Positions 1-64,000 of a DNA stretch of 64,000 nt are shown in pieces. Origin of the DNA: Parachryseolinea silvisoli (GTDB lineage Bacteria > Bacteroidota > Bacteroidia > Cytophagales > Cyclobacteriaceae); NCBI RefSeq assembly GCF_021190955.1, contig NZ_JAIOAO010000001.1, positions 682,001-746,000 on the forward strand, written 5' to 3'. Each line of letters opens with the position of its first letter. Within the stretch, counting starts at the first letter, position 1. The notes beneath the pieces were generated by a model. That model made no database searches. It worked only from the letters and a program-made list of their open reading frames with translations, and had not been told where the DNA came from. A program made the translations under genes and the position numbers.

Positions 1-924
1 TTATGTCAGCGCGGCCTCCAGACCCCGGATAAGTTCTGTGTGCTTGTTCGGATTGGTTGCAGCGAGCCTCTGCATATTCTGAAGTTTCCATTTCACGGCG
101 GGCAGGTGCTGCAGGTCGTCCATTTTGATAAGTTCCCAGGCCGGCGTTGTTTGCTTAAAGCTCAACAGAAACTTTTTATCATTGGGCGTAAGGGATCTCT
201 TCATTCCGGCGATCAGTTCCTCGCGGACCTGCACGTAATTCTCGTACGTGAAATCATCGGACGTCATGCCCTTGAATTGCAGTTCGAATGTTGCCTCCTG
301 GTCCAGCCGATGCGGTTGTAGCAGTTCCTGCATCGGTCTGTAGTGGCTCAATAAAAACATCAAAAAGCCATTTTTTATCTGTTCGGTAATTCCTTCGTTC
401 TTCAGCAAGTGATAAACATCAAACAGGTCGCGGGGGTGTTGCCGATCCAGCGCCGCACAGATTTTCCCGCCGTATAGTTCTTCGATCGCGACGACTTTAA
501 TGGCGGCAAATTTTTCAAATTCTTTCTGCACCACGTCGGTTACGGGTAGTAGTTTTTCCGGAAATAAAACACCCCGCGTCGTTGTATTCACTTCAATTTT
601 CACATGGGCCTCGGGCGTCTGGCAGTTTAGCTTAACATCCTGGCCCTGTCCTTCCGGCACGCGGGAAATTGAAATAGGTTTCAACGCTACCGTAAGTCGC
701 TCTGTGATTCGATCCAGTGCCGCGGCAATATTTTGCAGGGCCGTGGCTCGATCATCCTGCCAGCGGGTATAGGTCAAATCAATATCGACGGATAATCGCG
801 GCATATTGCGGATAAACAGATTGATGGCTGTGCCGCCTTTGAGCGCGAGATTTTCTTCCCGTGCCACGTGGGGCAATATCCTGAGCAATAAATCAACCTG
901 CGCCTTATATCTTTCTTGTATCAT
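1..924 (-). CDS. AbiEii/AbiGii-type nucleotidyltransferase toxin
   Basis: This 307-residue protein is the toxin half of an AbiE-like (type IV) toxin-antitoxin pair. It has the nucleotidyltransferase fold signature: GG at residues 30-31 followed by a DID metal-binding pair at 47-49, a further acidic residue in KIEVN near 111, and the family's IEELYGGKICAALDR...RDLFDVYHLL block at about 147-173. Known AbiEii proteins are NTP transferases that stop growth when not restrained. Its ATG overlaps the stop codon of the upstream antitoxin gene by four bases (ATGA), so the two are probably translationally coupled. The stop codon lies at position 1-3, so the gene is complete. Family assignment is strong; the biological trigger (phage or maintenance) cannot be read from the sequence. 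Confidence 0.9.
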   Translation of the reverse strand: MIQERYKAQVDLLLRILPHVAREENLALKGGTAINLFIRNMPRLSVDIDLTYTRWQDDRATALQNIAAALDRITERLTVALKPISISRVPEGQGQDVKLNCQTPEAHVKIEVNTTTRGVLFPEKLLPVTDVVQKEFEKFAAIKVVAIEELYGGKICAALDRQHPRDLFDVYHLLKNEGITEQIKNGFLMFLLSHYRPMQELLQPHRLDQEATFELQFKGMTSDDFTYENYVQVREELIAGMKRSLTPNDKKFLLSFKQTTPAWELIKMDDLQHLPAVKWKLQNMQRLAATNPNKHTELIRGLEAALT

Positions 925-1733
925 ACTGTCAGGAGTTCTGGCGGAAGATTTATTTGGAATTGAGCATTGTACCGGCCACCCTTTACGATACTTCTGTCAC
1001 CCTTCCCTAAATCGATCTTTAGCTGATCGACGAAGTGCAGCCATTGGTGTTGCGCCTTGGTGGCCATAAACAAAAACAACCGCTTCACTTTGACGGACGA
1101 GCATGCTTCGAGCAGTTCCTGCACCAATGCCGGCCGTAAGTTGGAAAGTCCCTCCATGAGGTGGTAACACTCTACTAAGTCCATTTTATCGGGCGCCAGG
1201 TATAAGCACTCCAACATCGCGCGTTCGGGGCCGGCGATCGTTATGGAGTAGCCGAGTTCCGCATGTTCTTTCAGGCCTATATCTTCGGGCAGGAATGAGG
1301 ACTGTATATTCTGAATTTTCTGGCCGGAAAAAAAATCATTGAACCACTTCGGCAGTGCGGTATTGCGGGGAGAAAAAAGCCATATCTGTTCCTTGCCCAT
1401 TCTGAGGTAATGGCTTTGTCCCTGCCAGGCCAGCGCGGTCGGGCCGCCCACATGAATTTTTTCGTTCGCCTGGCGCTGGATCGCATATAACCCCCCGGTC
1501 CAAATGACTGGATCCCCCGGGCGCTTATATGCTCCCGGGCCTATTGTTCCCAGCCAACCGCTTTTCTTATAGCGCTTTTGAAGGTCACGCGATATTCCCA
1601 GCGTTTCGAGCCACTTGGCGAGCAGGACCGTGCCCGGCTGGTGCAGCGTCAGCAGTTTCTTTATTTTTGACTCATTTTCGGTACCCACAGTACCAAAATC
1701 CGAATTTTTATACTGAAAACCAATCCAGCGCAT
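921..1733 (-). CDS. AbiEi-family antitoxin/transcriptional regulator
   Basis: This 270-residue protein lies directly upstream of the AbiEii-type toxin and overlaps it by four bases. The N-terminal part (about residues 24-75, with LLAKWLETLGISRDLQKRYKKSGWL and then GPGAYKRPGDP) looks like the AbiEi winged-helix region; the rest matches the length and hydrophobic pattern of the C-terminal antitoxin domain. AbiEi proteins neutralise the toxin and repress their own operon by binding inverted repeats. Such repeats are visible at 1680-1694 and 1752-1766. The ATG at 1733 gives the longest protein, but a GTG at 1688, inside the first repeat, is a credible alternative start that would remove 15 residues. 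Confidence 0.85.
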   Translation of the reverse strand: MRWIGFQYKNSDFGTVGTENESKIKKLLTLHQPGTVLLAKWLETLGISRDLQKRYKKSGWLGTIGPGAYKRPGDPVIWTGGLYAIQRQANEKIHVGGPTALAWQGQSHYLRMGKEQIWLFSPRNTALPKWFNDFFSGQKIQNIQSSFLPEDIGLKEHAELGYSITIAGPERAMLECLYLAPDKMDLVECYHLMEGLSNLRPALVQELLEACSSVKVKRLFLFMATKAQHQWLHFVDQLKIDLGKGDRSIVKGGRYNAQFQINLPPELLTV

Positions 1734-1766
1734 TAAAATTGTTCGATTTTAGGAACTAAAAGTACC
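1680..1766. promoter_or_regulatory. Two inverted repeats, probable AbiEi operators
   Basis: GGTAC-N5-GTACC lies at 1680-1694 and GGAAC-N5-GTACC at 1752-1766. Both have the same arm length and the same 5-base spacer, and both are flanked by A/T runs. They straddle the 5' end of the antitoxin gene. AbiEi proteins are known to autoregulate through paired inverted repeats in their promoters, so these are the natural operator candidates. The function is inferred from layout only. Confidence 0.5.
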
Positions 1767-2273
1767 GAAATTCAAATATTTTTAATGCCCCTTTATTCGG
1801 CGTGTGATAGGAATGTGTTGCACCAGTCAACCTGATAAATTCATGTCGTACGATAGGGGGCTTGCGGCCCTATAATGATTTCCGGCGTCTCTGCCGTCAA
1901 GTGCTATACTTAATCCAGTTGATCGGTATCGCCATAAGATCATGGAGTATGTGCATAACCACAAAAATCACATGCTGGTGTTTATCGACATAGCCGACGA
2001 AAAAATTCTCATATTTTTATATATTAACCCCCATATAGTATACAGACCCCTCTATGATTGCCTGAAACCTAAATCTCAATCATAGACGCCATGAGGCCAT
2101 TTTTTAATTATTTCGTTATCCCCTCTCTTCTTCGTAGTCACTTTGTTACGGCATTGCCACTGTATCGCTACGGCACATAACGCCATCGTTACTGCTTTTA
2201 CTTTTTAACTCTTACCCGGCTGACCAACCGGAAGTTAAACCGTTTGGTCGCCGTTGTTGGGATCTACCGTTAA
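1767..2273. other. Intergenic region, no clear gene
   Basis: About 500 bases separate the AbiE pair from the next gene. A 47-codon plus-strand open frame starts at 1942, but it has no recognisable domain or ribosome-binding context and may be chance or a gene remnant. The stretch around 2000-2040 is very AT-rich and could hold a promoter. I see no RNA gene. Confidence 0.4.
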
Positions 2274-2285
2274 TTGTCACGAACG

Positions 2286-3307
2286 ATGGAAATTTATATA
2301 CAAATGGCCGGTGGCCCCTTGCCGGCCTTGCGAAAGATTGTGGAAGATGTTGGCTCATTACACTATGCACTGACGCAGTTAGCCGACAGTCCCGCCGATG
2401 GCGATTCTGTCTTTGAACAAGCAATCGACACCCTCGACGAATTCTTTGACCGCGTCCACATGGAGCTTTACCTGGACTACCGCGGCCAGCATGAAGAGCA
2501 TGCGCGAGGCACCTACCTTGCCCTTTGTCAGTACACCGTTCTGCAACTAACCGGCCACCTGCTGCGCTATACCCAGCCAGACCAACTATACGGCACACCT
2601 TCGCACAGCACCTGGACCGACAAGTGTTGCCGGCATATTTACCGGGCACTGGACGGCCTTCTCGCCTATACTGTCACATTAGCGGGCGGAAAGATCGACC
2701 CCGCTCTGCCCGTGCCGCGTTCGGTACGCCCCCTGCTACAAGAGATACTCCTGCATGATCTTGACTCCCTTCAGGCACGGCTTGACGCCATGCAGGTCAG
2801 CTCACAGCTGGTGGAGATCGCGCTCGCACCCTTTCACGCACTGCGCCACGACGCCATTGTCACCTTACACACCCTGCGCTACCAGCGCAGCATCATACAA
2901 GTGCTAATCGCCAAAGATTTTAACGCGCCGGCGTTTATCGACTACTGTCAGCAGATGTTTCGAGGACAACCCGAAACTATTCCACAGACTACCACGCAGG
3001 CGTTACATCCCCATCTGCCCAGCGCACGGGAACAACTCGCGAAGCGACCCGGGCAGCCGCCGCCCGAACAGCAGCAACGAGACCTACAGACGATGAAGAT
3101 GCAGAGGATGGCGATGAGATCGTATCCAGCGACAGCTTTCTCAGCTGGATCTCGCCGCGCGTGCTGGGTGCGATTCTGTACGCAGCCTGGAAAGAAAATG
3201 TCATCCAATGGGGAAAAGATGATACCCAACTCTCCAAACGCGTCATGCTACAGCGGTCCATCCTGGCGCCGATAAAAGCAGAGTCTATTCGGCGGAGTCG
3301 AGGATAG
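2286..3307 (+). pseudogene. Unknown helical protein, frameshifted near the 3' end
   Basis: The frame starting at the ATG at 2286 encodes a Leu/His-rich, mostly helical protein of about 235 residues, to FIDYCQQMFRG. After about 2960-3080 this frame becomes low-complexity and Arg/Pro/Gln-rich. From about 3086 the codons in the -1 frame look natural instead: an acidic linker, then SWISPRVLGAILYAAWKENV and VMLQRSILAPIKAESIRRS, ending at the TAG at 3305-3307. This points to a single-base frameshift in the linker, either real or a sequencing error. I do not recognise the family. A TTG at 2274 would add four residues. The broken state and position beside an AbiE pair suggest accessory DNA. Confidence 0.55.
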
Positions 3308-3852
3308 CATGAAGTAAGAAATTGAATAAGTGCATCTCGGACTGTCCACTCCATCTAATTCAGTTCTGGCTGGAAACGCTGTAACCCGTGGTTAATCCCA
3401 TGGACTAAAGATCAAAGTGTGCGCATCTGCCTCAGGTCTTAGCCCTTCTATTTACACCTCTCTACTCCTCGCGCTTCTTCACCACTGCCAGGCTAATAGC
3501 CGTCATTGCCCCAGCGGTCGCCACTAGATAATCCACAATATTTTCAAGACTGCCCGTGCGTGGTGTTAAAATTTGATGCGTGTACACTTTTCAACACTGT
3601 GGTATAAGAATCCCCCGTACATTATTCCATAAAACATAAACCGTTCTAAAATCGAGACCACAACTTATTATACTTCACAAGTACTTTGTCGACACCAGAT
3701 TCTTCACCTCTTATACACTTTTGTATGGACTTATTGTTACGATTTTGGTAGTATTGTTTTATCATTTGATACTCTTTAGCGTATCCAAATTAAATCTGCG
3801 TGAAGTTCTGGTCACATTCACCAACAACAAGCGGCTCTTACAGTATTACTTT
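3308..3852. other. Intergenic region with a possible gene remnant
   Basis: Roughly 550 bases lie between the frameshifted gene and the sigma factor. The only protein-like content I see is a 41-residue minus-strand frame at 3462-3587 (listed separately). An open frame runs into the sigma gene from 3721, but its first 44 residues are not sigma-like. The promoter of the sigma/anti-sigma pair should lie here; no convincing Bacteroidota -33/-7 pair could be fixed. Confidence 0.4.
3462..3587 (-). pseudogene. Possible 3' remnant encoding a membrane-helix tail
   Basis: A 41-residue minus-strand frame opens with GTG at 3587, just after a stop codon, and ends TAG at 3462-3464. Its residues look like a real protein end: PRTGSLENIVDYLVATAG, then a hydrophobic stretch and a KKREE tail, as in a C-terminal transmembrane helix with a positive cytoplasmic end. 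It could be the remnant of a deleted gene or a very small membrane protein. No family is recognised. Confidence 0.3.
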
Positions 3853-4455
3853 ATGATAAATGGAACTGAAGAAAAGGCGATGCTGACATCACTTGCAAAA
3901 GGTAGTAGATTAGCCTTTAAGCAGGTCTTCGATCTCTATTACACAAGTGTGTTCACATACGCTCGAAAATATCTCCATTCAACTGAAGAGGCAGAGGAAG
4001 CTACCCAAGATGTTTTTATTCGGATATGGACTAAGCGGGCATACTTAGCTGACGTTGACAACTTCAGCACATATCTGTTTTCAGTGAAAAAGAACATCAT
4101 GGCAAGAAGGCTGAAAAATTTGGTTCTAAATACGTATCTGGGTGAAGACAATGTAATCGAACTTCTATCAGATCGAAGCGCGGATGACGAAATTCGGACA
4201 ACACAAGCTACTGCTGCTTATGACCACGCACTCCAAACCTTACCACCATACCAGTTGAGAGTATATACCATGGTGAAAGAGCAAGAAATGACTTACGAAC
4301 AGGTCGGCAACGAATTAAACATTAGCACCAATACTGTAAAATTCCACATGAAGGAAGCTTTTCGTTTTTTACGGCAACGGCTGAAGCCATTCACTCCCCT
4401 CGTAGCATTGTTAGCTCCAAACTTTGTTTCTATACTCCGCTCATTCACCCGGTAA
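3853..4455 (+). CDS. ECF sigma-70 family RNA polymerase sigma factor
   Basis: This is a roughly 200-residue extracytoplasmic-function sigma factor. Region 2 is visible in FDLYYTSVFTYARKYLHSTEE and EATQDVFIRIWTKR; region 4 is the C-terminal helix-turn-helix in MTYEQVGNELNISTNTVKFH. The ATG at 3853 is preferred because homologues begin about 15 residues before the LAFKQVFDLYY segment; the frame stays open upstream to 3721 but that extension is hydrophobic and atypical. The next gene is a FecR anti-sigma factor and then susC/susD, the usual Bacteroidota arrangement in which outer-membrane substrate binding activates the sigma factor through FecR. Confidence 0.92.
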   Translation: MINGTEEKAMLTSLAKGSRLAFKQVFDLYYTSVFTYARKYLHSTEEAEEATQDVFIRIWTKRAYLADVDNFSTYLFSVKKNIMARRLKNLVLNTYLGEDNVIELLSDRSADDEIRTTQATAAYDHALQTLPPYQLRVYTMVKEQEMTYEQVGNELNISTNTVKFHMKEAFRFLRQRLKPFTPLVALLAPNFVSILRSFTR

Positions 4456-4642
4456 TAGGAAACAACAACACACTGGTAACGTTAGCACAAATATATTTCA
4501 TATTGTCACTACCCTTGAAAGGGTGCTAGGTATCTACCCAAGTAAGTGTAGGTATATAGGAAAACCGAAAGTACGTTTTTTTGGAGTAGCCGACGCTTTT
4601 CCATTTTATGCTTATCGGGATCACAGAACATTACAAACCATT

Positions 4643-5623
4643 ATGCCAAAAAACCTAGAAACGTTACTTAAACGTTGGAAACAAGGAGAGATCACTAATA
4701 AAGAATTAGCGATCCTAAAAGATATGCTTCATTCCCAAAAGCACCAAGGTGAATATCTGGAAATATTAGAAGGTATGGAGGGAAGCGATCAATTCTCAGC
4801 CGAGGCTGACAAGAGCTATGAAAAAACATACCAATCATTAGTGGCACAGATCGATTCGACCGAAAGAAATCACAATTTTAAACTGACACGAGTAGCCGCT
4901 GTTGCCGCATCGATTGCGTTAGTGTTAGCGGTTACACTATGGTCACTACGTTCAACACAGCTTTTAGTAGACTATCATGACATTGCCAAGGTAGAGTTTA
5001 CCGGGAAGCAATATATTAAACTACCTGACGGTACTGCCGTAATTCTAAACGACAGCAGCTACCTGGTTTACGATAGTGGAAGTTTTGGAGCTGCCACTCG
5101 TGAGGTTAGGCTTATCGGAGAGGCCTACTTTGATGTAGCGCACAATTCTGAAAGACCATTCATTGTTCACACGCAGGAAGTGTCTACGACTGTATTAGGA
5201 ACTGCCTTTAATATCAAGGCCTTAAATCAAAAATCGGAAATCGTTGTGACCGTGACCAGAGGACAAGTTAGAGTCGGAAATACAGAAAAGGTTTTTGATT
5301 ATCTACTACCTGATGAGTCACTCACGATAAATTCTCAAACGTTCAGCTATTCAAAGCACTCGGTTCAAGCTGAAAATGTAGTTGCCTGGAAATCCAGCAT
5401 GCTGATTATGGATAATGTCTCTATGCTCGATGCAGCGAAAATACTTTCGGAACATTTCAATACAAAAATTAAGATTAGCGAGTCACTTGATAGCTGCCGT
5501 GTCACCGCATACTTCACAAAAGGAGAATCGCTTGAGCAGGTATTGGACATTATCAGTTTGTCAAAAAACGGAAACTATGAAATGAAAAAGGGGTCGGCCT
5601 CCATTGCAGGCACCTGCGAGTAA
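4643..5623 (+). CDS. FecR-family anti-sigma factor
   Basis: This 326-residue inner-membrane anti-sigma factor has a cytoplasmic N-terminal domain (about residues 1-80, from MPKNLETLLKRWKQGEIT), one membrane helix (VAAVAASIALVLAVTLWSL), and a periplasmic FecR domain with the family pattern KLPDGTAVILNDSSYLVY...VRLIGEAYFDVAH...PFIVHT...VLGTAFNIKA. The C-terminal part resembles the FecR-associated STN-like domain. The frame is open upstream to 4424, but the family start fits the ATG at 4643. It lies between the ECF sigma gene and susC and should hold the sigma factor inactive until the SusC STN domain signals. Confidence 0.92.
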   Translation: MPKNLETLLKRWKQGEITNKELAILKDMLHSQKHQGEYLEILEGMEGSDQFSAEADKSYEKTYQSLVAQIDSTERNHNFKLTRVAAVAASIALVLAVTLWSLRSTQLLVDYHDIAKVEFTGKQYIKLPDGTAVILNDSSYLVYDSGSFGAATREVRLIGEAYFDVAHNSERPFIVHTQEVSTTVLGTAFNIKALNQKSEIVVTVTRGQVRVGNTEKVFDYLLPDESLTINSQTFSYSKHSVQAENVVAWKSSMLIMDNVSMLDAAKILSEHFNTKIKISESLDSCRVTAYFTKGESLEQVLDIISLSKNGNYEMKKGSASIAGTCE

Positions 5624-5733
5624 ACACGTTTATAATAACTAACCTAAAAACCTATGCAAGACACTACAACCAAAAACAAAGACGGAACATAAGCTTTTTT
5701 TTCATACGCACGCTGCCTGAAACGGCAATAAAA

Positions 5734-5761
5734 AAAGACCACCCTTGCAGGGGTGATCTTT
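5734..5761 (+). terminator. Hairpin between fecR and susC
   Basis: AAAGACCACCC and GGGTGATCTTT form an 11-bp stem with one mismatch around a 6-base TTGCAG loop, preceded by an A-run. It sits in the 186-base gap between fecR and susC. It could end the sigma/anti-sigma transcript or attenuate read-through into susC. Confidence 0.6.
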
Positions 5762-5809
5762 CAAGTGCTTTAGTACCAGTATATATCCAACACTAAAACA
5801 TTCAAAAGT

Positions 5810-8800
5810 ATGAAAAAGATCCTACTTCCCGTAGTAGGGCGTAGCTTACTAACGGGTATGCTATCCAACTCGAAAATTCGATTTCTAATGAGAGCGTCAG
5901 TCGTAATTTGGTTATCAATGGCAATCAGCCTTCAACTAGCTGCCTTTGCTACAAATGGTCAGGGACTTGACAACGAAATTATATTAGAACTTAAACACAC
6001 CACATTATCCGAAGCCCTCAGAATCATACAGAACAAGACGGACATTCCAATGGTGTATGCGCCTGACTTGGTGACCGGGGATCATGACATTAGTCTTTCC
6101 AAAGAAAAGCGAACAGTAAGAGCTATCCTGGAAATTATACTCAAAGGTACAGACATTACATATGTCGAACGAGACAATGCAATAGTTCTGCGCAGGAAAT
6201 TCAAGGTAACTTCAGCGACAGCTGACGGGTCGGCGTCAGCTTCAGCACCTCCGTTTACTGTGTCTGGTAAAATAACAGATGCTGGAAGTGGAGAGGCGTT
6301 AGCTGGAGTCAATATAATTGTCAAAGGCACCACACGTGGAGCAAATTCGGATGCTATGGGTTCCTACACCATCGAAGTAAGCGAAATTGAAACTCTCGTA
6401 TTTTCTTTTATTGGGTTCAAAACGATTGAAGTTGTGGTGGGAAATCGCACCGCTATTGATGTGAGCATGATTCAAGATGCCACTGCTCTTAAAGAAGTTC
6501 AAATAATTTCAACAAACTACTTTTCAACAACCAAGGAAAAATCCACGATGAACATATCTAAAGTGGATGGAAAGGAAATTGAACACCAACCTGTTACATC
6601 TTTGATGAATGCACTCATTGGCCGTATGCCCGGTGTAGATATCACCCCCATAAATGGTCAGCCGGGAGCAGCTTCACAAATACAGATTAGAGGCATAAAC
6701 AGTTTAACCGGAGTCGGTTCCTATCCCCTTTATGTAATCGACGGCGTCCAAATTGAATCTCGCCCATTAGACTCAAGCAGCCCAATATACAGTCAAGGGC
6801 TTGACCCGTTGAGTGGTCTAAGTCCCTCAAGTATAGAAAGTATTGAGGTATTGAAGGACGCTGCGGCTACAGCAATATACGGGTCACGGGGCGCAAATGG
6901 CGTGATACGAATAACTACAAATCGAGCAAAAGTGGGGGCGGTAAGGGCCGACATTGACCTGACGGCGTATACAGGCATTGGCCGCCTATCAAATAGAATG
7001 GATTTACTTAATTCGAAACAGTACCTAGCCATGAGGCAGGAAGCACTAAGGAATGCCGGAATAGTGCCTGACCCGAATAATTCATCTTATGCCGACATTG
7101 TTGGCATCTGGGATACCACAAGATATACAGACTGGCAAGATGTACTGTTAGGTGGCACATCAAAGATAAACGATTTACAAGGCAGTTACACTGCCGGAAA
7201 TCAAAATACTTCATTTCGAATCGGCGGGGGATATCACAAAGAAACAACAATTCTTCCAGGAGATGTATCGTACCAGCGTGGAACAGGCGACTTAAGCGTA
7301 AATCACCGGTCGCCAAACGGAAAGTTAGAAGTTGCTGGTGGTATAAATTTGGGTTGGACACACAATCAAAGCTACGGAAGCACCAACATGATGATAGCCG
7401 CCTTAAACCTTCCGCCTATCGCACCTAAGCTATATGATGACGATGGAACATTGAATTGGCAAATTCATAAGTATCCTGGATTCTCAACCAATACATGGAA
7501 CAATCCTCTGGCCGATCTGGAGAAGAAGTATACTAATAAATCAAATAGTGTCGTCACGAGTGGAACAATCAGTTACCAGCTGCTTACATGGATTAAACTA
7601 AAGAATATAGTATCCTACTCTCGTTTCGAAAACAACGAGTCAAGCATCAACCCATTAGCTGCTATGTCACCAACCATACGTCAGTATGACACTGGCTCAG
7701 CGTCATTCACTCGTAACAATAGGGAGTCAACTATGATTGAGCCCCAATTTCTTTTTGAAAAGTCTTTGGGCGATCATCACTTAAACGGAATCGTCGGCGG
7801 TACCTATCAGTCCAGTCGCACTATATACTCACTAATTACAGGCTTAGGATACCCAAGCGATGCATTGTTAGGTTCCATAAAAGGGGCGCAAAGAGTCCTA
7901 AATATCGCTGATGACAACAATCCATACAAGTATGTTTCAGGGTATGCGCACTTGGGTTACGATTTTAAGGGTAGGTACTTATTGGATCTGACCGCACGGC
8001 GTGACGGGTCGTCCCGCTTTGGACCGGGCAAACGCTACGGAACATTTGGGGCAGTGAGTGGTGGATGGATATTTTCGGACGAACCCTTTATCAAAGGTGG
8101 CCACATTCTTAGCTTTGGAAAAGTTAGAGGTAGCTACGGTATTACTGGAAACGATCAGATAGGGGATTATCAATACTTAAATACCTATGAGATCGTGTCA
8201 CCCGGGTATCAAACTGGTGTGAGCCTTAGACCATCTGCATTGTATAATCCTGACTTTGCCTGGGAGCAAACAACGAAGCTGGAAGTCGGCGTCGAGCTTT
8301 CATTCATTAGCAATAGAATTTCCTTAGAAGGTTCGTGGTATAACAACAGGTCGTCAAACCAGTTAATTAATTATAGATTAAGTGCAACCACGGGATTCGA
8401 TGGGGTTTTGCAAAATTTCGACGCAACAATTGAGAATAGGGGGTTTGAGTTAGTTGTTGCTACTAAAAATATCGTTCAGCCAAACTTTCGATGGTCAACT
8501 TCTTTCAACCTATCGATTCCCAGGAATGAGCTCATCTCCCTTCCCGGTATAGAGGATTCACCGTATTCTGAGACCTACAAAGTTGGAGAACCGCTTTCAA
8601 TACAACGCCTATACCGATACAAAGGAGTGAACGCCCAGACCGGGCTATTTGAGGTCGAAGATTTAAATGGGGACGGGAATTTCGATAACATGGATCGAGT
8701 CTTTATGAATCCCTTAGGACGAAGTTTGTATGGCGGCATAACTAACATCATTACGCTCAAAAGTTTCGAACTGACGTTTTTGCTTCAATACTCTAACAGT

Positions 8801-9181
8801 CCTATAACGAGCTACGGTTCTTTCGGCACTCCCGGAGGAACATCAAATCAACCTCTTGAAGTATTGAATAGATGGAAGACTGAAGGCGATAATAAGCCAT
8901 ATCAACAATTTCGGCCTTTTGAAACCAACGAATTTGCAAATGCTTTACAAAGTGATTTTGCTATAAGCGATGCAAAATTTATTCGTTTAAAAACGCTCAC
9001 TTTTAGTTATCAATTCAATAAAGACCTGTTAAACAAGGCTAACATTACTAATACGGTAATATTTCTACAGGCCCAGAACTTGCTAACATTTTCAAAATAC
9101 AAAGGTTGGGATCCCGAGACCGGAAACAGTGGCCTACCGCCATTGCGAATTATATCTCTTGGGTTGCAAGTTAAACTTTAA
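5810..9181 (+). CDS. SusC/RagA-type TonB-linked outer membrane importer
   Basis: At 1123 residues this is a full-length SusC-type TonB-dependent channel. It has an N-terminal export region (to about residue 48), a secretin/TonB N-terminal (STN) signalling domain at about 57-108, a carboxypeptidase-regulatory-like domain at about 149-235 (VSGKITDAGSGEALAGVNIIVKG), a plug domain with LYVIDGVQIE and IEVLKDAAATAIYGSRGANG (about 305-365), and a long beta-barrel. The STN domain marks it as a transducer that talks to the FecR protein encoded upstream. It pairs with the SusD protein 10 bases downstream. The adjacent secreted M16 peptidase suggests peptides rather than glycans as cargo, as in RagAB; no glycoside hydrolase is nearby. 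Confidence 0.95.
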   Translation: MKKILLPVVGRSLLTGMLSNSKIRFLMRASVVIWLSMAISLQLAAFATNGQGLDNEIILELKHTTLSEALRIIQNKTDIPMVYAPDLVTGDHDISLSKEKRTVRAILEIILKGTDITYVERDNAIVLRRKFKVTSATADGSASASAPPFTVSGKITDAGSGEALAGVNIIVKGTTRGANSDAMGSYTIEVSEIETLVFSFIGFKTIEVVVGNRTAIDVSMIQDATALKEVQIISTNYFSTTKEKSTMNISKVDGKEIEHQPVTSLMNALIGRMPGVDITPINGQPGAASQIQIRGINSLTGVGSYPLYVIDGVQIESRPLDSSSPIYSQGLDPLSGLSPSSIESIEVLKDAAATAIYGSRGANGVIRITTNRAKVGAVRADIDLTAYTGIGRLSNRMDLLNSKQYLAMRQEALRNAGIVPDPNNSSYADIVGIWDTTRYTDWQDVLLGGTSKINDLQGSYTAGNQNTSFRIGGGYHKETTILPGDVSYQRGTGDLSVNHRSPNGKLEVAGGINLGWTHNQSYGSTNMMIAALNLPPIAPKLYDDDGTLNWQIHKYPGFSTNTWNNPLADLEKKYTNKSNSVVTSGTISYQLLTWIKLKNIVSYSRFENNESSINPLAAMSPTIRQYDTGSASFTRNNRESTMIEPQFLFEKSLGDHHLNGIVGGTYQSSRTIYSLITGLGYPSDALLGSIKGAQRVLNIADDNNPYKYVSGYAHLGYDFKGRYLLDLTARRDGSSRFGPGKRYGTFGAVSGGWIFSDEPFIKGGHILSFGKVRGSYGITGNDQIGDYQYLNTYEIVSPGYQTGVSLRPSALYNPDFAWEQTTKLEVGVELSFISNRISLEGSWYNNRSSNQLINYRLSATTGFDGVLQNFDATIENRGFELVVATKNIVQPNFRWSTSFNLSIPRNELISLPGIEDSPYSETYKVGEPLSIQRLYRYKGVNAQTGLFEVEDLNGDGNFDNMDRVFMNPLGRSLYGGITNIITLKSFELTFLLQYSNSPITSYGSFGTPGGTSNQPLEVLNRWKTEGDNKPYQQFRPFETNEFANALQSDFAISDAKFIRLKTLTFSYQFNKDLLNKANITNTVIFLQAQNLLTFSKYKGWDPETGNSGLPPLRIISLGLQVKL

Positions 9182-9191
9182 CTAAACTACA

Positions 9192-10610
9192 ATGAAAATT
9201 AATTGTAAATCCATATATATCGCTAGTATCTGTTTGTATTTCGGTCCAATAATAATGGGATGCGATGAACTGCTAGATATAGACGAACCTAATTCGAAAG
9301 TTTCGATAGAAACAGTGTTTCGTGACGACGGCACGGCTACTTCTGCGGTGACTGGTCTTTACACTGAAATGCTCTATGCGTTAAACTTCGCTAGCGGAAA
9401 TTATAATAGTGTAACGGCATTAGCAGGGTTATCATCCGATGAACTTATAAACTATTGGCCAACGAATACTACAGAACAGCAGTTTTACGATAACAACATT
9501 GTCCCGCAGAATGATGATATTTTAAGCGTCTGGACATCTGCTTACAAAGTTATATATCAAGCAAATTCGGTTTTCGAGGGATTGACCAATTCAAGCGGCC
9601 TTACAGCAGCAGTCCGCGAGCAATTGCAAGGAGAGGCACTTTTCGTCCGCGCATTTACACATTTCTATTTAATAAATCTCTTTGGGGCAGTGCCACTGAT
9701 AACAAGCACCGACTATCGCAAAAATACATCGGCTCCGAGAAGCAGTGTCGATCAGGTGTATGATCAGGTTATTGTTGATTTATTAGCGGCTCAGACGCTA
9801 ATGAGTGGCACATACACGACATCCGGTAGAGTAAGGCCAAACAGCTTCACAGCTATGGCGCTCCTAGCTCGTGTATATCTTTATCGCAAGGACTGGGCAA
9901 ATGCAGATGTGCTCGCATCAAATGTTATAAATGAGGGTACCTATCAAATAGAATCGGACTTAAACAATGTTTTCACATCCTCAAGCACTGAGGCTATTTG
10001 GCAATTACAGCCATTGGCTGGTGATATTAACACATGGGAAGGGAACATTTTTATCCTTGACAGTGAGCCAGCATTCTATTATCTGAACAAAGACCTGGTG
10101 GATTTTTTTGAGGTTGGGGATAAGAGGCTAGAGAGTTGGACTGGAAGCTTTGAAAATGGAAGTGACACATTCTATTATCCGTTCAAATATAAAGTTAAGT
10201 ATGGAGGAACTGCGTCTACCCCCCCGATGAGTGTAACCGAGTATTCGATGGTATTCAGGTTGGCAGAACAGTATCTCATTCGCGCAGAGGCAAGAGCACA
10301 TTTAGAAAATTATGCTGGAGCTATCAGTGACCTCGACGCTATACGCGGCCGTGCCGACCTTCCTCTTATCGCGGACACAAATCCGACCACGGGAAAAAGC
10401 GATTTACTTCTTTTAATCGAAAACGAAAGACGGTCAGAGCTTTTTACCGAATGGGGACATAGATGGTTTGACTTAAAGCGGACTGACCGTTCAACCGAGG
10501 TGCTATCAGCGTCAAAGGCTGATTGGCAACCTACTGATGTTCTGTACCCGCTACCCGATTTGGAGTTTACAAGAAATCCAAATCTAAAAGATCAAAACGA
10601 AGGATACTAG
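9192..10610 (+). CDS. SusD/RagB-type surface substrate-binding lipoprotein
   Basis: This 472-residue outer-membrane lipoprotein starts with a signal sequence and a lipobox ending in Cys24 (IIMGC). The SusD fold is seen in the TPR-like helices (LQGEALFVRAFTHFYLINLFGAVPL near 145-170, TAMALLARVYLYRKDW near 215) and the C-terminal ENERRSELFTEWGHRWFDLKR block at about 415-440, with a closing YPLPDLEFTRNPNLKDQNEGY typical of the family. It caps the SusC channel and captures substrate at the cell surface. It starts 10 bases after susC and is surely cotranscribed with it; a hairpin follows the gene. Confidence 0.95.
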   Translation: MKINCKSIYIASICLYFGPIIMGCDELLDIDEPNSKVSIETVFRDDGTATSAVTGLYTEMLYALNFASGNYNSVTALAGLSSDELINYWPTNTTEQQFYDNNIVPQNDDILSVWTSAYKVIYQANSVFEGLTNSSGLTAAVREQLQGEALFVRAFTHFYLINLFGAVPLITSTDYRKNTSAPRSSVDQVYDQVIVDLLAAQTLMSGTYTTSGRVRPNSFTAMALLARVYLYRKDWANADVLASNVINEGTYQIESDLNNVFTSSSTEAIWQLQPLAGDINTWEGNIFILDSEPAFYYLNKDLVDFFEVGDKRLESWTGSFENGSDTFYYPFKYKVKYGGTASTPPMSVTEYSMVFRLAEQYLIRAEARAHLENYAGAISDLDAIRGRADLPLIADTNPTTGKSDLLLLIENERRSELFTEWGHRWFDLKRTDRSTEVLSASKADWQPTDVLYPLPDLEFTRNPNLKDQNEGY

Positions 10611-10631
10611 GGTTCAGTATCTTCAATCAAT

Positions 10632-10660
10632 GAGGGAGCGGTTCAACGCTCCTTCTTTTC
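10632..10660 (+). terminator. Rho-independent terminator after susD
   Basis: GGAGCG and CGCTCC pair around the 6-base loop GTTCAA, with the stem extended by G-T and A-T pairs, followed by TTCTTTTC. It lies 20 bases after the susD stop and just before the M16 peptidase gene, so it may reduce read-through into the peptidase. Confidence 0.6.
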
Positions 10661-10676
10661 ACTAAAAATTCATTTT

Positions 10677-13508
10677 ATGATCAAGCCCTCACTAGTAGGA
10701 GTACTACTCATGTTATTCTCTACAATCGGTTTTTCGCAAAGGTCAGAACGAAATACAAAACTAGATATCGATCCCAACGTTATTATCGGCAAACTTACAA
10801 ACGGCTTTACATACTATTTAAGAAAGTCACCGGGCGATAAAACGGCAGTTCAATTCGTAGTGAAAGCTGGATACAACCAAGAAACCGCGGATCAACGATA
10901 CTTAGCTCACATACTTGAACACATGGCGTTCAGGGGTACAAAAAGTTTTTCTAATCCTATGCGGTATTTTGAGGAACGCGGCATTGCTAGAGGATCAGAT
11001 TTCAACGCAGTTACGACTAATGATCGCACTGTTTATTATGCAAATTTGCCAGCTCAGAATTACGAACTATTAGAAAAATTGCTAGAGTTCTATCGAGAAT
11101 GCGCACATGATATCAATTTGTCGTCTGACAATGTTGATAACGAACGCCTGGTGGTAATCGAAGAATGTAGGATAAGCGAGCAAGATAAGGACGAGAGTGC
11201 CATTGTTCGCAGAACTATAATGGGAAATACAAAATATACAGATAAGCCGGACTTCAGTGAGTCGCAAAGTGTTGCAACTTTCAAGCATGAGTCGCTCTTG
11301 AATTATTACAACCTTTGGTATCGATCTAATTTCCAAGCCATTGTAATAGTCGGGGATATCGATTGTAAAAGACTTGAAAAACTGATCCGCCGGCTATTTT
11401 CCGATCTACACAAATCGAAAATCAAAACCGTCGGAGTGGAGGTTGCAGATACTAGCTTCTTTGGCTGGAAAAACAGGTATGTTACAATCACTGGAAATAA
11501 AAATGGTAACGAGAGCATCAACATATATCTAAAAAGCATTCAAAATAGAATAACAGATTCGGCGAGCCTTGCCTTCAATTTAAAAAAACAATTGTACAAT
11601 GCTATGACAACCGCGCGTCTCTCAATACTAACACAAGAATTCAAGTACGCTGAAGCTGTCAGTTCGCGTTTCGAATCACTCCCTGTGCGTGGTCCTCAAA
11701 TAGAAGTGCTAAGGACTGGCTTTACCTTTCCCTCTGGGAAAGGTCTGCAAGCGTTGACTGAAGTTCTGACGCAATTGGAAAGGATTAAACGTTATGGCTT
11801 CACTGCAACAGAGCTTGGCCAAGCAAAGCTGGAAGTATTTGAAGTTCAACGAATAAATTCTAGAATTAGCAACTATCAATACGCAGGAAAGCTCACTAAC
11901 CATTTCGTGACTGGAGAGATAATGCCCTTTGCATATTCAAATCAAAAAATAGTTGAAACTATTTTAAGATCCATTAAAGTCGAAGATATGCATGCGTATG
12001 CTGCTGGATGGCTAACTGCTAATAACAACATGGATATTTTCTACGTATCGCCTGCAACTGAACCAAATAAGGTTATAAATGAATTCAGTGTAGATAGAAT
12101 ATTTAAGGATATGGCGCTGGTTAATATGCAGCCCTATGTAAGCCCCGTGACAGATGAACAACCGCCAATTAATAGAAGCTTAATGACACCGCAAAAAGCC
12201 AATCAACTAAAGCCAGTTGCCAACTATATTGAAAATTTCGATAAAAAAACAGGAATAACGTCAATAATACTAGAAAATGGCATGAGAATTTTCCTCAAGC
12301 CAATTGATTCAACCCAAGATTCAAGTGTGACATTGAAATCCGTTTCAAGTCAAAGCGGCAATCTACTCTGTGATACAACGTTAGCGTTGAAAAAATATGC
12401 CCACTACATAATAGCAAGTAGTGGAATTGGACATCTGAAAGGCTCACAACTGAAAGCTTTCTTCGACGAACATAACATAGATCATCTTGCACTATACAAT
12501 GGGGAATCGGGTAATGGTTTCGAAAGCACCTTTAATAATAGTCGCTTAGAAGAAATCCTACAGTTGATATTTTTATTTATAACTGAACCTAAACTGGACA
12601 CCGCTACGTTCGAATCAATTATAAGTACCGAAAAGGCAGAAATTGAGCTGTCAAAAAAGCGGCTTCCTGATCAGTTTTCTGATACTATTCAATATTTCCG
12701 AAGTGAGCGCAAAAATAGTTCAGTTCGCATGTTGCACGAATTGGAAAGTAGCAGCATCATAGAAGTTAACAATTATTTTAAAAGACAATTCTCTTCGACT
12801 GTTGGCGCTGCGTACGCATTTTCAGGTAACTTTAACCTGGCTCATTTCAAGGCTTTAATATTGAAATATTTGGGCAATATCCCCAAGAAGGCCAGCGATG
12901 AGTGTAGACAACGCCAAGTAAATTTAAAAGCAAAACAGCTCGCTCAGCCCGTTGTAATTCGTTCCGGCGAACGAGATGAGGCGCGGATACAAATATTCTT
13001 TGATATCGTTGACGAGTACAGTGAACGCAATCACATTGCATTCGAACTCATTGCAAAGTACCTGGACGTCCAACTCTTTGATCGCCTAAGGAGAACGGAA
13101 AATGGAATTTACAATATAACCGTATACAAGAATATCAACAAAACAGAGCACGCCCAGTATAGCATTGGCATTTCATTTGCATGCGCACCAACGTCAGTCC
13201 AAAGATTAATAAACAGTGTGAAGGAGGAGATCCTTGATTTGAGAAATAACGGCATCGAGCAAGACCAATTTTCAAGACTGAAATACTTACAGACGAGTGA
13301 TTTAAAGTCTCAGATGCGGCTTGGCAGATATTGGGCCAACTACATAATAAAGCACTATAGAGAACAATCGCCGTTTACCTCTTTTCTTGATGAATCGGAC
13401 GCACTTGGTTCGATAAATCACATTGATGTTATGTTGTTCGCAAACAAGGTACTGTCCATTGCAAACATGAGCACCTACATTCAGCTACCAAATAATTTTG
13501 AGCAGTGA
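10677..13508 (+). CDS. Exported M16-family (pitrilysin/insulinase-like) metallopeptidase
   Basis: This 943-residue zinc peptidase has a signal peptide (about residues 1-20, ending TIGFS-Q). The inverted zinc motif HxxEH is at 78-82 (HILEH), and the distal glutamate lies in ERLVVIEE at about 156-163. A second M16-like half follows from about residue 510 without an HxxEH, the usual inactive partner domain, so the protein is a self-contained clamshell of two fused halves. It follows susC/susD by 66 bases on the same strand and would trim peptides in the periplasm after import. It is AT-rich like the rest of the island. Substrates are unknown. Confidence 0.9.
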   Translation: MIKPSLVGVLLMLFSTIGFSQRSERNTKLDIDPNVIIGKLTNGFTYYLRKSPGDKTAVQFVVKAGYNQETADQRYLAHILEHMAFRGTKSFSNPMRYFEERGIARGSDFNAVTTNDRTVYYANLPAQNYELLEKLLEFYRECAHDINLSSDNVDNERLVVIEECRISEQDKDESAIVRRTIMGNTKYTDKPDFSESQSVATFKHESLLNYYNLWYRSNFQAIVIVGDIDCKRLEKLIRRLFSDLHKSKIKTVGVEVADTSFFGWKNRYVTITGNKNGNESINIYLKSIQNRITDSASLAFNLKKQLYNAMTTARLSILTQEFKYAEAVSSRFESLPVRGPQIEVLRTGFTFPSGKGLQALTEVLTQLERIKRYGFTATELGQAKLEVFEVQRINSRISNYQYAGKLTNHFVTGEIMPFAYSNQKIVETILRSIKVEDMHAYAAGWLTANNNMDIFYVSPATEPNKVINEFSVDRIFKDMALVNMQPYVSPVTDEQPPINRSLMTPQKANQLKPVANYIENFDKKTGITSIILENGMRIFLKPIDSTQDSSVTLKSVSSQSGNLLCDTTLALKKYAHYIIASSGIGHLKGSQLKAFFDEHNIDHLALYNGESGNGFESTFNNSRLEEILQLIFLFITEPKLDTATFESIISTEKAEIELSKKRLPDQFSDTIQYFRSERKNSSVRMLHELESSSIIEVNNYFKRQFSSTVGAAYAFSGNFNLAHFKALILKYLGNIPKKASDECRQRQVNLKAKQLAQPVVIRSGERDEARIQIFFDIVDEYSERNHIAFELIAKYLDVQLFDRLRRTENGIYNITVYKNINKTEHAQYSIGISFACAPTSVQRLINSVKEEILDLRNNGIEQDQFSRLKYLQTSDLKSQMRLGRYWANYIIKHYREQSPFTSFLDESDALGSINHIDVMLFANKVLSIANMSTYIQLPNNFEQ

Positions 13509-13511
13509 AAA

Positions 13512-13539
13512 TTGGAGCCGCCTATTAAAGCGGCTCCAA
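13512..13539. terminator. Bidirectional terminator between convergent genes
   Basis: TTGGAGCCGC and GCGGCTCCAA form a perfect 10-bp stem with the 8-base loop CTATTAAA. It sits between the M16 peptidase gene (plus strand) and the first Cys-rich small protein gene (minus strand) and can serve both. Confidence 0.85.
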
Positions 13540-13546
13540 CTTCAAT

Positions 13547-13894
13547 TTAATTTACTCCTAGATCTGCTACATCCGTAACTGTTTCCGCAGGATCAAAAGC
13601 GGGATTAACGGCGGTAGTGTTCTTCATGAACACATCGCATGTCCCACTGGATATGATTCTACCGTTAGTGTTTGTAGCTGGCAAGCTAGGGCTGTCTTGC
13701 GCCACCGAGACATAGCAGTTTGCTGAACCGGAGTTTGAACATTCCAGTCCGGTATTTACACAATGCCATGCCGGGTTTTGCTGACTTTTGATTTTAATAT
13801 ACACCGGTGTGGCCAAGTTACCAGTAAAGGTAAATGCACTAGCTGACGCAAATACTACGGCGCAAGCGCCAAGAATTAAACTTCTGTTTTTCAT
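13547..13894 (-). CDS. Small exported Cys-rich protein (DUF6520-like), copy 1
   Basis: This 115-residue protein has a signal-like N-terminus (MKNRSLILGACAVVFASASAF) and a mature part with four cysteines spaced C-x6-C-x7-C and a later GTC. The CVNT..EC and SGSANCYV motifs are shared with the neighbouring copy at 13983-14324, so the two are tandem paralogues. It resembles the small secreted proteins annotated as DUF6520 in Bacteroidota; that name is given from memory of the pattern and is tentative. The even number of cysteines and the MauE-like gene nearby suggest disulfide bonds. Function is unknown; it could be a carried peptide, a structural protein or a redox substrate. Confidence 0.75.
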   Translation of the reverse strand: MKNRSLILGACAVVFASASAFTFTGNLATPVYIKIKSQQNPAWHCVNTGLECSNSGSANCYVSVAQDSPSLPATNTNGRIISSGTCDVFMKNTTAVNPAFDPAETVTDVADLGVN

Positions 13895-13982
13895 AAAATT
13901 TGATTTTAAGGTGTTTAAATATTGCCTACTTATATTTATTCAGGATTCGGCATCTCCTGATATCCTCGCGAGATTTTTTTAA

Positions 13983-14324
13983 CTATTCGATAGGTGCAAC
14001 TGCTGTAACAGTTTCTACCGGATTATAAGATGGATTAACATTGGTAGTATTCATTATTTTAATGCAATCCGTGCCATTCCATTTACGCCCATCGGTGTTG
14101 ACGGCCGGGGTTGGCGGTAGATCAACTGCCACATTAACATAGCAGTTTGCTGAACCTGATTCGGAACATTGTAGCTCCGTATTAACACAGTGCCACATTG
14201 GATTACTTGAGCTTCGTATTTTAATGTAAACGGTTGTTGCCAGTGGAAGTAGCGATAATGTAAAGCCGGTTGTGGATGCAATCACAACCGCGACCACCGC
14301 AAGAAAGAAACCACGATTCTTCAT
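13983..14324 (-). CDS. Small exported Cys-rich protein (DUF6520-like), copy 2
   Basis: This is a 113-residue paralogue of the protein at 13547-13894, encoded 88 bases upstream of it on the same strand. It shares the signal segment, the TTVYIKIRSSSNPMWHCVNT block, the C-x6-C-x7-C spacing and the NPVETVTAV ending. The MKNR start at 14324 matches the paralogue; an in-frame ATG at 14330 adds two residues. Divergence in the C-terminal third, with a DC in place of a TC, shows the duplication is not recent. Its place downstream of the anchored protein and the MauE-like gene suggests all four work together. Confidence 0.75.
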   Translation of the reverse strand: MKNRGFFLAVVAVVIASTTGFTLSLLPLATTVYIKIRSSSNPMWHCVNTELQCSESGSANCYVNVAVDLPPTPAVNTDGRKWNGTDCIKIMNTTNVNPSYNPVETVTAVAPIE

Positions 14325-14412
14325 ATGCAATTGGGTTAAATAGGTTAGATTATGCGAAATTCAACATCGAATATTTTACAAAATATTTTCGTATTCTATT
14401 TATGCGCTTTAT

Positions 14413-15465
14413 TTAATTCATCGGCAGCAGATAGCTAACGATATACTTCCCGTGAATTGCAAATATCTTGTCTTCTGACACTATAAATGAACTGACCTTT
14501 ATGTCTTCGTAATCTGGAATGTAAAACGACTCGAGGTATTGTCCATCCCGCAGATCGTACATATCGACTACTGATTTTGTGATGAAATCGTGCATATCTT
14601 CCTCAAATGACAATATATTTGAATGTATGTATAGCACGTTATTAAAAGCTGCAGCGTTTATATTTATTTGCCGCGGGGGCTCTGAAATCATGCTCTTCCC
14701 ATCTCCCCCCAATTTTGCGATCTTTAATTGTGCTCGTGAGAATGTGTCAATTGTATGGCCACGGAACTTTAAGTTAAGCAGGGTATCACAGACAATAAGT
14801 TCGTTTCTGTAATAATGTATATAGATGACTTGATGAGTAGCTTTATCGATCACAAGCTTGCCATCCGAGCAGAATATTCCGTCAATCTGCTTATTTATTA
14901 AATTGAGATTGAACATTAAGCCGCTGGATGACTTTTTCGCCAGTTCATAGCTTTTTGTAGCCGTGTTTAGGGATCGCAAAATAAGCGAATTTGGACCGAC
15001 AGGAAACGCTTCTGCTGAATAGTCGCGTTCAATACCTATGTACCTCGTTGCCTTCCATTCGCCAATTACTCCCCGAAGATATTCTGGCATACCGCCGTGG
15101 GTTAAATAGAAGTATGGTGAGTCAATTGTCAATCGGAACCTTTGAAACGATTCTACACTGTCCAAATGTACCTCAAGTTTGTTATGCGTTGAATCATTTA
15201 GTGTATTGCTCACCGAAAGTAAATGAAATGGCGCAGTGAGGTTGCCTAGATAGACTCGGTCGTGATCGAATCCTGACAAATAGAATGAATTGACTCCAAC
15301 ATCAAGTGCGTTTTCCCTTTGCAACTTCCCTTTTACGAATGTCCGTATGAACGTGCCGCGATAGATTCCCTTACTAATCGGTGAGGTAGCATATAGCGTT
15401 ACTATTATGCTAACACTAGCAATAGTGCATATTAACACGGCGTATACTCTTTTTTTAATGTTCAT
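14413..15465 (-). CDS. Membrane-anchored or exported protein of unknown function
   Basis: This 350-residue protein starts with one hydrophobic segment (about residues 7-27) and is then beta-rich, with repeated short strands such as SPYFYLTHGG, LVIDKATHQVIYIHYYRNELIVCD and DYEDIKVSSFIVSEDKIFAIHGKYIVSYL. The pattern resembles a beta-propeller-like sensor or binding domain, but no family motif could be fixed. Its ATG overlaps the stop of the MauE-like gene by four bases, so the two are coupled. It is encoded between the MauE-like protein and the Cys-rich pair, which suggests an extracytoplasmic role in handling them (inference). Confidence 0.6.
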   Translation of the reverse strand: MNIKKRVYAVLICTIASVSIIVTLYATSPISKGIYRGTFIRTFVKGKLQRENALDVGVNSFYLSGFDHDRVYLGNLTAPFHLLSVSNTLNDSTHNKLEVHLDSVESFQRFRLTIDSPYFYLTHGGMPEYLRGVIGEWKATRYIGIERDYSAEAFPVGPNSLILRSLNTATKSYELAKKSSSGLMFNLNLINKQIDGIFCSDGKLVIDKATHQVIYIHYYRNELIVCDTLLNLKFRGHTIDTFSRAQLKIAKLGGDGKSMISEPPRQININAAAFNNVLYIHSNILSFEEDMHDFITKSVVDMYDLRDGQYLESFYIPDYEDIKVSSFIVSEDKIFAIHGKYIVSYLLPMN

Positions 15466-15962
15466 AACTGCACTTTATATCTGGTGGGCTGTGTATTATC
15501 TATTAATGGGATATTTTGAGACTCAGTGTCAATAACAAAAACACCAAGAAGAGCAACTAACGTGAAAATCAGATTAAATATCAGGTGTTCAGTCCATCCC
15601 AAAGTGTTGAGAATGCCGCCGCATGAGCATGGAACGTAGGGACTTAGCGTTAGTATAAACGCAATGTACAAAGTGAAGATTAACATGAGCATGAATGCAA
15701 GCAGAGTGCCGACGATCCTAAATTTCGGCAGAAGAAGCATTGCTGAAATAGTAAGTTCAGCGCTCGGAACAAGCCAGGAAACCCAAGAGGAATGGTGCAT
15801 TATTAATGGCGATTTTCCAATCTGTGCCTGGAACTCTGCAAATTCCATTACTTTATTTATCGCTGCGTAAACAAACAACAGTATCAAAAGCATACAAATG
15901 ATATCTGCTGAAAGCGCACGGGATGGAACTATCCTCTTCATGGTCGCAAATGTTAAGTTCAC
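15462..15962 (-). CDS. MauE/DoxX-like redox-associated membrane protein
   Basis: This 166-residue protein has four predicted membrane helices (about 18-38, 58-78, 84-110 and 128-148). The PCSCGG motif near residue 112-117, on a loop between helices 3 and 4, is the hallmark of MauE-like proteins. MauE is needed for disulfide formation in the small subunit of methylamine dehydrogenase, and the wider family is linked to periplasmic thiol chemistry. Here it is the first gene of a minus-strand operon with an anchored unknown protein and, downstream, two four-cysteine exported proteins that are plausible substrates. No methylamine dehydrogenase genes are present. Confidence 0.8.
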   Translation of the reverse strand: MNLTFATMKRIVPSRALSADIICMLLILLFVYAAINKVMEFAEFQAQIGKSPLIMHHSSWVSWLVPSAELTISAMLLLPKFRIVGTLLAFMLMLIFTLYIAFILTLSPYVPCSCGGILNTLGWTEHLIFNLIFTLVALLGVFVIDTESQNIPLIDNTQPTRYKVQL

Positions 15963-16175
15963 CTGACTTGTAGGGTTCTATTATAGCATGAGCAGGGACC
16001 TCATGGATATAATAGAGAACCCACAAATCAAGTTTAGGTTAAGGGATTATATCTTAAGTCAACTATTATTAGCTATGTGGTGTGACTGTCTAGTGTGTGG
16101 TTGATGTCTCAAAGTAACGCAATGGATAATACACTTTTGGATCAACTTGCTATCAAAAAGGCACTTTTTCAAACG

Positions 16176-17090
16176 TTAGTCTTTATCCAATTCTGTACCA
16201 CGTGCAGCCGCCGGTGGTTGCCCGTAAAAGTTTTTGTACGCGTTGAAAAATCCCGTTTCTGCGTAGCCAAGCTCAATGGCAATGCTCTTAACAGATCGCG
16301 ATGGGTCTCGCAATAGCCGTTTTGCTTCCTCCATCTTCAGCTGGACTACATATTCGTGGACATTCTTACCGGTGTGCAGTTTAAAGCCTTCTTGGAGCTT
16401 ACGTTTGTTGATTCCTAACTCGCTTGCAACAGCGTCGATCGTGATTTTCTGTTTGAAGGTATTTGCGAGATATTCTATCGCGTACCTTATGGTTGGATCA
16501 CTAACCACGTACGCAGGCTTTTGTCCAAGGAATAGATCAGCCATATCGATCATTGCACCAAAAAATATCTCGTATGCCTTAATCTCCATAAACAAATGAC
16601 GCATTGCCTCATCCTTTGAAATATTATAGAGAAGGGCGTCAACTTCTTCTTGCATCCGCAGCGGTATAGGCAAATGGTGATCCCGTATCAACGATGCCGT
16701 CTGACGACTTACATTATCCAGGAAAGAATTTAAAAAGGCAAAATCGAGCGCAGCGCGAGTGAGCGTGCTCGGCTCCAGGCGCATAGCGATAGAATGATGC
16801 AAACCGCGCGGTATGCATACTCTGTACTCGGTTTGCGGCAAGTACACTAAATTATAATGTGACTTTTCGATAGTCGAGGGAAGCAGAGAGCTGCCGGAAT
16901 ATTCGATCGGTTCGCCCAAGTTAAGGACGAGTCCCAAAAACTCGCGGGATAAGATAAAGTCAATGGTCTCCGTCTTCTGTGGATGCCTGCGAAAATTTGA
17001 TAGACTAAATGGAAACTTTACGCCCGGTCTAGCATCGTATGTAATTTGATTTAATGAGGTCATAACGGTAGGTGTTTGCGGAATTTGCAA
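16176..17090 (-). CDS. AraC-family transcriptional regulator
   Basis: This 304-residue regulator has a C-terminal AraC double helix-turn-helix (about residues 205-300): ITIDAVASELGINKRKLQEGFK, then SVKSIAIELGYAETGFFNAYKNFYG with the canonical GY...FF..YKNFYG ending. The N-terminal two-thirds is a ligand or partner domain of no recognised type. An ATG at 17063 is an alternative start. It is monocistronic and stands 213 bases from the MauE-like operon, so it may regulate the island next door; no operator could be identified. Confidence 0.88.
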   Translation of the reverse strand: MQIPQTPTVMTSLNQITYDARPGVKFPFSLSNFRRHPQKTETIDFILSREFLGLVLNLGEPIEYSGSSLLPSTIEKSHYNLVYLPQTEYRVCIPRGLHHSIAMRLEPSTLTRAALDFAFLNSFLDNVSRQTASLIRDHHLPIPLRMQEEVDALLYNISKDEAMRHLFMEIKAYEIFFGAMIDMADLFLGQKPAYVVSDPTIRYAIEYLANTFKQKITIDAVASELGINKRKLQEGFKLHTGKNVHEYVVQLKMEEAKRLLRDPSRSVKSIAIELGYAETGFFNAYKNFYGQPPAAARGTELDKD

Positions 17091-17264
17091 AACAACATGA
17101 ATTGGGGCTTACGTATTCGGGAGTAAAATTTCCCTAATCTTTAACGAAACACTTGTTTTCCGTCCGAGCCATGAGACTAAAAATCCAAATCGTGTGAGCT
17201 TGTTAAATATTCTTGCCCGCCACTAAGATCAATTATGGATTTGATATCTACCAAATTAACGATG

Positions 17265-17588
17265 TCAAATGAAATTCACCACCGAAGTTGATAAGTCAGA
17301 GGCGATAACCCGAAAACGCCCATTTTGCGGTTGTCCAATAAAAAACACCTTGACGCACCTCTCAATAGTTTGAGAAGTTTTTCGTTTTGATTTTCGATAT
17401 TCCCAAGGCGGTGTTGGATTATTTTCACTCCATAAACCATTTCGGCCCGCCATTGCTGTTGCCTCTAATTCGGACATCGTCTTACTGGACGAATATTTTT
17501 TATAATGCCAGGCGAGGCCGTTGCGAATAAGTTCTTGGTTTAAAATCTTGCCATCTGAGTTAAATGCGGACCGGTATGACAAGGTCAA
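17265..17588 (-). pseudogene. 3' fragment of a staphylococcal-nuclease-like gene
   Basis: The residues DGKILNQELIRNGLAWHYKKYS followed by ARNGLWSENNPTPPWEYRK-type sequence match the C-terminal third of thermonuclease (SNase) domains, where LN.EL...GLAW.Y and GLW......PPWE.R are conserved. The N-terminal half with the catalytic Arg, Asp and Glu residues is absent. Upstream of about 17575 the frame continues without a start codon into sequence that is antisense to another gene, so homology stops abruptly. Only a TTG at 17588 is available as a start. A 40-residue tail follows the SNase region. It is read as a 5'-truncated pseudogene. Confidence 0.65.
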
Positions 17589-17610
17589 TTTTTTATTATC
17601 CCTTGGCGAA

Positions 17611-17904
17611 ATGCCGGATGTGCCAAAGGCGTCACCGGAGTTGGATAGCGATCAGCAGCTGTTTGAGTGGCTGCGTGAGCAAGGGATGCTGGTGATGGTG
17701 TTTCTGCCAGGGCAGCGTGAATCGATTATGGGAAGAGTCGAAGTTGTAGGCGACAAAAGTTGCCAGCTGCGTTTGGTCAGCGATGAACTCGAAGTGTCGG
17801 AGGATTTGTTGGAGCTTGCTTATAATAAGCTACATATCGTGGTGGTGGAGACGCATTTGCTGCGGATGTTTGATCGGTATCTCGTGGAGATGGGGCATAC
17901 TTAG
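17611..17904 (+). CDS. Hypothetical protein, probably a 5'-truncated fragment
   Basis: From the ATG at 17611 this encodes 97 residues with natural composition (SDQQLFEWLREQGMLVMVFL, RVEVVGDKSCQLRLVSDELE, then a Leu/His-rich helix ending LVEMGHT). The frame is open and still protein-like upstream to about 17565, where it meets the broken end of the SNase-like fragment on the other strand. Both genes therefore seem cut at the same point, and this one is probably the 3' part of a longer protein. No family is recognised. Confidence 0.45.
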   Translation: MPDVPKASPELDSDQQLFEWLREQGMLVMVFLPGQRESIMGRVEVVGDKSCQLRLVSDELEVSEDLLELAYNKLHIVVVETHLLRMFDRYLVEMGHT

Positions 17905-18193
17905 AGCCTCCTATATTTCAACATGAACAATTTACTCCGCCTCAAGGACTGATCAAAGTTCAAACTATGGTGTACCCCTTTTGACACACAGGTATAAAGC
18001 TAGCGGTTATTTATTTTAACAAAATGAATGGTCCGCAGCTTTATTTTTAAATTTAGATAAAAATCTCGCAATGAAAAATGAAGAGGCCACTAGAAATCGG
18101 TATGATAGGCTTATCAAATTCATTGAATCTATAATAAATATTACTTTTGATGCCAAAAAATTCGGTCGCTTGAACGCCTTGTAAAAATGCCAA

Positions 18194-18694
18194 ATGAAAA
18201 TTCTGATACTTACGATATTTGCTCTTCTGACAGTAAGCCTTTACGGACAAAGTAAGGAGGACTTAATTCTAACACAGGAACAAAACGACAGGTGGTTTGA
18301 GGCATTTGACCAGCTCACCCTACAGAATCAGGTAGAGTTTCTGAACAACAGACTCCTGGCAGACACAAACATTTTTGTGAAGGCCACTTTTGATAGGCAT
18401 AAAACTGATCCATTGAACGGCAGACAAGTCGGATTTTGCAAACCAATCATCGTGGCAGGAGGAGTCAGAATATCAATTGAGAATAGAACCAAGCCGAAAG
18501 ACGTTCGGCGCCTGACATCGATTTTGACTCCAAAAACAGTTGAGAGAATAGACGTATTGAAAGGCGACGACGCTTTCGCCCTTTGGGGTTCACGAGGAAT
18601 TTGTAAGGCGATAATCATTTCGGTCAACGGTAGACACACAAAAAGAAAACTTAAAAAATTAGCGAAAGACATTTATCGATTGTCGGATAACTAG
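18194..18694 (+). CDS. Small secreted protein with a TonB-plug-like end
   Basis: This 166-residue protein has a signal peptide (MKILILTIFALLTVSLYGQ). The C-terminal half contains LTPKTVERIDVLKGDDAFALWGSRGICKAIIIS, which resembles the I..IEVLKG..A..YG..GANGVI.I core of TonB-dependent-receptor plug domains. There is no barrel or SusD partner here, so it is an orphan plug-like domain, a type seen in short Bacteroidota proteins of unknown role. The flanking sequence is AT-rich and partly degraded. It could be intact, as the start and signal are good, or a relic of a larger family. Confidence 0.6.
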   Translation: MKILILTIFALLTVSLYGQSKEDLILTQEQNDRWFEAFDQLTLQNQVEFLNNRLLADTNIFVKATFDRHKTDPLNGRQVGFCKPIIVAGGVRISIENRTKPKDVRRLTSILTPKTVERIDVLKGDDAFALWGSRGICKAIIISVNGRHTKRKLKKLAKDIYRLSDN

Positions 18695-19242
18695 GGCAGA
18701 TCGAGGCACTAGCGGGGCACATCATGTGGACACCTGCCTATCATGAGGCCAATCTCCAGGCTGGCATGGCACATTTTATGATCACATGTTAGTCACTTGT
18801 TGAATCACTTTTGACAGATGGTTTTGAATCAAATTTCGTTATTTTGAAAAAATGGAATTTTGGGGTCCCAGGGAGGGGTGAGGAGTTGCGAGACGGGTCG
18901 GAGCCAGGACGAAAAAAAGGCATGCTTCGCCGGGGATCCTTCGAGTCTGCCACAGGGTTCCTCCATAGATGTTCCACAGATGAACCACGGATGATCTACG
19001 CTTTATAGGAGTAGGACATGGCTGGGTCAAGCCTGAAATCAGGAAGTCAAGAGCCCAGGTTACATTGGCATTATAAGGCCACCCCGCGGACACGGTATTA
19101 GTATTGCTTACTGGCGGGTCTGGCGCAAGGTATCAGCCCTGTCTGCCGGGCGGCCCGTCTATTTGTTTCTTTCATACAGAATGAACATCGATTTTAAAAT
19201 AAAATAAATATACCTTAGCCACATTCTATTTATACTACAAAA
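18695..19242. other. Intergenic region, no confident gene
   Basis: About 550 bases precede the nuclease-STAND locus. Short frames exist on both strands (for example 18811-19008 plus and 18789-18977 minus) but they mirror each other and have no domains, so none is called. The segment at about 18850-19000 is G-rich and richer in GC than its surroundings, and may be a dispersed repeat or element end. The promoter of the next locus should lie at the right end, next to the palindrome. Confidence 0.35.
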
Positions 19243-19258
19243 GTATAGTATACTATAC
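19243..19258. promoter_or_regulatory. Perfect 16-bp palindrome, probable operator
   Basis: GTATAGTATACTATAC is a perfect palindrome located 51 bases before the ATG of the nuclease-STAND frame. Its position in an AT-rich stretch typical of a promoter makes it a likely operator. The XRE regulator encoded after the STAND gene is the obvious candidate ligand (inference). Confidence 0.5.
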
Positions 19259-19308
19259 AGACTAAAATTAATTGCGACTGAAAGCGCAGTGGCACGCTGA
19301 CGAACCAT

Positions 19309-19827
19309 ATGACAAAAGGAATCTACCTCGAAGTAAAGCTCAAAGATTTTCTCCAGTCCCTGTTTGAAGACCTCGGATTTCCCGTGTTGGAGGCCCGGCA
19401 ACAGACGTCGGGCACACAAAATGGGTTTGACATCCGGATCACCTTCTTAGATGCCTCCGGGAAAAAGCGGGAGTTTTATGTTGAATGTAAAGATTACACC
19501 ACTCCCCTCCCCTGGAACGAGCTGCTCCGAAAAATCCACGAGCTTTATGCCTCTGGCCATCCCGCCGACGGGTTCATCGGTATCTCCCCGCGCCGCAACC
19601 TGAGTAATATCAATGCCAACGTACAGCATACGCTTCCCAAGCTGGTGAAATTCCCGGTACGTTTCTGGACACCCGATGCGCAGGTAAAAGAATATCTATC
19701 GCTCGATAAAACACTCTTCCAGGAAATCTATTCCGAAGCACCACCCGATGTCGATCCCGAGAAGATAAAGCAGAAGTTGCAATGGGTTATTCGCGGCATG
19801 CTGCGAGAGCGAGATGACTTTCTCTAG
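19309..19827 (+). CDS. PD-(D/E)XK nuclease domain, 5' part of interrupted STAND gene
   Basis: These 172 residues read as a restriction-endonuclease-like effector domain: Asp41 in NGFDIRITF and Glu59-x-Lys61 in FYVECKD form the D...ExK catalytic set, followed by an alpha-beta core (HPADGFIGISPRRNLSNINA). The frame ends at a TAG at 19825-19827 but continues in the same phase through 19828-19905 into the NTPase segment, and that bridge contains the DIVGRTDELHAL preamble expected before a STAND P-loop. It is therefore the N-terminal domain of a 1345-residue protein split by one amber codon. Alone it lacks the sensing parts. Nuclease-STAND-TPR proteins include known anti-phage sensors of the Avs type; this relation is inferred. 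Confidence 0.75.
   Translation: MTKGIYLEVKLKDFLQSLFEDLGFPVLEARQQTSGTQNGFDIRITFLDASGKKREFYVECKDYTTPLPWNELLRKIHELYASGHPADGFIGISPRRNLSNINANVQHTLPKLVKFPVRFWTPDAQVKEYLSLDKTLFQEIYSEAPPDVDPEKIKQKLQWVIRGMLRERDDFL
19825..19827 (+). other. In-frame TAG codon inside a nuclease-STAND-TPR frame
   Basis: The codons run ...GAC TTT CTC TAG GGC ACT GCC..., with open, protein-like sequence in the same frame on both sides. A single C-to-T change from CAG would create it. It lies in the linker between the nuclease and the NTPase, not inside a fold. Confidence 0.85.
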
Positions 19828-19905
19828 GGCACTGCCTTCCCGAAAGACCTGACCCTAAAAATTCCCAAGATTCATACAGACGATATCGTTGGCCGTACCG
19901 ACGAA

Positions 19906-22900
19906 TTGCATGCCTTACACCGGGCCTTGTTTCAAAATAAGCAGGTTGTTCTGGTCAATGGCCTGGGAGGTATTGGCAAAACGACACTGGCGCAAGGATA
20001 TCTCAGTACGTACTACCAGGACTATCAGCATGTTGCCTGGATCACACAGGTCGGCACGGACATTACTCAGAACATTGTCCAGGATGAGGGGCTTCTCCGC
20101 AGCCTGGCTGTTTCGCGGGGCGGAAAGGATACCCTGCAACTATTTCAAGAGATTCTGTACAAGTTCAAAACGGTACCCGGCAAACCCAATCTGCTGGTAT
20201 TGGACAATGCCGACGGCACCCTGGCAAATCTGAGAGATATGCTTCCCGGACAACCCGATTGGCATCTGTTGGTGACGTCGCGCGAACGGATCGAAGGGTT
20301 TATGGTACAAGAGATTGGGTTCCTGTCGCCGGATGCAGCACTAACGTTGTTTAAGAAACATTGTAGCCGTATAAACGAAGATGCCAAGATCTGCGGGCTG
20401 CTGGAAGCCGTAGACTACCACACATTAACCTTGGAGATACTGGCGAAGACGGCGCAGCTCCAGCGCGTCGACATCGAAACGTTGAAGTCGGCGATCGGGC
20501 AAGACCTGCGCGCAAACGTCTATGTGGCGCACAAAGGCGATACAGTGGATCATGTTCGGTCGTATCTGTCTTCCCTTTTCACGCTCAGCCAGTTAACCGA
20601 AAAGGAGGTATGGCTTATTAAATATTTCGCCTGCCTGCCGGCGGAGTATCATTCGTATGCAACATTGTGTGAATTGATAGCCCCGGAGAAAAGCCGGCAG
20701 GAGGCTTTTTTCTCAGAGACACTGAAGGGCCTGTCTGATCAGGGCTGGTTGTTGTATAATGCGGAGACCGACAGCTACAAGATGCATCGCATCATTACCG
20801 AAGTAGCCGTTAAAAAGTTACCCATTACCTTAGCCGATGTCGAATCGCTTGTGGACAGCGTCTCTGTCCGGTTACAATTCAATCAATTTGAGGAGAGCCC
20901 CGTCGAGAAGTTTCCCTGGATTCCTTTTGGAAAGATTCTGACAGATACTTTTTCGGATGACATGTCTGCGAAAACAGCTCATTTGCAGCTCTATCTCGCG
21001 ATGGTCCTTCATGAGTATGGAGATTATGTCGGGGCAAAGACCGTGGCAGGACAGGCCGTTGCCACCTTTGAATGCCTGGGCGAGGACGTCGACTTCTATC
21101 GCACGCAGAGCTACGCATGCCTAGGAAACATACTTCGATCATTGGGTGATTATACCGGAGCGATCCGTTGGCTCGAAAAGGCCATCGTTCTGGAAGAGCA
21201 ATATGTAGGAATGAACGACCCCCTTCTCTCAAAAGAATATTCAAGCCTGGCCATGATATTCTACGACCTTGGAAAATATTCAACTGCCAAACGATTGCTC
21301 GAAAAGTGTGTGCGCTCGGCAGAAAGGGAGTTTGGAGAAGAGCATACCGTTACGGCCAATCGGTATTCCAAGCTGGGCGGCGTGCTCTTGGAAATGGGTG
21401 ATCATTCCGGTGCCCAGGCATTATTTGAAAAGGCCCTCCATGCAGGAGAAAAACACCTTGGGCCTGATCACCCCGACTTAGCGACACAATATTCAGATAT
21501 CGCTGTAACACTTCAGAATCGTGGCGACTATTCCGGTGCAATCGAGTTATTCGAAAAGATAGTTGTGTCTACCGAAATGAATTTTGGTTCCGATCACCCC
21601 ACGATGGCGCGCCATCTTTCTAACCTGGCCTCGGCACGCCGGGATACCGGGAATTACAGCGAGGCCAAGACATTATACGAAAGGGCTCTCGGGGTAGCCG
21701 AGCGCTGTCGCGGTATTGATCATCCGGATACCGCACCATACTACTCCAACCTGGGCACATTACTGCATGCCATGGGCGACTACGCCAACGCTAAAAAATT
21801 GCTTGAGAAAGCTGTATTTATAGGAGAACGTATTCAGGGACGCGATCATCCTTCCCTGGCCAATAGCATCGCCAACCTGGCATCGCTACTACAAACACAG
21901 GGCGAGTATGCCAAGGCACAAAAACTATATAAAAAGGCAATACAATTGAGTGAAAAAAAGTTGGGTATCGATCATCCTCACACCGCCATACTATACTCCA
22001 ACTTAAGTTCCGCACTGGCAGAAGTATTTGATTTTATACAGGCAAAGGAATTACTTGAAAAAGCTATTCGTTCTGACGAAAAAAACTTTGGCACAGATCA
22101 TATCATTACAACGCTGAAGTATGCCAATTTGGCCACGTTGCTTCATGAAATCGGCGACTATGAAACAGCCCAGCCGTTACTGGAAAGAGTAGTAAGATCC
22201 AGTGAAAAAATCTTTGGGGAGGCTCATCCGAATGTTGCGATACATTATTCCAACCTGGGATTATTTCTTCTTCACCGTGAGGACTATACCGGCGCAAAGG
22301 CGTTGCTTGAAAAGGCGGTGGCATCCGATGAACAAAGTCTGGGGGAAGATCATCCTATTACGGCGGAGAAGTATTCCAGATTAAGCATGGTGCTCGATAG
22401 GCTGGGCGATCGTGCCGGTGCAAGTCATTTGCAGGAGAAAGCTATCCGCATAAAGACGAAACATTTAGGTGAAAACCATCTTACGATCGTTGAGGATTAT
22501 CTCATCTATGCCCGCACGCTCCTGGCCATGAATGATTCCGCCGGCGCCAGATCCTTCATCGAGAAGGCCACACGCATCTATTTTAAACACGGCCCTAAGA
22601 ATCTTTCGGGCCTGGCACTTGACGATCAACAGCGTGATGCCATCCTTGCAATGCTTGCGGTCATTGATGAACAAGATCTTAACGCCATATTCGCCGGGCT
22701 TAACATTGCCAAAACAGGTCGGGCGAACCCAAATCGTTCCAATACTGTACTTCCGCCGGCGCCGCAACCCATGAAAAAGCACGACGGGATTTCAGCACCA
22801 AACGTCACACGGATGGAAGAGGATTGGGAAGGGCTGGACATGATCGATAAAACGGCTCTTTCCTGGCTGAATAAAGAATCGGGCGCATTATCGCTACTCG

Positions 22901-23346
22901 GCGAACAGACGACCACAAAAGCCACGCTGAAGAAGACAATGAAGTTTATCGAGCGGAAATTTGGTACGGACGAAAAAGCTATCGTGTGGCATTACACTAA
23001 TCTCGCCGAAGACCTTTTTAACGCTCAAAACTTTGAGTGTGCAAAAGAGGTCCTCAAAAGAGTTATCGCGCTCTATGAAAAACAATGCCTCACCCAAGAC
23101 AACCGAATTGTAGTTGCCTATAATCTGTTGTCGCTCGTATTGTTCATGACCGGTGATTATCACGAGGCTATGGATCTCTTTGAGAAAATGATTATCTCCC
23201 ACAAGGAGCATACCACTGAAACCATTCAACATTATGCACAATTAGCGGATCTATTAAAAAAAACAGGGGATCATGCCGGCGCGAAAACAGTGCGAAAAAA
23301 GGTCCAGTGGGCCAAACAACATGCCAGGCGCCAGCGGAATAATTAA
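19906..23346 (+). CDS. STAND/NB-ARC NTPase with about 16 TPRs, 3' part of interrupted gene
   Basis: From the ATG at 19906 this encodes 1146 residues. The P-loop is GLGGIGKTT (19-27), Walker B NLLVLD (95-100), a sensor arginine in TSRERI (124-129), a winged-helix region about 225-300, and an MH motif (KMHRI) at 292-296 like the MHD of NLR proteins. About 13 kinesin-light-chain-type TPRs of exactly 42 residues follow (about 355-900; core YSNLG..L...GDY..A..L.EKA and HP), then a linker and three more repeats (about 1010-1135). The GRTDEL motif needed before the P-loop is encoded upstream of this ATG, so the true protein probably starts at 19309. STAND proteins oligomerise when the repeats sense a ligand and then release the N-terminal effector, here a nuclease. 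Confidence 0.85.
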   Translation: MHALHRALFQNKQVVLVNGLGGIGKTTLAQGYLSTYYQDYQHVAWITQVGTDITQNIVQDEGLLRSLAVSRGGKDTLQLFQEILYKFKTVPGKPNLLVLDNADGTLANLRDMLPGQPDWHLLVTSRERIEGFMVQEIGFLSPDAALTLFKKHCSRINEDAKICGLLEAVDYHTLTLEILAKTAQLQRVDIETLKSAIGQDLRANVYVAHKGDTVDHVRSYLSSLFTLSQLTEKEVWLIKYFACLPAEYHSYATLCELIAPEKSRQEAFFSETLKGLSDQGWLLYNAETDSYKMHRIITEVAVKKLPITLADVESLVDSVSVRLQFNQFEESPVEKFPWIPFGKILTDTFSDDMSAKTAHLQLYLAMVLHEYGDYVGAKTVAGQAVATFECLGEDVDFYRTQSYACLGNILRSLGDYTGAIRWLEKAIVLEEQYVGMNDPLLSKEYSSLAMIFYDLGKYSTAKRLLEKCVRSAEREFGEEHTVTANRYSKLGGVLLEMGDHSGAQALFEKALHAGEKHLGPDHPDLATQYSDIAVTLQNRGDYSGAIELFEKIVVSTEMNFGSDHPTMARHLSNLASARRDTGNYSEAKTLYERALGVAERCRGIDHPDTAPYYSNLGTLLHAMGDYANAKKLLEKAVFIGERIQGRDHPSLANSIANLASLLQTQGEYAKAQKLYKKAIQLSEKKLGIDHPHTAILYSNLSSALAEVFDFIQAKELLEKAIRSDEKNFGTDHIITTLKYANLATLLHEIGDYETAQPLLERVVRSSEKIFGEAHPNVAIHYSNLGLFLLHREDYTGAKALLEKAVASDEQSLGEDHPITAEKYSRLSMVLDRLGDRAGASHLQEKAIRIKTKHLGENHLTIVEDYLIYARTLLAMNDSAGARSFIEKATRIYFKHGPKNLSGLALDDQQRDAILAMLAVIDEQDLNAIFAGLNIAKTGRANPNRSNTVLPPAPQPMKKHDGISAPNVTRMEEDWEGLDMIDKTALSWLNKESGALSLLGEQTTTKATLKKTMKFIERKFGTDEKAIVWHYTNLAEDLFNAQNFECAKEVLKRVIALYEKQCLTQDNRIVVAYNLLSLVLFMTGDYHEAMDLFEKMIISHKEHTTETIQHYAQLADLLKKTGDHAGAKTVRKKVQWAKQHARRQRNN

Positions 23347-23368
23347 CTGTATAGAATAAGATCAATCA

Positions 23369-23387
23369 TAAAAGATGTAATCTTTTA
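23369..23387. promoter_or_regulatory. Inverted repeat before the XRE regulator gene
   Basis: TAAAAGAT-GTA-ATCTTTTA is a perfect 8-bp inverted repeat with a 3-base spacer, 23 bases after the STAND stop and 33 bases before the regulator start. It may be an autoregulatory operator or a weak terminator. Confidence 0.4.
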
Positions 23388-23419
23388 ATGAGTAACAAAT
23401 TTAAAAAAACATCCCCTAC

Positions 23420-23707
23420 TTGGAGGCCGTGAAAGAAGATGAACTCCTGGCGGCCCTCCAAACGCGCATTGGATTAAAGATCACCACCCTTCGTAAAGAA
23501 AAGGGATACACCAGCCACGAGGACTTTGCTCACGAGCACGACATCCCGCGCATGCAATACTGGCGGATTGAGAAAGGTAAGACCAACCTGACCCTACGCA
23601 CCCTTACCAAAATACTGCTTATCCATGGACTGACCATCGAGCAGTTCTTCGCCTCCCTGCCGAAAGAATCCCGTAAGACAGCACGCTCAACCAAAGAATG
23701 CCCCTAA
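23420..23707 (+). CDS. XRE-family helix-turn-helix regulator
   Basis: This is a 95-residue single-domain DNA-binding protein: LKITTLRKEKGYTSHEDFAHEHDIPRMQYWRIEKGKTNLTLRTLTKILLIHGLTIEQFF is a standard Cro/C1-type helix-turn-helix with the W/YxxExGxxNLTLxTL core. The start is TTG at 23420 or GTG at 23429; no in-frame ATG is near. It lies 73 bases after the STAND gene on the same strand, so it may control that locus through the palindromes at 19243-19258 and 23369-23387. It is not annotated as an antitoxin because no small toxin is next to it. Confidence 0.8.
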   Translation: MEAVKEDELLAALQTRIGLKITTLRKEKGYTSHEDFAHEHDIPRMQYWRIEKGKTNLTLRTLTKILLIHGLTIEQFFASLPKESRKTARSTKECP

Positions 23708-23733
23708 GCGCGGCAGCCCGTTCCAGTGCGATT

Positions 23734-24819
23734 TCATTCGTCCGAGTGTATCTTTATCAGGTCCAGGTAATCCAGCGTCCGGGTTCGCATCGTATCGGTT
23801 TGTAAAAAACGCTTTAGCATATCGTGGTGTGTATGGATGAACAAATGCTCGGTATCCTCCAGGTAGTATGTCAGAATTTGCGGCTTCGTGATTTTCGATT
23901 TTTCGTACACGCCGCGGAACGTTTTGGATTCCTCATGCCAGGTATATCTAACGAGGGTGGAGTCGTGTATAAAAACGGGACTTTCGGGTCCATCGGAGAA
24001 TGCCTGGCTATAGACCATCTTCAAGGTCAGCGGATTGGTCTTCTGTACCGTCGATTTCAACGTAAAGATGCGCGCGCCCCAGGGAAACTGCTGGTTAGCT
24101 TCGGCAAGCTCATTCAATACGGGAATGAGCTTACCGCCATCGTATTTGTAAAAGCAATAGTTAAACCACCATATGCCAGACCCGCTTCGGTAATTTTCCT
24201 TGTAATAGATTACTGTTTTTCCGTCCCGGTCTTTATAGTGATCGACTTGAAGACCGTAGCGGTGGTAAATATGATGTTTGGCGACTATTCTGTTACCGGA
24301 GAAAAAGAATACGTCGCAATCCCAACCGCCATCTCCCAGCGGACAAATGGCAAACTCGTGAAAGTTAGATTCCCGCGTATCAAAAGGGATAAATTGTAAG
24401 GGTAATGCGCCCTGTTCCAGGTAGGCACTATCGCCCGCGATGTCGCCGAATATTCTTTTGGCTAAGGCTATGTCCAGCATGCCGGTTTTGCAACCGTTCT
24501 TCAACAGCGCAAAGTCTTTCGCGCGAATCGTTTTATCCCATGGCGTCCGGTTTCTGAATACCGAGTCGGTCGTGAATGCCGCATTCTTCATCCAACGAAC
24601 GGGAGAAAGATCTCCAATGCTGTCGAGATAGGTCTCCAACAGGCGATCGTTATATGATCGTTTCCGATTTTCTTCCGGTGCAGAAGTCGGGGTACGCTGC
24701 GGGTTTTCCGGCGAGCGCGTGACTGCCGGCGACACCTGTGGTGTAGCGTTGTCTGCTTTCTCCGGATGACCGCAACCCAGTAAGATTATAAGCGCGCCTA
24801 TATAAAGTGAGTTCCTCAT
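23734..24819 (-). CDS. Lipoprotein of unknown function
   Basis: This 361-residue lipoprotein has a short signal and lipobox (ALIILLGC, Cys16), then a Pro/Thr/Glu-rich linker to about residue 50. The rest is a mixed alpha-beta domain with aromatic-rich strands (DGGWDCDVFFFSGNRIVAKHHIYHRYG, SGIWWFNYCFYKYDGGKLIPVLNE). No family motif is recognised. It is convergent with the XRE gene, from which it is separated by 26 bases, and shares strand with an ECF sigma factor gene upstream, but the 159-base gap argues against a tight operon. Confidence 0.7.
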   Translation of the reverse strand: MRNSLYIGALIILLGCGHPEKADNATPQVSPAVTRSPENPQRTPTSAPEENRKRSYNDRLLETYLDSIGDLSPVRWMKNAAFTTDSVFRNRTPWDKTIRAKDFALLKNGCKTGMLDIALAKRIFGDIAGDSAYLEQGALPLQFIPFDTRESNFHEFAICPLGDGGWDCDVFFFSGNRIVAKHHIYHRYGLQVDHYKDRDGKTVIYYKENYRSGSGIWWFNYCFYKYDGGKLIPVLNELAEANQQFPWGARIFTLKSTVQKTNPLTLKMVYSQAFSDGPESPVFIHDSTLVRYTWHEESKTFRGVYEKSKITKPQILTYYLEDTEHLFIHTHHDMLKRFLQTDTMRTRTLDYLDLIKIHSDE

Positions 24820-24978
24820 TTTACTTTCAGTCCATGAACCGATATGGTCCTGAAAGAACGCAACTTTGACGATTTATTATCTTGAAGCGATCGAAAATCT
24901 CTGTTTACTCAGCCTTCGTATCCCAATAGGATCTATCAGCGCCCGGGGAACTACAAGCGCCCTGTCATGACCAAGCGC

Positions 24979-25590
24979 TCACCCAAAAAATGACCTCCCC
25001 AGCTGCTGCTCAGGAATGTCATGCCGTGCGCGCTGCACAGGCGCGGTCATTTCACGTTTCAGGGATTCATTCACGCGTACAATGGCCTCGCAAAAGTGGT
25101 TCCGGATAACATCATCAGGCATGTCCATCGACCGGCTCATTTCTTCGCTGGTACAGCCCGTGAGGCCGAAGTGGAAGATCATGGCCTGGCCGGGTGACAG
25201 GTTGCCCAGGATCTTTCGGAAGACACCTTTGTAGTGCCCGCTGTCGAGCCTGTGGGCGAGCTGGCGGACGACGGTTGCACGGCGCCCGGCTTCATCGTCC
25301 GGAAAGGCCCCCACAAAGGTCTGGCTGGCAAAATACTTGAGCGCGACCAGCGCGTAGTCGCGGGAGCTGGCGGCCATAAAGTCGCGTAACAAGGCATAGC
25401 GGGTGAGCCGCGCGCGGTTAGACCACACCGACGCAAAAACCTGCTGCGCAACACACTCGGCGTAGTACCGCGACCCCGTCTCTTTCCGGAGAAAATGATA
25501 CAGCGTGTCCCAGCATTGTTCATAGATCTGTCGAAAGGCGTCGTGATCGCCCTGCGACATGCGTTTGACTGCTTGTTCTGAAATCTTCAT
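24979..25590 (-). CDS. ECF-like sigma-70 family sigma factor
   Basis: This protein of about 203 residues has a region-2-like segment (DHDAFRQIYEQCWDTLYHFLRKETGSRYYAECVAQQVFASVWSNR) and a region-4-like C-terminal segment (LSPGQAMIFHFGLTGCTSEEMSRSMDMPDDVIRNHFCEAI). It is divergent from the sigma factor at 3853 and lacks a FecR neighbour. The ATG at 25590 (MKISEQAVKRMSQGD) is preferred; the frame is open to 25647. Its target genes cannot be read from context. Confidence 0.75.
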   Translation of the reverse strand: MKISEQAVKRMSQGDHDAFRQIYEQCWDTLYHFLRKETGSRYYAECVAQQVFASVWSNRARLTRYALLRDFMAASSRDYALVALKYFASQTFVGAFPDDEAGRRATVVRQLAHRLDSGHYKGVFRKILGNLSPGQAMIFHFGLTGCTSEEMSRSMDMPDDVIRNHFCEAIVRVNESLKREMTAPVQRARHDIPEQQLGRSFFG

Positions 25591-25798
25591 AATAACATCG
25601 GTTATACATTCAACCCACGTAGGGCTAGCCCGGTATAGGCTATACATACATCACCGGCGTGCGGGAACCGGCTTTCCTACGATGCTATAAATGTAGAATA
25701 CCGTAGCGCAGGAGATTACCTGGTAAAAGATGTTTCGTTCGTGATACAACCATTTCAAAAAAAAACCGCTTCATGTGCTCGCGAATCTCCGCGCCATC

Positions 25799-25822
25799 AC
25801 CCGGTCGATCATCAGCGCATCC
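25799..25822. repeat. 24-bp near-copy of a segment of the ABC ATPase gene
   Basis: Bases 25799-25822 match 27029-27052 with one mismatch. In both places the minus strand reads DALMIDRV in frame. The outer copy lies in a 27-codon open stretch ending TGA in the 291-base gap before the TPR gene, so it may be a gene scrap, or chance. Confidence 0.3.
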
Positions 25823-25938
25823 CATGCGATATGTCCAAACCAGGGAAGAAACAGTTAAAATATGTTAATTTTGGAAATTAAAACGGCCCTTCCGGATGAT
25901 GGAGAATCCGTTTCGATCATTACTACGAATTAATAAAT

Positions 25939-26661
25939 ATGTTATTCTACCGAACCTTCATCAGCATTTTCCTGACCTTTTTTGCAATCGCAGCTTCCGC
26001 TCAACAATCCTCGTTAAGCGAGCAAGCGAAAACCAACAAACGTCTGCTGCCTAAGTACGGCAACCAGCCAAAAACATCGCAGGAGCTGGAAGCAGACAAA
26101 AGTTTCATAGAATCGACCCTTGCATCGCCAGAGTTTAAGGGCGACCGCCGAATGGCATCTAATTATTTTATCGGCCGTGGCTTTGACTATATCTATAAGC
26201 GGGACGCCAAAACAGCAATGTACCGCTTCAACCAGGCTTACCTGCTGGACTCCACCAACACAGACATCTATTGGGGTTACGGTGCCTTTTACATGACCGA
26301 CAACAACCTCACGGCGGCCCGTCAACAGTATGAGGCCGGCCTTAAACGCGCCCCAAACAGTTCCCACCTCTTAACGGACTATGCTACTACCTATCTCGCC
26401 GAATACCAGCGTTTAACCAGCGAAGGCAAAACGCAGGAGGCTGCGTCGGCCATGAAGAGCGCCATAATCAATTTGGAAAAATCCTATGCTGCCGACAGCA
26501 AGGACCAGAACACTCTTTTCAAGCTTTCCGTATGCCATTTTCTGAAAGGCGACTGCTCATCGGCACGGAAATATTACGATACCTGCAAGACGCTCGGTGG
26601 AAAACCTATTACGCAGGAATTCACGGATGCGCTACAACTGCAGTGTCCGCCAAATAAGTAA
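25939..26661 (+). CDS. Secreted TPR-repeat protein
   Basis: This 240-residue protein has a signal peptide (MLFYRTFISIFLTFFAIAASA-QQ) and two to three tetratricopeptide-type repeats: TAMYRFNQAYLLDSTNTDIYWGYGAFYM, LTAARQQYEAGLKRAPNSSHLLTDYATTY, and a C-terminal repeat around DQNTLFKLSVCHFLKGDCSSARKYYDTCK. TPRs mediate protein contacts; the partner is unknown. It is monocistronic and ends at a strong bidirectional terminator that it shares with the convergent ABC operon. Confidence 0.78.
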   Translation: MLFYRTFISIFLTFFAIAASAQQSSLSEQAKTNKRLLPKYGNQPKTSQELEADKSFIESTLASPEFKGDRRMASNYFIGRGFDYIYKRDAKTAMYRFNQAYLLDSTNTDIYWGYGAFYMTDNNLTAARQQYEAGLKRAPNSSHLLTDYATTYLAEYQRLTSEGKTQEAASAMKSAIINLEKSYAADSKDQNTLFKLSVCHFLKGDCSSARKYYDTCKTLGGKPITQEFTDALQLQCPPNK

Positions 26662-26725
26662 GCCACAGAGTGTGCTGGCTCCAAATCGAAAGAATAAAAA
26701 ATACCCGCAATTTCCGCGCTTACAA

Positions 26726-26755
26726 AAAACGCCGCTTCAGCTGAAGCGGCGTTTT
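26726..26755. terminator. Strong bidirectional terminator
   Basis: AAAACGCCGCTTCAG is followed directly by its exact reverse complement, a perfect 15-bp inverted repeat with T-runs on both strands. It separates the TPR gene from the end of the minus-strand ABC operon. Confidence 0.9.
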
Positions 26756-26781
26756 GATGTTATACCAGGTTGTTTACTACA

Positions 26782-27582
26782 TCAGATCTTATGCTTGATC
26801 TGCGCAACCAGGTGCTGGAACTTCTCATTCTCGCGAATCGCCGGATTCCACGCAAACCCCATCTCAATAAGATCCAGGGTCTCCGTAATGGTCGCGCCTT
26901 CCTTGTCCTTTTGCCGGGCCAGGATAAACGCCGTATCCGAAATAGCCAGCGAGTTCTCCACATCGTGGCTGACGATCACCAGCGTATTCAGCTCGTCGAG
27001 TGTCGAGATCTTTAGCAGCAGCTCGATTACCCGGTCGATCATCAACGCATCCAGTCCGGAAAACGGCTCGTCCAGCAAGATAAATTTGTTGCCGGTTAGC
27101 ACCTGCTGGATAATGCTTGCCCGCTGGCGTTGTCCGCCGGAAAGCTGCAGGGGATATTTCTTCAGGTGCTCCGCCAGGTCGAACTTCGTAGCGTAATCGT
27201 TGATCAACGCATCCTTCTCTTTATCATTCAGCGTAATGCTGCTGTGCTGCATCGCCAGCCGCAGGTTGTCGAACACCGTGCGGTGGTTGAAGAGTATATA
27301 GTTCTGCGCCACAATGCCGACCTGTCCGGCTTTCACCGGCTGTTGCTCCAGTCCCACCAGCACGGTGCCGGTATTGGGTTGGATCAGGCCCGCCAGGATC
27401 TTGAACAGCTGGGTCTTGCCGATGCCGCTGCGGCCGATGAGCGAAACCACCTGGCCCTGGCTCAGTCCGGGGCGAACAATGTTGTGGATCGCAAAGTTGA
27501 TATCCCGTAAGATCTGCTTGTCATAGGAAAGATTGACATCCTTTACCTGGATGAGCACTTCATTTTTGGAGTATGACGTCAT
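26782..27582 (-). CDS. ABC transporter ATP-binding protein (NitT/TauT-like)
   Basis: This 266-residue ABC ATPase has Walker A GRSGIGKT (50-57), the signature LSGGQRQRA (147-155), Walker B FILLDE (168-172), and the D-loop and H-loop in SGLDAL and IVSHD. The segment before the P-loop is slightly longer than usual. It is the last gene of a five-gene minus-strand operon and overlaps the permease gene by four bases (ATGA). With that permease it would form an importer-type ABC system served by the OmpA-fused solute-binding protein. Substrate unknown. Confidence 0.92.
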   Translation of the reverse strand: MTSYSKNEVLIQVKDVNLSYDKQILRDINFAIHNIVRPGLSQGQVVSLIGRSGIGKTQLFKILAGLIQPNTGTVLVGLEQQPVKAGQVGIVAQNYILFNHRTVFDNLRLAMQHSSITLNDKEKDALINDYATKFDLAEHLKKYPLQLSGGQRQRASIIQQVLTGNKFILLDEPFSGLDALMIDRVIELLLKISTLDELNTLVIVSHDVENSLAISDTAFILARQKDKEGATITETLDLIEMGFAWNPAIRENEKFQHLVAQIKHKI

Positions 27583-28367
27583 TTCTTCACCTGGATTTTA
27601 GTATACGGGAACAGCCAGTGGCGCAGGTTGCGCAACAGGAAGTCAAAGAAAATACCGAGCGCGAAAATGATCACCAGGATGCCGAACACCGTGCCGAGGT
27701 CTATATATTTATTCGACTTGATCAGCATGGTACCCAGGCCGCCTTCCGACATGCTCAAACCTTCCACCATCGTGATCATCATCCACGCGATGGCAAAGTT
27801 CTGGCGCATCACTTCAAACACCTGGTCCAGCCGGCCAATGATGACCACCTCCCACAGCGTCTGCCAGTTGTTCATGCGCAGCGTTTTGCACAGCTCATAT
27901 TCCTGCACATTGATGGCCTCGATGATGGCCAGCAGCGACGTGACAAAGAACGGCACGATGCCGAAGATCAGCAGGCTGAGCTTCAGCTGGTGACCGTCCT
28001 GCGTGAGCAGCGTGAACAGGAAGATCAACCCCGTCAGGGTTAAATACCGGCACTTGACAATAAACTTGGCGATCGGCGCAAACACCGGTATCAGCGACAG
28101 ATAGCTGACGAGCAGCGCCAGCACGATCGAGATGCCCATGCCGGTAAAGGTCAGGGTCAGGCTGCTGAACAGGTTATCGACAAAGTACGAAGACGTCACA
28201 ATCGCGACAACCGACGTCAGGATTTTCGAGGGCACCGGGATCAGCCCGTTCTGCCCCACGATCTCCCACAGCAACAGGGCCAGGAAGGCCTCCACCACAA
28301 TTAAGATGATGGAGGTCCGGCCTTTTATTTGTGTTAATGGACTGAATATCGTTTTGAGTAGCTCCAT
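27579..28367 (-). CDS. ABC transporter permease (NitT/TauT/SsuC-like)
   Basis: This 262-residue inner-membrane permease has about six helices (for example IILIVVEAFLALLLWEIVG, MGISIVLALLVSYLSLIPVF, FVTSLLAIIEAIN). The EAA-type coupling loop is visible as EYELCKTLRMNNWQTLWEVVIIGRLDQVFEVM near residues 150-180, which docks on the ATPase. Type I importer permeases for nitrate, taurine or sulfonate share this layout. It sits 13 bases after the OmpA-fused binding protein gene and overlaps the ATPase gene. Confidence 0.9.
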   Translation of the reverse strand: MELLKTIFSPLTQIKGRTSIILIVVEAFLALLLWEIVGQNGLIPVPSKILTSVVAIVTSSYFVDNLFSSLTLTFTGMGISIVLALLVSYLSLIPVFAPIAKFIVKCRYLTLTGLIFLFTLLTQDGHQLKLSLLIFGIVPFFVTSLLAIIEAINVQEYELCKTLRMNNWQTLWEVVIIGRLDQVFEVMRQNFAIAWMMITMVEGLSMSEGGLGTMLIKSNKYIDLGTVFGILVIIFALGIFFDFLLRNLRHWLFPYTKIQVKK

Positions 28368-28380
28368 GAATGGTTATGCG

Positions 28381-30147
28381 TTATTCACCCAGTACAATCT
28401 GTACGCGGCGGTTTTGCGCGCGGCCCGCGGCCGTGGTATTGGGAGCGATCGGGGTGTTCTGCCCCAGACCTTTCGACTCGATCCGTTCCGTCACGAGCCC
28501 TTTGCTGATCAGGTAGCTTTTCACCGAGTTTGCGCGGTCTTCCGACAGGCGCTGGTTTGACTGCGGGTCGCCCACGTTGTCCGTGTGACCATATACACCC
28601 ACCTTCAAACCTTCGGCAACGACCGAGCTCTCCAGGATTTCATCCAGCAGCTTGTACGATGCCGGCTTGATCACGGCACTGCCGGTCTCGAACTGGATCT
28701 GGTAGGATTTAGACGACACCTCGCTGGTGATCTCGTCGGAATACGTCACGGCCAGGGCCTTGCCTTCCATCAGCTCGCTGTGATTGGCGATGACCGACAT
28801 CAGGAACGACTTGTCCACTACCTGCGCGTAGGGCGGATAGGTTGCCATGTATTCCGGGTACATCTTCGACAGGATGTCGCCGAACGTTGTGTATACAATT
28901 TTATAGCGGTCTATACCGTCCTTGCCCAGACCGAACATATTCGCGGCATCGCGCAGGTTGAAAGCCATCGAGCCGCCGAGGGCCACGTTCAGACCTTGCA
29001 CGTCTTTTTCGGTCACGCCGTTGTAATACTTCAGCCAGTACGCGGCATCCTGCTCGTTATATACTTTGGCCGAGATTTTCGCAGCAAATGTTTTTGCTTC
29101 GGTAAACGAACGCACCTGGTCGCCCGCCTCGCTCAACGACATGATCAGGTTCTCGATGTCGGTGCGGTGGTCGTATGCGAACTTCTTGATGGTGATCGTG
29201 ATGTTCGGCATTTGCGACGAATATTGTTTGGTGTTGGCGATGGTCACCAGGCCACCCTTTTGCCTGGCGATGTTTACGTCGCCGGGCGTCCAGGTCGATA
29301 CGGCGTCTACGCCGACCGTTATCTCTTCGCTTACTTTCTTACCGTCTTTGATCAGCTTGCGCTTCTCCTGGTAGCCGGTGATGTATTTGTTACACGCGTC
29401 GAGGAAGTCGTTCGCCGCAATGATGTTGATGGCATCTTTGTCGTATGTCGTCTCATCGGGGTTCACGCGCAGGTTGTTGTCGCCGGCCCACTTCAGCAGG
29501 ATGTTCATGTCGCCGTCGCGCAGCACGCACGACACCGTCTTGCCCAACGCGTTCTTCGGGTCTTTCTTCCAGTCTACCGGGCCCATCAGCTGGTCTTCAC
29601 CATACGACTTACCCATGGCATAAAACGCGATCGGCTGGTACTCCGGACCGAGCGGCTCCAGCTCCTTCGCCAGCGAGGCAAAGAACGCGGGCATACCGTC
29701 GCCCATGAACGATGCAAACACACCGGGAGTCTCGGGATTGTTTTTATAATCCTGCGCGAACTTCACGATGTCCGCCAGCGACTTGAAACAGTCGTCCTGG
29801 CGTTGAACGTCCACCTGCAGCTTCGCTTTGTCCAGCAAAGAGCCTTTGGTGGTCTGTGCGCCACCGTTGGCATACATCAGCGGAAACTGCGAGTTCCACG
29901 CCATGATCTTCCACACGATCTTGGTACCGCCGTTGACGGACTGCTCTTCCGACGGCAGTGGCTTCATGGCCGCGTTACCGACCAGCGACGCTTCCGGCGC
30001 ATCCGGCAGCGCTACTTTTCCAATTTCCTGTGATTGCTTCGCTTCCTGCGGGCGCTTGTCCCACCAGTATATTTTTGCGGCAAAGATCGCCCCCAGGACC
30101 AGGAGGATCATCACAATTTTACCCGAGGTTTTTACTTTAACGGCCAT
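28381..30147 (-). CDS. Membrane-anchored solute-binding protein fused to an OmpA domain
   Basis: This 588-residue protein has an N-terminal membrane helix (about residues 9-26), a large periplasmic solute-binding-like domain (about 60-440, with AWNSQFPLMYANGG, GVDAVSTWTPGDVNIARQKGG and ANDFLDACNKYI), and a C-terminal OmpA/MotB peptidoglycan-binding domain (about 470-588: IQFETGSAVIKPASYKLLDEI, VYGHTDNVGDPQSNQRLSEDRA). The order is unusual: the binding domain is tied to both the inner membrane and the cell wall. Similar SBP-OmpA proteins occur next to phage-shock-like coiled-coil genes in other bacteria (from memory). It is in one operon with an ABC permease, an ABC ATPase and two coiled-coil proteins. 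The ligand is unknown. Confidence 0.85.
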   Translation of the reverse strand: MAVKVKTSGKIVMILLVLGAIFAAKIYWWDKRPQEAKQSQEIGKVALPDAPEASLVGNAAMKPLPSEEQSVNGGTKIVWKIMAWNSQFPLMYANGGAQTTKGSLLDKAKLQVDVQRQDDCFKSLADIVKFAQDYKNNPETPGVFASFMGDGMPAFFASLAKELEPLGPEYQPIAFYAMGKSYGEDQLMGPVDWKKDPKNALGKTVSCVLRDGDMNILLKWAGDNNLRVNPDETTYDKDAINIIAANDFLDACNKYITGYQEKRKLIKDGKKVSEEITVGVDAVSTWTPGDVNIARQKGGLVTIANTKQYSSQMPNITITIKKFAYDHRTDIENLIMSLSEAGDQVRSFTEAKTFAAKISAKVYNEQDAAYWLKYYNGVTEKDVQGLNVALGGSMAFNLRDAANMFGLGKDGIDRYKIVYTTFGDILSKMYPEYMATYPPYAQVVDKSFLMSVIANHSELMEGKALAVTYSDEITSEVSSKSYQIQFETGSAVIKPASYKLLDEILESSVVAEGLKVGVYGHTDNVGDPQSNQRLSEDRANSVKSYLISKGLVTERIESKGLGQNTPIAPNTTAAGRAQNRRVQIVLGE

Positions 30148-30200
30148 ATAAGTATTAAAAGGTTAGAGATGTAGAGTTAGAGATATAGGGGTTGGCGTAC

Positions 30201-31184
30201 TTATCGTAAAAGATCACCATAGTCGGTGGACGAGGACGAACCTGTACCCGACGAGCGTGTGGGATGGGCCGAAGAGCTCACGAGCTTCATTCCGCTGTCG
30301 GGATTGAAGCTGTCCAGCATTTTCAGGCCTTCCTTTTCGTACGTGGCATTGTCCAGGTCGATCGATTTCATAAAGTCCGACGAGTAGCTGATGGCCTTCT
30401 TCATGTTGGCCAGCTTGCTGGCAATGTCTTCTTTCAGGTACTCCATCGACTGCTCCACCATGAGCTTCTTCTCGGGGTCGCCCTTGAAGATCTTCAGCGC
30501 CGACGTGAGGGCTTTGTTACCCGAGGTAACGGACTTATACAAGTCCTTCTTCAGCTCCAGCTCGTTCTTCGCATCCTCGATGAGGTAGGCGCTGTTCTTG
30601 TGGATCTTGGTGAGGTAGTCGCCAATGCGCGACAGGTTGTCGTGAATCGGTGAAAGTTGTTTGATATACTCATTCAACCGTCCGATCTGCCGCGTGGCGT
30701 TGCCGAGCTCGGGCATCATGTCGCGCTCTTTGGCCACCTGCGCCTTGCTCATCAGCTTGCTGATCTCGGCCTCTTTCTCACGAATCTTGGCGTGGATCTT
30801 TTCCTTCTGCGCGTCGACGTCGGTCGCCTGCTTGTAGAGCTTCTCGCGCTCCTCCTGCATGTCGTTGATATAGTCTTCGGCAATGATGAACGGATCGAGC
30901 TCGATCACAACGCCCACGAGTTTCTTCATGAGGATCTCATAGAAATAAAAAAGGCTCAGGCGGAATTTCCGGTGCGTAACGCAATACAGGAAAACGCCGA
31001 GACATGCCAGGGCGATGCCGAAGTTCAGCGTATTCCAGACAATGCTGGTCAGGATAGGCAACACATAGTAGCCGATCGCAGCCAGTATACCGAGTCCGGC
31101 AAGGGTGCCGAATTTACCGCCGGGTCTTTGCCAGTAGGATTTTAATTGCTGTTGCGTATCGGTCGGGAAAATCTGTGTCTCCAT
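30201..31184 (-). CDS. Two-helix membrane protein with long coiled coil
   Basis: This 327-residue protein begins with two membrane helices (about 24-47 and 50-68) and continues as an almost entirely helical, charged region (about 92-290), for example FIIAEDYINDMQEEREKLYKQ and KEKIHAKIREKEAEISKLMSKAQ. The DP......YI.DM.EE pattern and the overall hairpin-like helices resemble PspA/Vipp1 (ESCRT-III-like) proteins, but no diagnostic motif confirms this. The C-terminus is Ser-rich. It lies 3 bases after the upstream coiled-coil gene and 53 bases before the SBP-OmpA gene in one operon. Confidence 0.7.
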   Translation of the reverse strand: METQIFPTDTQQQLKSYWQRPGGKFGTLAGLGILAAIGYYVLPILTSIVWNTLNFGIALACLGVFLYCVTHRKFRLSLFYFYEILMKKLVGVVIELDPFIIAEDYINDMQEEREKLYKQATDVDAQKEKIHAKIREKEAEISKLMSKAQVAKERDMMPELGNATRQIGRLNEYIKQLSPIHDNLSRIGDYLTKIHKNSAYLIEDAKNELELKKDLYKSVTSGNKALTSALKIFKGDPEKKLMVEQSMEYLKEDIASKLANMKKAISYSSDFMKSIDLDNATYEKEGLKMLDSFNPDSGMKLVSSSAHPTRSSGTGSSSSTDYGDLLR

Positions 31185-31187
31185 AGC

Positions 31188-31838
31188 TTATAGCGTTGTC
31201 TGTATTTTCGTTATATCTTCTGTAATCTTTTGAATCATGGCGTCGCACGCCAGCACATAGCCTTGCTTGTTCCGGGCCAGCTTATGCTCCTCTTCCGTAA
31301 TGACAGCCTTCAGGCTGCCCATCGACACCTGCGCTTCGGAGATCTCTTTGGTCAGTCGCTGGATGGTCTCGGCATGTTGCTTCACGGTCTCCTCCAGCTT
31401 CTGCAGATCTTTCCGCTTCTGACCGATCTCGCGCTCGCTTTTATCGTTGACCGTTTTCTCAAACTGTACCTTGTCCTGTCCCACCATTTTTTTGTACGCG
31501 TTGGCGGTTTCCACGAGCTTGTCTTTCGTCAACCCCTGGATGGCCAGTGACGCATACGTTGCGGCAAAGCGCGCGTTCTCGTCCTTGATGTGCGCCTCGA
31601 GCGTCTCGGTCATTTTCATGAACTCATAGTAGTCCGGTCCGGGCAGGTTGGCCTGGTCGAATAACTTCTCGAAGTGCTTTTCGAACTTGTCCAGCTCCTC
31701 GCCGTTGAGTACCTGGCTCGGGGCTACCCGGTTCGGAATCGGCGGTGGCGTAGAAGACGAAGACTGGGGTGAGGATTTCTGCGGCTCTTCTTCGAATTCA
31801 ACGAAGAGGCTCATAGCTTTTTTGAAAATGCCGGCCAT
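31188..31838 (-). CDS. Soluble coiled-coil protein, first gene of the ABC/OmpA operon
   Basis: This 216-residue protein has a short amphipathic N-terminus (MAGIFKKAMSLFVEFEEEP), a Ser/Pro linker, and a helical body with a clear coiled coil at about 130-215 (DLQKLEETVKQHAETIQRLTKEISEAQ). The N-terminal amphipathic helix could bind membranes. No family is recognised. It leads the minus-strand operon, separated by only 3 bases from the membrane coiled-coil gene, so the two products probably form a complex. Confidence 0.7.
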   Translation of the reverse strand: MAGIFKKAMSLFVEFEEEPQKSSPQSSSSTPPPIPNRVAPSQVLNGEELDKFEKHFEKLFDQANLPGPDYYEFMKMTETLEAHIKDENARFAATYASLAIQGLTKDKLVETANAYKKMVGQDKVQFEKTVNDKSEREIGQKRKDLQKLEETVKQHAETIQRLTKEISEAQVSMGSLKAVITEEEHKLARNKQGYVLACDAMIQKITEDITKIQTTL

Positions 31839-32237
31839 AGCTTTTCTAATGGTTTAAGGATGAAGAGGTAAAGTTTGCGCTAATTGGGTTTTTAAGCTGC
31901 CAAATATAGCGAATATAAGAGTCAAAACGGGGCACTTCCCGCACCGGGGGGCACGCGACTGGGTTTGTTCCGAAAATACGGTATTTCTGGCCCTTTTGAA
32001 GGATTTCAGTAGGACTGGGCCGGGGGATTGCTGCTCATTTTTGCGATTGCATGGGATTGAGAGATTAAACGGAAGCTTCCCAAAATGGATGCAAAATCCC
32101 GAAAAAATATATAGCGGGCCGAAATGCACACGTTGGCTGAAAAACTTACATATAAACCGGGCTGGAATAGCCGCGTAGGGGCTACACGCCACTGCCGCTG
32201 CTATATATACTCCCGACAGCCGGCGCGCCACGACGCG
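31839..32237. other. Intergenic region with divergent or shared control
   Basis: About 400 bases lie between the coiled-coil/ABC operon and the yffB-like gene. Open frames here (for example 31854-32231 on the minus strand) have Cys/Pro/Arg-rich composition without any domain and are rejected as chance. The promoter of the five-gene operon must be in this segment; no repeat or riboswitch was seen. Confidence 0.4.
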
Positions 32238-32585
32238 CTACCCGAGCTTCTCCTGATAAGTAGCTTCATCAAAGCCAAGGGCAACGACCTGCCCATCCAC
32301 TTCAATCAACGGGCGCTTGATGACACTTGTTTTTTCCATCATCAGGGCAATGGCGGCCTTCTCGCTGGTCACGCCGGCCTGCGTGGCAGGGTCCAGCTGG
32401 CGCCAGGTCATGCCGCGCTTGTTCACCAGGCTCTCCCACCCTACCTGCTGGCTCCAGGCCTTGAGCTTGGCGGCCGTGACGCCCTGGGTTTTATAGTCAT
32501 GGAAATCGTATTCGACCTTATGCTTTTTCAGCCAGTCAAGGGCATTTTTAACGGTATTGCAATTTTTAATTCCGTAGACGGTCAT
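32238..32585 (-). CDS. yffB: ArsC/Spx-fold protein (YffB-like)
   Basis: This 115-residue thioredoxin-fold protein has the family start YGIKNCNTVKNALDWLKKHKVEYDFHDYK with a single active cysteine (Cys9), and the KRPLIEVDGQVVALGF block near residue 90-105 that includes the conserved Arg-Pro. YffB proteins are arsenate-reductase-like but not linked to arsenic genes and probably act as glutathione- or thiol-dependent reductases. It is a single gene, divergent from the M1 peptidase gene 46 bases away, so the two share a promoter region. Confidence 0.85.
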   Translation of the reverse strand: MTVYGIKNCNTVKNALDWLKKHKVEYDFHDYKTQGVTAAKLKAWSQQVGWESLVNKRGMTWRQLDPATQAGVTSEKAAIALMMEKTSVIKRPLIEVDGQVVALGFDEATYQEKLG

Positions 32586-32631
32586 GGCAGGAGCAAAAAT
32601 GTTTGTAGTTTTTATGCTTTAAAACGAAGGT

Positions 32632-34539
32632 ATGAAGATTAGCCTGATCTCAAAACTTCCCCTGTTTTTGGCAGCGGGGGTACTCTCGATCGCCTGCCAA
32701 TCCAAGAAAGAAACTGCACCCGAAGCCCCTATGACATCCGCACCTGCAAAAGCCACCGATATCCATTCCAACGCCGAGCCGAAAGAAGCCCACGTCACGC
32801 ACCTGCACTGGAAGGCCACCGTCGACTTTGACAAACAGGTCATCCGCGCCACGGCCACCTGGGAGATCGAAGCCGCAGCCGACGCCGACCTGATTACCTT
32901 CGACACCAAGGGCCTGACGATTGAAAAAGTACAAACCGACACCGACACCACAGCCGAATACCGCCTGGGCGAGCCCGACGCCATCCTGGGTCAGGCACTG
33001 GCCGTACTCATACAACCCACGACCAAGACCGTCACGATCCAGTATCATACAAACCCCGGCGCGGAAGCCCTGCAATGGCTCAGCGCGCAGCAAACCGCCG
33101 GCAAGAAGCAGCCCTTCCTCTTCACGCAGTCCCAGGCCATCCTGGCGCGCAGCTGGGTGCCCTGCCAGGACTCCCCGGGCATCCGGTTTACCTACGACGC
33201 CGAAGTAACGGTACCGCCGGCGCTCCTGGCCCTGATGAGCGCCTCCAACCCGGAGACACGCAACAAGACGGGTATATACACGTTTGAAATGAAGCAGCCC
33301 ATCCCCTCCTACCTGTTAGCCCTGGCGGTAGGCGACCTGTCCTTTAAATCCATCAGCCCGCGCAGCGGCATCTATGCGGAGTCTTCTATCGTAGGCAAGG
33401 CTGCCTGGGAATTTGCCGACCTGGAAAAAATGATCGCCGGCGCGGAAGACCTGTACGGTCCCTATCAATGGGAACGCTACGATGTGCTGGTACTGCCCCC
33501 GAGCTTTCCGTTCGGCGGCATGGAGAACCCGCGCCTGACCTTTGCCACGCCCACGATCCTGTCGGGTGACCGCTCGCTCACCTCGCTCATCGCCCACGAG
33601 CTGGCGCATAGCTGGTCCGGTAACCTGGTGACCAATGCCACCTGGAACGACTTCTGGCTCAACGAAGGATTTACGGTATACTTCGAGACCCGCATCATGG
33701 AAAAGCTCTACGGCCGCGACTATGCCGAGATGCTGGCGTCCCTCAGCCTGCAGGAATTAAAAGAGGAGATCAAGTCGCTGTCGGACGATGGCCACCCCGC
33801 CGACACCAAGCTGAAGCTGAACCTGGCCAGCCGCAACCCCGACGACGGCGTAACGGCTATTGCCTACAACAAAGGATATTTCTTTTTAAGAACCATCGAA
33901 GAGCAGAACGGCCGCGACAAGTTTGACCAGTTTGTAAAAGATTACTTTACGCAGAACGCATTTAAAGTGATGACCACGGAAGCGTTCATTCCGTTCATCC
34001 GCGACTACTACCAGAAGCACTACAACATCACGCTGAACGATAGCCTGTTCGAAGAATGGATCTTTACCGAAGGCTTGCCGATCTCGTGCGCCCAACCCAA
34101 GTCTACACGCTTTGACGCGGTTGACGCGGCGATGACGCAGTGGAAAGCCGGACAAAAGATCGAGCCCCTCGTGAAGTCGTGGACCACCCACGAGTGGTTA
34201 CACTTCATCAACCACCTGCCCGACTCGCTCACCCCGGCACAACTAAAAGATGTTGACGCGCTCGGTCACTTTACAGCGTCCGGCAATGCGGAGATTCTTT
34301 CCGCCTGGGGGGTGATCGCCATCCGCGACCAGTATACCCCGGCGTATCCGAAGATCGAAGATTTCCTGATCCACACCGGACGGCGCAAGTTCCTGATGCC
34401 GTTATACTCGGAGTTTATCAAAACCGAAGCAGGTAAGAAGCAAGCGCTGGCCATCTATGCGAAGGCGCGCCCGAACTACCACTTCGTGGCGGTCAACAGC
34501 CTGGATAAGCTGCTAACACCGGCGGTGGCGAGCAACTAG
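32632..34539 (+). CDS. M1-family aminopeptidase lipoprotein (leukotriene-A4-hydrolase-like)
   Basis: This 635-residue zinc aminopeptidase starts with a lipoprotein signal (LAAGVLSIAC, Cys22). The exopeptidase motif is GGMENP at about 300-305, and the zinc site is HELAH (322-326) with the downstream Glu in NEGF near 345. The C-terminal helical domain (about 480-635) matches the LTA4-hydrolase C-terminal armadillo-like region. It would act at the cell envelope, trimming peptides from the N-terminus. It is monocistronic. Confidence 0.93.
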   Translation: MKISLISKLPLFLAAGVLSIACQSKKETAPEAPMTSAPAKATDIHSNAEPKEAHVTHLHWKATVDFDKQVIRATATWEIEAAADADLITFDTKGLTIEKVQTDTDTTAEYRLGEPDAILGQALAVLIQPTTKTVTIQYHTNPGAEALQWLSAQQTAGKKQPFLFTQSQAILARSWVPCQDSPGIRFTYDAEVTVPPALLALMSASNPETRNKTGIYTFEMKQPIPSYLLALAVGDLSFKSISPRSGIYAESSIVGKAAWEFADLEKMIAGAEDLYGPYQWERYDVLVLPPSFPFGGMENPRLTFATPTILSGDRSLTSLIAHELAHSWSGNLVTNATWNDFWLNEGFTVYFETRIMEKLYGRDYAEMLASLSLQELKEEIKSLSDDGHPADTKLKLNLASRNPDDGVTAIAYNKGYFFLRTIEEQNGRDKFDQFVKDYFTQNAFKVMTTEAFIPFIRDYYQKHYNITLNDSLFEEWIFTEGLPISCAQPKSTRFDAVDAAMTQWKAGQKIEPLVKSWTTHEWLHFINHLPDSLTPAQLKDVDALGHFTASGNAEILSAWGVIAIRDQYTPAYPKIEDFLIHTGRRKFLMPLYSEFIKTEAGKKQALAIYAKARPNYHFVAVNSLDKLLTPAVASN

Positions 34540-34574
34540 AACGCCCGATAAGCACATTATGCTATTGGAAAGAA

Positions 34575-35231
34575 ATGCAGCTAATCAATACAATTGAGAT
34601 AAGTCCTTATGCTTTCTCTCGGGAAGCATATGACTTTCCGAATGGTAGTTCCCTTGAACTCCCGGAGGAATGGAACCAGTTTTGGAAAAAATGTATATCC
34701 GATAAGAACTTAGGACATTTAGAGTCTATTCGAAAAGGTTCTTATTTAGTTGACATCCGAACACTCCGTGATGATGACCTGGTAGAAATTTTAAAGAATG
34801 AACTGAAAGAAGTAGAGCTATTAGATTTCGAAGAACAAGTCGGCAAAATAAATGGAGGAATAGTGCTGATGGACAATAACGAGATCTACATAGAGCCGAC
34901 GTGTTGTGGAGATATTGGAAACATGAAGGAATGGGAAAAAATCTCACAACATGCATCCAATCAATGGAATGAATTATGGATCGGACACCCCTGGATCTTT
35001 TATAGAAAAGATAACCAATTCATTGAATTTTCTAATTATACGGAATCAAACCCGAAGGACTTTAACGAGAATGAAATACTCGTTCGCGTTTCTCAATCGG
35101 AGCTACAAACCGAGTTTAAAAAAATAGTAGAACAACAAAACGATTTTGAGTTTAGGATCCGAAAAACACTCGACAGGATGGGAATAGCCCATGCCGAACA
35201 AATCTCAAAACTAATGACTGGTCATGCGTAA
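34575..35231 (+). CDS. Hypothetical cytosolic protein, AT-rich
   Basis: This 218-residue protein has no signal or membrane helix. It holds an acidic first half (EEWNQFWKKCISDKNLGHLE, LKNELKEVELLDFEEQVGKI) and the block EIYIEPTCCGDIGNMKEWEKI...WIGHPWIFYRK. The Cys-Cys pair and the Trp-rich stretch are distinctive but I cannot name a family; its size, acidity and isolation recall immunity-type proteins, which is only a guess. Its codon use is much richer in A/T than the flanking M1 peptidase and aroF genes, a sign of recent transfer. Confidence 0.6.
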   Translation: MQLINTIEISPYAFSREAYDFPNGSSLELPEEWNQFWKKCISDKNLGHLESIRKGSYLVDIRTLRDDDLVEILKNELKEVELLDFEEQVGKINGGIVLMDNNEIYIEPTCCGDIGNMKEWEKISQHASNQWNELWIGHPWIFYRKDNQFIEFSNYTESNPKDFNENEILVRVSQSELQTEFKKIVEQQNDFEFRIRKTLDRMGIAHAEQISKLMTGHA

Positions 35232-35235
35232 AATA

Positions 35236-35266
35236 GGAGTTCTAGCGGGTGAACGGCTAGAACTCC
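35236..35266. terminator. Bidirectional terminator overlapping the aroF stop codon
   Basis: GGAGTTCTAGC and GCTAGAACTCC form a perfect 11-bp stem with a 9-base loop. The right arm contains the last codons and TAG stop of aroF on the minus strand. It separates the convergent hypothetical gene from the end of the trp operon. Confidence 0.8.
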
Positions 35267-36267
35267 CGGAGCAGCGCGTGCGCTTTGCGCAGCTGGCTGA
35301 TTAACCGTGCGGACTCTTCGAAGTCGAGTGTTTGCTGACCGTCCGAGGCAGCCTTTTCCGGCTCCTGATGCGTTTCATAGATCACACCGTCGGCGCCGGC
35401 CATGACCGTGGCCAGGGCTACGGGCGCGACGAACTCGCGTATACCGATGCCGTGTGACGGATCGGCCACCACCGGCAAATGTGTTTTCTCCTTGAGGATC
35501 GGAATGGCATTGATGTCCATGGTATTACGGCTGGCCTTCTCGTAGGTACGAATGCCACGCTCGCACAGGATCAGCTTCTCATTGCCGGCGGCAAATACAT
35601 ACTCCGCCGAATACAACAGCTCTTCGATGGTGCCCGAGATGCCGCGCTTGATCATGACCGCCTTGTCTACCTTGCCCAGCTCATCGAGCAGGTTGAAGTT
35701 TTGCGTGTTACGCGCGCCTACCTGGAATACATCGACGTAGTCGTGCATCTCGGCAATCTGGCTGACCTGCATCACCTCGCTGATGATTTTGATTCCCGCC
35801 TGACGAGCCTGCTTGTACCACATCTTGAGTCCGTCGATACCCAGTCCCCGAAACGCATACGGCGAGCTGCGCGGCTTAAACACGCCACCCCGCATGATCC
35901 GGAGGCCATTACTGACCAGGTGCTCAATCGTAGCCTGCACCTGCGCTTCATTTTCAATAGAGCACGGACCCGCCATAAGCGAAAGCGAGCCATCGCCGAT
36001 GACAACACCATCGCCCAGGTCGACCTGGGTCTTGCCCACCTTCCACTTGCGCGACACCAGCTTATAGTCATCGGACACGCGGTGGATGTCGGCGATGCCT
36101 TTCAGATGGCCCAGCCGGCGAATGTCGAACTCGGCCTTGCCGATGCCAATGATGTAGTGACCCCGTTGGGTCGTTACTTCGTTGTGTTTATAGCCCAGGT
36201 CTTTTACCTGTTGTAAAATAATATCCTTTTCGGGCGAGGTGACGGAGGAAGTCAGTTGGATGATCAT
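35257..36267 (-). CDS. aroF: 3-deoxy-7-phosphoheptulonate (DAHP) synthase
   Basis: This 336-residue enzyme catalyses the first step of the shikimate pathway, condensing phosphoenolpyruvate with erythrose 4-phosphate. An N-terminal ferredoxin-like domain (about 1-70) precedes the TIM barrel, with LMAGPCSIEN, RGGVFKPRSSPYAFRGLG, MIKRGISGTIEE, LILCERGIRT and VVADPSHGIG as metal- and substrate-binding blocks. This is the AroA-I-beta type, in which the ferredoxin-like domain gives allosteric control in some bacteria. It is the last gene of the trp operon and overlaps trpA by four bases, tying aromatic precursor supply to tryptophan demand. Confidence 0.94.
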   Translation of the reverse strand: MIIQLTSSVTSPEKDIILQQVKDLGYKHNEVTTQRGHYIIGIGKAEFDIRRLGHLKGIADIHRVSDDYKLVSRKWKVGKTQVDLGDGVVIGDGSLSLMAGPCSIENEAQVQATIEHLVSNGLRIMRGGVFKPRSSPYAFRGLGIDGLKMWYKQARQAGIKIISEVMQVSQIAEMHDYVDVFQVGARNTQNFNLLDELGKVDKAVMIKRGISGTIEELLYSAEYVFAAGNEKLILCERGIRTYEKASRNTMDINAIPILKEKTHLPVVADPSHGIGIREFVAPVALATVMAGADGVIYETHQEPEKAASDGQQTLDFEESARLISQLRKAHALLREF

Positions 36268-37052
36268 ACGCGTGAGGGTTGTTTGATGCCTTCGATGAAC
36301 TGGCGAATATCTGCCGGCAGGTTGGTCGATGACCGGAGCAAGTTGATAAAAGCGCTGCCGATGATCGCGCCCGCACCGTGCGCCGCTGCCCGGTCAAAGG
36401 TATCGCGGTTGGAGATGCCAAAGCCGATGAGGAACGGGTTGCTCAGCTTCATTTTATTGAGCTTGTCGAAGTACGCCAGCTGCTCGCCGGTAAAGTCGCC
36501 TTTTGCACCGGTGGTGCTGGACGCCGATACGGCATAGATAAAGCCTTGTGTGGCCGCGTCGATCCGGCGAATGCGTTCCTCGGAGGTCGTTGGCGAGATG
36601 AGGAATGTGTTGCAGAGATTATGCTGCTCGAACAGCGCCTGATACTGCTCTTCGTATTCATACAGCGGCATGTCGGGCAGAATGAGACCGTCGACACCGG
36701 CCTTGGCGGCATCCACGATAAACCGCTCGACGCCATATTGTATGACGGGGTTCAGGTAGCCCATCAGGATGATAGGGATGTTTACCGTTTGGCGAATGGT
36801 CGCCACCTGCGCTAACAGCAGCTTTACGTTCATGCCATTGTCCAGCGCTACTTTATTGCTTTGCTGAATGGTCGGGCCGTCGGCTACCGGATCGGAAAAC
36901 GGTATGCCGATCTCGATGATGTCGGCACCGGAGGCAGCCAGCGCCTCGGCAATCGGCACGGTGTCGTGCAGGTTCGGAAAGCCCGCGGTATAAAATACCG
37001 AGAGTATATCTTTTTTAGTCGTGGCGAACAGGGAGGTGATTCGGTTTTTCAT
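36264..37052 (-). CDS. trpA: Tryptophan synthase alpha subunit
   Basis: This 262-residue TIM-barrel enzyme cleaves indole-3-glycerol phosphate to indole. Catalytic Glu is in IIEIGIPFSDPVADGPTIQ and Asp in GVDGLILPDMP; ALIG..loop residues are replaced by the usual FLIGFGISNRDTF block near the phosphate site. The ATG at 37052 (MKNRITSLF) is chosen because homologues start there; the frame is open to 37112. It overlaps aroF by four bases and lies 56 bases after trpB. Confidence 0.95.
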   Translation of the reverse strand: MKNRITSLFATTKKDILSVFYTAGFPNLHDTVPIAEALAASGADIIEIGIPFSDPVADGPTIQQSNKVALDNGMNVKLLLAQVATIRQTVNIPIILMGYLNPVIQYGVERFIVDAAKAGVDGLILPDMPLYEYEEQYQALFEQHNLCNTFLISPTTSEERIRRIDAATQGFIYAVSASSTTGAKGDFTGEQLAYFDKLNKMKLSNPFLIGFGISNRDTFDRAAAHGAGAIIGSAFINLLRSSTNLPADIRQFIEGIKQPSRV

Positions 37053-37108
37053 GATGATTGTGTTGGATTGAGGTAAATTGAAGTGAACATCGCGTGTACC
37101 GGCAGATA

Positions 37109-38290
37109 TCAATATTTACCCCATCGTATATAAGTCTCCAGATCCTTGTCACCACGTCCGGACAGGTTCACCACCACGACATCATCCGGGGCAAACTCAA
37201 ACTGCTTGAGCGCCGCCAGCGCATGCGCCGACTCGATGGCTGGAATGATACCCTCCAGGCGGCCCAGCATGATACCGGCCGTCATCGCCTCGTCGTCGGT
37301 GGCGCTGACAAACTTCACCCGCCCCACGTCGAACAAGTGCGCGTGCATGGGACCGATGCCCGGATAATCCAGACCCGCAGAAATAGAATAGGGCTCGATC
37401 ACCTGTCCGTCTTCCGTCTGCATCAGCAACGTTTTGCTGCCGTGCAGCACACCGGGCTTGCCCAACGCCGTCGTCGCGGCCGACTCACCCGAGTTGATAC
37501 CGTGCCCGGCGGCTTCCACCGCGACCAGGTTTACATGCTCGTCATTCAGGTAATGATAGAACGCCCCCGCGGCATTCGAGCCACCGCCGACGCAAGCAAA
37601 GACATAATCCGGAAAGGGATTACCAATGGCCTCTTGCAATTGGCTTCGCATCTCTTCGCTGATGACGGACTGGAACCGCGCGACCATGTCGGGATACGGG
37701 TGCGGGCCGACTACCGAGCCAATGATATAATGGGTATCGGTCGGGTTATTGATCCAGTGGCGCATGGCCTCGTTCGTAGCATCTTTCAACGTCATGCTGC
37801 CGCTGACGGCGGGCACCACGGTGGCACCCAGAATGCGCATGCGCTCCACGTTCGGGCGCTGCCGCTCCATGTCCACCTGACCCATGTATACAATACACTC
37901 CATGCCCATCAGCGCGCATACCGTGGCCGTGGCCACGCCGTGCTGTCCGGCACCCGTCTCGGCAATGATCTTTTGCTTGCCGAGGCGCTTGGCCACCAGG
38001 ATCTGACCGATGGTATTGTTTACCTTGTGCGCGCCCGTGTGGCACAGGTCTTCGCGCTTCAGGAACACCTGCGCGTTACAGGCTTCCGACAACCGCTTCG
38101 CAAAATAGAGCGGCGTGGGCCGGCCCACATAGTGGCGCAGCAAGTCGTCGAACTCGCGGCGGAAGTCCTCCTGCTGCAGAATGTCCAGGTACCGGCTGCG
38201 AAGCTCCTCCACATTGGGATAGAGCATCTCCGGAATATAGGCCCCGCCAAACTGGCCATAATAGCCACGATCGTCTACCGAATAGTTCAT
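37109..38290 (-). CDS. trpB: Tryptophan synthase beta subunit
   Basis: This 393-residue PLP enzyme joins indole and serine to give tryptophan. The PLP lysine is in HTGAHKVNN (about residue 84), the phosphate loop in [10 protein letters not shown], and [10 protein letters not shown] is near the C-terminus. It begins [13 protein letters not shown] as in the standard TrpB1 type. It overlaps trpF by four bases and partners with trpA next in the operon. Confidence 0.97.
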
Positions 38291-38910
38291 AGTCTGCTGT
38301 TGTTTTTCAGTTCTTGTAGTAATCCTATATCTTTTTTGCCGGGCGCTGTCTCCACCCCGCTGTTTACATCCAGTGCATACAGGTTCACATCCTCCAGCGC
38401 AAGCGCCCCGGCGACATTCGCCGGTGTGAGGCCGCCGCTGAGAAAGAACGGTACCTGTTGATCGTAGCGGCGCAGCACCGACCAGTCAAAGGTCTGGGCG
38501 TTGCCACCGTAGTATTTCCCCCTGGTGTCAAAGAGAAAATAGTCGGCCACCTCCCGGTAAGGCTGGGTGCCGGCGAAATCAAAATCGTCGTCGACGGAAA
38601 ATACTTTGATCACTTCCAGGCCCGCGGCCTTTACCTGCCGGCATACCTCCACGGACTCATGGCCATGCAGTTGCAGCGCATCCAGTCCCACACGGGCAGC
38701 CGTAGCCAGCATCGTCTCCGCCGACGCATTGACAAACACGCCCACTTTTTTGATCTCCGCTGGAAAACCCGCCGGCAACACAAACGACTGCCCGACAAAG
38801 CGCGGCGACTTCTCGTAAAAGATAAATCCCATGTAGGCCGGGCGTAGTGCCGCCACGGCGAGGATATTATCGGCATCACGCATGCCACATACTTTGAGCT
38901 GTAAGCTCAT
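38287..38910 (-). CDS. trpF: Phosphoribosylanthranilate isomerase
   Basis: This 207-residue TIM-barrel enzyme isomerises phosphoribosylanthranilate. Catalytic Cys is in [11 protein letters not shown] (residue 8), and the phosphate loops are in [11 protein letters not shown] and LDVNSGVET, with the catalytic Asp in YFLFDTRG. It is two bases from the trpC stop and overlaps trpB by four bases. Confidence 0.95.
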
Positions 38911-38911
38911 G

Positions 38912-39718
38912 TTACACCCGGGCGGTTAATTGTTCAATAAATTCCAACGCCGCTTTCTCCGGACGGCTGTGTTTCATAAAGTTCTCCCCCATCAGGAAAC
39001 CTTCATACCCCACTTCACGCAGGATGCGAATCGTCTCCGGCGAAGAGATCCCACTCTCCGACACCTTCACGACCGACGCCGGAATAAGCGGTGCCAGACG
39101 CTTCGAGATTTCAATGCTTACCTCAAACGTCTTGAGGTTACGGTTGTTGACGCCGATCATGTCCGCGCCCACGTCGAGGTTTTGTTGCAGCTCCGCTTCG
39201 TCGTGCACTTCCAGCAATACCTCCATGCCTAACGAGTGGGCTAAGGCTGCCAGTGTTTTCGATTCGGCCGGTGTCAATACGGCGGCGATGAGCAGAATGG
39301 CATCGGCGCCGATCGACTTGGCTTCCAGCACCTGGTATTCGTCGATCGTGAAATCTTTGCGAATGATGGGACAAAAGTTAAACCGACGGGCCAGCGTGAG
39401 GTCTTCGTTACTGCCGCCGAAGAACGGTTTGTCCGTCAGCACCGACAGCGCCGAGGCGCCGGCCTGCATATAACCGATCGTGGTGCGCTCCACCGGCGCG
39501 TGCGCGTTGATGATGCCCTTCGACGGCGACTTGCGCTTGAACTCCGCAATGATACCCGACAGGTCGGGGCGCTGGATATACTTGCGCATCGACACGGGGG
39601 TAGAGTTGAAGTACAAGCTCTTCTCGAGCAGTCGCACGGGATATAGCTCCTGGCGTTCTGCTACCTCCAGCCGCTTTTGGGCAATGATCTTATCCAGAAT
39701 ATTAGGCGTAGTGCTCAT
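38912..39718 (-). CDS. trpC: Indole-3-glycerol phosphate synthase
   Basis: This 268-residue TIM-barrel enzyme closes the indole ring. The catalytic Lys/Glu pattern is in IIAEFKRKSPSKG (about 53-65), with DFTIDEYQV, LEVHDEAEL and GVNNRNLKTFEV following, then VSESGISSPE as the phosphate-binding end. It is a stand-alone enzyme here, not fused to trpF. It lies between trpD and trpF with very short gaps. Confidence 0.96.
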   Translation of the reverse strand: MSTTPNILDKIIAQKRLEVAERQELYPVRLLEKSLYFNSTPVSMRKYIQRPDLSGIIAEFKRKSPSKGIINAHAPVERTTIGYMQAGASALSVLTDKPFFGGSNEDLTLARRFNFCPIIRKDFTIDEYQVLEAKSIGADAILLIAAVLTPAESKTLAALAHSLGMEVLLEVHDEAELQQNLDVGADMIGVNNRNLKTFEVSIEISKRLAPLIPASVVKVSESGISSPETIRILREVGYEGFLMGENFMKHSRPEKAALEFIEQLTARV

Positions 39719-39730
39719 ACAGGGCAGCGG

Positions 39731-40717
39731 TTACGGGTTTACTAATTTTTTAAAAGCGGCCAGGGCCTTGCCGGACTTCAGCGCTTCGGATGCGCGCGCG
39801 AGCGCCGCCGGCAGACCGGCGGCCTGATTCGCGGCGTAGAGGGCCATGCCGGCATTGGCCGTAACGACGGCATTTTGCGCCGCCGTGCCGTTACCTTCCA
39901 GTACACGCATAAACACCTGGGCCGCTTCTTCTACGGTGTCACCGCCTTTCAGGTCAGCATACGTCAATCGCGGCAACCCGAGATCGGCCGGTGCGGCCAT
40001 GCGCTCGCCGCGGTTCGAGAAGTATTTGAAATCACCGGTGAGCGAGATCTCATCATACCCATCCAGCGCGTGCAGAATAACAAACTGCTTGTTGGTGTTC
40101 TGATACAGATAACCATACTGCCGGGCCAGCTCCAGGCTGAACACACCCACCAGCTGGCGTTCCGGGAACGCCGGGTTTACCATCGGGCCCAGCATGTTAA
40201 AGAACGTCTTCACGCCAAGCTCCTTGCGGATAGGCGCCACGTTTTTCATGGCGGGGTGGAACAGCGGCGCGTGCATAAAGCAGATGTTGGCGCGGTCCAG
40301 GCTTTGCTTGAGCGTATCGATATCGTTGGTAAACTTATAACCGAAGTACTCCAGCAAGTTCGAGGAGCCACTGACCGACGACACGCCGTAGTTGCCGTGT
40401 TTCGCGACAGGTTGCCCCGCGGCGGCGACCACAAACGAAGAGAGCGTGGAGATGTTAAACGTATTTTTGCTATCCCCCCCGGTGCCGCAGACATCGATCA
40501 CGGGCTGATCAAACTTGACCGGCAGGCAAAGCTCCAGCATGGCATCGCGAAAGCCTTGCAGCTCGTCCACGGTGATGCTGCGCATCATATACACGGTCAT
40601 AAAGGCGGCGATCTGGCTGAGGTTCACTTTACCAGAGGTCAGGTCGACCAGCACCTGGTGGGCGGTTTCCCGGGAGAGCGAACGGTGCTCGATCAAATCA
40701 GTAAGAACTTGTTTCAT
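39731..40717 (-). CDS. trpD: Anthranilate phosphoribosyltransferase
   Basis: This 328-residue transferase joins anthranilate to phosphoribosyl pyrophosphate. The PRPP/glycine loop is VCGTGGDSKNTFNIST (about 80-95), then the KHGNYGVSS block and HALDGYDEIS. It is a separate enzyme, not fused to trpG. It starts 12 bases after trpG. Confidence 0.96.
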   Translation of the reverse strand: MKQVLTDLIEHRSLSRETAHQVLVDLTSGKVNLSQIAAFMTVYMMRSITVDELQGFRDAMLELCLPVKFDQPVIDVCGTGGDSKNTFNISTLSSFVVAAAGQPVAKHGNYGVSSVSGSSNLLEYFGYKFTNDIDTLKQSLDRANICFMHAPLFHPAMKNVAPIRKELGVKTFFNMLGPMVNPAFPERQLVGVFSLELARQYGYLYQNTNKQFVILHALDGYDEISLTGDFKYFSNRGERMAAPADLGLPRLTYADLKGGDTVEEAAQVFMRVLEGNGTAAQNAVVTANAGMALYAANQAAGLPAALARASEALKSGKALAAFKKLVNP

Positions 40718-40729
40718 CGCGGTGCGGGA

Positions 40730-41296
40730 TTAATGTTTCAACCAGTTTTCAATCATCTTCGGTCCTTCCGGCGTCATGATCGACTCCGGGTGAAATTGTA
40801 CACCGCGTACATCGTACCGGGTGTGGCGCAAGCCCATCACCAGGCCTTCGTTGTTCACCGCGGTGATCTTCAGCTCCGGGGTGAAGCTCTGCGGCATCAC
40901 CGCCCACGAGTGATAGTGGGTGGCCTGGAACACCGGCGACACGCCGCGAAACATATACTCGTCGGTATCTTTTATCTCCACCTGCGACGTCACCCCGTGC
41001 AGCACGCGCGGAATGTTATACAGCATCGCCCCATACACTTCGCCGATGCCCTGGTGGCCGAGGCACACGCCGAGTATACTTTTGGAGGGGCCGTATTCGC
41101 GAATGACGGCTTTCATAATGCCGGCTTCGTCCGGTATACCCGGACCGGGCGACAACAAGATCTTATCGTATTGTTTGACCGCCTCCACCGAAATCTTGTC
41201 GTTGCGCACGATGTCGACCGCGTACTTCAGCTCGCGAATAATGTGTACGAGGTTGTACGTGAACGAGTCGTAGTTATCAATTACCAGTAATTTCAT
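40730..41296 (-). CDS. trpG: Anthranilate synthase glutamine amidotransferase subunit
   Basis: This 188-residue class I glutamine amidotransferase supplies ammonia to TrpE. The nucleophile is in LGVCLGHQG (about Cys79), and the His-Glu pair is in VQFHPESIMT near residue 168-172; the oxyanion loop is LLSPGPGIPDEAG. It sits 35 bases after trpE. In many bacteria this subunit also serves p-aminobenzoate synthesis, but the operon marks it as trpG. Confidence 0.95.
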   Translation of the reverse strand: MKLLVIDNYDSFTYNLVHIIRELKYAVDIVRNDKISVEAVKQYDKILLSPGPGIPDEAGIMKAVIREYGPSKSILGVCLGHQGIGEVYGAMLYNIPRVLHGVTSQVEIKDTDEYMFRGVSPVFQATHYHSWAVMPQSFTPELKITAVNNEGLVMGLRHTRYDVRGVQFHPESIMTPEGPKMIENWLKH

Positions 41297-41331
41297 CTCT
41301 GTAATTTCTTATAATTTCTTAGCGTGTTACA

Positions 41332-42729
41332 TCATATCTTCTCTGCCAGCAGCACTGCTTTGCGCAGGGCCGTCAGTTTGTTGTTTACCTCTTGTAATTC
41401 GCTTTCCGCCAGCGACTTCGACACCACACCGGCGCCGGCCTGGTAGATCAGGTTGTTGTCCTGGCTCAGGAACGTGCGGATCATGATGGCGTGGTTAAAC
41501 GAACCGTCGAAACCCATAAAGCCGATCGCACCACCGTAATAGCCGCGGTTGCCGTGCTCGTATTGATTGATCAACGACATGGCCATGTGCTTCGGCGCAC
41601 CCGACAGCGTGCCCGCCGGAAATGTATCGGCGGCGATGCGAATGATCGATGCCTCCGGCGCCAGCGTGCCGGTGACCTTCGACACCAGGTGAATGACGTG
41701 CGAGTAATATTGAATTTCCTTGAAGACCTCCACCGTTACCTGCGACGCATTGCGGCTCATGTCGTTGCGGGCGAGGTCCACGAGCATGACGTGCTCGGCA
41801 TTTTCTTTTTCATCGGCCGCCAGGCGTGCGGCAATGGCCGCATCCTCCTGATCGTTGCCCGAGCGGCGGAAGGTGCCGGCAATGGGGTATATATGGGCCT
41901 TGCCCGACTTCACTTGCAGCTGTGCCTCCGGCGAAGAGCCCATCAGCTTGAAGTTGCCATAGTCAAAGTAGAACAGGTACGGCGAAGGATTGATAGACCG
42001 CAACGCGCGGTAAACATTAAACTCATCGCCCTTAAATCCGCACTGGAACCGGCGCGACAGCACAATCTGAAATACATCGCCGCGGTAGCAGTGCTCTTTA
42101 CCTTTCTCGATTACTTTCAGAAACTCCTCGTCGGTAAAATTTGATTCCTCGCCATTGACGAGCGAGAACTTATACGTAGAAAAGCGATTGCTGAAGATGA
42201 TCTGCTCGATGCGGTCGAGCGAGGACGCTGCTTGCTGGTAGCCATGCTCGAAGAGGCTCAGCTCGTTGGAGAAGTGGTCGACCACAATGATATAGCGGTA
42301 GAACTTATACAGGATATCCGGAATGGTGCGTTCCTCCTCGCGGCCCACGTGAATGTCTTCGTAGAACCGCACCGCATCGTACGCCATATACCCAAAGAGG
42401 CCGGCGTTGGGATACTTGGTGCTGACGGACTGGTCCACGTCGAACGCGTGCCGGAATTCCTCCAGCTGCGGAATGACATTGTCCCGCGTGGCCGCGTGGT
42501 CCTGGACGGAGCCGTCGGGGTATTGCACCTGGATGCGGCCCTGGTGTACCTGGAAAGAGGCGATGGAGTCGCAGCAGATGAACGACAGACTGTTCTCATG
42601 CCCGTGGTAGTCGGAGCTTTCGAGCAGAATGCTGCCGGCGAACACATCGCGCAGCTTGAGGTAAATGTTTACGGGCGTCAGGGTGTCGGCCAGTAGTTTC
42701 TTTGCGTACGTAGTGAGTTTGTATTTCAT
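41332..42729 (-). CDS. trpE: Anthranilate synthase component I
   Basis: This 465-residue enzyme converts chorismate to anthranilate with TrpG. The LLESSD motif at 35-40 is the tryptophan feedback site. The catalytic part shows GSSPEAQL, PIAGTFRR, LVDLARND and LSGAPKHMAM, and GAGVVSKSLAESE near the C-terminus. It is the first structural gene of the trp operon and starts about 20 bases after the leader terminator, so its transcription depends on attenuation. Confidence 0.96.
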   Translation of the reverse strand: MKYKLTTYAKKLLADTLTPVNIYLKLRDVFAGSILLESSDYHGHENSLSFICCDSIASFQVHQGRIQVQYPDGSVQDHAATRDNVIPQLEEFRHAFDVDQSVSTKYPNAGLFGYMAYDAVRFYEDIHVGREEERTIPDILYKFYRYIIVVDHFSNELSLFEHGYQQAASSLDRIEQIIFSNRFSTYKFSLVNGEESNFTDEEFLKVIEKGKEHCYRGDVFQIVLSRRFQCGFKGDEFNVYRALRSINPSPYLFYFDYGNFKLMGSSPEAQLQVKSGKAHIYPIAGTFRRSGNDQEDAAIAARLAADEKENAEHVMLVDLARNDMSRNASQVTVEVFKEIQYYSHVIHLVSKVTGTLAPEASIIRIAADTFPAGTLSGAPKHMAMSLINQYEHGNRGYYGGAIGFMGFDGSFNHAIMIRTFLSQDNNLIYQAGAGVVSKSLAESELQEVNNKLTALRKAVLLAEKI

Positions 42730-42747
42730 AATCGGCAGAAAAAAAGA

Positions 42748-42775
42748 AAGGCCTGCTGTGTGAACAGCAGGCCTT
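42748..42775 (-). terminator. trp leader terminator (attenuator)
   Basis: Read on the minus strand, AAGGCCTGCTGT and ACAGCAGGCCTT form a 12-bp stem with a 4-base loop, followed by TTTCTTTTTTT and then trpE about 20 bases on. An upstream AGCAGCC (after the leader stop) can pair with GGCCTGCT of the left arm as an antiterminator. Confidence 0.85.
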
Positions 42776-42806
42776 CGGCGTTATGGTATCTACATAGTTT
42801 GGCTGC

Positions 42807-42863
42807 TCACATATCGTGTTTAGATATATGCCACCACCAAGCTATGTTGTTGAAATTCTTCAT
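42807..42863 (-). CDS. trpL: trp leader peptide (18 residues, three Trp codons in a row)
   Basis: The minus strand encodes MKNFNNIAWWWHISKHDM and a TGA stop. Three consecutive TGG codons (plus-strand 42831-42839) are very unlikely by chance in 18 codons. The peptide lies 6 bases after the THX stop codon and about 30 bases before the trp leader terminator. When charged tryptophan is scarce, ribosomes would stall at the TGG run, freeing the antiterminator; this is the classic ribosome-mediated attenuation of trp operons, known in proteobacteria and inferred here from the layout. Confidence 0.85.
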   Translation of the reverse strand: MKNFNNIAWWWHISKHDM

Positions 42864-42869
42864 GTATGA

Positions 42870-43061
42870 CTATTCCGCTTTTTTCTTTGCGGCAGTTCTT
42901 TTTGGTTTTGCAGCAACCTCGGACTCAGACGCTACCGCCGTGGTTGTCTTTTTTGAAGCAGCTCTTTTGATGCGTGCTTTGATGGCTTCCTTATTTCTGG
43001 AAACACCAAAAGAACCTTTTGTGCGTTTACCTTTTGCAGTTTTTTTATCTCCTCTTCCCAT
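42870..43061 (-). CDS. Ribosomal protein THX (bTHX), extended
   Basis: This 63-residue protein starts MGRGDKKTAKGKRTKGSFG, matching the short basic THX proteins of the 30S subunit, which bind the head of the subunit. The Bacteroidota form carries an Ala/Lys-rich tail, seen here from about residue 30 (KARIKRAASKKT...). It is shorter than any other gene in the area and highly basic. Its stop is 6 bases upstream of the trp leader peptide start, so the two are probably on the same transcript. Confidence 0.85.
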   Translation of the reverse strand: MGRGDKKTAKGKRTKGSFGVSRNKEAIKARIKRAASKKTTTAVASESEVAAKPKRTAAKKKAE

Positions 43062-43135
43062 TAGTTTGGACTTGTTTGGTCGGCAATGATAATAAAGTCC
43101 GACACGATTCCAAAATGGAAGAAGAATTTTTGACG

Positions 43136-43519
43136 TTATTCTTCGTTGTCGTCCTCGATTTTAAGGATCGAATCAATCAACCGGTTGACCGACTCCTGAA
43201 AATCATCCGGACCAGACTCCGGTACCTTGTTCGTAGCCTGGCCTCTTTCCGGTGCTTTCTGAATCATCTTTTCGATCTGTGCTTCCGGCACGGACATGAT
43301 CGTAGTAGCCGGATAAAAGTTGCGAAGCTTTACCAGGATTTCAAACCCTTTAATCTCAGCTTCTGAAAAGATGACCAGGTCGGGCTGGTCGTCGGTGAGC
43401 GAAAACTTGTCATCGTGAAAGCCGCGCACCACATACCCCTCCATTTCCAGGTTTTCTTGAATATCCTGGTTCTGAAGTTTCTTGCCGACTAACCAAACTG
43501 TTTTAGTTACCGTTTCCAT
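43136..43519 (-). CDS. Degenerate response-regulator-like protein
   Basis: This 127-residue protein looks like a receiver fold: VWLVGKKLQNQDIQENLEMEGYVVRGF, then LTDDQPDLVIFSEAEIKGFEILVKLR, where the phospho-acceptor Asp position is a Ser/Glu-type residue in IFSEAE. No output domain follows; the C-terminus is acidic. It may be a non-phosphorylated receiver. It is upstream of THX on the same strand with a 74-base gap. No family is certain. Confidence 0.5.
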   Translation of the reverse strand: METVTKTVWLVGKKLQNQDIQENLEMEGYVVRGFHDDKFSLTDDQPDLVIFSEAEIKGFEILVKLRNFYPATTIMSVPEAQIEKMIQKAPERGQATNKVPESGPDDFQESVNRLIDSILKIEDDNEE

Positions 43520-43773
43520 GTTTTTTTCGTTGTCTTGTCACCATATACGGCAAACGATATGCCTGGAGATTTGAAAACTCCCGATTTTTTTGTAAAAGCC
43601 CGTTAACGCCAAAAAAACGATTGTTGAACCGTGAGATCTTTAAGCATTCTTTAAGCTTATGTGGCCGCCAACGGCTTGGAACAGACGAGTGAAGTACCAA
43701 AAGGAGCCGCTGAGCCCAATTAGAGATTAACTGTCATTCAGGTACAAGCCTATTTGGCCCTGGTGTGCAGCGC

Positions 43774-46700
43774 CTAAAACAAGAACCCCAGCCGCAAATA
43801 CACCATATTCCCGTCCTTACTGAACGCCATCTCCGTAGACAGCACCGCCAGGTTGAACGGCGTAAACCAAATCCCGCCCCCGGCACCTTTGTGCCAGGCC
43901 GACGACGTTCCATCCGCCGTGCTCGGATCCTTGCCCGAAGCGTCCTTGTACCAAACCCGCCCGACGTCATAAAACCCGTTGATGCCCAACGACGCCGGGA
44001 ACAAATACGACCGGAAGCTCAACAGCTTCATCCGCACTTCGTTGTTGCTGTAAAAGTCGCGATCACCATAGAACCGGGTCTTGCGATACCCTCGCAGCTC
44101 CGTGCGGCCATCCAGGATCTGCGCCTGGTATATTTCATACCTGCCGGTATTGACTCCCCCGCCTACGCGCAACGCGAACGTAACACGCGCCGGAATACGG
44201 AAGGACTGATAAAACGACAGGGTAGCATTGTGCGACGTGAAGTTGTGCGCGTTCGCCTCGATACCTTTCATAAACACCGACGACTCGGTCAGCAATATCC
44301 CGCGCGTGGTGACCACGGGGTGATCGCGTTTGTCAATACCCCACTGCACACGGCCACCGACAAATTGTTTATCCACTTCAAACAACGGCTCGTCCAGCGT
44401 ATTGGCATATTCGCTGATAAACCGCGGTGTATGCTTCGGTGCTTCGATCTCCGTGCGTTGATACATGGGGCCAATGCGGAAATAGCCGATCGATCCCAAC
44501 GGCCGCGTCAGCATGGCCTGAAGCTCTACTTGCTGCAAGCGGAGACGATAAAAATCGATGGGGTTGTTCAGGTCCTGATCCGCCACAATGGGCTTGTCGT
44601 CAATCTCGTCATCGTAGATTGTCTCGTTCCCCCAGCCAAAGAAATTATTCACAAAGTTCGGCGCCTTCACATCAAAGTCGAGCATGATACCCCACTTGCC
44701 AAAGACTTGCTGAAACCGTCCGTCGTACCGGAAGTTATACGACCCCGTCACCGGCGCATAGCTCGCCAGGAACAAATGCTGGCTGGCATACGGCTGCTTG
44801 CGGAAACCGTGCGTGGTAAACAGAAAACCACCGCCGATAAACAAACCATCGTCATAATTATAGTTGCCCGTGACAAGCGGCGCCAGCAGCGGATAGCGGA
44901 AGGCCTTGCGATCGTACAGGTTTACCGCAGGGTTAACCGACCGGGCATCGTCCAGGTCTTTACGCCCGCCAAAGGTCATACCCGACTCCAGGTCATACGC
45001 CTTGTGTGCTTTCAGCAACCCGCCTACCGAGGCCGTGCTGGTAACAGAATCGCGGCCGTCGCCACCAATGATGCGTACCAGGATGCCGCCTTTGCCTTTA
45101 CCCCGCAGGTCAAAGACATCCTCGCCACCTTGCCCATAGAGTCTTACCTCTTTCGTCTCGCTCCGCAGAAAGAGACGATCGTAGATCTTATCGGTGCGTT
45201 CGTGGTCCTTATTGATCTTATACACCTTCACCTGCACGTCGCCGTTCGCCTGGTGCTCGACATCAAAATATTCGGGCTTGTCAGAACCGGCAACATCCAC
45301 TTCCTTCGCCAGGAATTTATAGTGCGCCAGTGCGTACTCCGGCAGCCGGTCCCGACGGGCTTTCATCTTACGCGCGATCTCGGCTCCATGAAGTTTATAA
45401 ATGGACGGCGGAAATTGTTTTACGGCAGAATCAATCACGACATCGGTCAGTTGTTGCTGCAGTTTTTTCGCTTCTGCCACCCACTCCGTTGAAGTCGTCG
45501 CATTCAAAAAGCTGCGATCGAAATAACGTCCGTTGAACATAAAGCCCGGTACCCAGTTTACGTCTTCCCGGAAGCCTTCAAACTTCGGCAGCGCCCAGCG
45601 GCGGCTCCATACTTTGGCCAATGCACCGTCGCTATAAAAGAATGCCTGGTCGCGGTCGCGCGGAATGGGACGGTATATCTCGGCTTTCTTTTCTTTGAAC
45701 TGCGCCCAGCGCCACTGGTCGTCGTGACGGTCCCAGTCGCCAATGACGAGGTCGAACAGGCGCGAGTGCATGACAAACTCCTGGTCTACCACATTGTCGT
45801 TGTCTTTGGCCAGGCGGCCCAGCAGCTTGTCATAGCTGATGATCTTGTCGGCATTGCCGAAGTATGGTTTGTCTTTGGCCTCGCCTTCGGGACGCTCTTC
45901 AAACAAGGCGAGCGTGTTGGCAAACTCCTTCCGGTATATACCCAGGCGCGGATCGTCGGGTATATACACCAGTTCCGGATGGGTGTGGTATACGCCCGCA
46001 GCCTTGGCCAGCGGGGCAATGATCAGCGCGCCGTAGGGGTGCGAAGCGGAGATCTGGTCTTGTACGAGGTCCTGCGCAAAGGTATTTTGTAACATTTCCG
46101 GTACGGCCTTCGCGGGGAACTTCTCGATCGAGCGCAAGGTATACTGGTCTCCCTGTGAATTTTCCAGGCGTAGCGACAAGGTCTGCATGCCGCCGCCCTT
46201 CTGCACGATCTTCAGCCCACCGGCTTTGGTGCCAATGTCAAACACCGGCACGTCCAGGTCCTGCTTCCATTCCGCGCGATAGTTCTTGCCGAGCATTTTT
46301 TGTTTAAATCCACCGGCGGCATACTGGTCGCTGGCATGCACCCGTACCGTTTTAGAGAAGTCGGGCAGGTTGCCAGCGTCGGCGCTTAACGCGACGGGCG
46401 GCGCAGGCACATCGACATGGTATACCGAAGCCTGCTGGCCGGTTTGGTAATAGTCTACCGTGGCGGCGCCATTGTCGAGTACATCGACCTTGACAAAGCC
46501 CAGGTGGCGGGATACAAACTTTGCATAGCCCTTCTTTTTGACATTCGTAGCCTTGGAGCCGGCACCGCTGACAATATAGTGCACGCTGTCTTTCTGGCTA
46601 TACTGTAAATTATGGTCGTGGCCACTGACGTACAGCGTGTTGGGATATTTTTCCATCAGCTCCGACAACAAGCGGATGTAGCGTTTGTAGACGGGGTGCG

Positions 46701-47487
46701 CCGTGTCCTGGATATTGCCAAACACCTTGCGGTACAACGGGTATATCGACCCGACCACCGGCATGGGAATATAGAGGCTGTGGTTCAGGTCATAGAGTGG
46801 AAACAGGTGATCCTTCCAGGTAAAGACACCGCCGTGCTCGCCGTAGGTGTACAACGGGTGGTGTGCTGCCACAATGACGCGTTTGTTCTGGTTGCGTAGA
46901 AATATGTCCTCCAGGCTGATGAGCACGTCCTCCGGGCGTTTGGCCGCGCAGGGGCTGTCGTCGCCGGCAGGCTTATCCCAGGGGTGGAGAAACCACTGCG
47001 AGTCTATGATGACGAGCGTTACCTGGTCACTAACGGCGATTTCCACGGGGCCGGGGCAGCCGTCCTGGGGGGCAAAATGCACCGCCGGGTTGTGCAGGGA
47101 GTCGATCCAGGCCTGCTGGTGCATGAGCTGCTCCCAGCCGGCGCTGCGGCCGCGCTTCCAGTCGTGGTTGCCGGGGATGAAATACAGCGTCGCATCAAGT
47201 CCGTCCAGCAGGGCGATCTGGTCGCGCAGGATTTTTTCGGCTCTTGGCCGGGCGCCGTCGTTTACATCGGGCATCCCTTTGGGATATACATTGTCGCCCA
47301 GGAAAACGGCGGTGGCGGGTATGGCCGGGTCATGGTGCGTTTGTAAAAGCTCCCGCATGCCGTTAGTGGGAAGGGTTGGCTCGCCGGCGTCGCCGATAAA
47401 GTAAAAACTTACCTTTTTCTGCTGGGCAAACGTGTCCGGAAGCAGGGAAAACGAGAGAATGGAAAAAAGAAGGAGACGTTTTATCAT
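43774..47487 (-). CDS. Metallophosphoesterase fused to an outer-membrane barrel
   Basis: This 1237-residue protein has a signal peptide (MIKRLLLFSILSFSLLPDTFA-Q) and an N-terminal calcineurin-like phosphoesterase domain with FIGDAGE, FLGDNVYPKG, IPGNHDWKRG, AAHHPLY and SGHDHNLQ as the metal-binding blocks (about residues 29-310). A middle region of about 400 residues contains KEVRLYGQGGEDVF, and the C-terminal 350 residues have the alternating hydrophobic strands and RVPARV..LRVGGG-type sequence of a surface-antigen (Omp85/BamA-like) barrel, ending in a strand with Phe (LRLGFLF). It would act at the outer membrane. Fusions of this type occur in Bacteroidota; the substrate is unknown. Confidence 0.85.
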   Translation of the reverse strand: MIKRLLLFSILSFSLLPDTFAQQKKVSFYFIGDAGEPTLPTNGMRELLQTHHDPAIPATAVFLGDNVYPKGMPDVNDGARPRAEKILRDQIALLDGLDATLYFIPGNHDWKRGRSAGWEQLMHQQAWIDSLHNPAVHFAPQDGCPGPVEIAVSDQVTLVIIDSQWFLHPWDKPAGDDSPCAAKRPEDVLISLEDIFLRNQNKRVIVAAHHPLYTYGEHGGVFTWKDHLFPLYDLNHSLYIPMPVVGSIYPLYRKVFGNIQDTAHPVYKRYIRLLSELMEKYPNTLYVSGHDHNLQYSQKDSVHYIVSGAGSKATNVKKKGYAKFVSRHLGFVKVDVLDNGAATVDYYQTGQQASVYHVDVPAPPVALSADAGNLPDFSKTVRVHASDQYAAGGFKQKMLGKNYRAEWKQDLDVPVFDIGTKAGGLKIVQKGGGMQTLSLRLENSQGDQYTLRSIEKFPAKAVPEMLQNTFAQDLVQDQISASHPYGALIIAPLAKAAGVYHTHPELVYIPDDPRLGIYRKEFANTLALFEERPEGEAKDKPYFGNADKIISYDKLLGRLAKDNDNVVDQEFVMHSRLFDLVIGDWDRHDDQWRWAQFKEKKAEIYRPIPRDRDQAFFYSDGALAKVWSRRWALPKFEGFREDVNWVPGFMFNGRYFDRSFLNATTSTEWVAEAKKLQQQLTDVVIDSAVKQFPPSIYKLHGAEIARKMKARRDRLPEYALAHYKFLAKEVDVAGSDKPEYFDVEHQANGDVQVKVYKINKDHERTDKIYDRLFLRSETKEVRLYGQGGEDVFDLRGKGKGGILVRIIGGDGRDSVTSTASVGGLLKAHKAYDLESGMTFGGRKDLDDARSVNPAVNLYDRKAFRYPLLAPLVTGNYNYDDGLFIGGGFLFTTHGFRKQPYASQHLFLASYAPVTGSYNFRYDGRFQQVFGKWGIMLDFDVKAPNFVNNFFGWGNETIYDDEIDDKPIVADQDLNNPIDFYRLRLQQVELQAMLTRPLGSIGYFRIGPMYQRTEIEAPKHTPRFISEYANTLDEPLFEVDKQFVGGRVQWGIDKRDHPVVTTRGILLTESSVFMKGIEANAHNFTSHNATLSFYQSFRIPARVTFALRVGGGVNTGRYEIYQAQILDGRTELRGYRKTRFYGDRDFYSNNEVRMKLLSFRSYLFPASLGINGFYDVGRVWYKDASGKDPSTADGTSSAWHKGAGGGIWFTPFNLAVLSTEMAFSKDGNMVYLRLGFLF

Positions 47488-47659
47488 AAACTATACAAAT
47501 CGTGCGTTGATATGTACGTGGTATACCTGCCGGGTTTTGATTATGGCACTTATCGTACTGATAATCTGATATTTTTCAGGCATCAAACTAAACACAAATT
47601 TTCTTAGTTTTAAGTTTAATCTACCGAATTAGTTGTAGGTTTAATGCATTGAACAGCGC

Positions 47660-48922
47660 ATGGTTGAGACAGAATTGGTACGCAAAGCCCGGGAATATGC
47701 GGAGTCTGTGCTGGGTGAAAAACTTCCGGCCCATTTCGTGTTCCACGACCTGCGGCACACCCGCGAGGTAGCCGCCGCCGCGTATGAGATCGGGCAGGCT
47801 TCCAACCTGACAGACGATCAACAAGAAACCGTACTGGTAGCAGCCTGGATGCACGACATCGGCTACCTCTATGGCTGCGAGCATCACGAGCGCGATTCGG
47901 CCAGCACGGCCGTCAAGTTCCTGCGCGACTGGGGTGCCTCTGACGAAAAAACCATCGCCGTACAACGTACCATCCTGGCCACGCGCATGCCCCAAAATCC
48001 GCAAGACCTGATGGGCCAGGTACTCTGCGACGCCGACCTGCAACACCTGGCCAAAGGAGACATTGCCGAACGCGGCCAGTGCCTGCGCCAGGAGATTGCC
48101 ATCGTAAAGGACATACACTTTAATTCGGACAAGCAGTGGCTGGAGTATAATCTTAGCTTTCTAAAAAATCACGAGTACTTTACCGAATACGGCAAAACCG
48201 TATTACAGCCGTTGAAGAAAAAGAATATAAAACGCTTGAAGAAACAATTGCACCCCGAAACCGAAGAGGACCACAAAAGCGGTAAGGATAAGGATAAAGA
48301 TAAAGATCGCGACCTGGAACGCGAAGTAGCCAAGCTGCGCAAGAAGCTGGAGAAGCGCGAGCGGCCCGACCGTGGTATAGAAACCATGTTTCGCACCACG
48401 TCCGAAAACCACGTAACGCTGAGCGGCATGGCCGACACCAAGGCCAACATCATGATCTCGATCAACACCATCATCCTGTCGATCGTGGTGAGCGTGCTGC
48501 TGCGCAAGCTGGAGGACTTCCCCCACCTGCTCGTGCCCACCCTCATGCTGGTCTTTACCTGTCTCATCACCATTGTACTCGCCATCATCTCCACCCGCCC
48601 CAACATTGCCAAAGGCGAGTTTACCCGCGAGGACATACACAACAAAAAAACCAACCTGCTGTTCTTTGGTAACTTTCACAGCATGTCGCTGACCGACTAT
48701 GATTGGGGCATGCGCGAAATGATGAAAGACTATGACTACCTCTACGGCAGCATGATCAAAGACATTTATTTCCTGGGCAAGGTATTGGCACGTAAGTATA
48801 AATTCCTGCGCCTGTCATATACGGTGTTTATGTTTGGATTTGTCGCCTCGAACATCACGTTCCTCATTGCGACGATGCTATACTATCAGCCGTATTCGCT
48901 CCGCGATCTGCTGACCCCGTAG
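47660..48922 (+). CDS. HD-domain protein fused to a Pycsar-type membrane effector (PycTM)
   Basis: This 420-residue protein has an N-terminal HD phosphohydrolase domain (VFHDLRHTREVA about 27-38, AAWMHDIGY about 61-69, CEHHERDSA), a charged linker with a KDKDKDKDRD run (about 210-220), and a C-terminal PycTM-like region: GIETMFRTTSENHVTLSGMADTKAN, then helices IMISINTIILSIVVSVLLR and HLLVPTLMLVFTCLITIVLAI, with a third at the end. PycTM is the membrane effector of Pycsar anti-phage systems activated by cyclic pyrimidine nucleotides, but no PycC cyclase is nearby. Such HD-PycTM proteins are common in Bacteroidota and may have a housekeeping signalling role. Its 3' end overlaps the convergent GNAT gene by 59 bases. 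Confidence 0.78.
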   Translation: MVETELVRKAREYAESVLGEKLPAHFVFHDLRHTREVAAAAYEIGQASNLTDDQQETVLVAAWMHDIGYLYGCEHHERDSASTAVKFLRDWGASDEKTIAVQRTILATRMPQNPQDLMGQVLCDADLQHLAKGDIAERGQCLRQEIAIVKDIHFNSDKQWLEYNLSFLKNHEYFTEYGKTVLQPLKKKNIKRLKKQLHPETEEDHKSGKDKDKDKDRDLEREVAKLRKKLEKRERPDRGIETMFRTTSENHVTLSGMADTKANIMISINTIILSIVVSVLLRKLEDFPHLLVPTLMLVFTCLITIVLAIISTRPNIAKGEFTREDIHNKKTNLLFFGNFHSMSLTDYDWGMREMMKDYDYLYGSMIKDIYFLGKVLARKYKFLRLSYTVFMFGFVASNITFLIATMLYYQPYSLRDLLTP

Positions 48923-49460
48923 GGGCAAACACAAAGGCGACACAGTCTTTCGGATGGTTGCCCTGGTTGGGAAACCGCATCCATTGCCGCAGGATCCCCT
49001 CTTCTGTCAGGCCGGCGTTGCGCAGTACCTGTAACGATGCGCCGTTTTCGGTATCGACATACGTGCCGATGCGAAATACCCCCGGTTGTGCCCGGAGCCG
49101 CGGCATCATCTCCCGGCATACTTCCGTAGCATAGCCCTGGTTCCAATACTGCGGACTGAAGATATAGCCAAACTGCAGCCTGCCGTCTTCGTTCACAACA
49201 CCGAAGCTGCCTATCAATTTATTACTCGCGCGCAGGCGAATGGAGAAAGAATAGTCAATGCCTTCGTACCAGCCCGACACGGCATACCGTAAAAATGCGC
49301 GGGTATCTTCGACAGACTGGTGTGTGGGCCAGGACATATATTTGGTCACATCGGGTTTGCTGGCGTAGGTATAGAAAATTTCCTCGGCATCTTCGTACCT
49401 TAGCCTACACAAAATAAGCCGGCTGGTAACGATACGTTCGGGCAAGTCCAGTCGAATCAT
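48864..49460 (-). CDS. GNAT acetyltransferase (RimJ/RimL-like)
   Basis: This 198-residue acetyltransferase has the family start ERIVTSRLILCRLRYEDAEEIF, the acetyl-CoA site FSPQYWNQGYATEVCREM (Q/RxxGxA/G pattern in NQGYAT), and the closing YVDTENGASLQVLRNAGLTEEG. It probably acetylates a ribosomal protein N-terminus or a small molecule. The last 20 codons overlap the 3' end of the convergent HD-PycTM gene, and the C-terminal tail is low complexity, so the end may have been extended by read-through of an ancestral stop. Confidence 0.88.
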   Translation of the reverse strand: MIRLDLPERIVTSRLILCRLRYEDAEEIFYTYASKPDVTKYMSWPTHQSVEDTRAFLRYAVSGWYEGIDYSFSIRLRASNKLIGSFGVVNEDGRLQFGYIFSPQYWNQGYATEVCREMMPRLRAQPGVFRIGTYVDTENGASLQVLRNAGLTEEGILRQWMRFPNQGNHPKDCVAFVFAPTGSADRGANTADSIASSQ

Positions 49461-49478
49461 AGCTCAAAGAAAAACAGA

Positions 49479-49715
49479 ATGGCCAAAGGCAGCAATATCG
49501 TACACGAGTATTTCCGGAAAGAAATCGAGGGGCTCACGATCCTCGTGCGGGTAAACCCGATCCACTATACGGGCACGGAAATCACCCTCCAGGACGGCGT
49601 CGCCGAGATGCGCGAAATGGAATTTGACGAAGAGATTCTGGAGGACCTGAAGGTGGATGGTTTTACAGCGTCCAGCGCGCTGGAGTTTAACCTATACCTG
49701 AACGGACTGGTGTGA
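49479..49715 (+). CDS. Small conserved-looking protein of unknown function
   Basis: This 78-residue acidic protein (YFRKEIEGLTILVRVNPIHYTGTEITLQDG, then EMREMEFDEEILEDLKVDG) has no signal or known motif. It is divergent from the GNAT gene by 18 bases and 4 bases short of the convergent HIT gene stop. The compact reading frame with good start and natural composition makes it likely real. Confidence 0.6.
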   Translation: MAKGSNIVHEYFRKEIEGLTILVRVNPIHYTGTEITLQDGVAEMREMEFDEEILEDLKVDGFTASSALEFNLYLNGLV

Positions 49716-49719
49716 TCCA

Positions 49720-50130
49720 CTAACGGCCCCCCTGGCCAGTATAGGCCGTACGGATGCGGTCGGCCACTTCGGCGAGCTGCTCCTGGGTAGGCTTCAGCTT
49801 TTCGCGGGAGAAATTGACATCGCCCATGGTGTTCATGGGAATGAGGTGTATATGGGTATGCGGCACTTCCAGTCCCACGACGGCGGTGCCGATGCGCAGG
49901 CAGGGTACCGCGCGCTCAATTGCGCTGGCGACCTTTTTAGAGAACAGGTGCAGGCCCGTGAATGTCTTGTCGTCGAGCTCGAAGATATAGTCCACTTCTT
50001 TTTTCGGCACTACCAGTGTATGGCCGATGACCAACGGACTGATGTCGAGAAACGCAATATAGGCGTCGTCCTCGGCCACAATGTGGCCGGGTATCTCACG
50101 GTTAATAATGCGGGTAAAGATGGATGCCAT
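49720..50130 (-). CDS. HIT-family nucleotide-binding protein
   Basis: This 136-residue protein of the histidine-triad family has the active-site HTHIHLIPM motif (about residue 94-102) and the N-terminal FTRIINREIPGHIVAEDD typical of Hint-like purine-nucleoside phosphoramidases. The start at 50130 (MASIF) is preferred over an in-frame ATG at 50139. It is 12 bases from the greA stop and shares its operon. Confidence 0.93.
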   Translation of the reverse strand: MASIFTRIINREIPGHIVAEDDAYIAFLDISPLVIGHTLVVPKKEVDYIFELDDKTFTGLHLFSKKVASAIERAVPCLRIGTAVVGLEVPHTHIHLIPMNTMGDVNFSREKLKPTQEQLAEVADRIRTAYTGQGGR

Positions 50131-50142
50131 GCGCGACAACCG

Positions 50143-50619
50143 TTAGGCAGTAATATCGATTACTTCAAACTCGATTTCGCCGGCCGGCGTTTTGATCTGC
50201 GCGGCTTCGCCTTTCTTCTTGCCCAGCAAGCCCTTGCCGATGGGCGACATCGTAGAGATCTTACCGGCCTTCAGGTCGGCTTCTTCTTCCGACACCAGGG
50301 TATAGGTTACCATCGCACCGTTCTTGCGGTTCTTAATGGTCACTTTTGAAAGGATAGATACCTTCGACGTATCGATATTGTTTTCATCGAGCAGACGGGC
50401 GTTACCAACAAGATCTTCCATCTGGGCGATCTTCGCTTCCAGGTGACCTTGCGCGTCTTTTGCCGCGTCATATTCGGCGTTCTCACTCAAGTCCCCCTTG
50501 TCACGGGCTTCTGCAATCTGACGGGCTATATCGGCCCGGCCTTTAGACTTCAATTCGCTCAGCTCACTCCGCAACCTGTCGAGGCCCTCTTTCGTGTAGT
50601 AAGAAATTTTCTTGCTCAT
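50143..50619 (-). CDS. greA: Transcription elongation factor GreA
   Basis: This 158-residue protein has an N-terminal coiled coil (LDRLRSELSELKSKGRADIARQIAEARDKGDLSENAEYDAAKD with the acidic tip DLSENAEY) that enters the RNA polymerase secondary channel, and a C-terminal FKBP-like domain with SPIGKGLLGKKKG and EIEFEVIDI. It rescues backtracked RNA polymerase by stimulating transcript cleavage. The ATG at 50619 (MSKKISYYT) matches the family; the frame is open to 50661. Confidence 0.96.
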   Translation of the reverse strand: MSKKISYYTKEGLDRLRSELSELKSKGRADIARQIAEARDKGDLSENAEYDAAKDAQGHLEAKIAQMEDLVGNARLLDENNIDTSKVSILSKVTIKNRKNGAMVTYTLVSEEEADLKAGKISTMSPIGKGLLGKKKGEAAQIKTPAGEIEFEVIDITA

Positions 50620-50646
50620 GGCATGAAATAATTCGTTGTCACTATT

Positions 50647-50684
50647 CAAAAAAAGAAACAACGACCTCGTCTCCGAGACCGTTG
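50647..50684 (-). terminator. Terminator downstream of the pentapeptide-repeat gene
   Basis: On the minus strand, CAACG...CGTTG arms with CTCG/CGAG inner pairs (one internal mismatch pair) enclose a TCTC-type loop, followed by TTTCTTTTTTT. It lies between the pentapeptide-repeat gene and greA. Confidence 0.7.
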
Positions 50685-50733
50685 CTTATGCAAAGTTAAT
50701 ACTTTCTGATTGCTATCCAACTATCCGTTCGGA

Positions 50734-51579
50734 TCAGGCTCCGACCAATTGCGGAAGGTTTATCTTGATTTGCTCTAAAATATCGTCGTCGAACTTGGCC
50801 AGGTACAGGGTTTTGGCCTTGGCTAGTTGATCGAGGGTAAGGCCTTTGGCGCCACGCAGGTCGGCCTTGTAAAGACTGGCATTCTCAAAGTCGGCGCCCA
50901 TGACATAGCAGCCCTTCAGGTCGGCCTCCATTAAGAAGGCATTATTAAAATTGGCCTTGATTAAAAACGCGTTTTCAAAATGCGCCTTGATCAGAAAGGC
51001 ATCTTTAAAATTTGCGCCGCTGGCATACGCCCCCTTGAGAATGGCCTGGTTCAGATTAGAGTTCTCGAAGTTCGTTTGATTCAACCGGGCATTCTCCAGG
51101 TTGGACTCGATCAACGATGACTGCGATATATTGGCCGAGTTCATGTTGGACGAGGAGAGGTTTACATAGTTCAGGTTGGTGCGTGGCAGGTAACAATTCA
51201 CCAGGTTGATCTCGTGGATCTTGTGGCGGTTCAATCGTTTTATATTACCCACGGTACGGAACGCGGCTTCTTCCGACTCCCACAAACGAAAGTCGTCGAT
51301 CTCATCTTTGTAGGTGCGAATGCGCTGGCGGATCTCGCCGTTCTGGTTGAGCCAGAAGATCAGGATACCGATGACGGCAATATCGAAGATCATGCCGTGC
51401 GCTTCTGCGAGTACCTGTTGAATGAAGGTATCGAAGTCACGGATATAGTATTGCATACTGAGCGCCAGCACGAGGATCGTTACCGCGACGAGTACAAGCG
51501 AAGACGTAAGCAAGGGCTTTTCAATAATGGAATTGAAAAACTCGCTTAACTTCTTCGTTCTTTTCTCCAGAAAACGCAT
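50734..51579 (-). CDS. Membrane-anchored pentapeptide-repeat protein
   Basis: This 281-residue protein has two N-terminal membrane helices (about 25-45 and 55-77) and, after a short linker, a right-handed pentapeptide-repeat helix (about 130-250) built from A(N/D)(L/F)XX units such as NLNYVNLSSSNMNSANISQ, NFENSNLNQAILKGA and ADLKGCYVMGADFENASLY. Such repeats form rigid beta-helices for protein contact; the function is unknown. It is monocistronic between the dehydrogenase and greA. Confidence 0.85.
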   Translation of the reverse strand: MRFLEKRTKKLSEFFNSIIEKPLLTSSLVLVAVTILVLALSMQYYIRDFDTFIQQVLAEAHGMIFDIAVIGILIFWLNQNGEIRQRIRTYKDEIDDFRLWESEEAAFRTVGNIKRLNRHKIHEINLVNCYLPRTNLNYVNLSSSNMNSANISQSSLIESNLENARLNQTNFENSNLNQAILKGAYASGANFKDAFLIKAHFENAFLIKANFNNAFLMEADLKGCYVMGADFENASLYKADLRGAKGLTLDQLAKAKTLYLAKFDDDILEQIKINLPQLVGA

Positions 51580-51622
51580 CGAGTGGGGCTCTAGTAAGAT
51601 TTATTAAAATAGCGATTAAAAA

Positions 51623-52567
51623 CTAATGCGCCAATTTCAACGCATCTATTTTCTGTACCAAAGCTACGTTAATTTTCACGTGCGACTCGTACGTCCAGCC
51701 TGCAATGTGGGGGGTGAATATTACATTCGTTTTTCCTGTAAGTGTATCGAATGCCCGTCGCTGTGCCGGTGTGAGTGTCGGCAGTTTTTCATTTTCTAAT
51801 ACATCGAGCACCGCACCGCGTACCTTCCCCGTTTCTACACAGGTCGCCAGGTCAGTGAGGGATACAATTTCGCCACGGGCTGCGTTTACCAGGATAATGC
51901 TCTTTTTAAAACGGTCGAGATAGGCGCGCGACACCATGCCTTTCGTTTCGGGTGTCAGTGGTATGTGCAGACTCAGAATGTCGGCCTGCTCCACAATCTC
52001 CTGTTCTGTAACTTCGCGGCAGACAGCGTCGGAAAATCCTGTTTTATACTTATCGTACGCTAAAACATTACATCCAAAGCCGGCCAGCCGGCGGGCGAAC
52101 GCCTGCCCCATGTTACCATACCCAATAATGCCGATGGTCTTTCCCATGATCTCTTCGCCGCGGTTGCCCTCGCGCTCCCACACCTGCTGCCGCACCTGCT
52201 GGTCGGCCCGGGGAATGTTGCGCAGCAACGCCAGCAACGCCCCGACGGTATATTCGCCCACCGCATCGCGATTGCCTTCGGATGCGTGCAGGATATGTAT
52301 ACCTTTTTCGTGCAGGTAGTCGACATCGAGGTTATCGATACCGGCGCCCGCGCGGCCGATGAAGCGGACACTCGGGTTTTCCCCTAGAAGATCGCGGTCG
52401 ATCGTCGTTTTACTGCGTACGATCAGTCCGTCGTAACCGACATGTTTTTGCTTAATCTCGTCGCGTGTGATCGCGGGTTGGTAGTCTATGTCCCAGCCGA
52501 TTTCCGCCAGCAGCGAAAACAGGCTTTCATGCATAGAGTCTACGACAAGGCATTTCAGAGCAGCCAT
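51623..52567 (-). CDS. D-2-hydroxyacid dehydrogenase (phosphoglycerate dehydrogenase-like)
   Basis: This 314-residue NAD-dependent enzyme has the Rossmann signature GIIGYGNMGQAFARRLAGFG (about 148-167), the catalytic Arg in LVNAARGEIV (about 232-241), and His in FTPHIAGWT (about 289-297), with Glu between. It lacks the C-terminal ACT domain, so it is a short form. It may make 3-phosphohydroxypyruvate for serine synthesis or another 2-oxoacid. Its ATG overlaps the stop of mgtE by one base (TAATG), coupling it to the rsmA-mgtE operon. Confidence 0.9.
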   Translation of the reverse strand: MAALKCLVVDSMHESLFSLLAEIGWDIDYQPAITRDEIKQKHVGYDGLIVRSKTTIDRDLLGENPSVRFIGRAGAGIDNLDVDYLHEKGIHILHASEGNRDAVGEYTVGALLALLRNIPRADQQVRQQVWEREGNRGEEIMGKTIGIIGYGNMGQAFARRLAGFGCNVLAYDKYKTGFSDAVCREVTEQEIVEQADILSLHIPLTPETKGMVSRAYLDRFKKSIILVNAARGEIVSLTDLATCVETGKVRGAVLDVLENEKLPTLTPAQRRAFDTLTGKTNVIFTPHIAGWTYESHVKINVALVQKIDALKLAH

Positions 52568-53925
52568 TAGAGCATGAGGTGTACTGTAAAGAAATAAACC
52601 GTTAATCCCAGCAGATCGTTGGTGGTGGTAATAAAAGGCCCTGCCGCCAATGCCGGGTTAAATCCAAAGCGATTTAATATAAGGGGTGTAATGGTACCGA
52701 TAAACGATGCAAACAGCACCACGCTGAACAGCGCGATCGACACCACGGAAGAAAGTCTATATTCACCAAAGAGCAAGATGTTGGCGCCGAGCACCAGCAA
52801 CGCCAGCACGAGCCCATTGAGCAGCGCGACAAAAAACATTTTAATAAGACGCTTCCACAACCCCTCGTCCACAAAGTCGGGGTTGGCAAGACTTTGCACA
52901 ACAAGCGACGAGGATTGTATGCCCACGTTACCACCCGTGGCCTGGATGAGCGGCGTAAAGAACGCAATGGCCGTGATGCGCGACAGCTCGGCTTCAAACA
53001 GGCCCATGAACTTGGCATTCATCAACCCGCCAAAGATCCCGATCAGCAGCCACGGCAGACGCGCCCGCGTGTTGCGCCAGATGCTGTCGTCTTCTTCTAC
53101 GTTCTCGCTGATACCCGACATGAGCTGCCGCTCTTCTTCCGCCTGCTCGGTAATAACGTCTACCACGTCGTCGATGGTGATCCGGCCCACCAGGTGGCCT
53201 TGCACATTGACGACCGGTACGGATTCCAGGTCGTATTTCTTCATGACCTCGGCGACTTCCCAATCTTCCATATAGGTTTCGACCGAGATGATATCTTCTT
53301 CGTAAATGTCGGCCACCAGCTTGCGCGCATCCGAGATAATCAGGTCTTGCAACGCTACCTTGCCCAGCAGCTTTTCGTGATCATCCACCACGTAGACGGC
53401 ATAGAATCGCGATACGTTTTCAGCCTGCTTGCGGATCTCCTCCACACACTGCACAACGGTCCAGTTAACATACGCCCGGATCAGCTCCTTCGCCATGAGG
53501 CCACCGGCCACGTTCTCTTCATAGCGCAGCAGGTCGGTGACCTGCACGCGCAGCTCGGAGTCGAGAAAAGAGATGACCTCCTCGCGCTCCTTTATAGGAA
53601 GCTCGTGCAGAATGTCGGCCGTATCATCCGACAACAGCTGGTTGAGAAAGACGGCAATCTCTTTGGGCTGGTATACTTTGAGGTATTGCTTGCGGATGTC
53701 GGGGTCGAGTCCGCGAATGATCTCGGCCTGCATGTCGATCGACATCAGGTCGATGATATACTTCGAATCGATCGGCAGGAATTCGTACAGCAGGGCGGTG
53801 ATGTCTTCGGCCTTTACACCGTCGAGCGCCTTGCGGATGAAAGGGTCGTCGTGTTCCTCCAGGGCCAGCTGGATGCGATCACGAAACTCTTTTGTCAGCT
53901 CAAATTCCAGTATTTGCTGCTCCAC
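52567..53925 (-). CDS. mgtE: MgtE-type magnesium transporter
   Basis: This 452-residue protein has an N-terminal MgtE domain (about 20-125), a pair of CBS domains (about 130-255, e.g. VNVQGHLVGRITIDDVVDVI), and about five C-terminal helices with the GGNVGIQSSSLVVQSLA pore signature near residue 333-350. It imports Mg2+ with the CBS/N domains closing the pore when Mg2+ is high. No Mg-sensing leader can be present because the start lies inside rsmA: the 5' end overlaps the rsmA 3' end by 26 bases. Confidence 0.95.
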   Translation of the reverse strand: MEQQILEFELTKEFRDRIQLALEEHDDPFIRKALDGVKAEDITALLYEFLPIDSKYIIDLMSIDMQAEIIRGLDPDIRKQYLKVYQPKEIAVFLNQLLSDDTADILHELPIKEREEVISFLDSELRVQVTDLLRYEENVAGGLMAKELIRAYVNWTVVQCVEEIRKQAENVSRFYAVYVVDDHEKLLGKVALQDLIISDARKLVADIYEEDIISVETYMEDWEVAEVMKKYDLESVPVVNVQGHLVGRITIDDVVDVITEQAEEERQLMSGISENVEEDDSIWRNTRARLPWLLIGIFGGLMNAKFMGLFEAELSRITAIAFFTPLIQATGGNVGIQSSSLVVQSLANPDFVDEGLWKRLIKMFFVALLNGLVLALLVLGANILLFGEYRLSSVVSIALFSVVLFASFIGTITPLILNRFGFNPALAAGPFITTTNDLLGLTVYFFTVHLML

Positions 53926-54712
53926 GGCTTTGCCCGATTAATTGGGTGAGGTATACAAACTGATCGACCGAGAGTTGCTCGGCGCGTTTGTCGAGGAGCT
54001 CCAGGGCCGAAATTTCGGCAGGCAAACTTAGAGGTTTTAGGGCATTGCGCAAGGTCTTGCGGCGGTTATTGAACCCCTGCTTGACCACCTGCACAAAGAG
54101 CTTTTCGTCACACGCCAACGCGTGTGTCTGGTTGCGCTCCAGCCGTATAACGGCCGACATCACTTTCGGCGGTGGTGTGAATACACCCGGCGGAACTTTG
54201 AACTGATACGTGATGGTATAATACGCTTGCAGTAACACACTCAGGATGCCATAGGTCTTGCTGCCGGGTGGCTCTGCAATACGATCGGCCACTTCCTTCT
54301 GCAGCATGCACACCACCGCACGCACGCGATGGCGTTCCTCCAGCACACGAAAGAAGATCTGCGACGAAATGTTATAGGGGAAGTTACCGATGATGGAGAA
54401 CGGCCCCGGAAAGAGGGTGCTCAGATCCACTTTCAGAAAATCGCCCGACACCACGCGGCCTTCCAGCGACGGATAGTGCTCGCCCAGGTATTGCACCGAG
54501 TCGCGGTCGATCTCGATCAGCTTCAGGTCGATGGCGGTATTCGTGTGCAGGTATTTGGTCAATACCCCCATGCCCGGACCGATCTCCAAAACGGACTCGC
54601 CCGGCGTGGGCTGCAGGGCGTCAACAATGCGTTTGGCAATACCCTCGTCGTGTAAAAAATGCTGGCCCAGAAACTTCTTCGGCCGGACCTTATTCGTCGG
54701 TTTACGTTGCAT
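53900..54712 (-). CDS. rsmA: 16S rRNA dimethyladenosine transferase
   Basis: This 270-residue methyltransferase (KsgA) dimethylates two adenosines near the 3' end of 16S rRNA. It begins with PKKFLGQHFLHDEGIAKRIVDAL, then shows SAM motif I LEIGPGMGVLT, and the catalytic NFPYNISSQIF (NxPY type). The ATG at 54712 (MQRKPTNK) is chosen; upstream residues to 54820 are not conserved. It leads an overlapping rsmA-mgtE-dehydrogenase operon and is divergent from pdxA. Confidence 0.95.
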   Translation of the reverse strand: MQRKPTNKVRPKKFLGQHFLHDEGIAKRIVDALQPTPGESVLEIGPGMGVLTKYLHTNTAIDLKLIEIDRDSVQYLGEHYPSLEGRVVSGDFLKVDLSTLFPGPFSIIGNFPYNISSQIFFRVLEERHRVRAVVCMLQKEVADRIAEPPGSKTYGILSVLLQAYYTITYQFKVPPGVFTPPPKVMSAVIRLERNQTHALACDEKLFVQVVKQGFNNRRKTLRNALKPLSLPAEISALELLDKRAEQLSVDQFVYLTQLIGQSRGAANTGI

Positions 54713-54805
54713 GCAGGGGTAAATGTACGGGGTTACGGCGGGTTGCCCGGTTAGCAGATAACGGATTTTTTTCATTAAATCGCAAAGAATTGATTTTTCT
54801 ACTGC

Positions 54806-55825
54806 ATGAGTACAGCGCAAAAACCCCGTATTGGAATTACCCTGGGTGACGTTAATGGCGTCGGTCCCGAGGTAGTGATCAAAGCTTTAACTGACAATCG
54901 GCTGCTGAACCTGGTCACGCCCGTGGTATACGGCTCGGCCCGGGTCATCACCTTTTACAAGAAGCTGCTGAACATCGAAGAGCTCAACTATACGCAGGTG
55001 CGCGGCAAAGGGCAGTATGCTCCCAAAAGCATAAACGTAGTGAACTGCTGGGAAGACGTGCTCGAAGTCAACCCCGGCAAAGCATCCCCCGAAACGGGCA
55101 AAGCATCCCTCGTGGCCTTGCAGCAGGCCTGCGAGGACCTCAAGGAAGGCCTCATCGACGCATTGGTGACAGCCCCCATTGACAAACACTCCGTACACAG
55201 CGACGCCTTTCCGTTTAAAGGCCATACCGAATACCTGACGCAGTTCTTTGGCGCCCAGGAAAGCCTCATGTTTATGGTCAGCGACACGCTGCGTGTCGGA
55301 CTGGTGACCGAGCATATCCCCGTAAAAGACATCGCCGCCGCCATTACGAAAGAACGGATCGAAGCCAAGCTGCGCCTGATGGAGCAGTCCCTGCGCAAGG
55401 ACTTCGGCATCAACAAACCGCGCATCGCGGTGCTGGGGCTGAACCCGCACGCCGGCGACGGCGGCCTGCTGGGAGAAGAAGACGAGAAGATCATCAAACC
55501 CGTAGTGACCGAGCAAAAGAACAAAGGCAAGCTGGTCTACGGCCCCTACGCCGCCGACGGTTTCTTTGCCGCCGGCAGCCACACCAAGTACGACGCGGTG
55601 CTGGCCATGTACCACGACCAGGGCTTGGTACCCTTCAAAACCCTCGCCTTTGAGCAGGGTGTCAACTTTACCGCAGGGTTATCGGTGGTCCGTACATCAC
55701 CCGATCATGGCACGGCATACACCCTGGCCGGCAAGAATAACGCGGACGAAAGCTCGCTGCGGCATGCCATTTACCAGGCCCATGATATTTTTAAACACCG
55801 AAATGAGCCGTCCACAGAAAAATAA
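54806..55825 (+). CDS. pdxA: 4-hydroxythreonine-4-phosphate dehydrogenase
   Basis: This 339-residue enzyme of pyridoxal phosphate synthesis oxidises 4-phosphohydroxythreonine. It shows RIGITLGDVNGVGPEV at the start, the metal-binding APIDKHSVHSD, GHTEYLTQFFG, LGLNPHAGDGGLLGEED, and AMYHDQGLVPFK near the active site. Length and motifs are typical. It is divergent from rsmA. Confidence 0.96.
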   Translation: MSTAQKPRIGITLGDVNGVGPEVVIKALTDNRLLNLVTPVVYGSARVITFYKKLLNIEELNYTQVRGKGQYAPKSINVVNCWEDVLEVNPGKASPETGKASLVALQQACEDLKEGLIDALVTAPIDKHSVHSDAFPFKGHTEYLTQFFGAQESLMFMVSDTLRVGLVTEHIPVKDIAAAITKERIEAKLRLMEQSLRKDFGINKPRIAVLGLNPHAGDGGLLGEEDEKIIKPVVTEQKNKGKLVYGPYAADGFFAAGSHTKYDAVLAMYHDQGLVPFKTLAFEQGVNFTAGLSVVRTSPDHGTAYTLAGKNNADESSLRHAIYQAHDIFKHRNEPSTEK

Positions 55826-55916
55826 GATTACTTAAGTCCGCGTTTTTAACATTTGACCGTCCGGCCCGCCATTATTTTGAATATTAAGTATATTTGATCT
55901 TCAAGTATTAGTTGAA

Positions 55917-56306
55917 ATGGATATAGTCACTAAAAAGCAACTGAACATACTTATTCAACTGGCCGAGGCCGACAAGCATTTCGCCAAAATTGAACGGGAA
56001 CTGATCTTTAAGATAGCCCGGGAGCGCAAGTTTCCCGAAGAGATCGTACTGGAGCTGATCCGTAACCCCGAGCCCATTGATTCGCTGGGGGCATTGTCCC
56101 TGGACCAAAAATTTGAATACCTGATGTCGAGTGTCGAGCTGGTTTTTGTGGACCAGAACGTGTTCGAAAGCGAGATCATTTTCAGCAAAAACATCGCCAT
56201 CAAGCTCGGTTTTAAGAAGGGCGTCATTGATTACATAATAGAGCATTACGAGACCAAAACACGTGCGGAGTTCCGCGAGATCGTGCTTCGTGATTTTCTG
56301 AGCTAA
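55917..56306 (+). CDS. TerB-like helical protein
   Basis: This 129-residue all-helical protein has a TerB-like pattern: LIQLAEADKHFAKIERELIFKIARERKFPEE near the start, with acidic residues where TerB binds metal, then DQKFEYLMSSVELVFVDQNVFESEIIF and a final helix. It is a cytosolic protein of unknown role. It follows pdxA by 91 bases and could be in the same transcript. The TerB link is by pattern only. Confidence 0.65.
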   Translation: MDIVTKKQLNILIQLAEADKHFAKIERELIFKIARERKFPEEIVLELIRNPEPIDSLGALSLDQKFEYLMSSVELVFVDQNVFESEIIFSKNIAIKLGFKKGVIDYIIEHYETKTRAEFREIVLRDFLS

Positions 56307-56440
56307 CCTTTTTTGCCCCCAAATAATGCCCTGGCGGCCTTTAAACCGCCCTCCCGCACCTTTTCTGAAAATGTATCCCCCCTACGGTGCAGATTGTAAT
56401 TAATTATCCTAAATTTGCCGACTAATTTTTAAAACGCCTT

Positions 56441-56989
56441 TTGGGCCTTGTTTTGGGAATTTACAGCGTCAATATCATTGGCCTGAGCAACAAAAAGCAC
56501 CCGTTTGAATACGAGCTGGGTGATGCGTTCTTCAGGGAGTACGGAACAGAGGACCTGGTTTCGCAGGGACATTTCCGTGCAGCGGTTACGCTGGACAAAC
56601 ACGAGACGTTCATCGGCGCCGAGTTTGTTTTGAAGGGAGTCGCCACGTTGGTGTGCGACCGCAGTCTCGAACCGTTTGAATACCCGATTGAAAGCCGTCG
56701 CGAGATTGTTTTCAAGTTCGGGGACAAAGACGAGGAGATGAGCGATGAGATCATCATGATCCACCGGGATACGGCAACACTCGAGCTGGGACACTACCTG
56801 TACGAGTTTATCGCCCTGGCGGTGCCGATGAAAAAGCTTCACCCGAAGTTTCAAAACGAAACATGGGACGAGGAGGAAGAAAATGCGGCAGGCAAGCTTG
56901 TCTACACGTCAGAGACCAAAAGCGATGATGGCACCGACGACGACGATGCGACCGACCCCCGCTGGGACATATTAAAGAAATTAAAATAA
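56441..56989 (+). CDS. YceD/DUF177-family protein
   Basis: This 182-residue protein lies 13 bases before rpmF, the position of yceD in most bacteria. The family pattern is seen in FVLKGVATLVCDRSLEPFEYPIESRREIVFKF (the cysteine block) and DTATLELGHYLYEFIALAVPMKKLHP, then an acidic linker and DPRWDILKKLK at the C-terminus. YceD is thought to help 23S rRNA or ribosome assembly. The TTG start at 56441 is weak; a later TTG is possible. Confidence 0.82.
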   Translation: MGLVLGIYSVNIIGLSNKKHPFEYELGDAFFREYGTEDLVSQGHFRAAVTLDKHETFIGAEFVLKGVATLVCDRSLEPFEYPIESRREIVFKFGDKDEEMSDEIIMIHRDTATLELGHYLYEFIALAVPMKKLHPKFQNETWDEEEENAAGKLVYTSETKSDDGTDDDDATDPRWDILKKLK

Positions 56990-57002
56990 ACTGTTTTAGA
57001 CT

Positions 57003-57194
57003 ATGCCGAATCCGAAGCGAAAAACCTCGAAAACCCGCCGGGATAAGAGAAGAACACATTACAAAGCCACTGCGAAGCAACTGGCTGTGTGTCCTACCAC
57101 GGGAGAAAATCACCTTCCTCACCGTGCCTTCTGGCACGAAGGCAAGCTTTACTACAACGGTAGAGTGGTGATGGAAAAAGAAGTTCTGGCGTAA
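57003..57194 (+). CDS. rpmF: Ribosomal protein L32
   Basis: This 63-residue protein starts [22 protein letters not shown] and contains [18 protein letters not shown], matching L32 of the large subunit; only one Cys is kept, so the zinc site of other bacteria is lost. It is 13 bases after the YceD-like gene. plsX, which usually follows rpmF, is absent and fabH comes next after 171 bases. Confidence 0.95.
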
Positions 57195-57365
57195 CTGCAT
57201 GAACGGGCCGATACTCGGGAAACATCCGTTCGTCCATCTTCGGGCGACATATGTCATGCCGGGTAAAGGTACCTGTACTATGCATCTCTCTCACGAGATT
57301 ACTAACGAATACACTCAAATGCTCGATGCCCCTGGCACCGGGCTTTTTCTTTTTTAACTATTTCT

Positions 57366-58361
57366 ATGACAAGCATAAGAGCAGCGATCACCGGCGTAGG
57401 CGGATATGTTCCGGAATATATTCTTACCAACCAGGAACTGGAGACCATGGTGGACACGACGGATGAGTGGATCACCTCCCGCACCGGTATCAAAGAGCGA
57501 CGCATCTTAAAAGGCGAGAACCAGGGCGTTTCGGTACTCGGCATTGCCGCGGTTAAAGACATGCTGGCAAAAACAAAAATAGACCCCAAGGAAATCGACT
57601 GCGTCATCTTCGCGACAGTAACAGCCGACATGACATTCCCGGCGACGGCGAACATCGTCGCGTCGGCCGTCGGTGCGACCAACGCCTTTAGCTTTGACAT
57701 GGGCGCGGCATGCTCGGGCTTTCTCTACGGCCTTTCGGCAGGTGCCAGCTATATCCAGTCGGGCATGTGTAAAAAAGTAGTGGTGATCGGCGGCGACAAG
57801 ATGTCGGCCATCATGGACTATACCGACCGTACCACCTGCATCATCTTCGGCGATGGCGCAGGGTGTGTGCTGCTGGAGCCTACGACAGAAGACGTAGGTA
57901 TAGTCGACGCTATACTAAAAAGCGACGGCGCGGGTGAAACATACCTGCACATGAAAGCCGGCGGCAGTCGCATGCCTGCTTCACGCGAGACGGTAGACAA
58001 ACGTCAGCACTTTGTATACCAGGAAGGTTCGGCTGTATTTAAGTTTGCCGTCACCAACATGGCCGAAGTATCTGCGCAGCTTGCCACACGCAACAACCTC
58101 ACTGCCGACAACATCAACTGGCTGGTGCCACACCAGGCCAACAAACGCATCATCGACGCTACCGCGCACCGTGTAGGCATCACGGAAGACAAAGTAATGA
58201 TGAACATCGAGCGTTACGGCAACACCACGGCGGGTACCATTCCGCTGTTGCTGTGGGACTACGAGAAGCAACTGAAGAAAGGTGACAACTTATTGTTGGC
58301 AGCTTTTGGCGGCGGCTTTACGTGGGGCGCGGTGTATGTAAAATGGGCTTATAACAGCTAG
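57366..58361 (+). CDS. fabH: 3-oxoacyl-ACP synthase III
   Basis: This 331-residue condensing enzyme starts fatty acid synthesis from acetyl-CoA and malonyl-ACP. The Cys nucleophile is in [13 protein letters not shown] (about Cys118), His in [12 protein letters not shown] (about 258-262), and Asn in [12 protein letters not shown] (about 285-295). The N-terminus [19 protein letters not shown] and the STRTGI-like SRTGIKERR are typical. It precedes efp by 107 bases. Confidence 0.96.
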
Positions 58362-58468
58362 ACACTTGCAGGCTGCAGTACGTGTCTGCCGTCTCTCCGA
58401 CTGGCGTGCAGGTACCGCAACTTGCATTTACTCAATGTATTTGTAACTTAACGACCTAAATTTTTTTT

Positions 58469-59032
58469 ATGGCAACTGTATCAGACCTGAGCAAAGGAAA
58501 TTTCATGCGCTATAACGGCGAGGTGGTGCAGGTGGAAGAGCTCCAACACCGCACTCCCGGTAACTTGCGCGCATTTTACCAAATCAAGATGCGTAACGTA
58601 CGCAATGGTAAAGTGGCAGAAAACCGTTTCCGCCCAGGCGAAGAGGTAGAGATCCTGCGGGTCGAGACCAAAGAATATCAATACCTGTACGCCGACGGTG
58701 ACAGCCTGGTGTGTATGGACAAAGAGACCTTCGACCAGATTTACCTGGACAAAGCCTTGTTGGGTGACGCTATCCGGTTTATCAAAGAAGAAATAACGTT
58801 GTTGATTGCGTTTGAAAATGGTGAGACTGCCATTACTGCGGAACCTCCCGCGCACGTGATCATGGAAGTTCAATATACCGAGCCGGGCATGCAAGGTGAC
58901 ACAGCTACCCGTACACTCAAACCTGCCAAACTGGAAAACGGCGCAGAGATCCGTGTTCCGCTTTTTGTCAACACCGGTGATAAGATCAAGATCGAGACCG
59001 CCACTGGTGCCTATGTAGAACGTGTAAAATAA
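58469..59032 (+). CDS. efp: Translation elongation factor P
   Basis: This 187-residue protein has three beta-barrel domains. The tip residue of domain I is in the loop EELQHRTPGNLRAF, where other bacteria carry a modified Lys or Arg; here the loop shows RTPGN, so the likely tip residue is Arg33 or a neighbour. MKNVRNGK-type sequence (KMRNVRNGKV) and NTGDKIKIETATGAYVERV at the end are typical. It relieves stalling at polyproline. It starts 107 bases after fabH and accB follows after 9 bases. Confidence 0.95.
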   Translation: MATVSDLSKGNFMRYNGEVVQVEELQHRTPGNLRAFYQIKMRNVRNGKVAENRFRPGEEVEILRVETKEYQYLYADGDSLVCMDKETFDQIYLDKALLGDAIRFIKEEITLLIAFENGETAITAEPPAHVIMEVQYTEPGMQGDTATRTLKPAKLENGAEIRVPLFVNTGDKIKIETATGAYVERVK

Positions 59033-59041
59033 TTCGGAGCC

Positions 59042-59623
59042 ATGAGCAAAACCCGTGCAACCAAAACCCCCGCGAAGTCAGCGGCTAAACCCCAGCCGGC
59101 ACGCGCAGAATCCGGTTCATCGAACCAAACTATGAAGACATCTGAAATCCGCGACCTGATCGACTTTATTTCTACGACAGGCCTCAACGAAGTAAACATT
59201 GAAACCAAAGAGCTGAAGCTTCACGTAAAACGCGAGCCCGATCAGAAGGTTTTTAAATCTACGCCGGTCATGGCTCCTACCGTAGCGGCAGCGCCTGCTG
59301 CTACCGCCCCCGTTGCACAAGCTGCAGTGGCACCGGTATCGGCCCCGCGCGTTGAGGCTGCGCCTGTTGCCACCGGTAAAAATACCATCGACATCAAGTC
59401 GCCTATGATCGGTACCTTCTACCGCTCGGCCAACCCGGAATCTCCTTCCTTCGTTTCGGTCGGCGACAAAGTATCAAAAGGACAGACCGTCTGCATCATC
59501 GAAGCGATGAAGCTTTTCAACGAGATCGAGTCCGAAGTATCCGGTACGATTGTAAAAGTGATGGTGGAAAACTCCTCACCGGTAGAATACGACCAGGTTC
59601 TCTTCGTCGTAGAGCCGGATTAA
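59042..59623 (+). CDS. accB: Biotin carboxyl carrier protein of acetyl-CoA carboxylase
   Basis: This 193-residue carrier holds the biotin on Lys in [14 protein letters not shown] (about residue 158). The N-terminal part has [30 protein letters not shown], then an Ala/Pro-rich flexible linker, then the biotinyl domain (about 118-193). The ATG at 59042 follows efp by 9 bases; a second ATG at 59132 (MKTSEIRDL) is the start used by most homologues, so the first 30 Ala/Lys-rich residues may not be translated. Confidence 0.93.
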
Positions 59624-59638
59624 TTCAGTTGACTGAAT

Positions 59639-59700
59639 CAAGGTTCAAAGCCAACGCCACACCTATTGTGCCGTGCGTGACGCTTTGAACCTTGCATTTT
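59639..59700. terminator. Perfect 13-bp hairpin between accB and accC
   Basis: CAAGGTTCAAAGC and GCTTTGAACCTTG form a perfect stem around a 30-base loop, followed by CATTTTT. It lies between two genes of one enzyme, so it would reduce or adjust accC expression rather than end a unit; it could also be a repeat. Confidence 0.5.
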
Positions 59701-59724
59701 TAACCTAGAACGCAGTAGAATACT

Positions 59725-61074
59725 ATGTTTAAAAAAATTCTGATAGCAAACCGCGGCGAGATCGCCCTGCGCGTTATCCGTACCTGCAAGGAAATGGGTA
59801 TCAAAACGGTGGCGGTATACTCTACGGCCGACCGTGAAAGCCTCCACGTTCGCTTTGCCGACGAGGCGGTTTGTATAGGCGATGCTCCCAGCAAAGACTC
59901 CTACCTCAACATACCGCGGATCATCTCCGCAGCGGAGATCACCAACGCCGACGCAATCCACCCGGGATACGGCTTCCTGTCGGAGCGCGCCGAGTTCTCG
60001 GCCATTTGCCACGAGTACGGTATCAAGTTCATCGGCCCCACACCGGCCATGATCAATGCCATGGGCGATAAGGCCACGGCAAAAGATACCATGAAACGCG
60101 CCGGCGTACCGACCATTCCCGGTTCGGACGGCCTGCTGGAGTCTGTGGAAGAAGGAATTCGCCTGTCGAATGAAATGGGCTACCCCGTGATCGTCAAGGC
60201 TACGGCCGGTGGCGGTGGCAAAGGTATGCGGATCATCAACAGCGAGTCGGAGTTTCAGAAGGCCTGGGACGACGCCAAGCGCGAAGCCGCAGCCTCCTTT
60301 GGCAACGACGGTCTGTACCTCGAGAAATTTGTAGAAGAGCCCCGCCACATTGAAATCCAGGTGATGGGCGACCAATACGGAAAAGTATGCCACTTGTCCG
60401 AGCGCGACTGCTCGATACAACGCCGTCACCAGAAGCTGGTGGAAGAAACCCCTTCGCCGGTCGTCAGCCAGGAACTGCGCGAGCGCATGGGCGAAGCCGC
60501 CATCCGCGGTGCCAAAGCGATCAACTACGAAGGTGCCGGCACCATCGAGTTCCTGCTAGACAAGCATGGCAACTTCTACTTCATGGAAATGAACACCCGG
60601 ATCCAGGTAGAGCACCCCATCACCGAAGAAGTGACCGACTACGACCTGATCAAAGAACAGATCAAGTCCGCCGCGGGTGTGCCGATCTCGGGTACCAACT
60701 ACTTCCCGAACCTGTTCGCGATGGAGTGTCGTATCAACGCCGAAGATCCGGCCAACGGCTTCCGTCCTTCACCGGGCAAGATCATTAACCTGCACCTGCC
60801 GGGCGGCCACGGCGTACGCATCGACAGCCACGTATACGCAGGCTACACCATCCCGCCAAACTACGACTCGATGATCGCCAAGCTAATCGTGAGCGGCCAG
60901 TCGCGCGAAGATGTCATTACCCGCATGAAGCGCGCGCTGAGCGAGTTCGTGATCGAAGGCGTTAAAACCACGATCCCGTTCCACCTGGCGCTGATGGACA
61001 ACCCCACCTTCCGGTCGGGTAAGTTCACCACCAAGTTCCTGGAGACATCGTTTGACTTCTCGGTGCTGAAGTAA
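59725..61074 (+). CDS. accC: Biotin carboxylase of acetyl-CoA carboxylase
   Basis: This 449-residue ATP-grasp enzyme carboxylates biotin on AccB. It shows [35 protein letters not shown], the ATP loop [12 protein letters not shown] (about 162-173), EVPRHIEIQ-like ([12 protein letters not shown]), [13 protein letters not shown], and [16 protein letters not shown] with the catalytic Glu and Arg. Length is typical. It follows accB with a hairpin between them. Confidence 0.97.
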
Positions 61075-61095
61075 TCGTCAGCATCCCTGGGAATA

Positions 61096-61140
61096 ATGCC
61101 CGGAAGACAGCCCAGCGCTGTTTTCCGGGCATATTTTTTT
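61096..61140 (+). terminator. Rho-independent terminator after accC
   Basis: ATGCCCGGAA and TTCCGGGCAT pair, with inner ACAGC/GCTGT extending the stem, and ATTTTTTTT follows. It lies 21 bases after the accC stop. Confidence 0.9.
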
Positions 61141-61248
61141 ACTCCCCGCTCCTACCCTCTCAGTAGCCACCAATCCCTGTATCCATACAGAATCACATTC
61201 CGTTAACGTCCGGAAGCAGTGGCGCATCGGATTAATCCGTATTTTTAC

Positions 61249-62613
61249 ATGTCTATCGTTCGTTTTACCATGCAATCATCAGAAGAAACCCTCTCCGGCT
61301 GGGGCAATATTCCCGCCGCGGCCAGCCAGGTATTTTACCCTCAAACCGCCCGCGACATTCGCGCTGCCCTCGACTCCGGCAAGATTCTGCCGCGAGGCCT
61401 CGGCCGCAGCTATGCCGACCAGGCCACCAACCGTGAACATCACATCCTGAAAATGGAGAAGATGAATCACTTCCTGGCCTTCGATGCCGAGAAGGGCATC
61501 CTCCACTGCGAAGCCGGCGTAAGCCTGGAAGAGATCATCGACCACCTCGCACCCCGGGGCTGGTTTCCGCTCATTACTCCCGGCACCAAGTTCATCACCA
61601 TCGGCGGCGCCATCGCCAACGATGTACACGGCAAAGCGCACCACGCCGACGGCTCGTTTGTAAACTGCGTCTATGATTTTACCATCTTGCTGGCCAACGG
61701 AGAGATCGTACGCGCCAGCCGCGACGAGAACGCCGACCTGTTCTGGGCCAACTTCGGCGGCCTGGGCCTGCTCGGCACCATCCTGACCGCCACCATCCAG
61801 CTACGCAAGATCGAGACGACCTACTTCGTACAAAAAGCCGTCGCCGCCCGCAACCTCGACGAGATGCTGGCGGCCATCGACGTAAGCGAGCAAACCTATA
61901 GTTCATCCGTTGCCTGGATCGACTCCATGGCCAAAGGCAAAAACCTGGGCCGCGGCGTATTGACCATGGGCAACCACGCCCTGTTGAAAGACCTGCCGCC
62001 CAAGCTGCGCACCAACCCCCTGAAGCTCGGCAAAAAAGCCAAGCTAGCGGTACCGTTCTACCTGCCCAGCTTCACGCTGAATACGTTGACGGTAAAGATC
62101 CTCAACACAGCACTATACATTATGCAGAAGAACGGCGCGCCCATCGCGCACTACGACAAATTCTTCTACCCGCTTGATATGATCAACAACTGGAACCGCG
62201 GCTATGGCAAGCGCGGCTTCATTCAATACCAGTTCGTACTGCCGATGGAAAAGGGTCCGGAGAACATCCGGAAGATCCTGACCGAGATCACGCAAAGCAA
62301 CTGCGTACCGTTCCTGAACGTGCTGAAAAAATTCGGCAAAGGGCAGGGTGGCCTGCTGTCGTTCCCCTTCGAGGGCTACACCTTCGCCATCGACTTCCCG
62401 ATAACGGAGCAGCTGAAGCCGTTTACGCAAAAGCTTGATAAGATGGTGCTGGATATGGGCGGACGGATTTACCTGGGGAAAGATGCCTACTTAGATGAGC
62501 CTACATTCAAGGCGATGTACCCCCAACACAAAGACTGGCTGGACATCAAAAAGAAATACGACCCACGAGACGTATTCAGCTCCGACCTATCCCGTCGCAT
62601 AGGCCTCGCATAA
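61249..62613 (+). CDS. FAD-binding oxidoreductase (DprE1-like)
   Basis: This 454-residue FAD enzyme of the vanillyl-alcohol-oxidase/PCMH type shows ILPRGLGRSYADQ (FAD phosphate loop), TPGTKFITIGGAIANDVHGKAHH with a His like that which binds flavin, and a C-terminal ALO-type substrate domain. The order and motifs resemble decaprenylphosphoryl-ribose oxidase DprE1, but no DprE2-like reductase is adjacent, so the substrate is open. The ATG at 61249 is used; a GTG at 61219 and an ATG at 61270 are alternatives. Confidence 0.85.
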   Translation: MSIVRFTMQSSEETLSGWGNIPAAASQVFYPQTARDIRAALDSGKILPRGLGRSYADQATNREHHILKMEKMNHFLAFDAEKGILHCEAGVSLEEIIDHLAPRGWFPLITPGTKFITIGGAIANDVHGKAHHADGSFVNCVYDFTILLANGEIVRASRDENADLFWANFGGLGLLGTILTATIQLRKIETTYFVQKAVAARNLDEMLAAIDVSEQTYSSSVAWIDSMAKGKNLGRGVLTMGNHALLKDLPPKLRTNPLKLGKKAKLAVPFYLPSFTLNTLTVKILNTALYIMQKNGAPIAHYDKFFYPLDMINNWNRGYGKRGFIQYQFVLPMEKGPENIRKILTEITQSNCVPFLNVLKKFGKGQGGLLSFPFEGYTFAIDFPITEQLKPFTQKLDKMVLDMGGRIYLGKDAYLDEPTFKAMYPQHKDWLDIKKKYDPRDVFSSDLSRRIGLA

Positions 62614-62623
62614 AGTATAAAGC

Positions 62624-62650
62624 AAAGGCCCCGACAAGTCGGGGCCTTTT
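62624..62650 (+). terminator. Terminator after the FAD oxidoreductase gene
   Basis: AAAGGCCCCGA and TCGGGGCCTTTT form an 11-bp stem with a 4-base loop followed by T residues, between two convergent genes. Confidence 0.85.
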
Positions 62651-62655
62651 TATTA

Positions 62656-63249
62656 TCATTTCTTCGGAGCTTTCTTCTCCTTCTTCGGCCGCTCCTCCAC
62701 CGCCTGTTCCAGCTCACCATACCACTGCTCCCCATACTTCCGGATCAGCGGCTCCTTCAAAAACTTATACACCGGCACCTGCAGCTCTTTCCCCAACACA
62801 CACGCCGGCGAGCAAATATGCCACTTGTTATAATTCAGCGCCTCAAAGTTCTTTTTAGAAGTAATGCGAATCGGATATAAATGACACGAGATCGGCTTCT
62901 TCCACGTAATCTTGCCATCCAGGTAAGCCTGCTCAATCCCACACTTCAAAATCCCCTGCTTGTCATAGATCGCATACACACATTCGCGTCCGTCGATCAC
63001 CGGCGTACACAGGTCGCCATCATCATCCGTCGTATGCGTCCCCAGCTTCTCGATCACGCGAATAGCGTCCTTCGTCAAATACGGTTTTACGATCGGATAG
63101 ATTTCCTCCAGGATCGGAAGCTCGTCCTCGTTCAACGGCGCGCCAAAGTCGCCCTCCACACAGCACGCACCTTTGCATTTGTCCAGGTTGCAGACAAATT
63201 CTTTTTCCACGACATCGTCGGAAACCAATACTTCGCCAATCTTGATCAT
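62656..63249 (-). CDS. DUF3109-family Cys-rich protein (YkgJ-like)
   Basis: This 197-residue protein has a Cys cluster ([20 protein letters not shown] near residues 20-39) and later single cysteines ([34 protein letters not shown]), the DUF3109 pattern thought to bind a metal or Fe-S cluster. The ATG at 63249 ([10 protein letters not shown]) is chosen over the upstream one at 63282. A Lys/Pro-rich tail (KKEKKAPKK) ends it. It is 61 bases from the TcmP-like gene on the same strand. Its function is unknown. Confidence 0.85.
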
Positions 63250-63310
63250 AACACAAAGATACTGAAAATCAGGAACGGTCAATACGGCGGCCCTGCCTAC
63301 GGCAGGTAAA

Positions 63311-64000
63311 CTAAAACAGCTCGGTCTGGTCGCTGCTGTACACGCTGTGCTGAATCACCTTTGTGGAATACTTGCGGGAGAAGAAGCCTACATAATACGC
63401 CGGCACCTGCATGAGCGGGGAATTGAGCGGGTGCGCCGACAACGCAGTATTCAAGCCCAGCATCAGCATATTGGTCTGATACAACCGCACCATATGCTTG
63501 TAGAACTGAGCATTGCTCGTGGACGCCGCCAGCCGCTGCAAGTCGCCGACGCCGAGAAATCGTTTGAGCGTGGCAGCGTGCTCTTCGTTGTAATAGGAAT
63601 AATTCATTCGCTCGTTCAGCGGCCAGGTGAACGGCATGATGAAACTAAAATTCAGCGCGGCGAGTTTATCTATTGTCGCAAACGGCACAGTAAAGGAAAA
63701 CGGATCGACCAGGCACACCACGGCCACTTTGCCCCCACGGATATTTTTCGGAAGAACAGCCTGCAAGGCCTCCGGGGCGTCGACGGGGTTGCAGTCGAGC
63801 ACGGTGGCGTTCCGATCGCGGAAGCGGCTCGCCAGCCGGCTGCGCAATGCCTGCGCCTGCGTGAAATCGGGCTCGCAAAAAATCCAGTGCGAAATAGGCC
63901 ATTCTTCGCCCATCAGGGTAAAAGCGGCGCCGGGAAAAACGTCGCGTTGGTGGCCATGCGAATACAACCCGCTGCCCGCACAAAGGTCGACTACAATAAT
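63311..64000 (-). CDS. TcmP-like (three-Cys-motif partner) protein, 5' end beyond the window
   Basis: The 229 visible residues start inside the protein at the window edge with [17 protein letters not shown], a methyltransferase-like nucleotide loop typical of TcmP (VDLxAGxG). [36 protein letters not shown] and the final [14 protein letters not shown] block fit the same family. TcmP proteins are found next to a three-Cys-motif protein; none is visible inside the window. The start codon is outside the window; the TTG at 63967 is not a real start because homology continues upstream. Confidence 0.6.

What the first reader, a model, noticed from the sequence alone, without database searches (positions are those of the whole stretch)
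19309..23346. Nuclease-STAND-TPR defence-type gene split by one in-frame TAG
The PD-(D/E)XK domain (19309-19827) and the NTPase-TPR part (from 19906) are in the same frame; the 26 codons between them are open and contain the GRTDEL preamble of the NTPase. A single TAG at 19825-19827 separates them. Either this strain has an inactivated immune sensor, or the codon is read through or reinitiated, which would give two products with and without the nuclease. The arrangement resembles Avs/NLR-type sensors but with 42-residue kinesin-like TPRs as the sensing part.
Basis: partly seen in the sequence, partly recalled or inferred. Interest (0 to 1): 0.75.

Follow-up and report, generated by a model that had tools for sequence, protein, structure and literature searches.

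The report
Probable defence gene broken by stop
A bacterial gene that looks like an immune sensor (a DNA-cutting domain, an ATP switch and a long repeat arm in one protein) carries a single stop codon between cutter and switch, which most likely leaves it broken in this strain.

Summary
In detail: a 172-codon ORF (19309-19827) and an open stretch of 1172 codons (19828-23343) share one frame and are separated only by TAG 19825-19827. The downstream part is an NB-ARC ATPase plus twelve 42-residue TPRs. The upstream part is a probable Mrr-like PD-(D/E)XK nuclease; the motif is present, but the profile match is below the curated cut-off.
One orthologue, in another genus of the family (G136), has nuclease, NB-ARC and TPR as one 910-aa frame, collinear with the window across the TAG at 50% identity. 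The codons after the TAG encode residues invariant in 7 of 7 ATPases. No ordinary start precedes the P-loop except two TTGs lying after those residues.
Relatives with separate effector and ATPase genes look different: the ATPase has its own ATG 24-36 codons before the junction, and four of six split pairs tested share a short motif at low shuffle rates; the window has neither.
The ATPase shows no excess of lineage-specific changes, so the stop is probably recent. Best reading: a fused nuclease-NLR sensor of a known kind, newly inactivated. Sequencing error or leaky readthrough remain possible.

The parts
19309..19824 (+). Probable Mrr-like PD-(D/E)XK nuclease (effector) domain, 172 aa; motif GFD (D at residue 41) and ECK (E59, K61)
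   Evidence: Mrr_cat, sub-threshold; motif residues kept in the G136 orthologue, 48% identity; low-confidence model, helix-strand-strand-strand-helix-strand order; positions
19825..19827 (+). In-frame TAG in the effector/ATPase linker
   Evidence: collinear homology on both sides
19828..19905 (+). 26 codons after the TAG: start of the ATPase module (LT...VGR), untranslated if translation restarts at TTG 19906
   Evidence: L8, T9, G22, R23 invariant in 7 of 7 sequences; 70% identical to G136 over the 23 aligned codons
19906..20960 (+). NB-ARC (AP-ATPase, STAND) domain and the region after it: Walker A 19960-19986, Walker B 20191-20214, MHD-like KMH around 20782 (end approximate)
20989..22500 (+). 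Twelve contiguous 42-residue TPR (TPR_10/TPR_12, kinesin-light-chain-like) repeats; after them a spacer and a second helical hairpin block up to 23343 (boundaries approximate)
   Evidence: repeat register; eleven markers spaced exactly 42; helical hairpins; later hairpins at residues 1031-1171
23344..23346 (+). Normal end of the frame (stop codon)
19243..19258 (.). Perfect 16-bp palindrome 50 bp upstream of the ATG; possible operator, function not shown
   Evidence: single exact site in the 7.9-Mb genome
23420..23707 (+). Small HTH_3 (XRE) regulator directly downstream; link to the system not shown
   Evidence: no such gene recognised among the ORFs of 90 aa or more in the G136 region

Best explanation
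The locus is a solo NLR-type sensor gene: an N-terminal probable PD-(D/E)XK (Mrr-like) nuclease, a central NB-ARC ATPase switch and a C-terminal arm of twelve 42-residue TPRs, encoded as one polypeptide in the ancestor. Inferred mechanism of the intact form: the TPR arm binds an invader-derived ligand, the ATPase changes state and assembles into an oligomer, and the nuclease domains are brought together and cut DNA, stopping the infection. In this strain one in-frame TAG in the linker between nuclease and ATPase uncouples the parts: a free nuclease domain of 172 aa that can no longer be assembled, and an ATPase-TPR part without an efficient start and without its conserved first residues. The gene is therefore most likely a recent loss-of-function allele. 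Shown here: anatomy, collinearity with an intact homologue, lack of an ordinary restart, lack of two-gene features. Inferred: nuclease activity, phage sensing, loss of function.
For: One intact fused orthologue in G136 (910 aa, one frame), aligned collinearly to the window over residues 7-585 with one TAG. Of 29 distinct homologue loci with an ATPase N-terminal match, 22 have an N-terminal extension of 70 codons or more from an in-frame ATG, so fusion is the usual state. Effector swapping on a shared ATPase: DUF4062 in L013, HNH in L015 (10 of the 17 proteins scanned). Post-TAG codons conserved. First in-frame ATG after the TAG is at 20239, beyond Walker B; of ATG, GTG and TTG only TTG 19906 and 19927 precede Walker A. 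TAG is an ordinary stop here: it ends 10 of the other 43 ORFs that I took as genes in the window. No relaxed constraint: window-specific changes 42, 35, 38, 39, 33 against 42, 54, 55, 45, 38 for G136 with five outgroups, so the stop is not an old lesion.
Against: Only one intact orthologue with this nuclease was found, at about 50% identity, and the linker differs by a short indel, so the exact column of the stop is not aligned with certainty. No close relative was available: 0 of 6 other genomes of the genus have the gene. Everything except the TAG is intact, which a functional recoding or a base-calling error would also predict. The nuclease assignment is sub-threshold by Pfam, absent for the G136 copy at E 0.01, not significant by fold search, and the G136 copy instead matches a PHROG labelled RusA-like resolvase at E 4.8e-06 while the window copy matches none.
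Confidence: 0.76

Rival explanations
1. Sequencing or assembly error: the strain's gene is intact and the TAG is a base-calling artefact.
For: Everything on both sides of the stop is intact and conserved; a single wrong base would look like this. The genome is a draft of 13 contigs.
Against: No reads at hand; single substitutions are rare in assemblies (own knowledge), the site has no long homopolymer, and no second isolate could be checked.
Confidence: 0.1
2. Programmed two-product gene: UAG is read through at some rate, giving a small amount of the nuclease-armed receptor and an excess of free nuclease domain, as a way to keep the armed receptor scarce.
For: Both sides still look constrained. 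A divergent relative (L016/L061, G090) has its effector/ATPase junction interrupted at an A10 run ending in A-AAA-AAG-TAG, where a -1 slip would rejoin the frames. Intragenic second products exist in another PD-(D/E)XK defence protein, Rpn (PMC10327210, outline with abstract and introduction seen).
Against: No tRNA-CUA among 16 pattern hits (incomplete); no slippery site at the window's TAG; the G136 orthologue needs no such device; the G090 case has no significant downstream RNA structure (z -0.59) and may itself be a homopolymer indel.
Confidence: 0.09
3. True two-gene arrangement: nuclease and ATPase-TPR are separate genes, the second started by reinitiation.
For: Separate effector and ATPase genes do occur among divergent relatives: 5 of 29 loci have the ATPase starting at its own ATG 24-36 codons before the junction (L017, L018, L019, L097, L099), plus the plasmid pair in L109.
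Against: The window has no ATG/GTG there; the only TTG candidates, 19906 and 19927, lie after the invariant LT and GR residues. Split pairs often share a short motif across the break (shuffles reaching the score: L018 1/500, L019 0/500, L017 1/500, L109 8/500; not L099, 371/500, nor L097 by this test, 158/500, though a shared stretch is visible by eye); the window does not (97/500).
Confidence: 0.05

Closest known systems
AP-ATPase (NB-ARC) STAND proteins with C-terminal TPRs and exchangeable N-terminal effectors (Kaur et al. 2020, PMC7159879; Kaur et al. 2021, PMC8195603; passages seen)
   Same: NB-ARC ATPase, TPR arm, N-terminal part that changes between relatives; restriction-endonuclease-fold domains, the Mrr-like clade included, are among the effectors these papers list
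   Different: The passages seen describe REase effectors in other assemblies (vWA ternary and EAD systems, TRADD-N proteins); I did not see this exact three-part protein in the passages read
Avs (AVAST) nuclease-STAND sensors (Avs5 paper PMC12931631, passages seen)
   Same: Effector-ATPase-repeat plan; Avs1-Avs4 act by a nuclease that cuts phage and host genomes; TPRs are predicted in some Avs5
   Different: No PADLOC Avs model matches; NB-ARC type ATPase; regular 42-residue TPR_10 arm
Two-gene NLR/effector pairs with shared short motifs (BASS amyloid signalling; PMC7889193, PMC8086366, passages seen)
   Same: Some divergent relatives of this ATPase (L018, L019, L109) look like such split pairs
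   Different: The window has no shared motif and its G136 orthologue is of the fused type
Mrr / MspJI family restriction endonucleases
   Same: Motif D...ExK and element order; MspJI 4f0p is rank 2 of the fold search
   Different: Fold match not significant (E 0.2); Pfam below cut-off

Membership tests
NB-ARC / AP-ATPase STAND | Pfam NB-ARC over curated cut-off | tested here: met
   33.4 bits against 23.5
NB-ARC / AP-ATPase STAND | Walker A, Walker B and MHD-like motif | tested here: met
   GLGGIGKTT, LLVLDNAD, KMH; Walker A core and MH invariant in 7 of 7
NB-ARC / AP-ATPase STAND | Ligand-triggered oligomerisation | not testable with these tools
   needs biochemistry
TPR_10 (kinesin light chain-like) repeat arm | 42-residue helical repeats in tandem | tested here: met
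   12 TPR_10 stretches, exact 42-residue spacing, helical hairpins in the model
PD-(D/E)XK, Mrr_cat | Profile match over curated cut-off | tested here: not met
   17.8 bits against 21, E 0.0038; no hit for the G136 copy at E 0.01, which matches a RusA-like PHROG instead
PD-(D/E)XK, Mrr_cat | Catalytic D...ExK motif in a beta-sheet core | tested here: inconclusive
   D41, E59, K61 present and the same in 2 of 2; element order right in a low-confidence model, mean pLDDT 47.8; fold search not significant
Avs (AVAST) | Match to a PADLOC Avs model | tested here: not met
   Only PDC-S73, 16.2 bits, for the ATPase part; none for the nuclease part
FxSxx-COOH system TPR protein (NF040586) | NCBIfam model over cut-off | tested here: met
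   340.7 bits against 300, best stretch in the TPRs
FxSxx-COOH system TPR protein (NF040586) | FxSxx peptide and processing genes alongside | tested here: inconclusive
   No such family among nine neighbouring proteins scanned with Pfam; the peptide itself was not searched for
Two-gene effector/NLR pair (BASS type) | Separate ATG for the ATPase gene before its conserved preamble | tested here: not met
Two-gene effector/NLR pair (BASS type) | Short motif shared by effector C-terminus and ATPase N-terminus | tested here: not met
   97 of 500 shuffles reach the window's score
Anti-phage defence system | Protection of a host against phage | not testable with these tools
   No defence model among 9 neighbours scanned; needs plaque assays

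The most novel reading that the evidence does not exclude
The stop is functional: bacterial NLR-type sensors of this family limit the supply of armed receptor by recoding at the effector/ATPase linker (UAG readthrough here, slippage on A10 with a dnaX-type A-AAA-AAG heptamer next to UAG in the G090 relative), so that most ribosomes make unassembled effector and a few make the complete sensor.
Probability: 0.07. Interest if true: 0.75.

Novelty: new member of a known kind. Interest (0 to 1): 0.3.

Why it matters
If the stop is an ordinary nonsense change, it is one more case of a costly or self-harming immune sensor lost in one lineage while an intact copy persists elsewhere; the useful part is a rule for telling broken fused sensors from true two-gene effector/NLR pairs (own ATG before the ATPase preamble, often a motif shared across the break). 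If instead the stop is leaky by design, dosage control by recoding would be a new regulatory layer for bacterial NLRs.

Tried and rejected
Search for more copies of the nuclease: none besides the window's own in 390 genomes of the order and 395 of the phylum, own included in both counts; only own and G136 in 390 of the family; no plasmid match; no viral contig. Genus of G136: only G136 itself of 6. In 295 genomes of the class, 9 match the G136 protein; only the window's own match reaches the nuclease core, the other 8 start at query residue 164 or later (G136 is not among the matches of that sample). ATPase in phage records and viral contigs: none. In plasmids the ATPase has 28 distant matches, all under 60% identity; I opened three of them.

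Suppressor tRNA: a pattern for CUA anticodons gave 16 places, fewer than its reversed control (36), and ARAGORN found no tRNA-CUA in them. The pattern would miss unusual tRNAs.

Codon-bias test of the pieces: nuclease, linker and ATPase pieces score best of the three forward frames in the reading frame (0.16, 0.175, 0.169), but the 78-nt linker scores higher antisense (0.348), so it is uninformative there; I gave the TPR piece a start out of frame, and its reading-frame value is the second figure (0.107).

Fold search of the nuclease model: no significant hit. PHROGs: the G136 nuclease region matches a RusA-like family at E 4.8e-06, the window's matches none; I did not resolve this. RNA families between 17500 and 24900: none up to E 1. 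Palindrome as a regulon site: its two one-mismatch copies lie inside a gene (L105) and just past the end of a frame (L106), so no regulon is seen. TPR array as recently amplified: rejected, repeats are on average 49% identical in DNA and no tandem array is called. The A10 junction of G090 as proof of recoding: not accepted, no significant structure and homopolymer errors are possible.

Rows set aside before the 29-locus count: L057 (same gene as L012), L086, L087 and L102 (no ATPase N-terminal hit); L028 is in the 29 but unreadable because of N runs; L016 is in the 29 as a frame break; L030 and L032 (second pieces of genes already counted) were not entered, nor was the window itself. L099 is counted as split, but its ATPase hit is weak (E 2e-06) and its upstream ORF has only 55 aa; L018 is counted as split, but its ATPase is itself frame-broken further on. 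In one search L016 gave 25/500, from the same A run read in two frames.
Full report
What is there. The frame from ATG 19309 runs 172 codons to TAG 19825-19827 and is then open for 1172 further codons to a stop at 23344-23346. Pfam gives NB-ARC (33.4 bits, cut-off 23.5) and TPR_10 in 12 stretches for the second part; the repeats sit in exact 42-residue register, twelve in a row, and are predicted as a helical array (ten-residue means of pLDDT mostly 67-92, one of 57), followed by a low-confidence spacer and a further block of helical hairpins; the ATPase part of that model is of low confidence. The first part matches Mrr_cat below its curated cut-off (17.8 against 21 bits, E 0.0038). D41, E59 and K61 of a D...ExK motif are present and kept in the only orthologue, and a low-confidence model shows the helix-strand-strand-strand-helix-strand order of restriction-endonuclease folds; the fold search is not significant, with MspJI second and EndoMS fourth in the list. 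That these two are PD-(D/E)XK nucleases, and what order their elements have, is from my own knowledge. Against it, the G136 copy has no Mrr_cat match at E 0.01 and matches a PHROG labelled RusA-like resolvase (E 4.8e-06). I therefore call it a probable nuclease.

The host. The window is part of a 7.95-Mb draft genome of 13 contigs. In the family sample, 17 of 196 genomes, own included, carry a relative of the ATPase. The gene is sporadic: of the 6 other genomes of the genus none has a DNA match over 19309-23346 (G156 matches only beside it, at 17557-17897, in the dispersed repeat and in the downstream HTH gene) and none has the nuclease. The one divergent NB-ARC/TPR gene that the protein search found in a sister species, G156, is itself broken by a frame change. 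Nine neighbours scanned show no defence model, apart from weak controller-like matches of the HTH gene, so no recognised island surrounds it.

Is the split ancestral or a lesion? In G136 (another genus, same family) the nuclease, NB-ARC and TPR parts are one frame of 910 aa. Its first 585 residues align collinearly with the window at 50% identity, E 4e-196, with one TAG in the window's copy. The codons just after the TAG are the start of the ATPase module: in an alignment of seven ATPases, the residues L8, T9, G22 and R23 after the TAG never vary, and these 26 codons are 70% identical between window and G136 over the 23 aligned.

Could translation restart? After the TAG the only ATG/GTG/TTG codons before Walker A (19960-19986) are TTG 19906 and TTG 19927, both downstream of those invariant residues; the first in-frame ATG is 20239, beyond Walker B. 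Of 44 window ORFs that I took as genes by eye, the two pieces included, 36 begin with ATG, and 10 of the 43 others end in TAG, so TAG is a working stop here. A restart would thus be weak and would yield an incomplete ATPase.

What do real two-gene relatives look like? I examined the junction in 29 distinct homologue loci. 22 have an N-terminal part of 70 codons or more from an in-frame ATG. Five (L017, L018, L019, L097, L099) have a short ATPase N-terminus with its own ATG 24-36 codons before the junction and a separate ORF upstream. One (L016) has a frame break, and one (L028) is unreadable. In split pairs, the end of the upstream product and the start of the ATPase often share a short motif: shuffled sequences reach the observed score in 1/500 (L018), 0/500 (L019), 1/500 (L017) and 8/500 (plasmid pair L109), but in 158/500 (L097) and 371/500 (L099). 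For L097 a near-identical stretch is visible by eye, further inside the effector, whose domains are EAD11 and CHAT. This resembles the published two-gene NLR/effector clusters with BASS amyloid motifs, described as mainly actinobacterial and cyanobacterial (PMC7889193, passages; PMC8086366, passages). The window shows neither own ATG nor shared motif (97/500). It is therefore best read as a fused type with a lesion and not as a two-gene type.

How old is the stop? With five outgroups, the window's ATPase has 42, 35, 38, 39 and 33 lineage-specific changes against 42, 54, 55, 45 and 38 in G136. There is no sign of long relaxed selection. A stop of recent origin, a sequencing error, or a functional stop would all fit; the test speaks only against old decay.

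Readthrough. Sixteen places in the genome match a CUA-anticodon pattern and none is a tRNA-CUA by ARAGORN; the pattern is not exhaustive. No slippery run lies at the window's TAG. In G090 (L016/L061), by contrast, the effector frame runs into GAA-AAA-AAA-AAG-TAG exactly at the junction, and the ATPase frame is the one reached by a -1 slip. A-AAA-AAG is the E. coli dnaX heptamer (own knowledge). Downstream RNA structure is not significant (z -0.59). A search for papers joining frameshifting with anti-phage and NLR terms returned two papers whose titles and abstract openings do not concern this (listing only). I keep this as a lead, not as support for the window's stop.

Likely mechanism of the intact form, inferred: ligand binding by the TPR arm, ATPase-driven assembly, and DNA cleavage by juxtaposed nucleases, as for nuclease-bearing Avs sensors (PMC12931631, passages). 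The family frame is that of AP-ATPases with TPRs and exchangeable effectors (PMC7159879 and PMC8195603, passages). Different N-termini on the same ATPase were seen here: DUF4062 in L013 and HNH in L015 (10 of the 17 proteins scanned; the other eight have no Pfam name at the N-terminus). By name it is not an Avs, and NCBI's FxSxx model has its best stretch in the TPRs. My paper searches (listings) showed no title or abstract opening about this exact protein; the library lacks most subscription papers, so this is no claim that it is unpublished.

Verdict. Observation confirmed; the 'inactivated sensor' branch is preferred at 0.76; artefact 0.10, programmed readthrough 0.09, two-gene arrangement 0.05. 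The kind is known, and the lesion is ordinary.

Noticed in passing
L061 8405-8418, minus strand (G090; same site in L016): Effector/ATPase junction of a divergent relative is interrupted at an A10 run ending A-AAA-AAG-TAG; a -1 slip would fuse a 142-aa N-terminal domain to the NB-ARC/TPR frame. Slippage, phase variation or homopolymer error are all possible.
   Followed up: partly
L018, L019, L097, L109: Two-gene effector/NB-ARC-TPR pairs in Bacteroidota-type relatives with short shared motifs across the break (in L097 by eye only); L097's effector is EAD11 plus CHAT. They look like BASS-type signalling pairs.
   Followed up: partly
window 18781-19110: Dispersed repeat of about 330 nt directly upstream of the gene: five near-full copies elsewhere in the genome at 82-88% identity and several partial ones, also pieces in G156; no Rfam match in this stretch.
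   Followed up: partly
window 19243-19258: Perfect 16-bp palindrome 50 bp upstream of the nuclease ATG, a single exact site in the genome; two one-mismatch copies lie in or just after genes.
   Followed up: partly
window 23420-23707: Small XRE/HTH_3 gene right after the frame, with a weak restriction-controller-like PADLOC match (E 2.9e-08); a 115-bp stretch of it has a DNA match in G156; no counterpart recognised among the ORFs of 90 aa or more in the G136 region.
   Followed up: partly
L090 2014-4109 (G156): The sister species' divergent NB-ARC/TPR gene (the ATPase of L018) is broken by a frame change inside the ATPase region.
   Followed up: partly
window 19828-23343: NCBIfam NF040586 (FxSxx-COOH system TPR protein) passes its cut-off, best stretch in the TPRs, although no such system was seen among the neighbours scanned; automatic annotation may mislabel this gene.
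   Followed up: no
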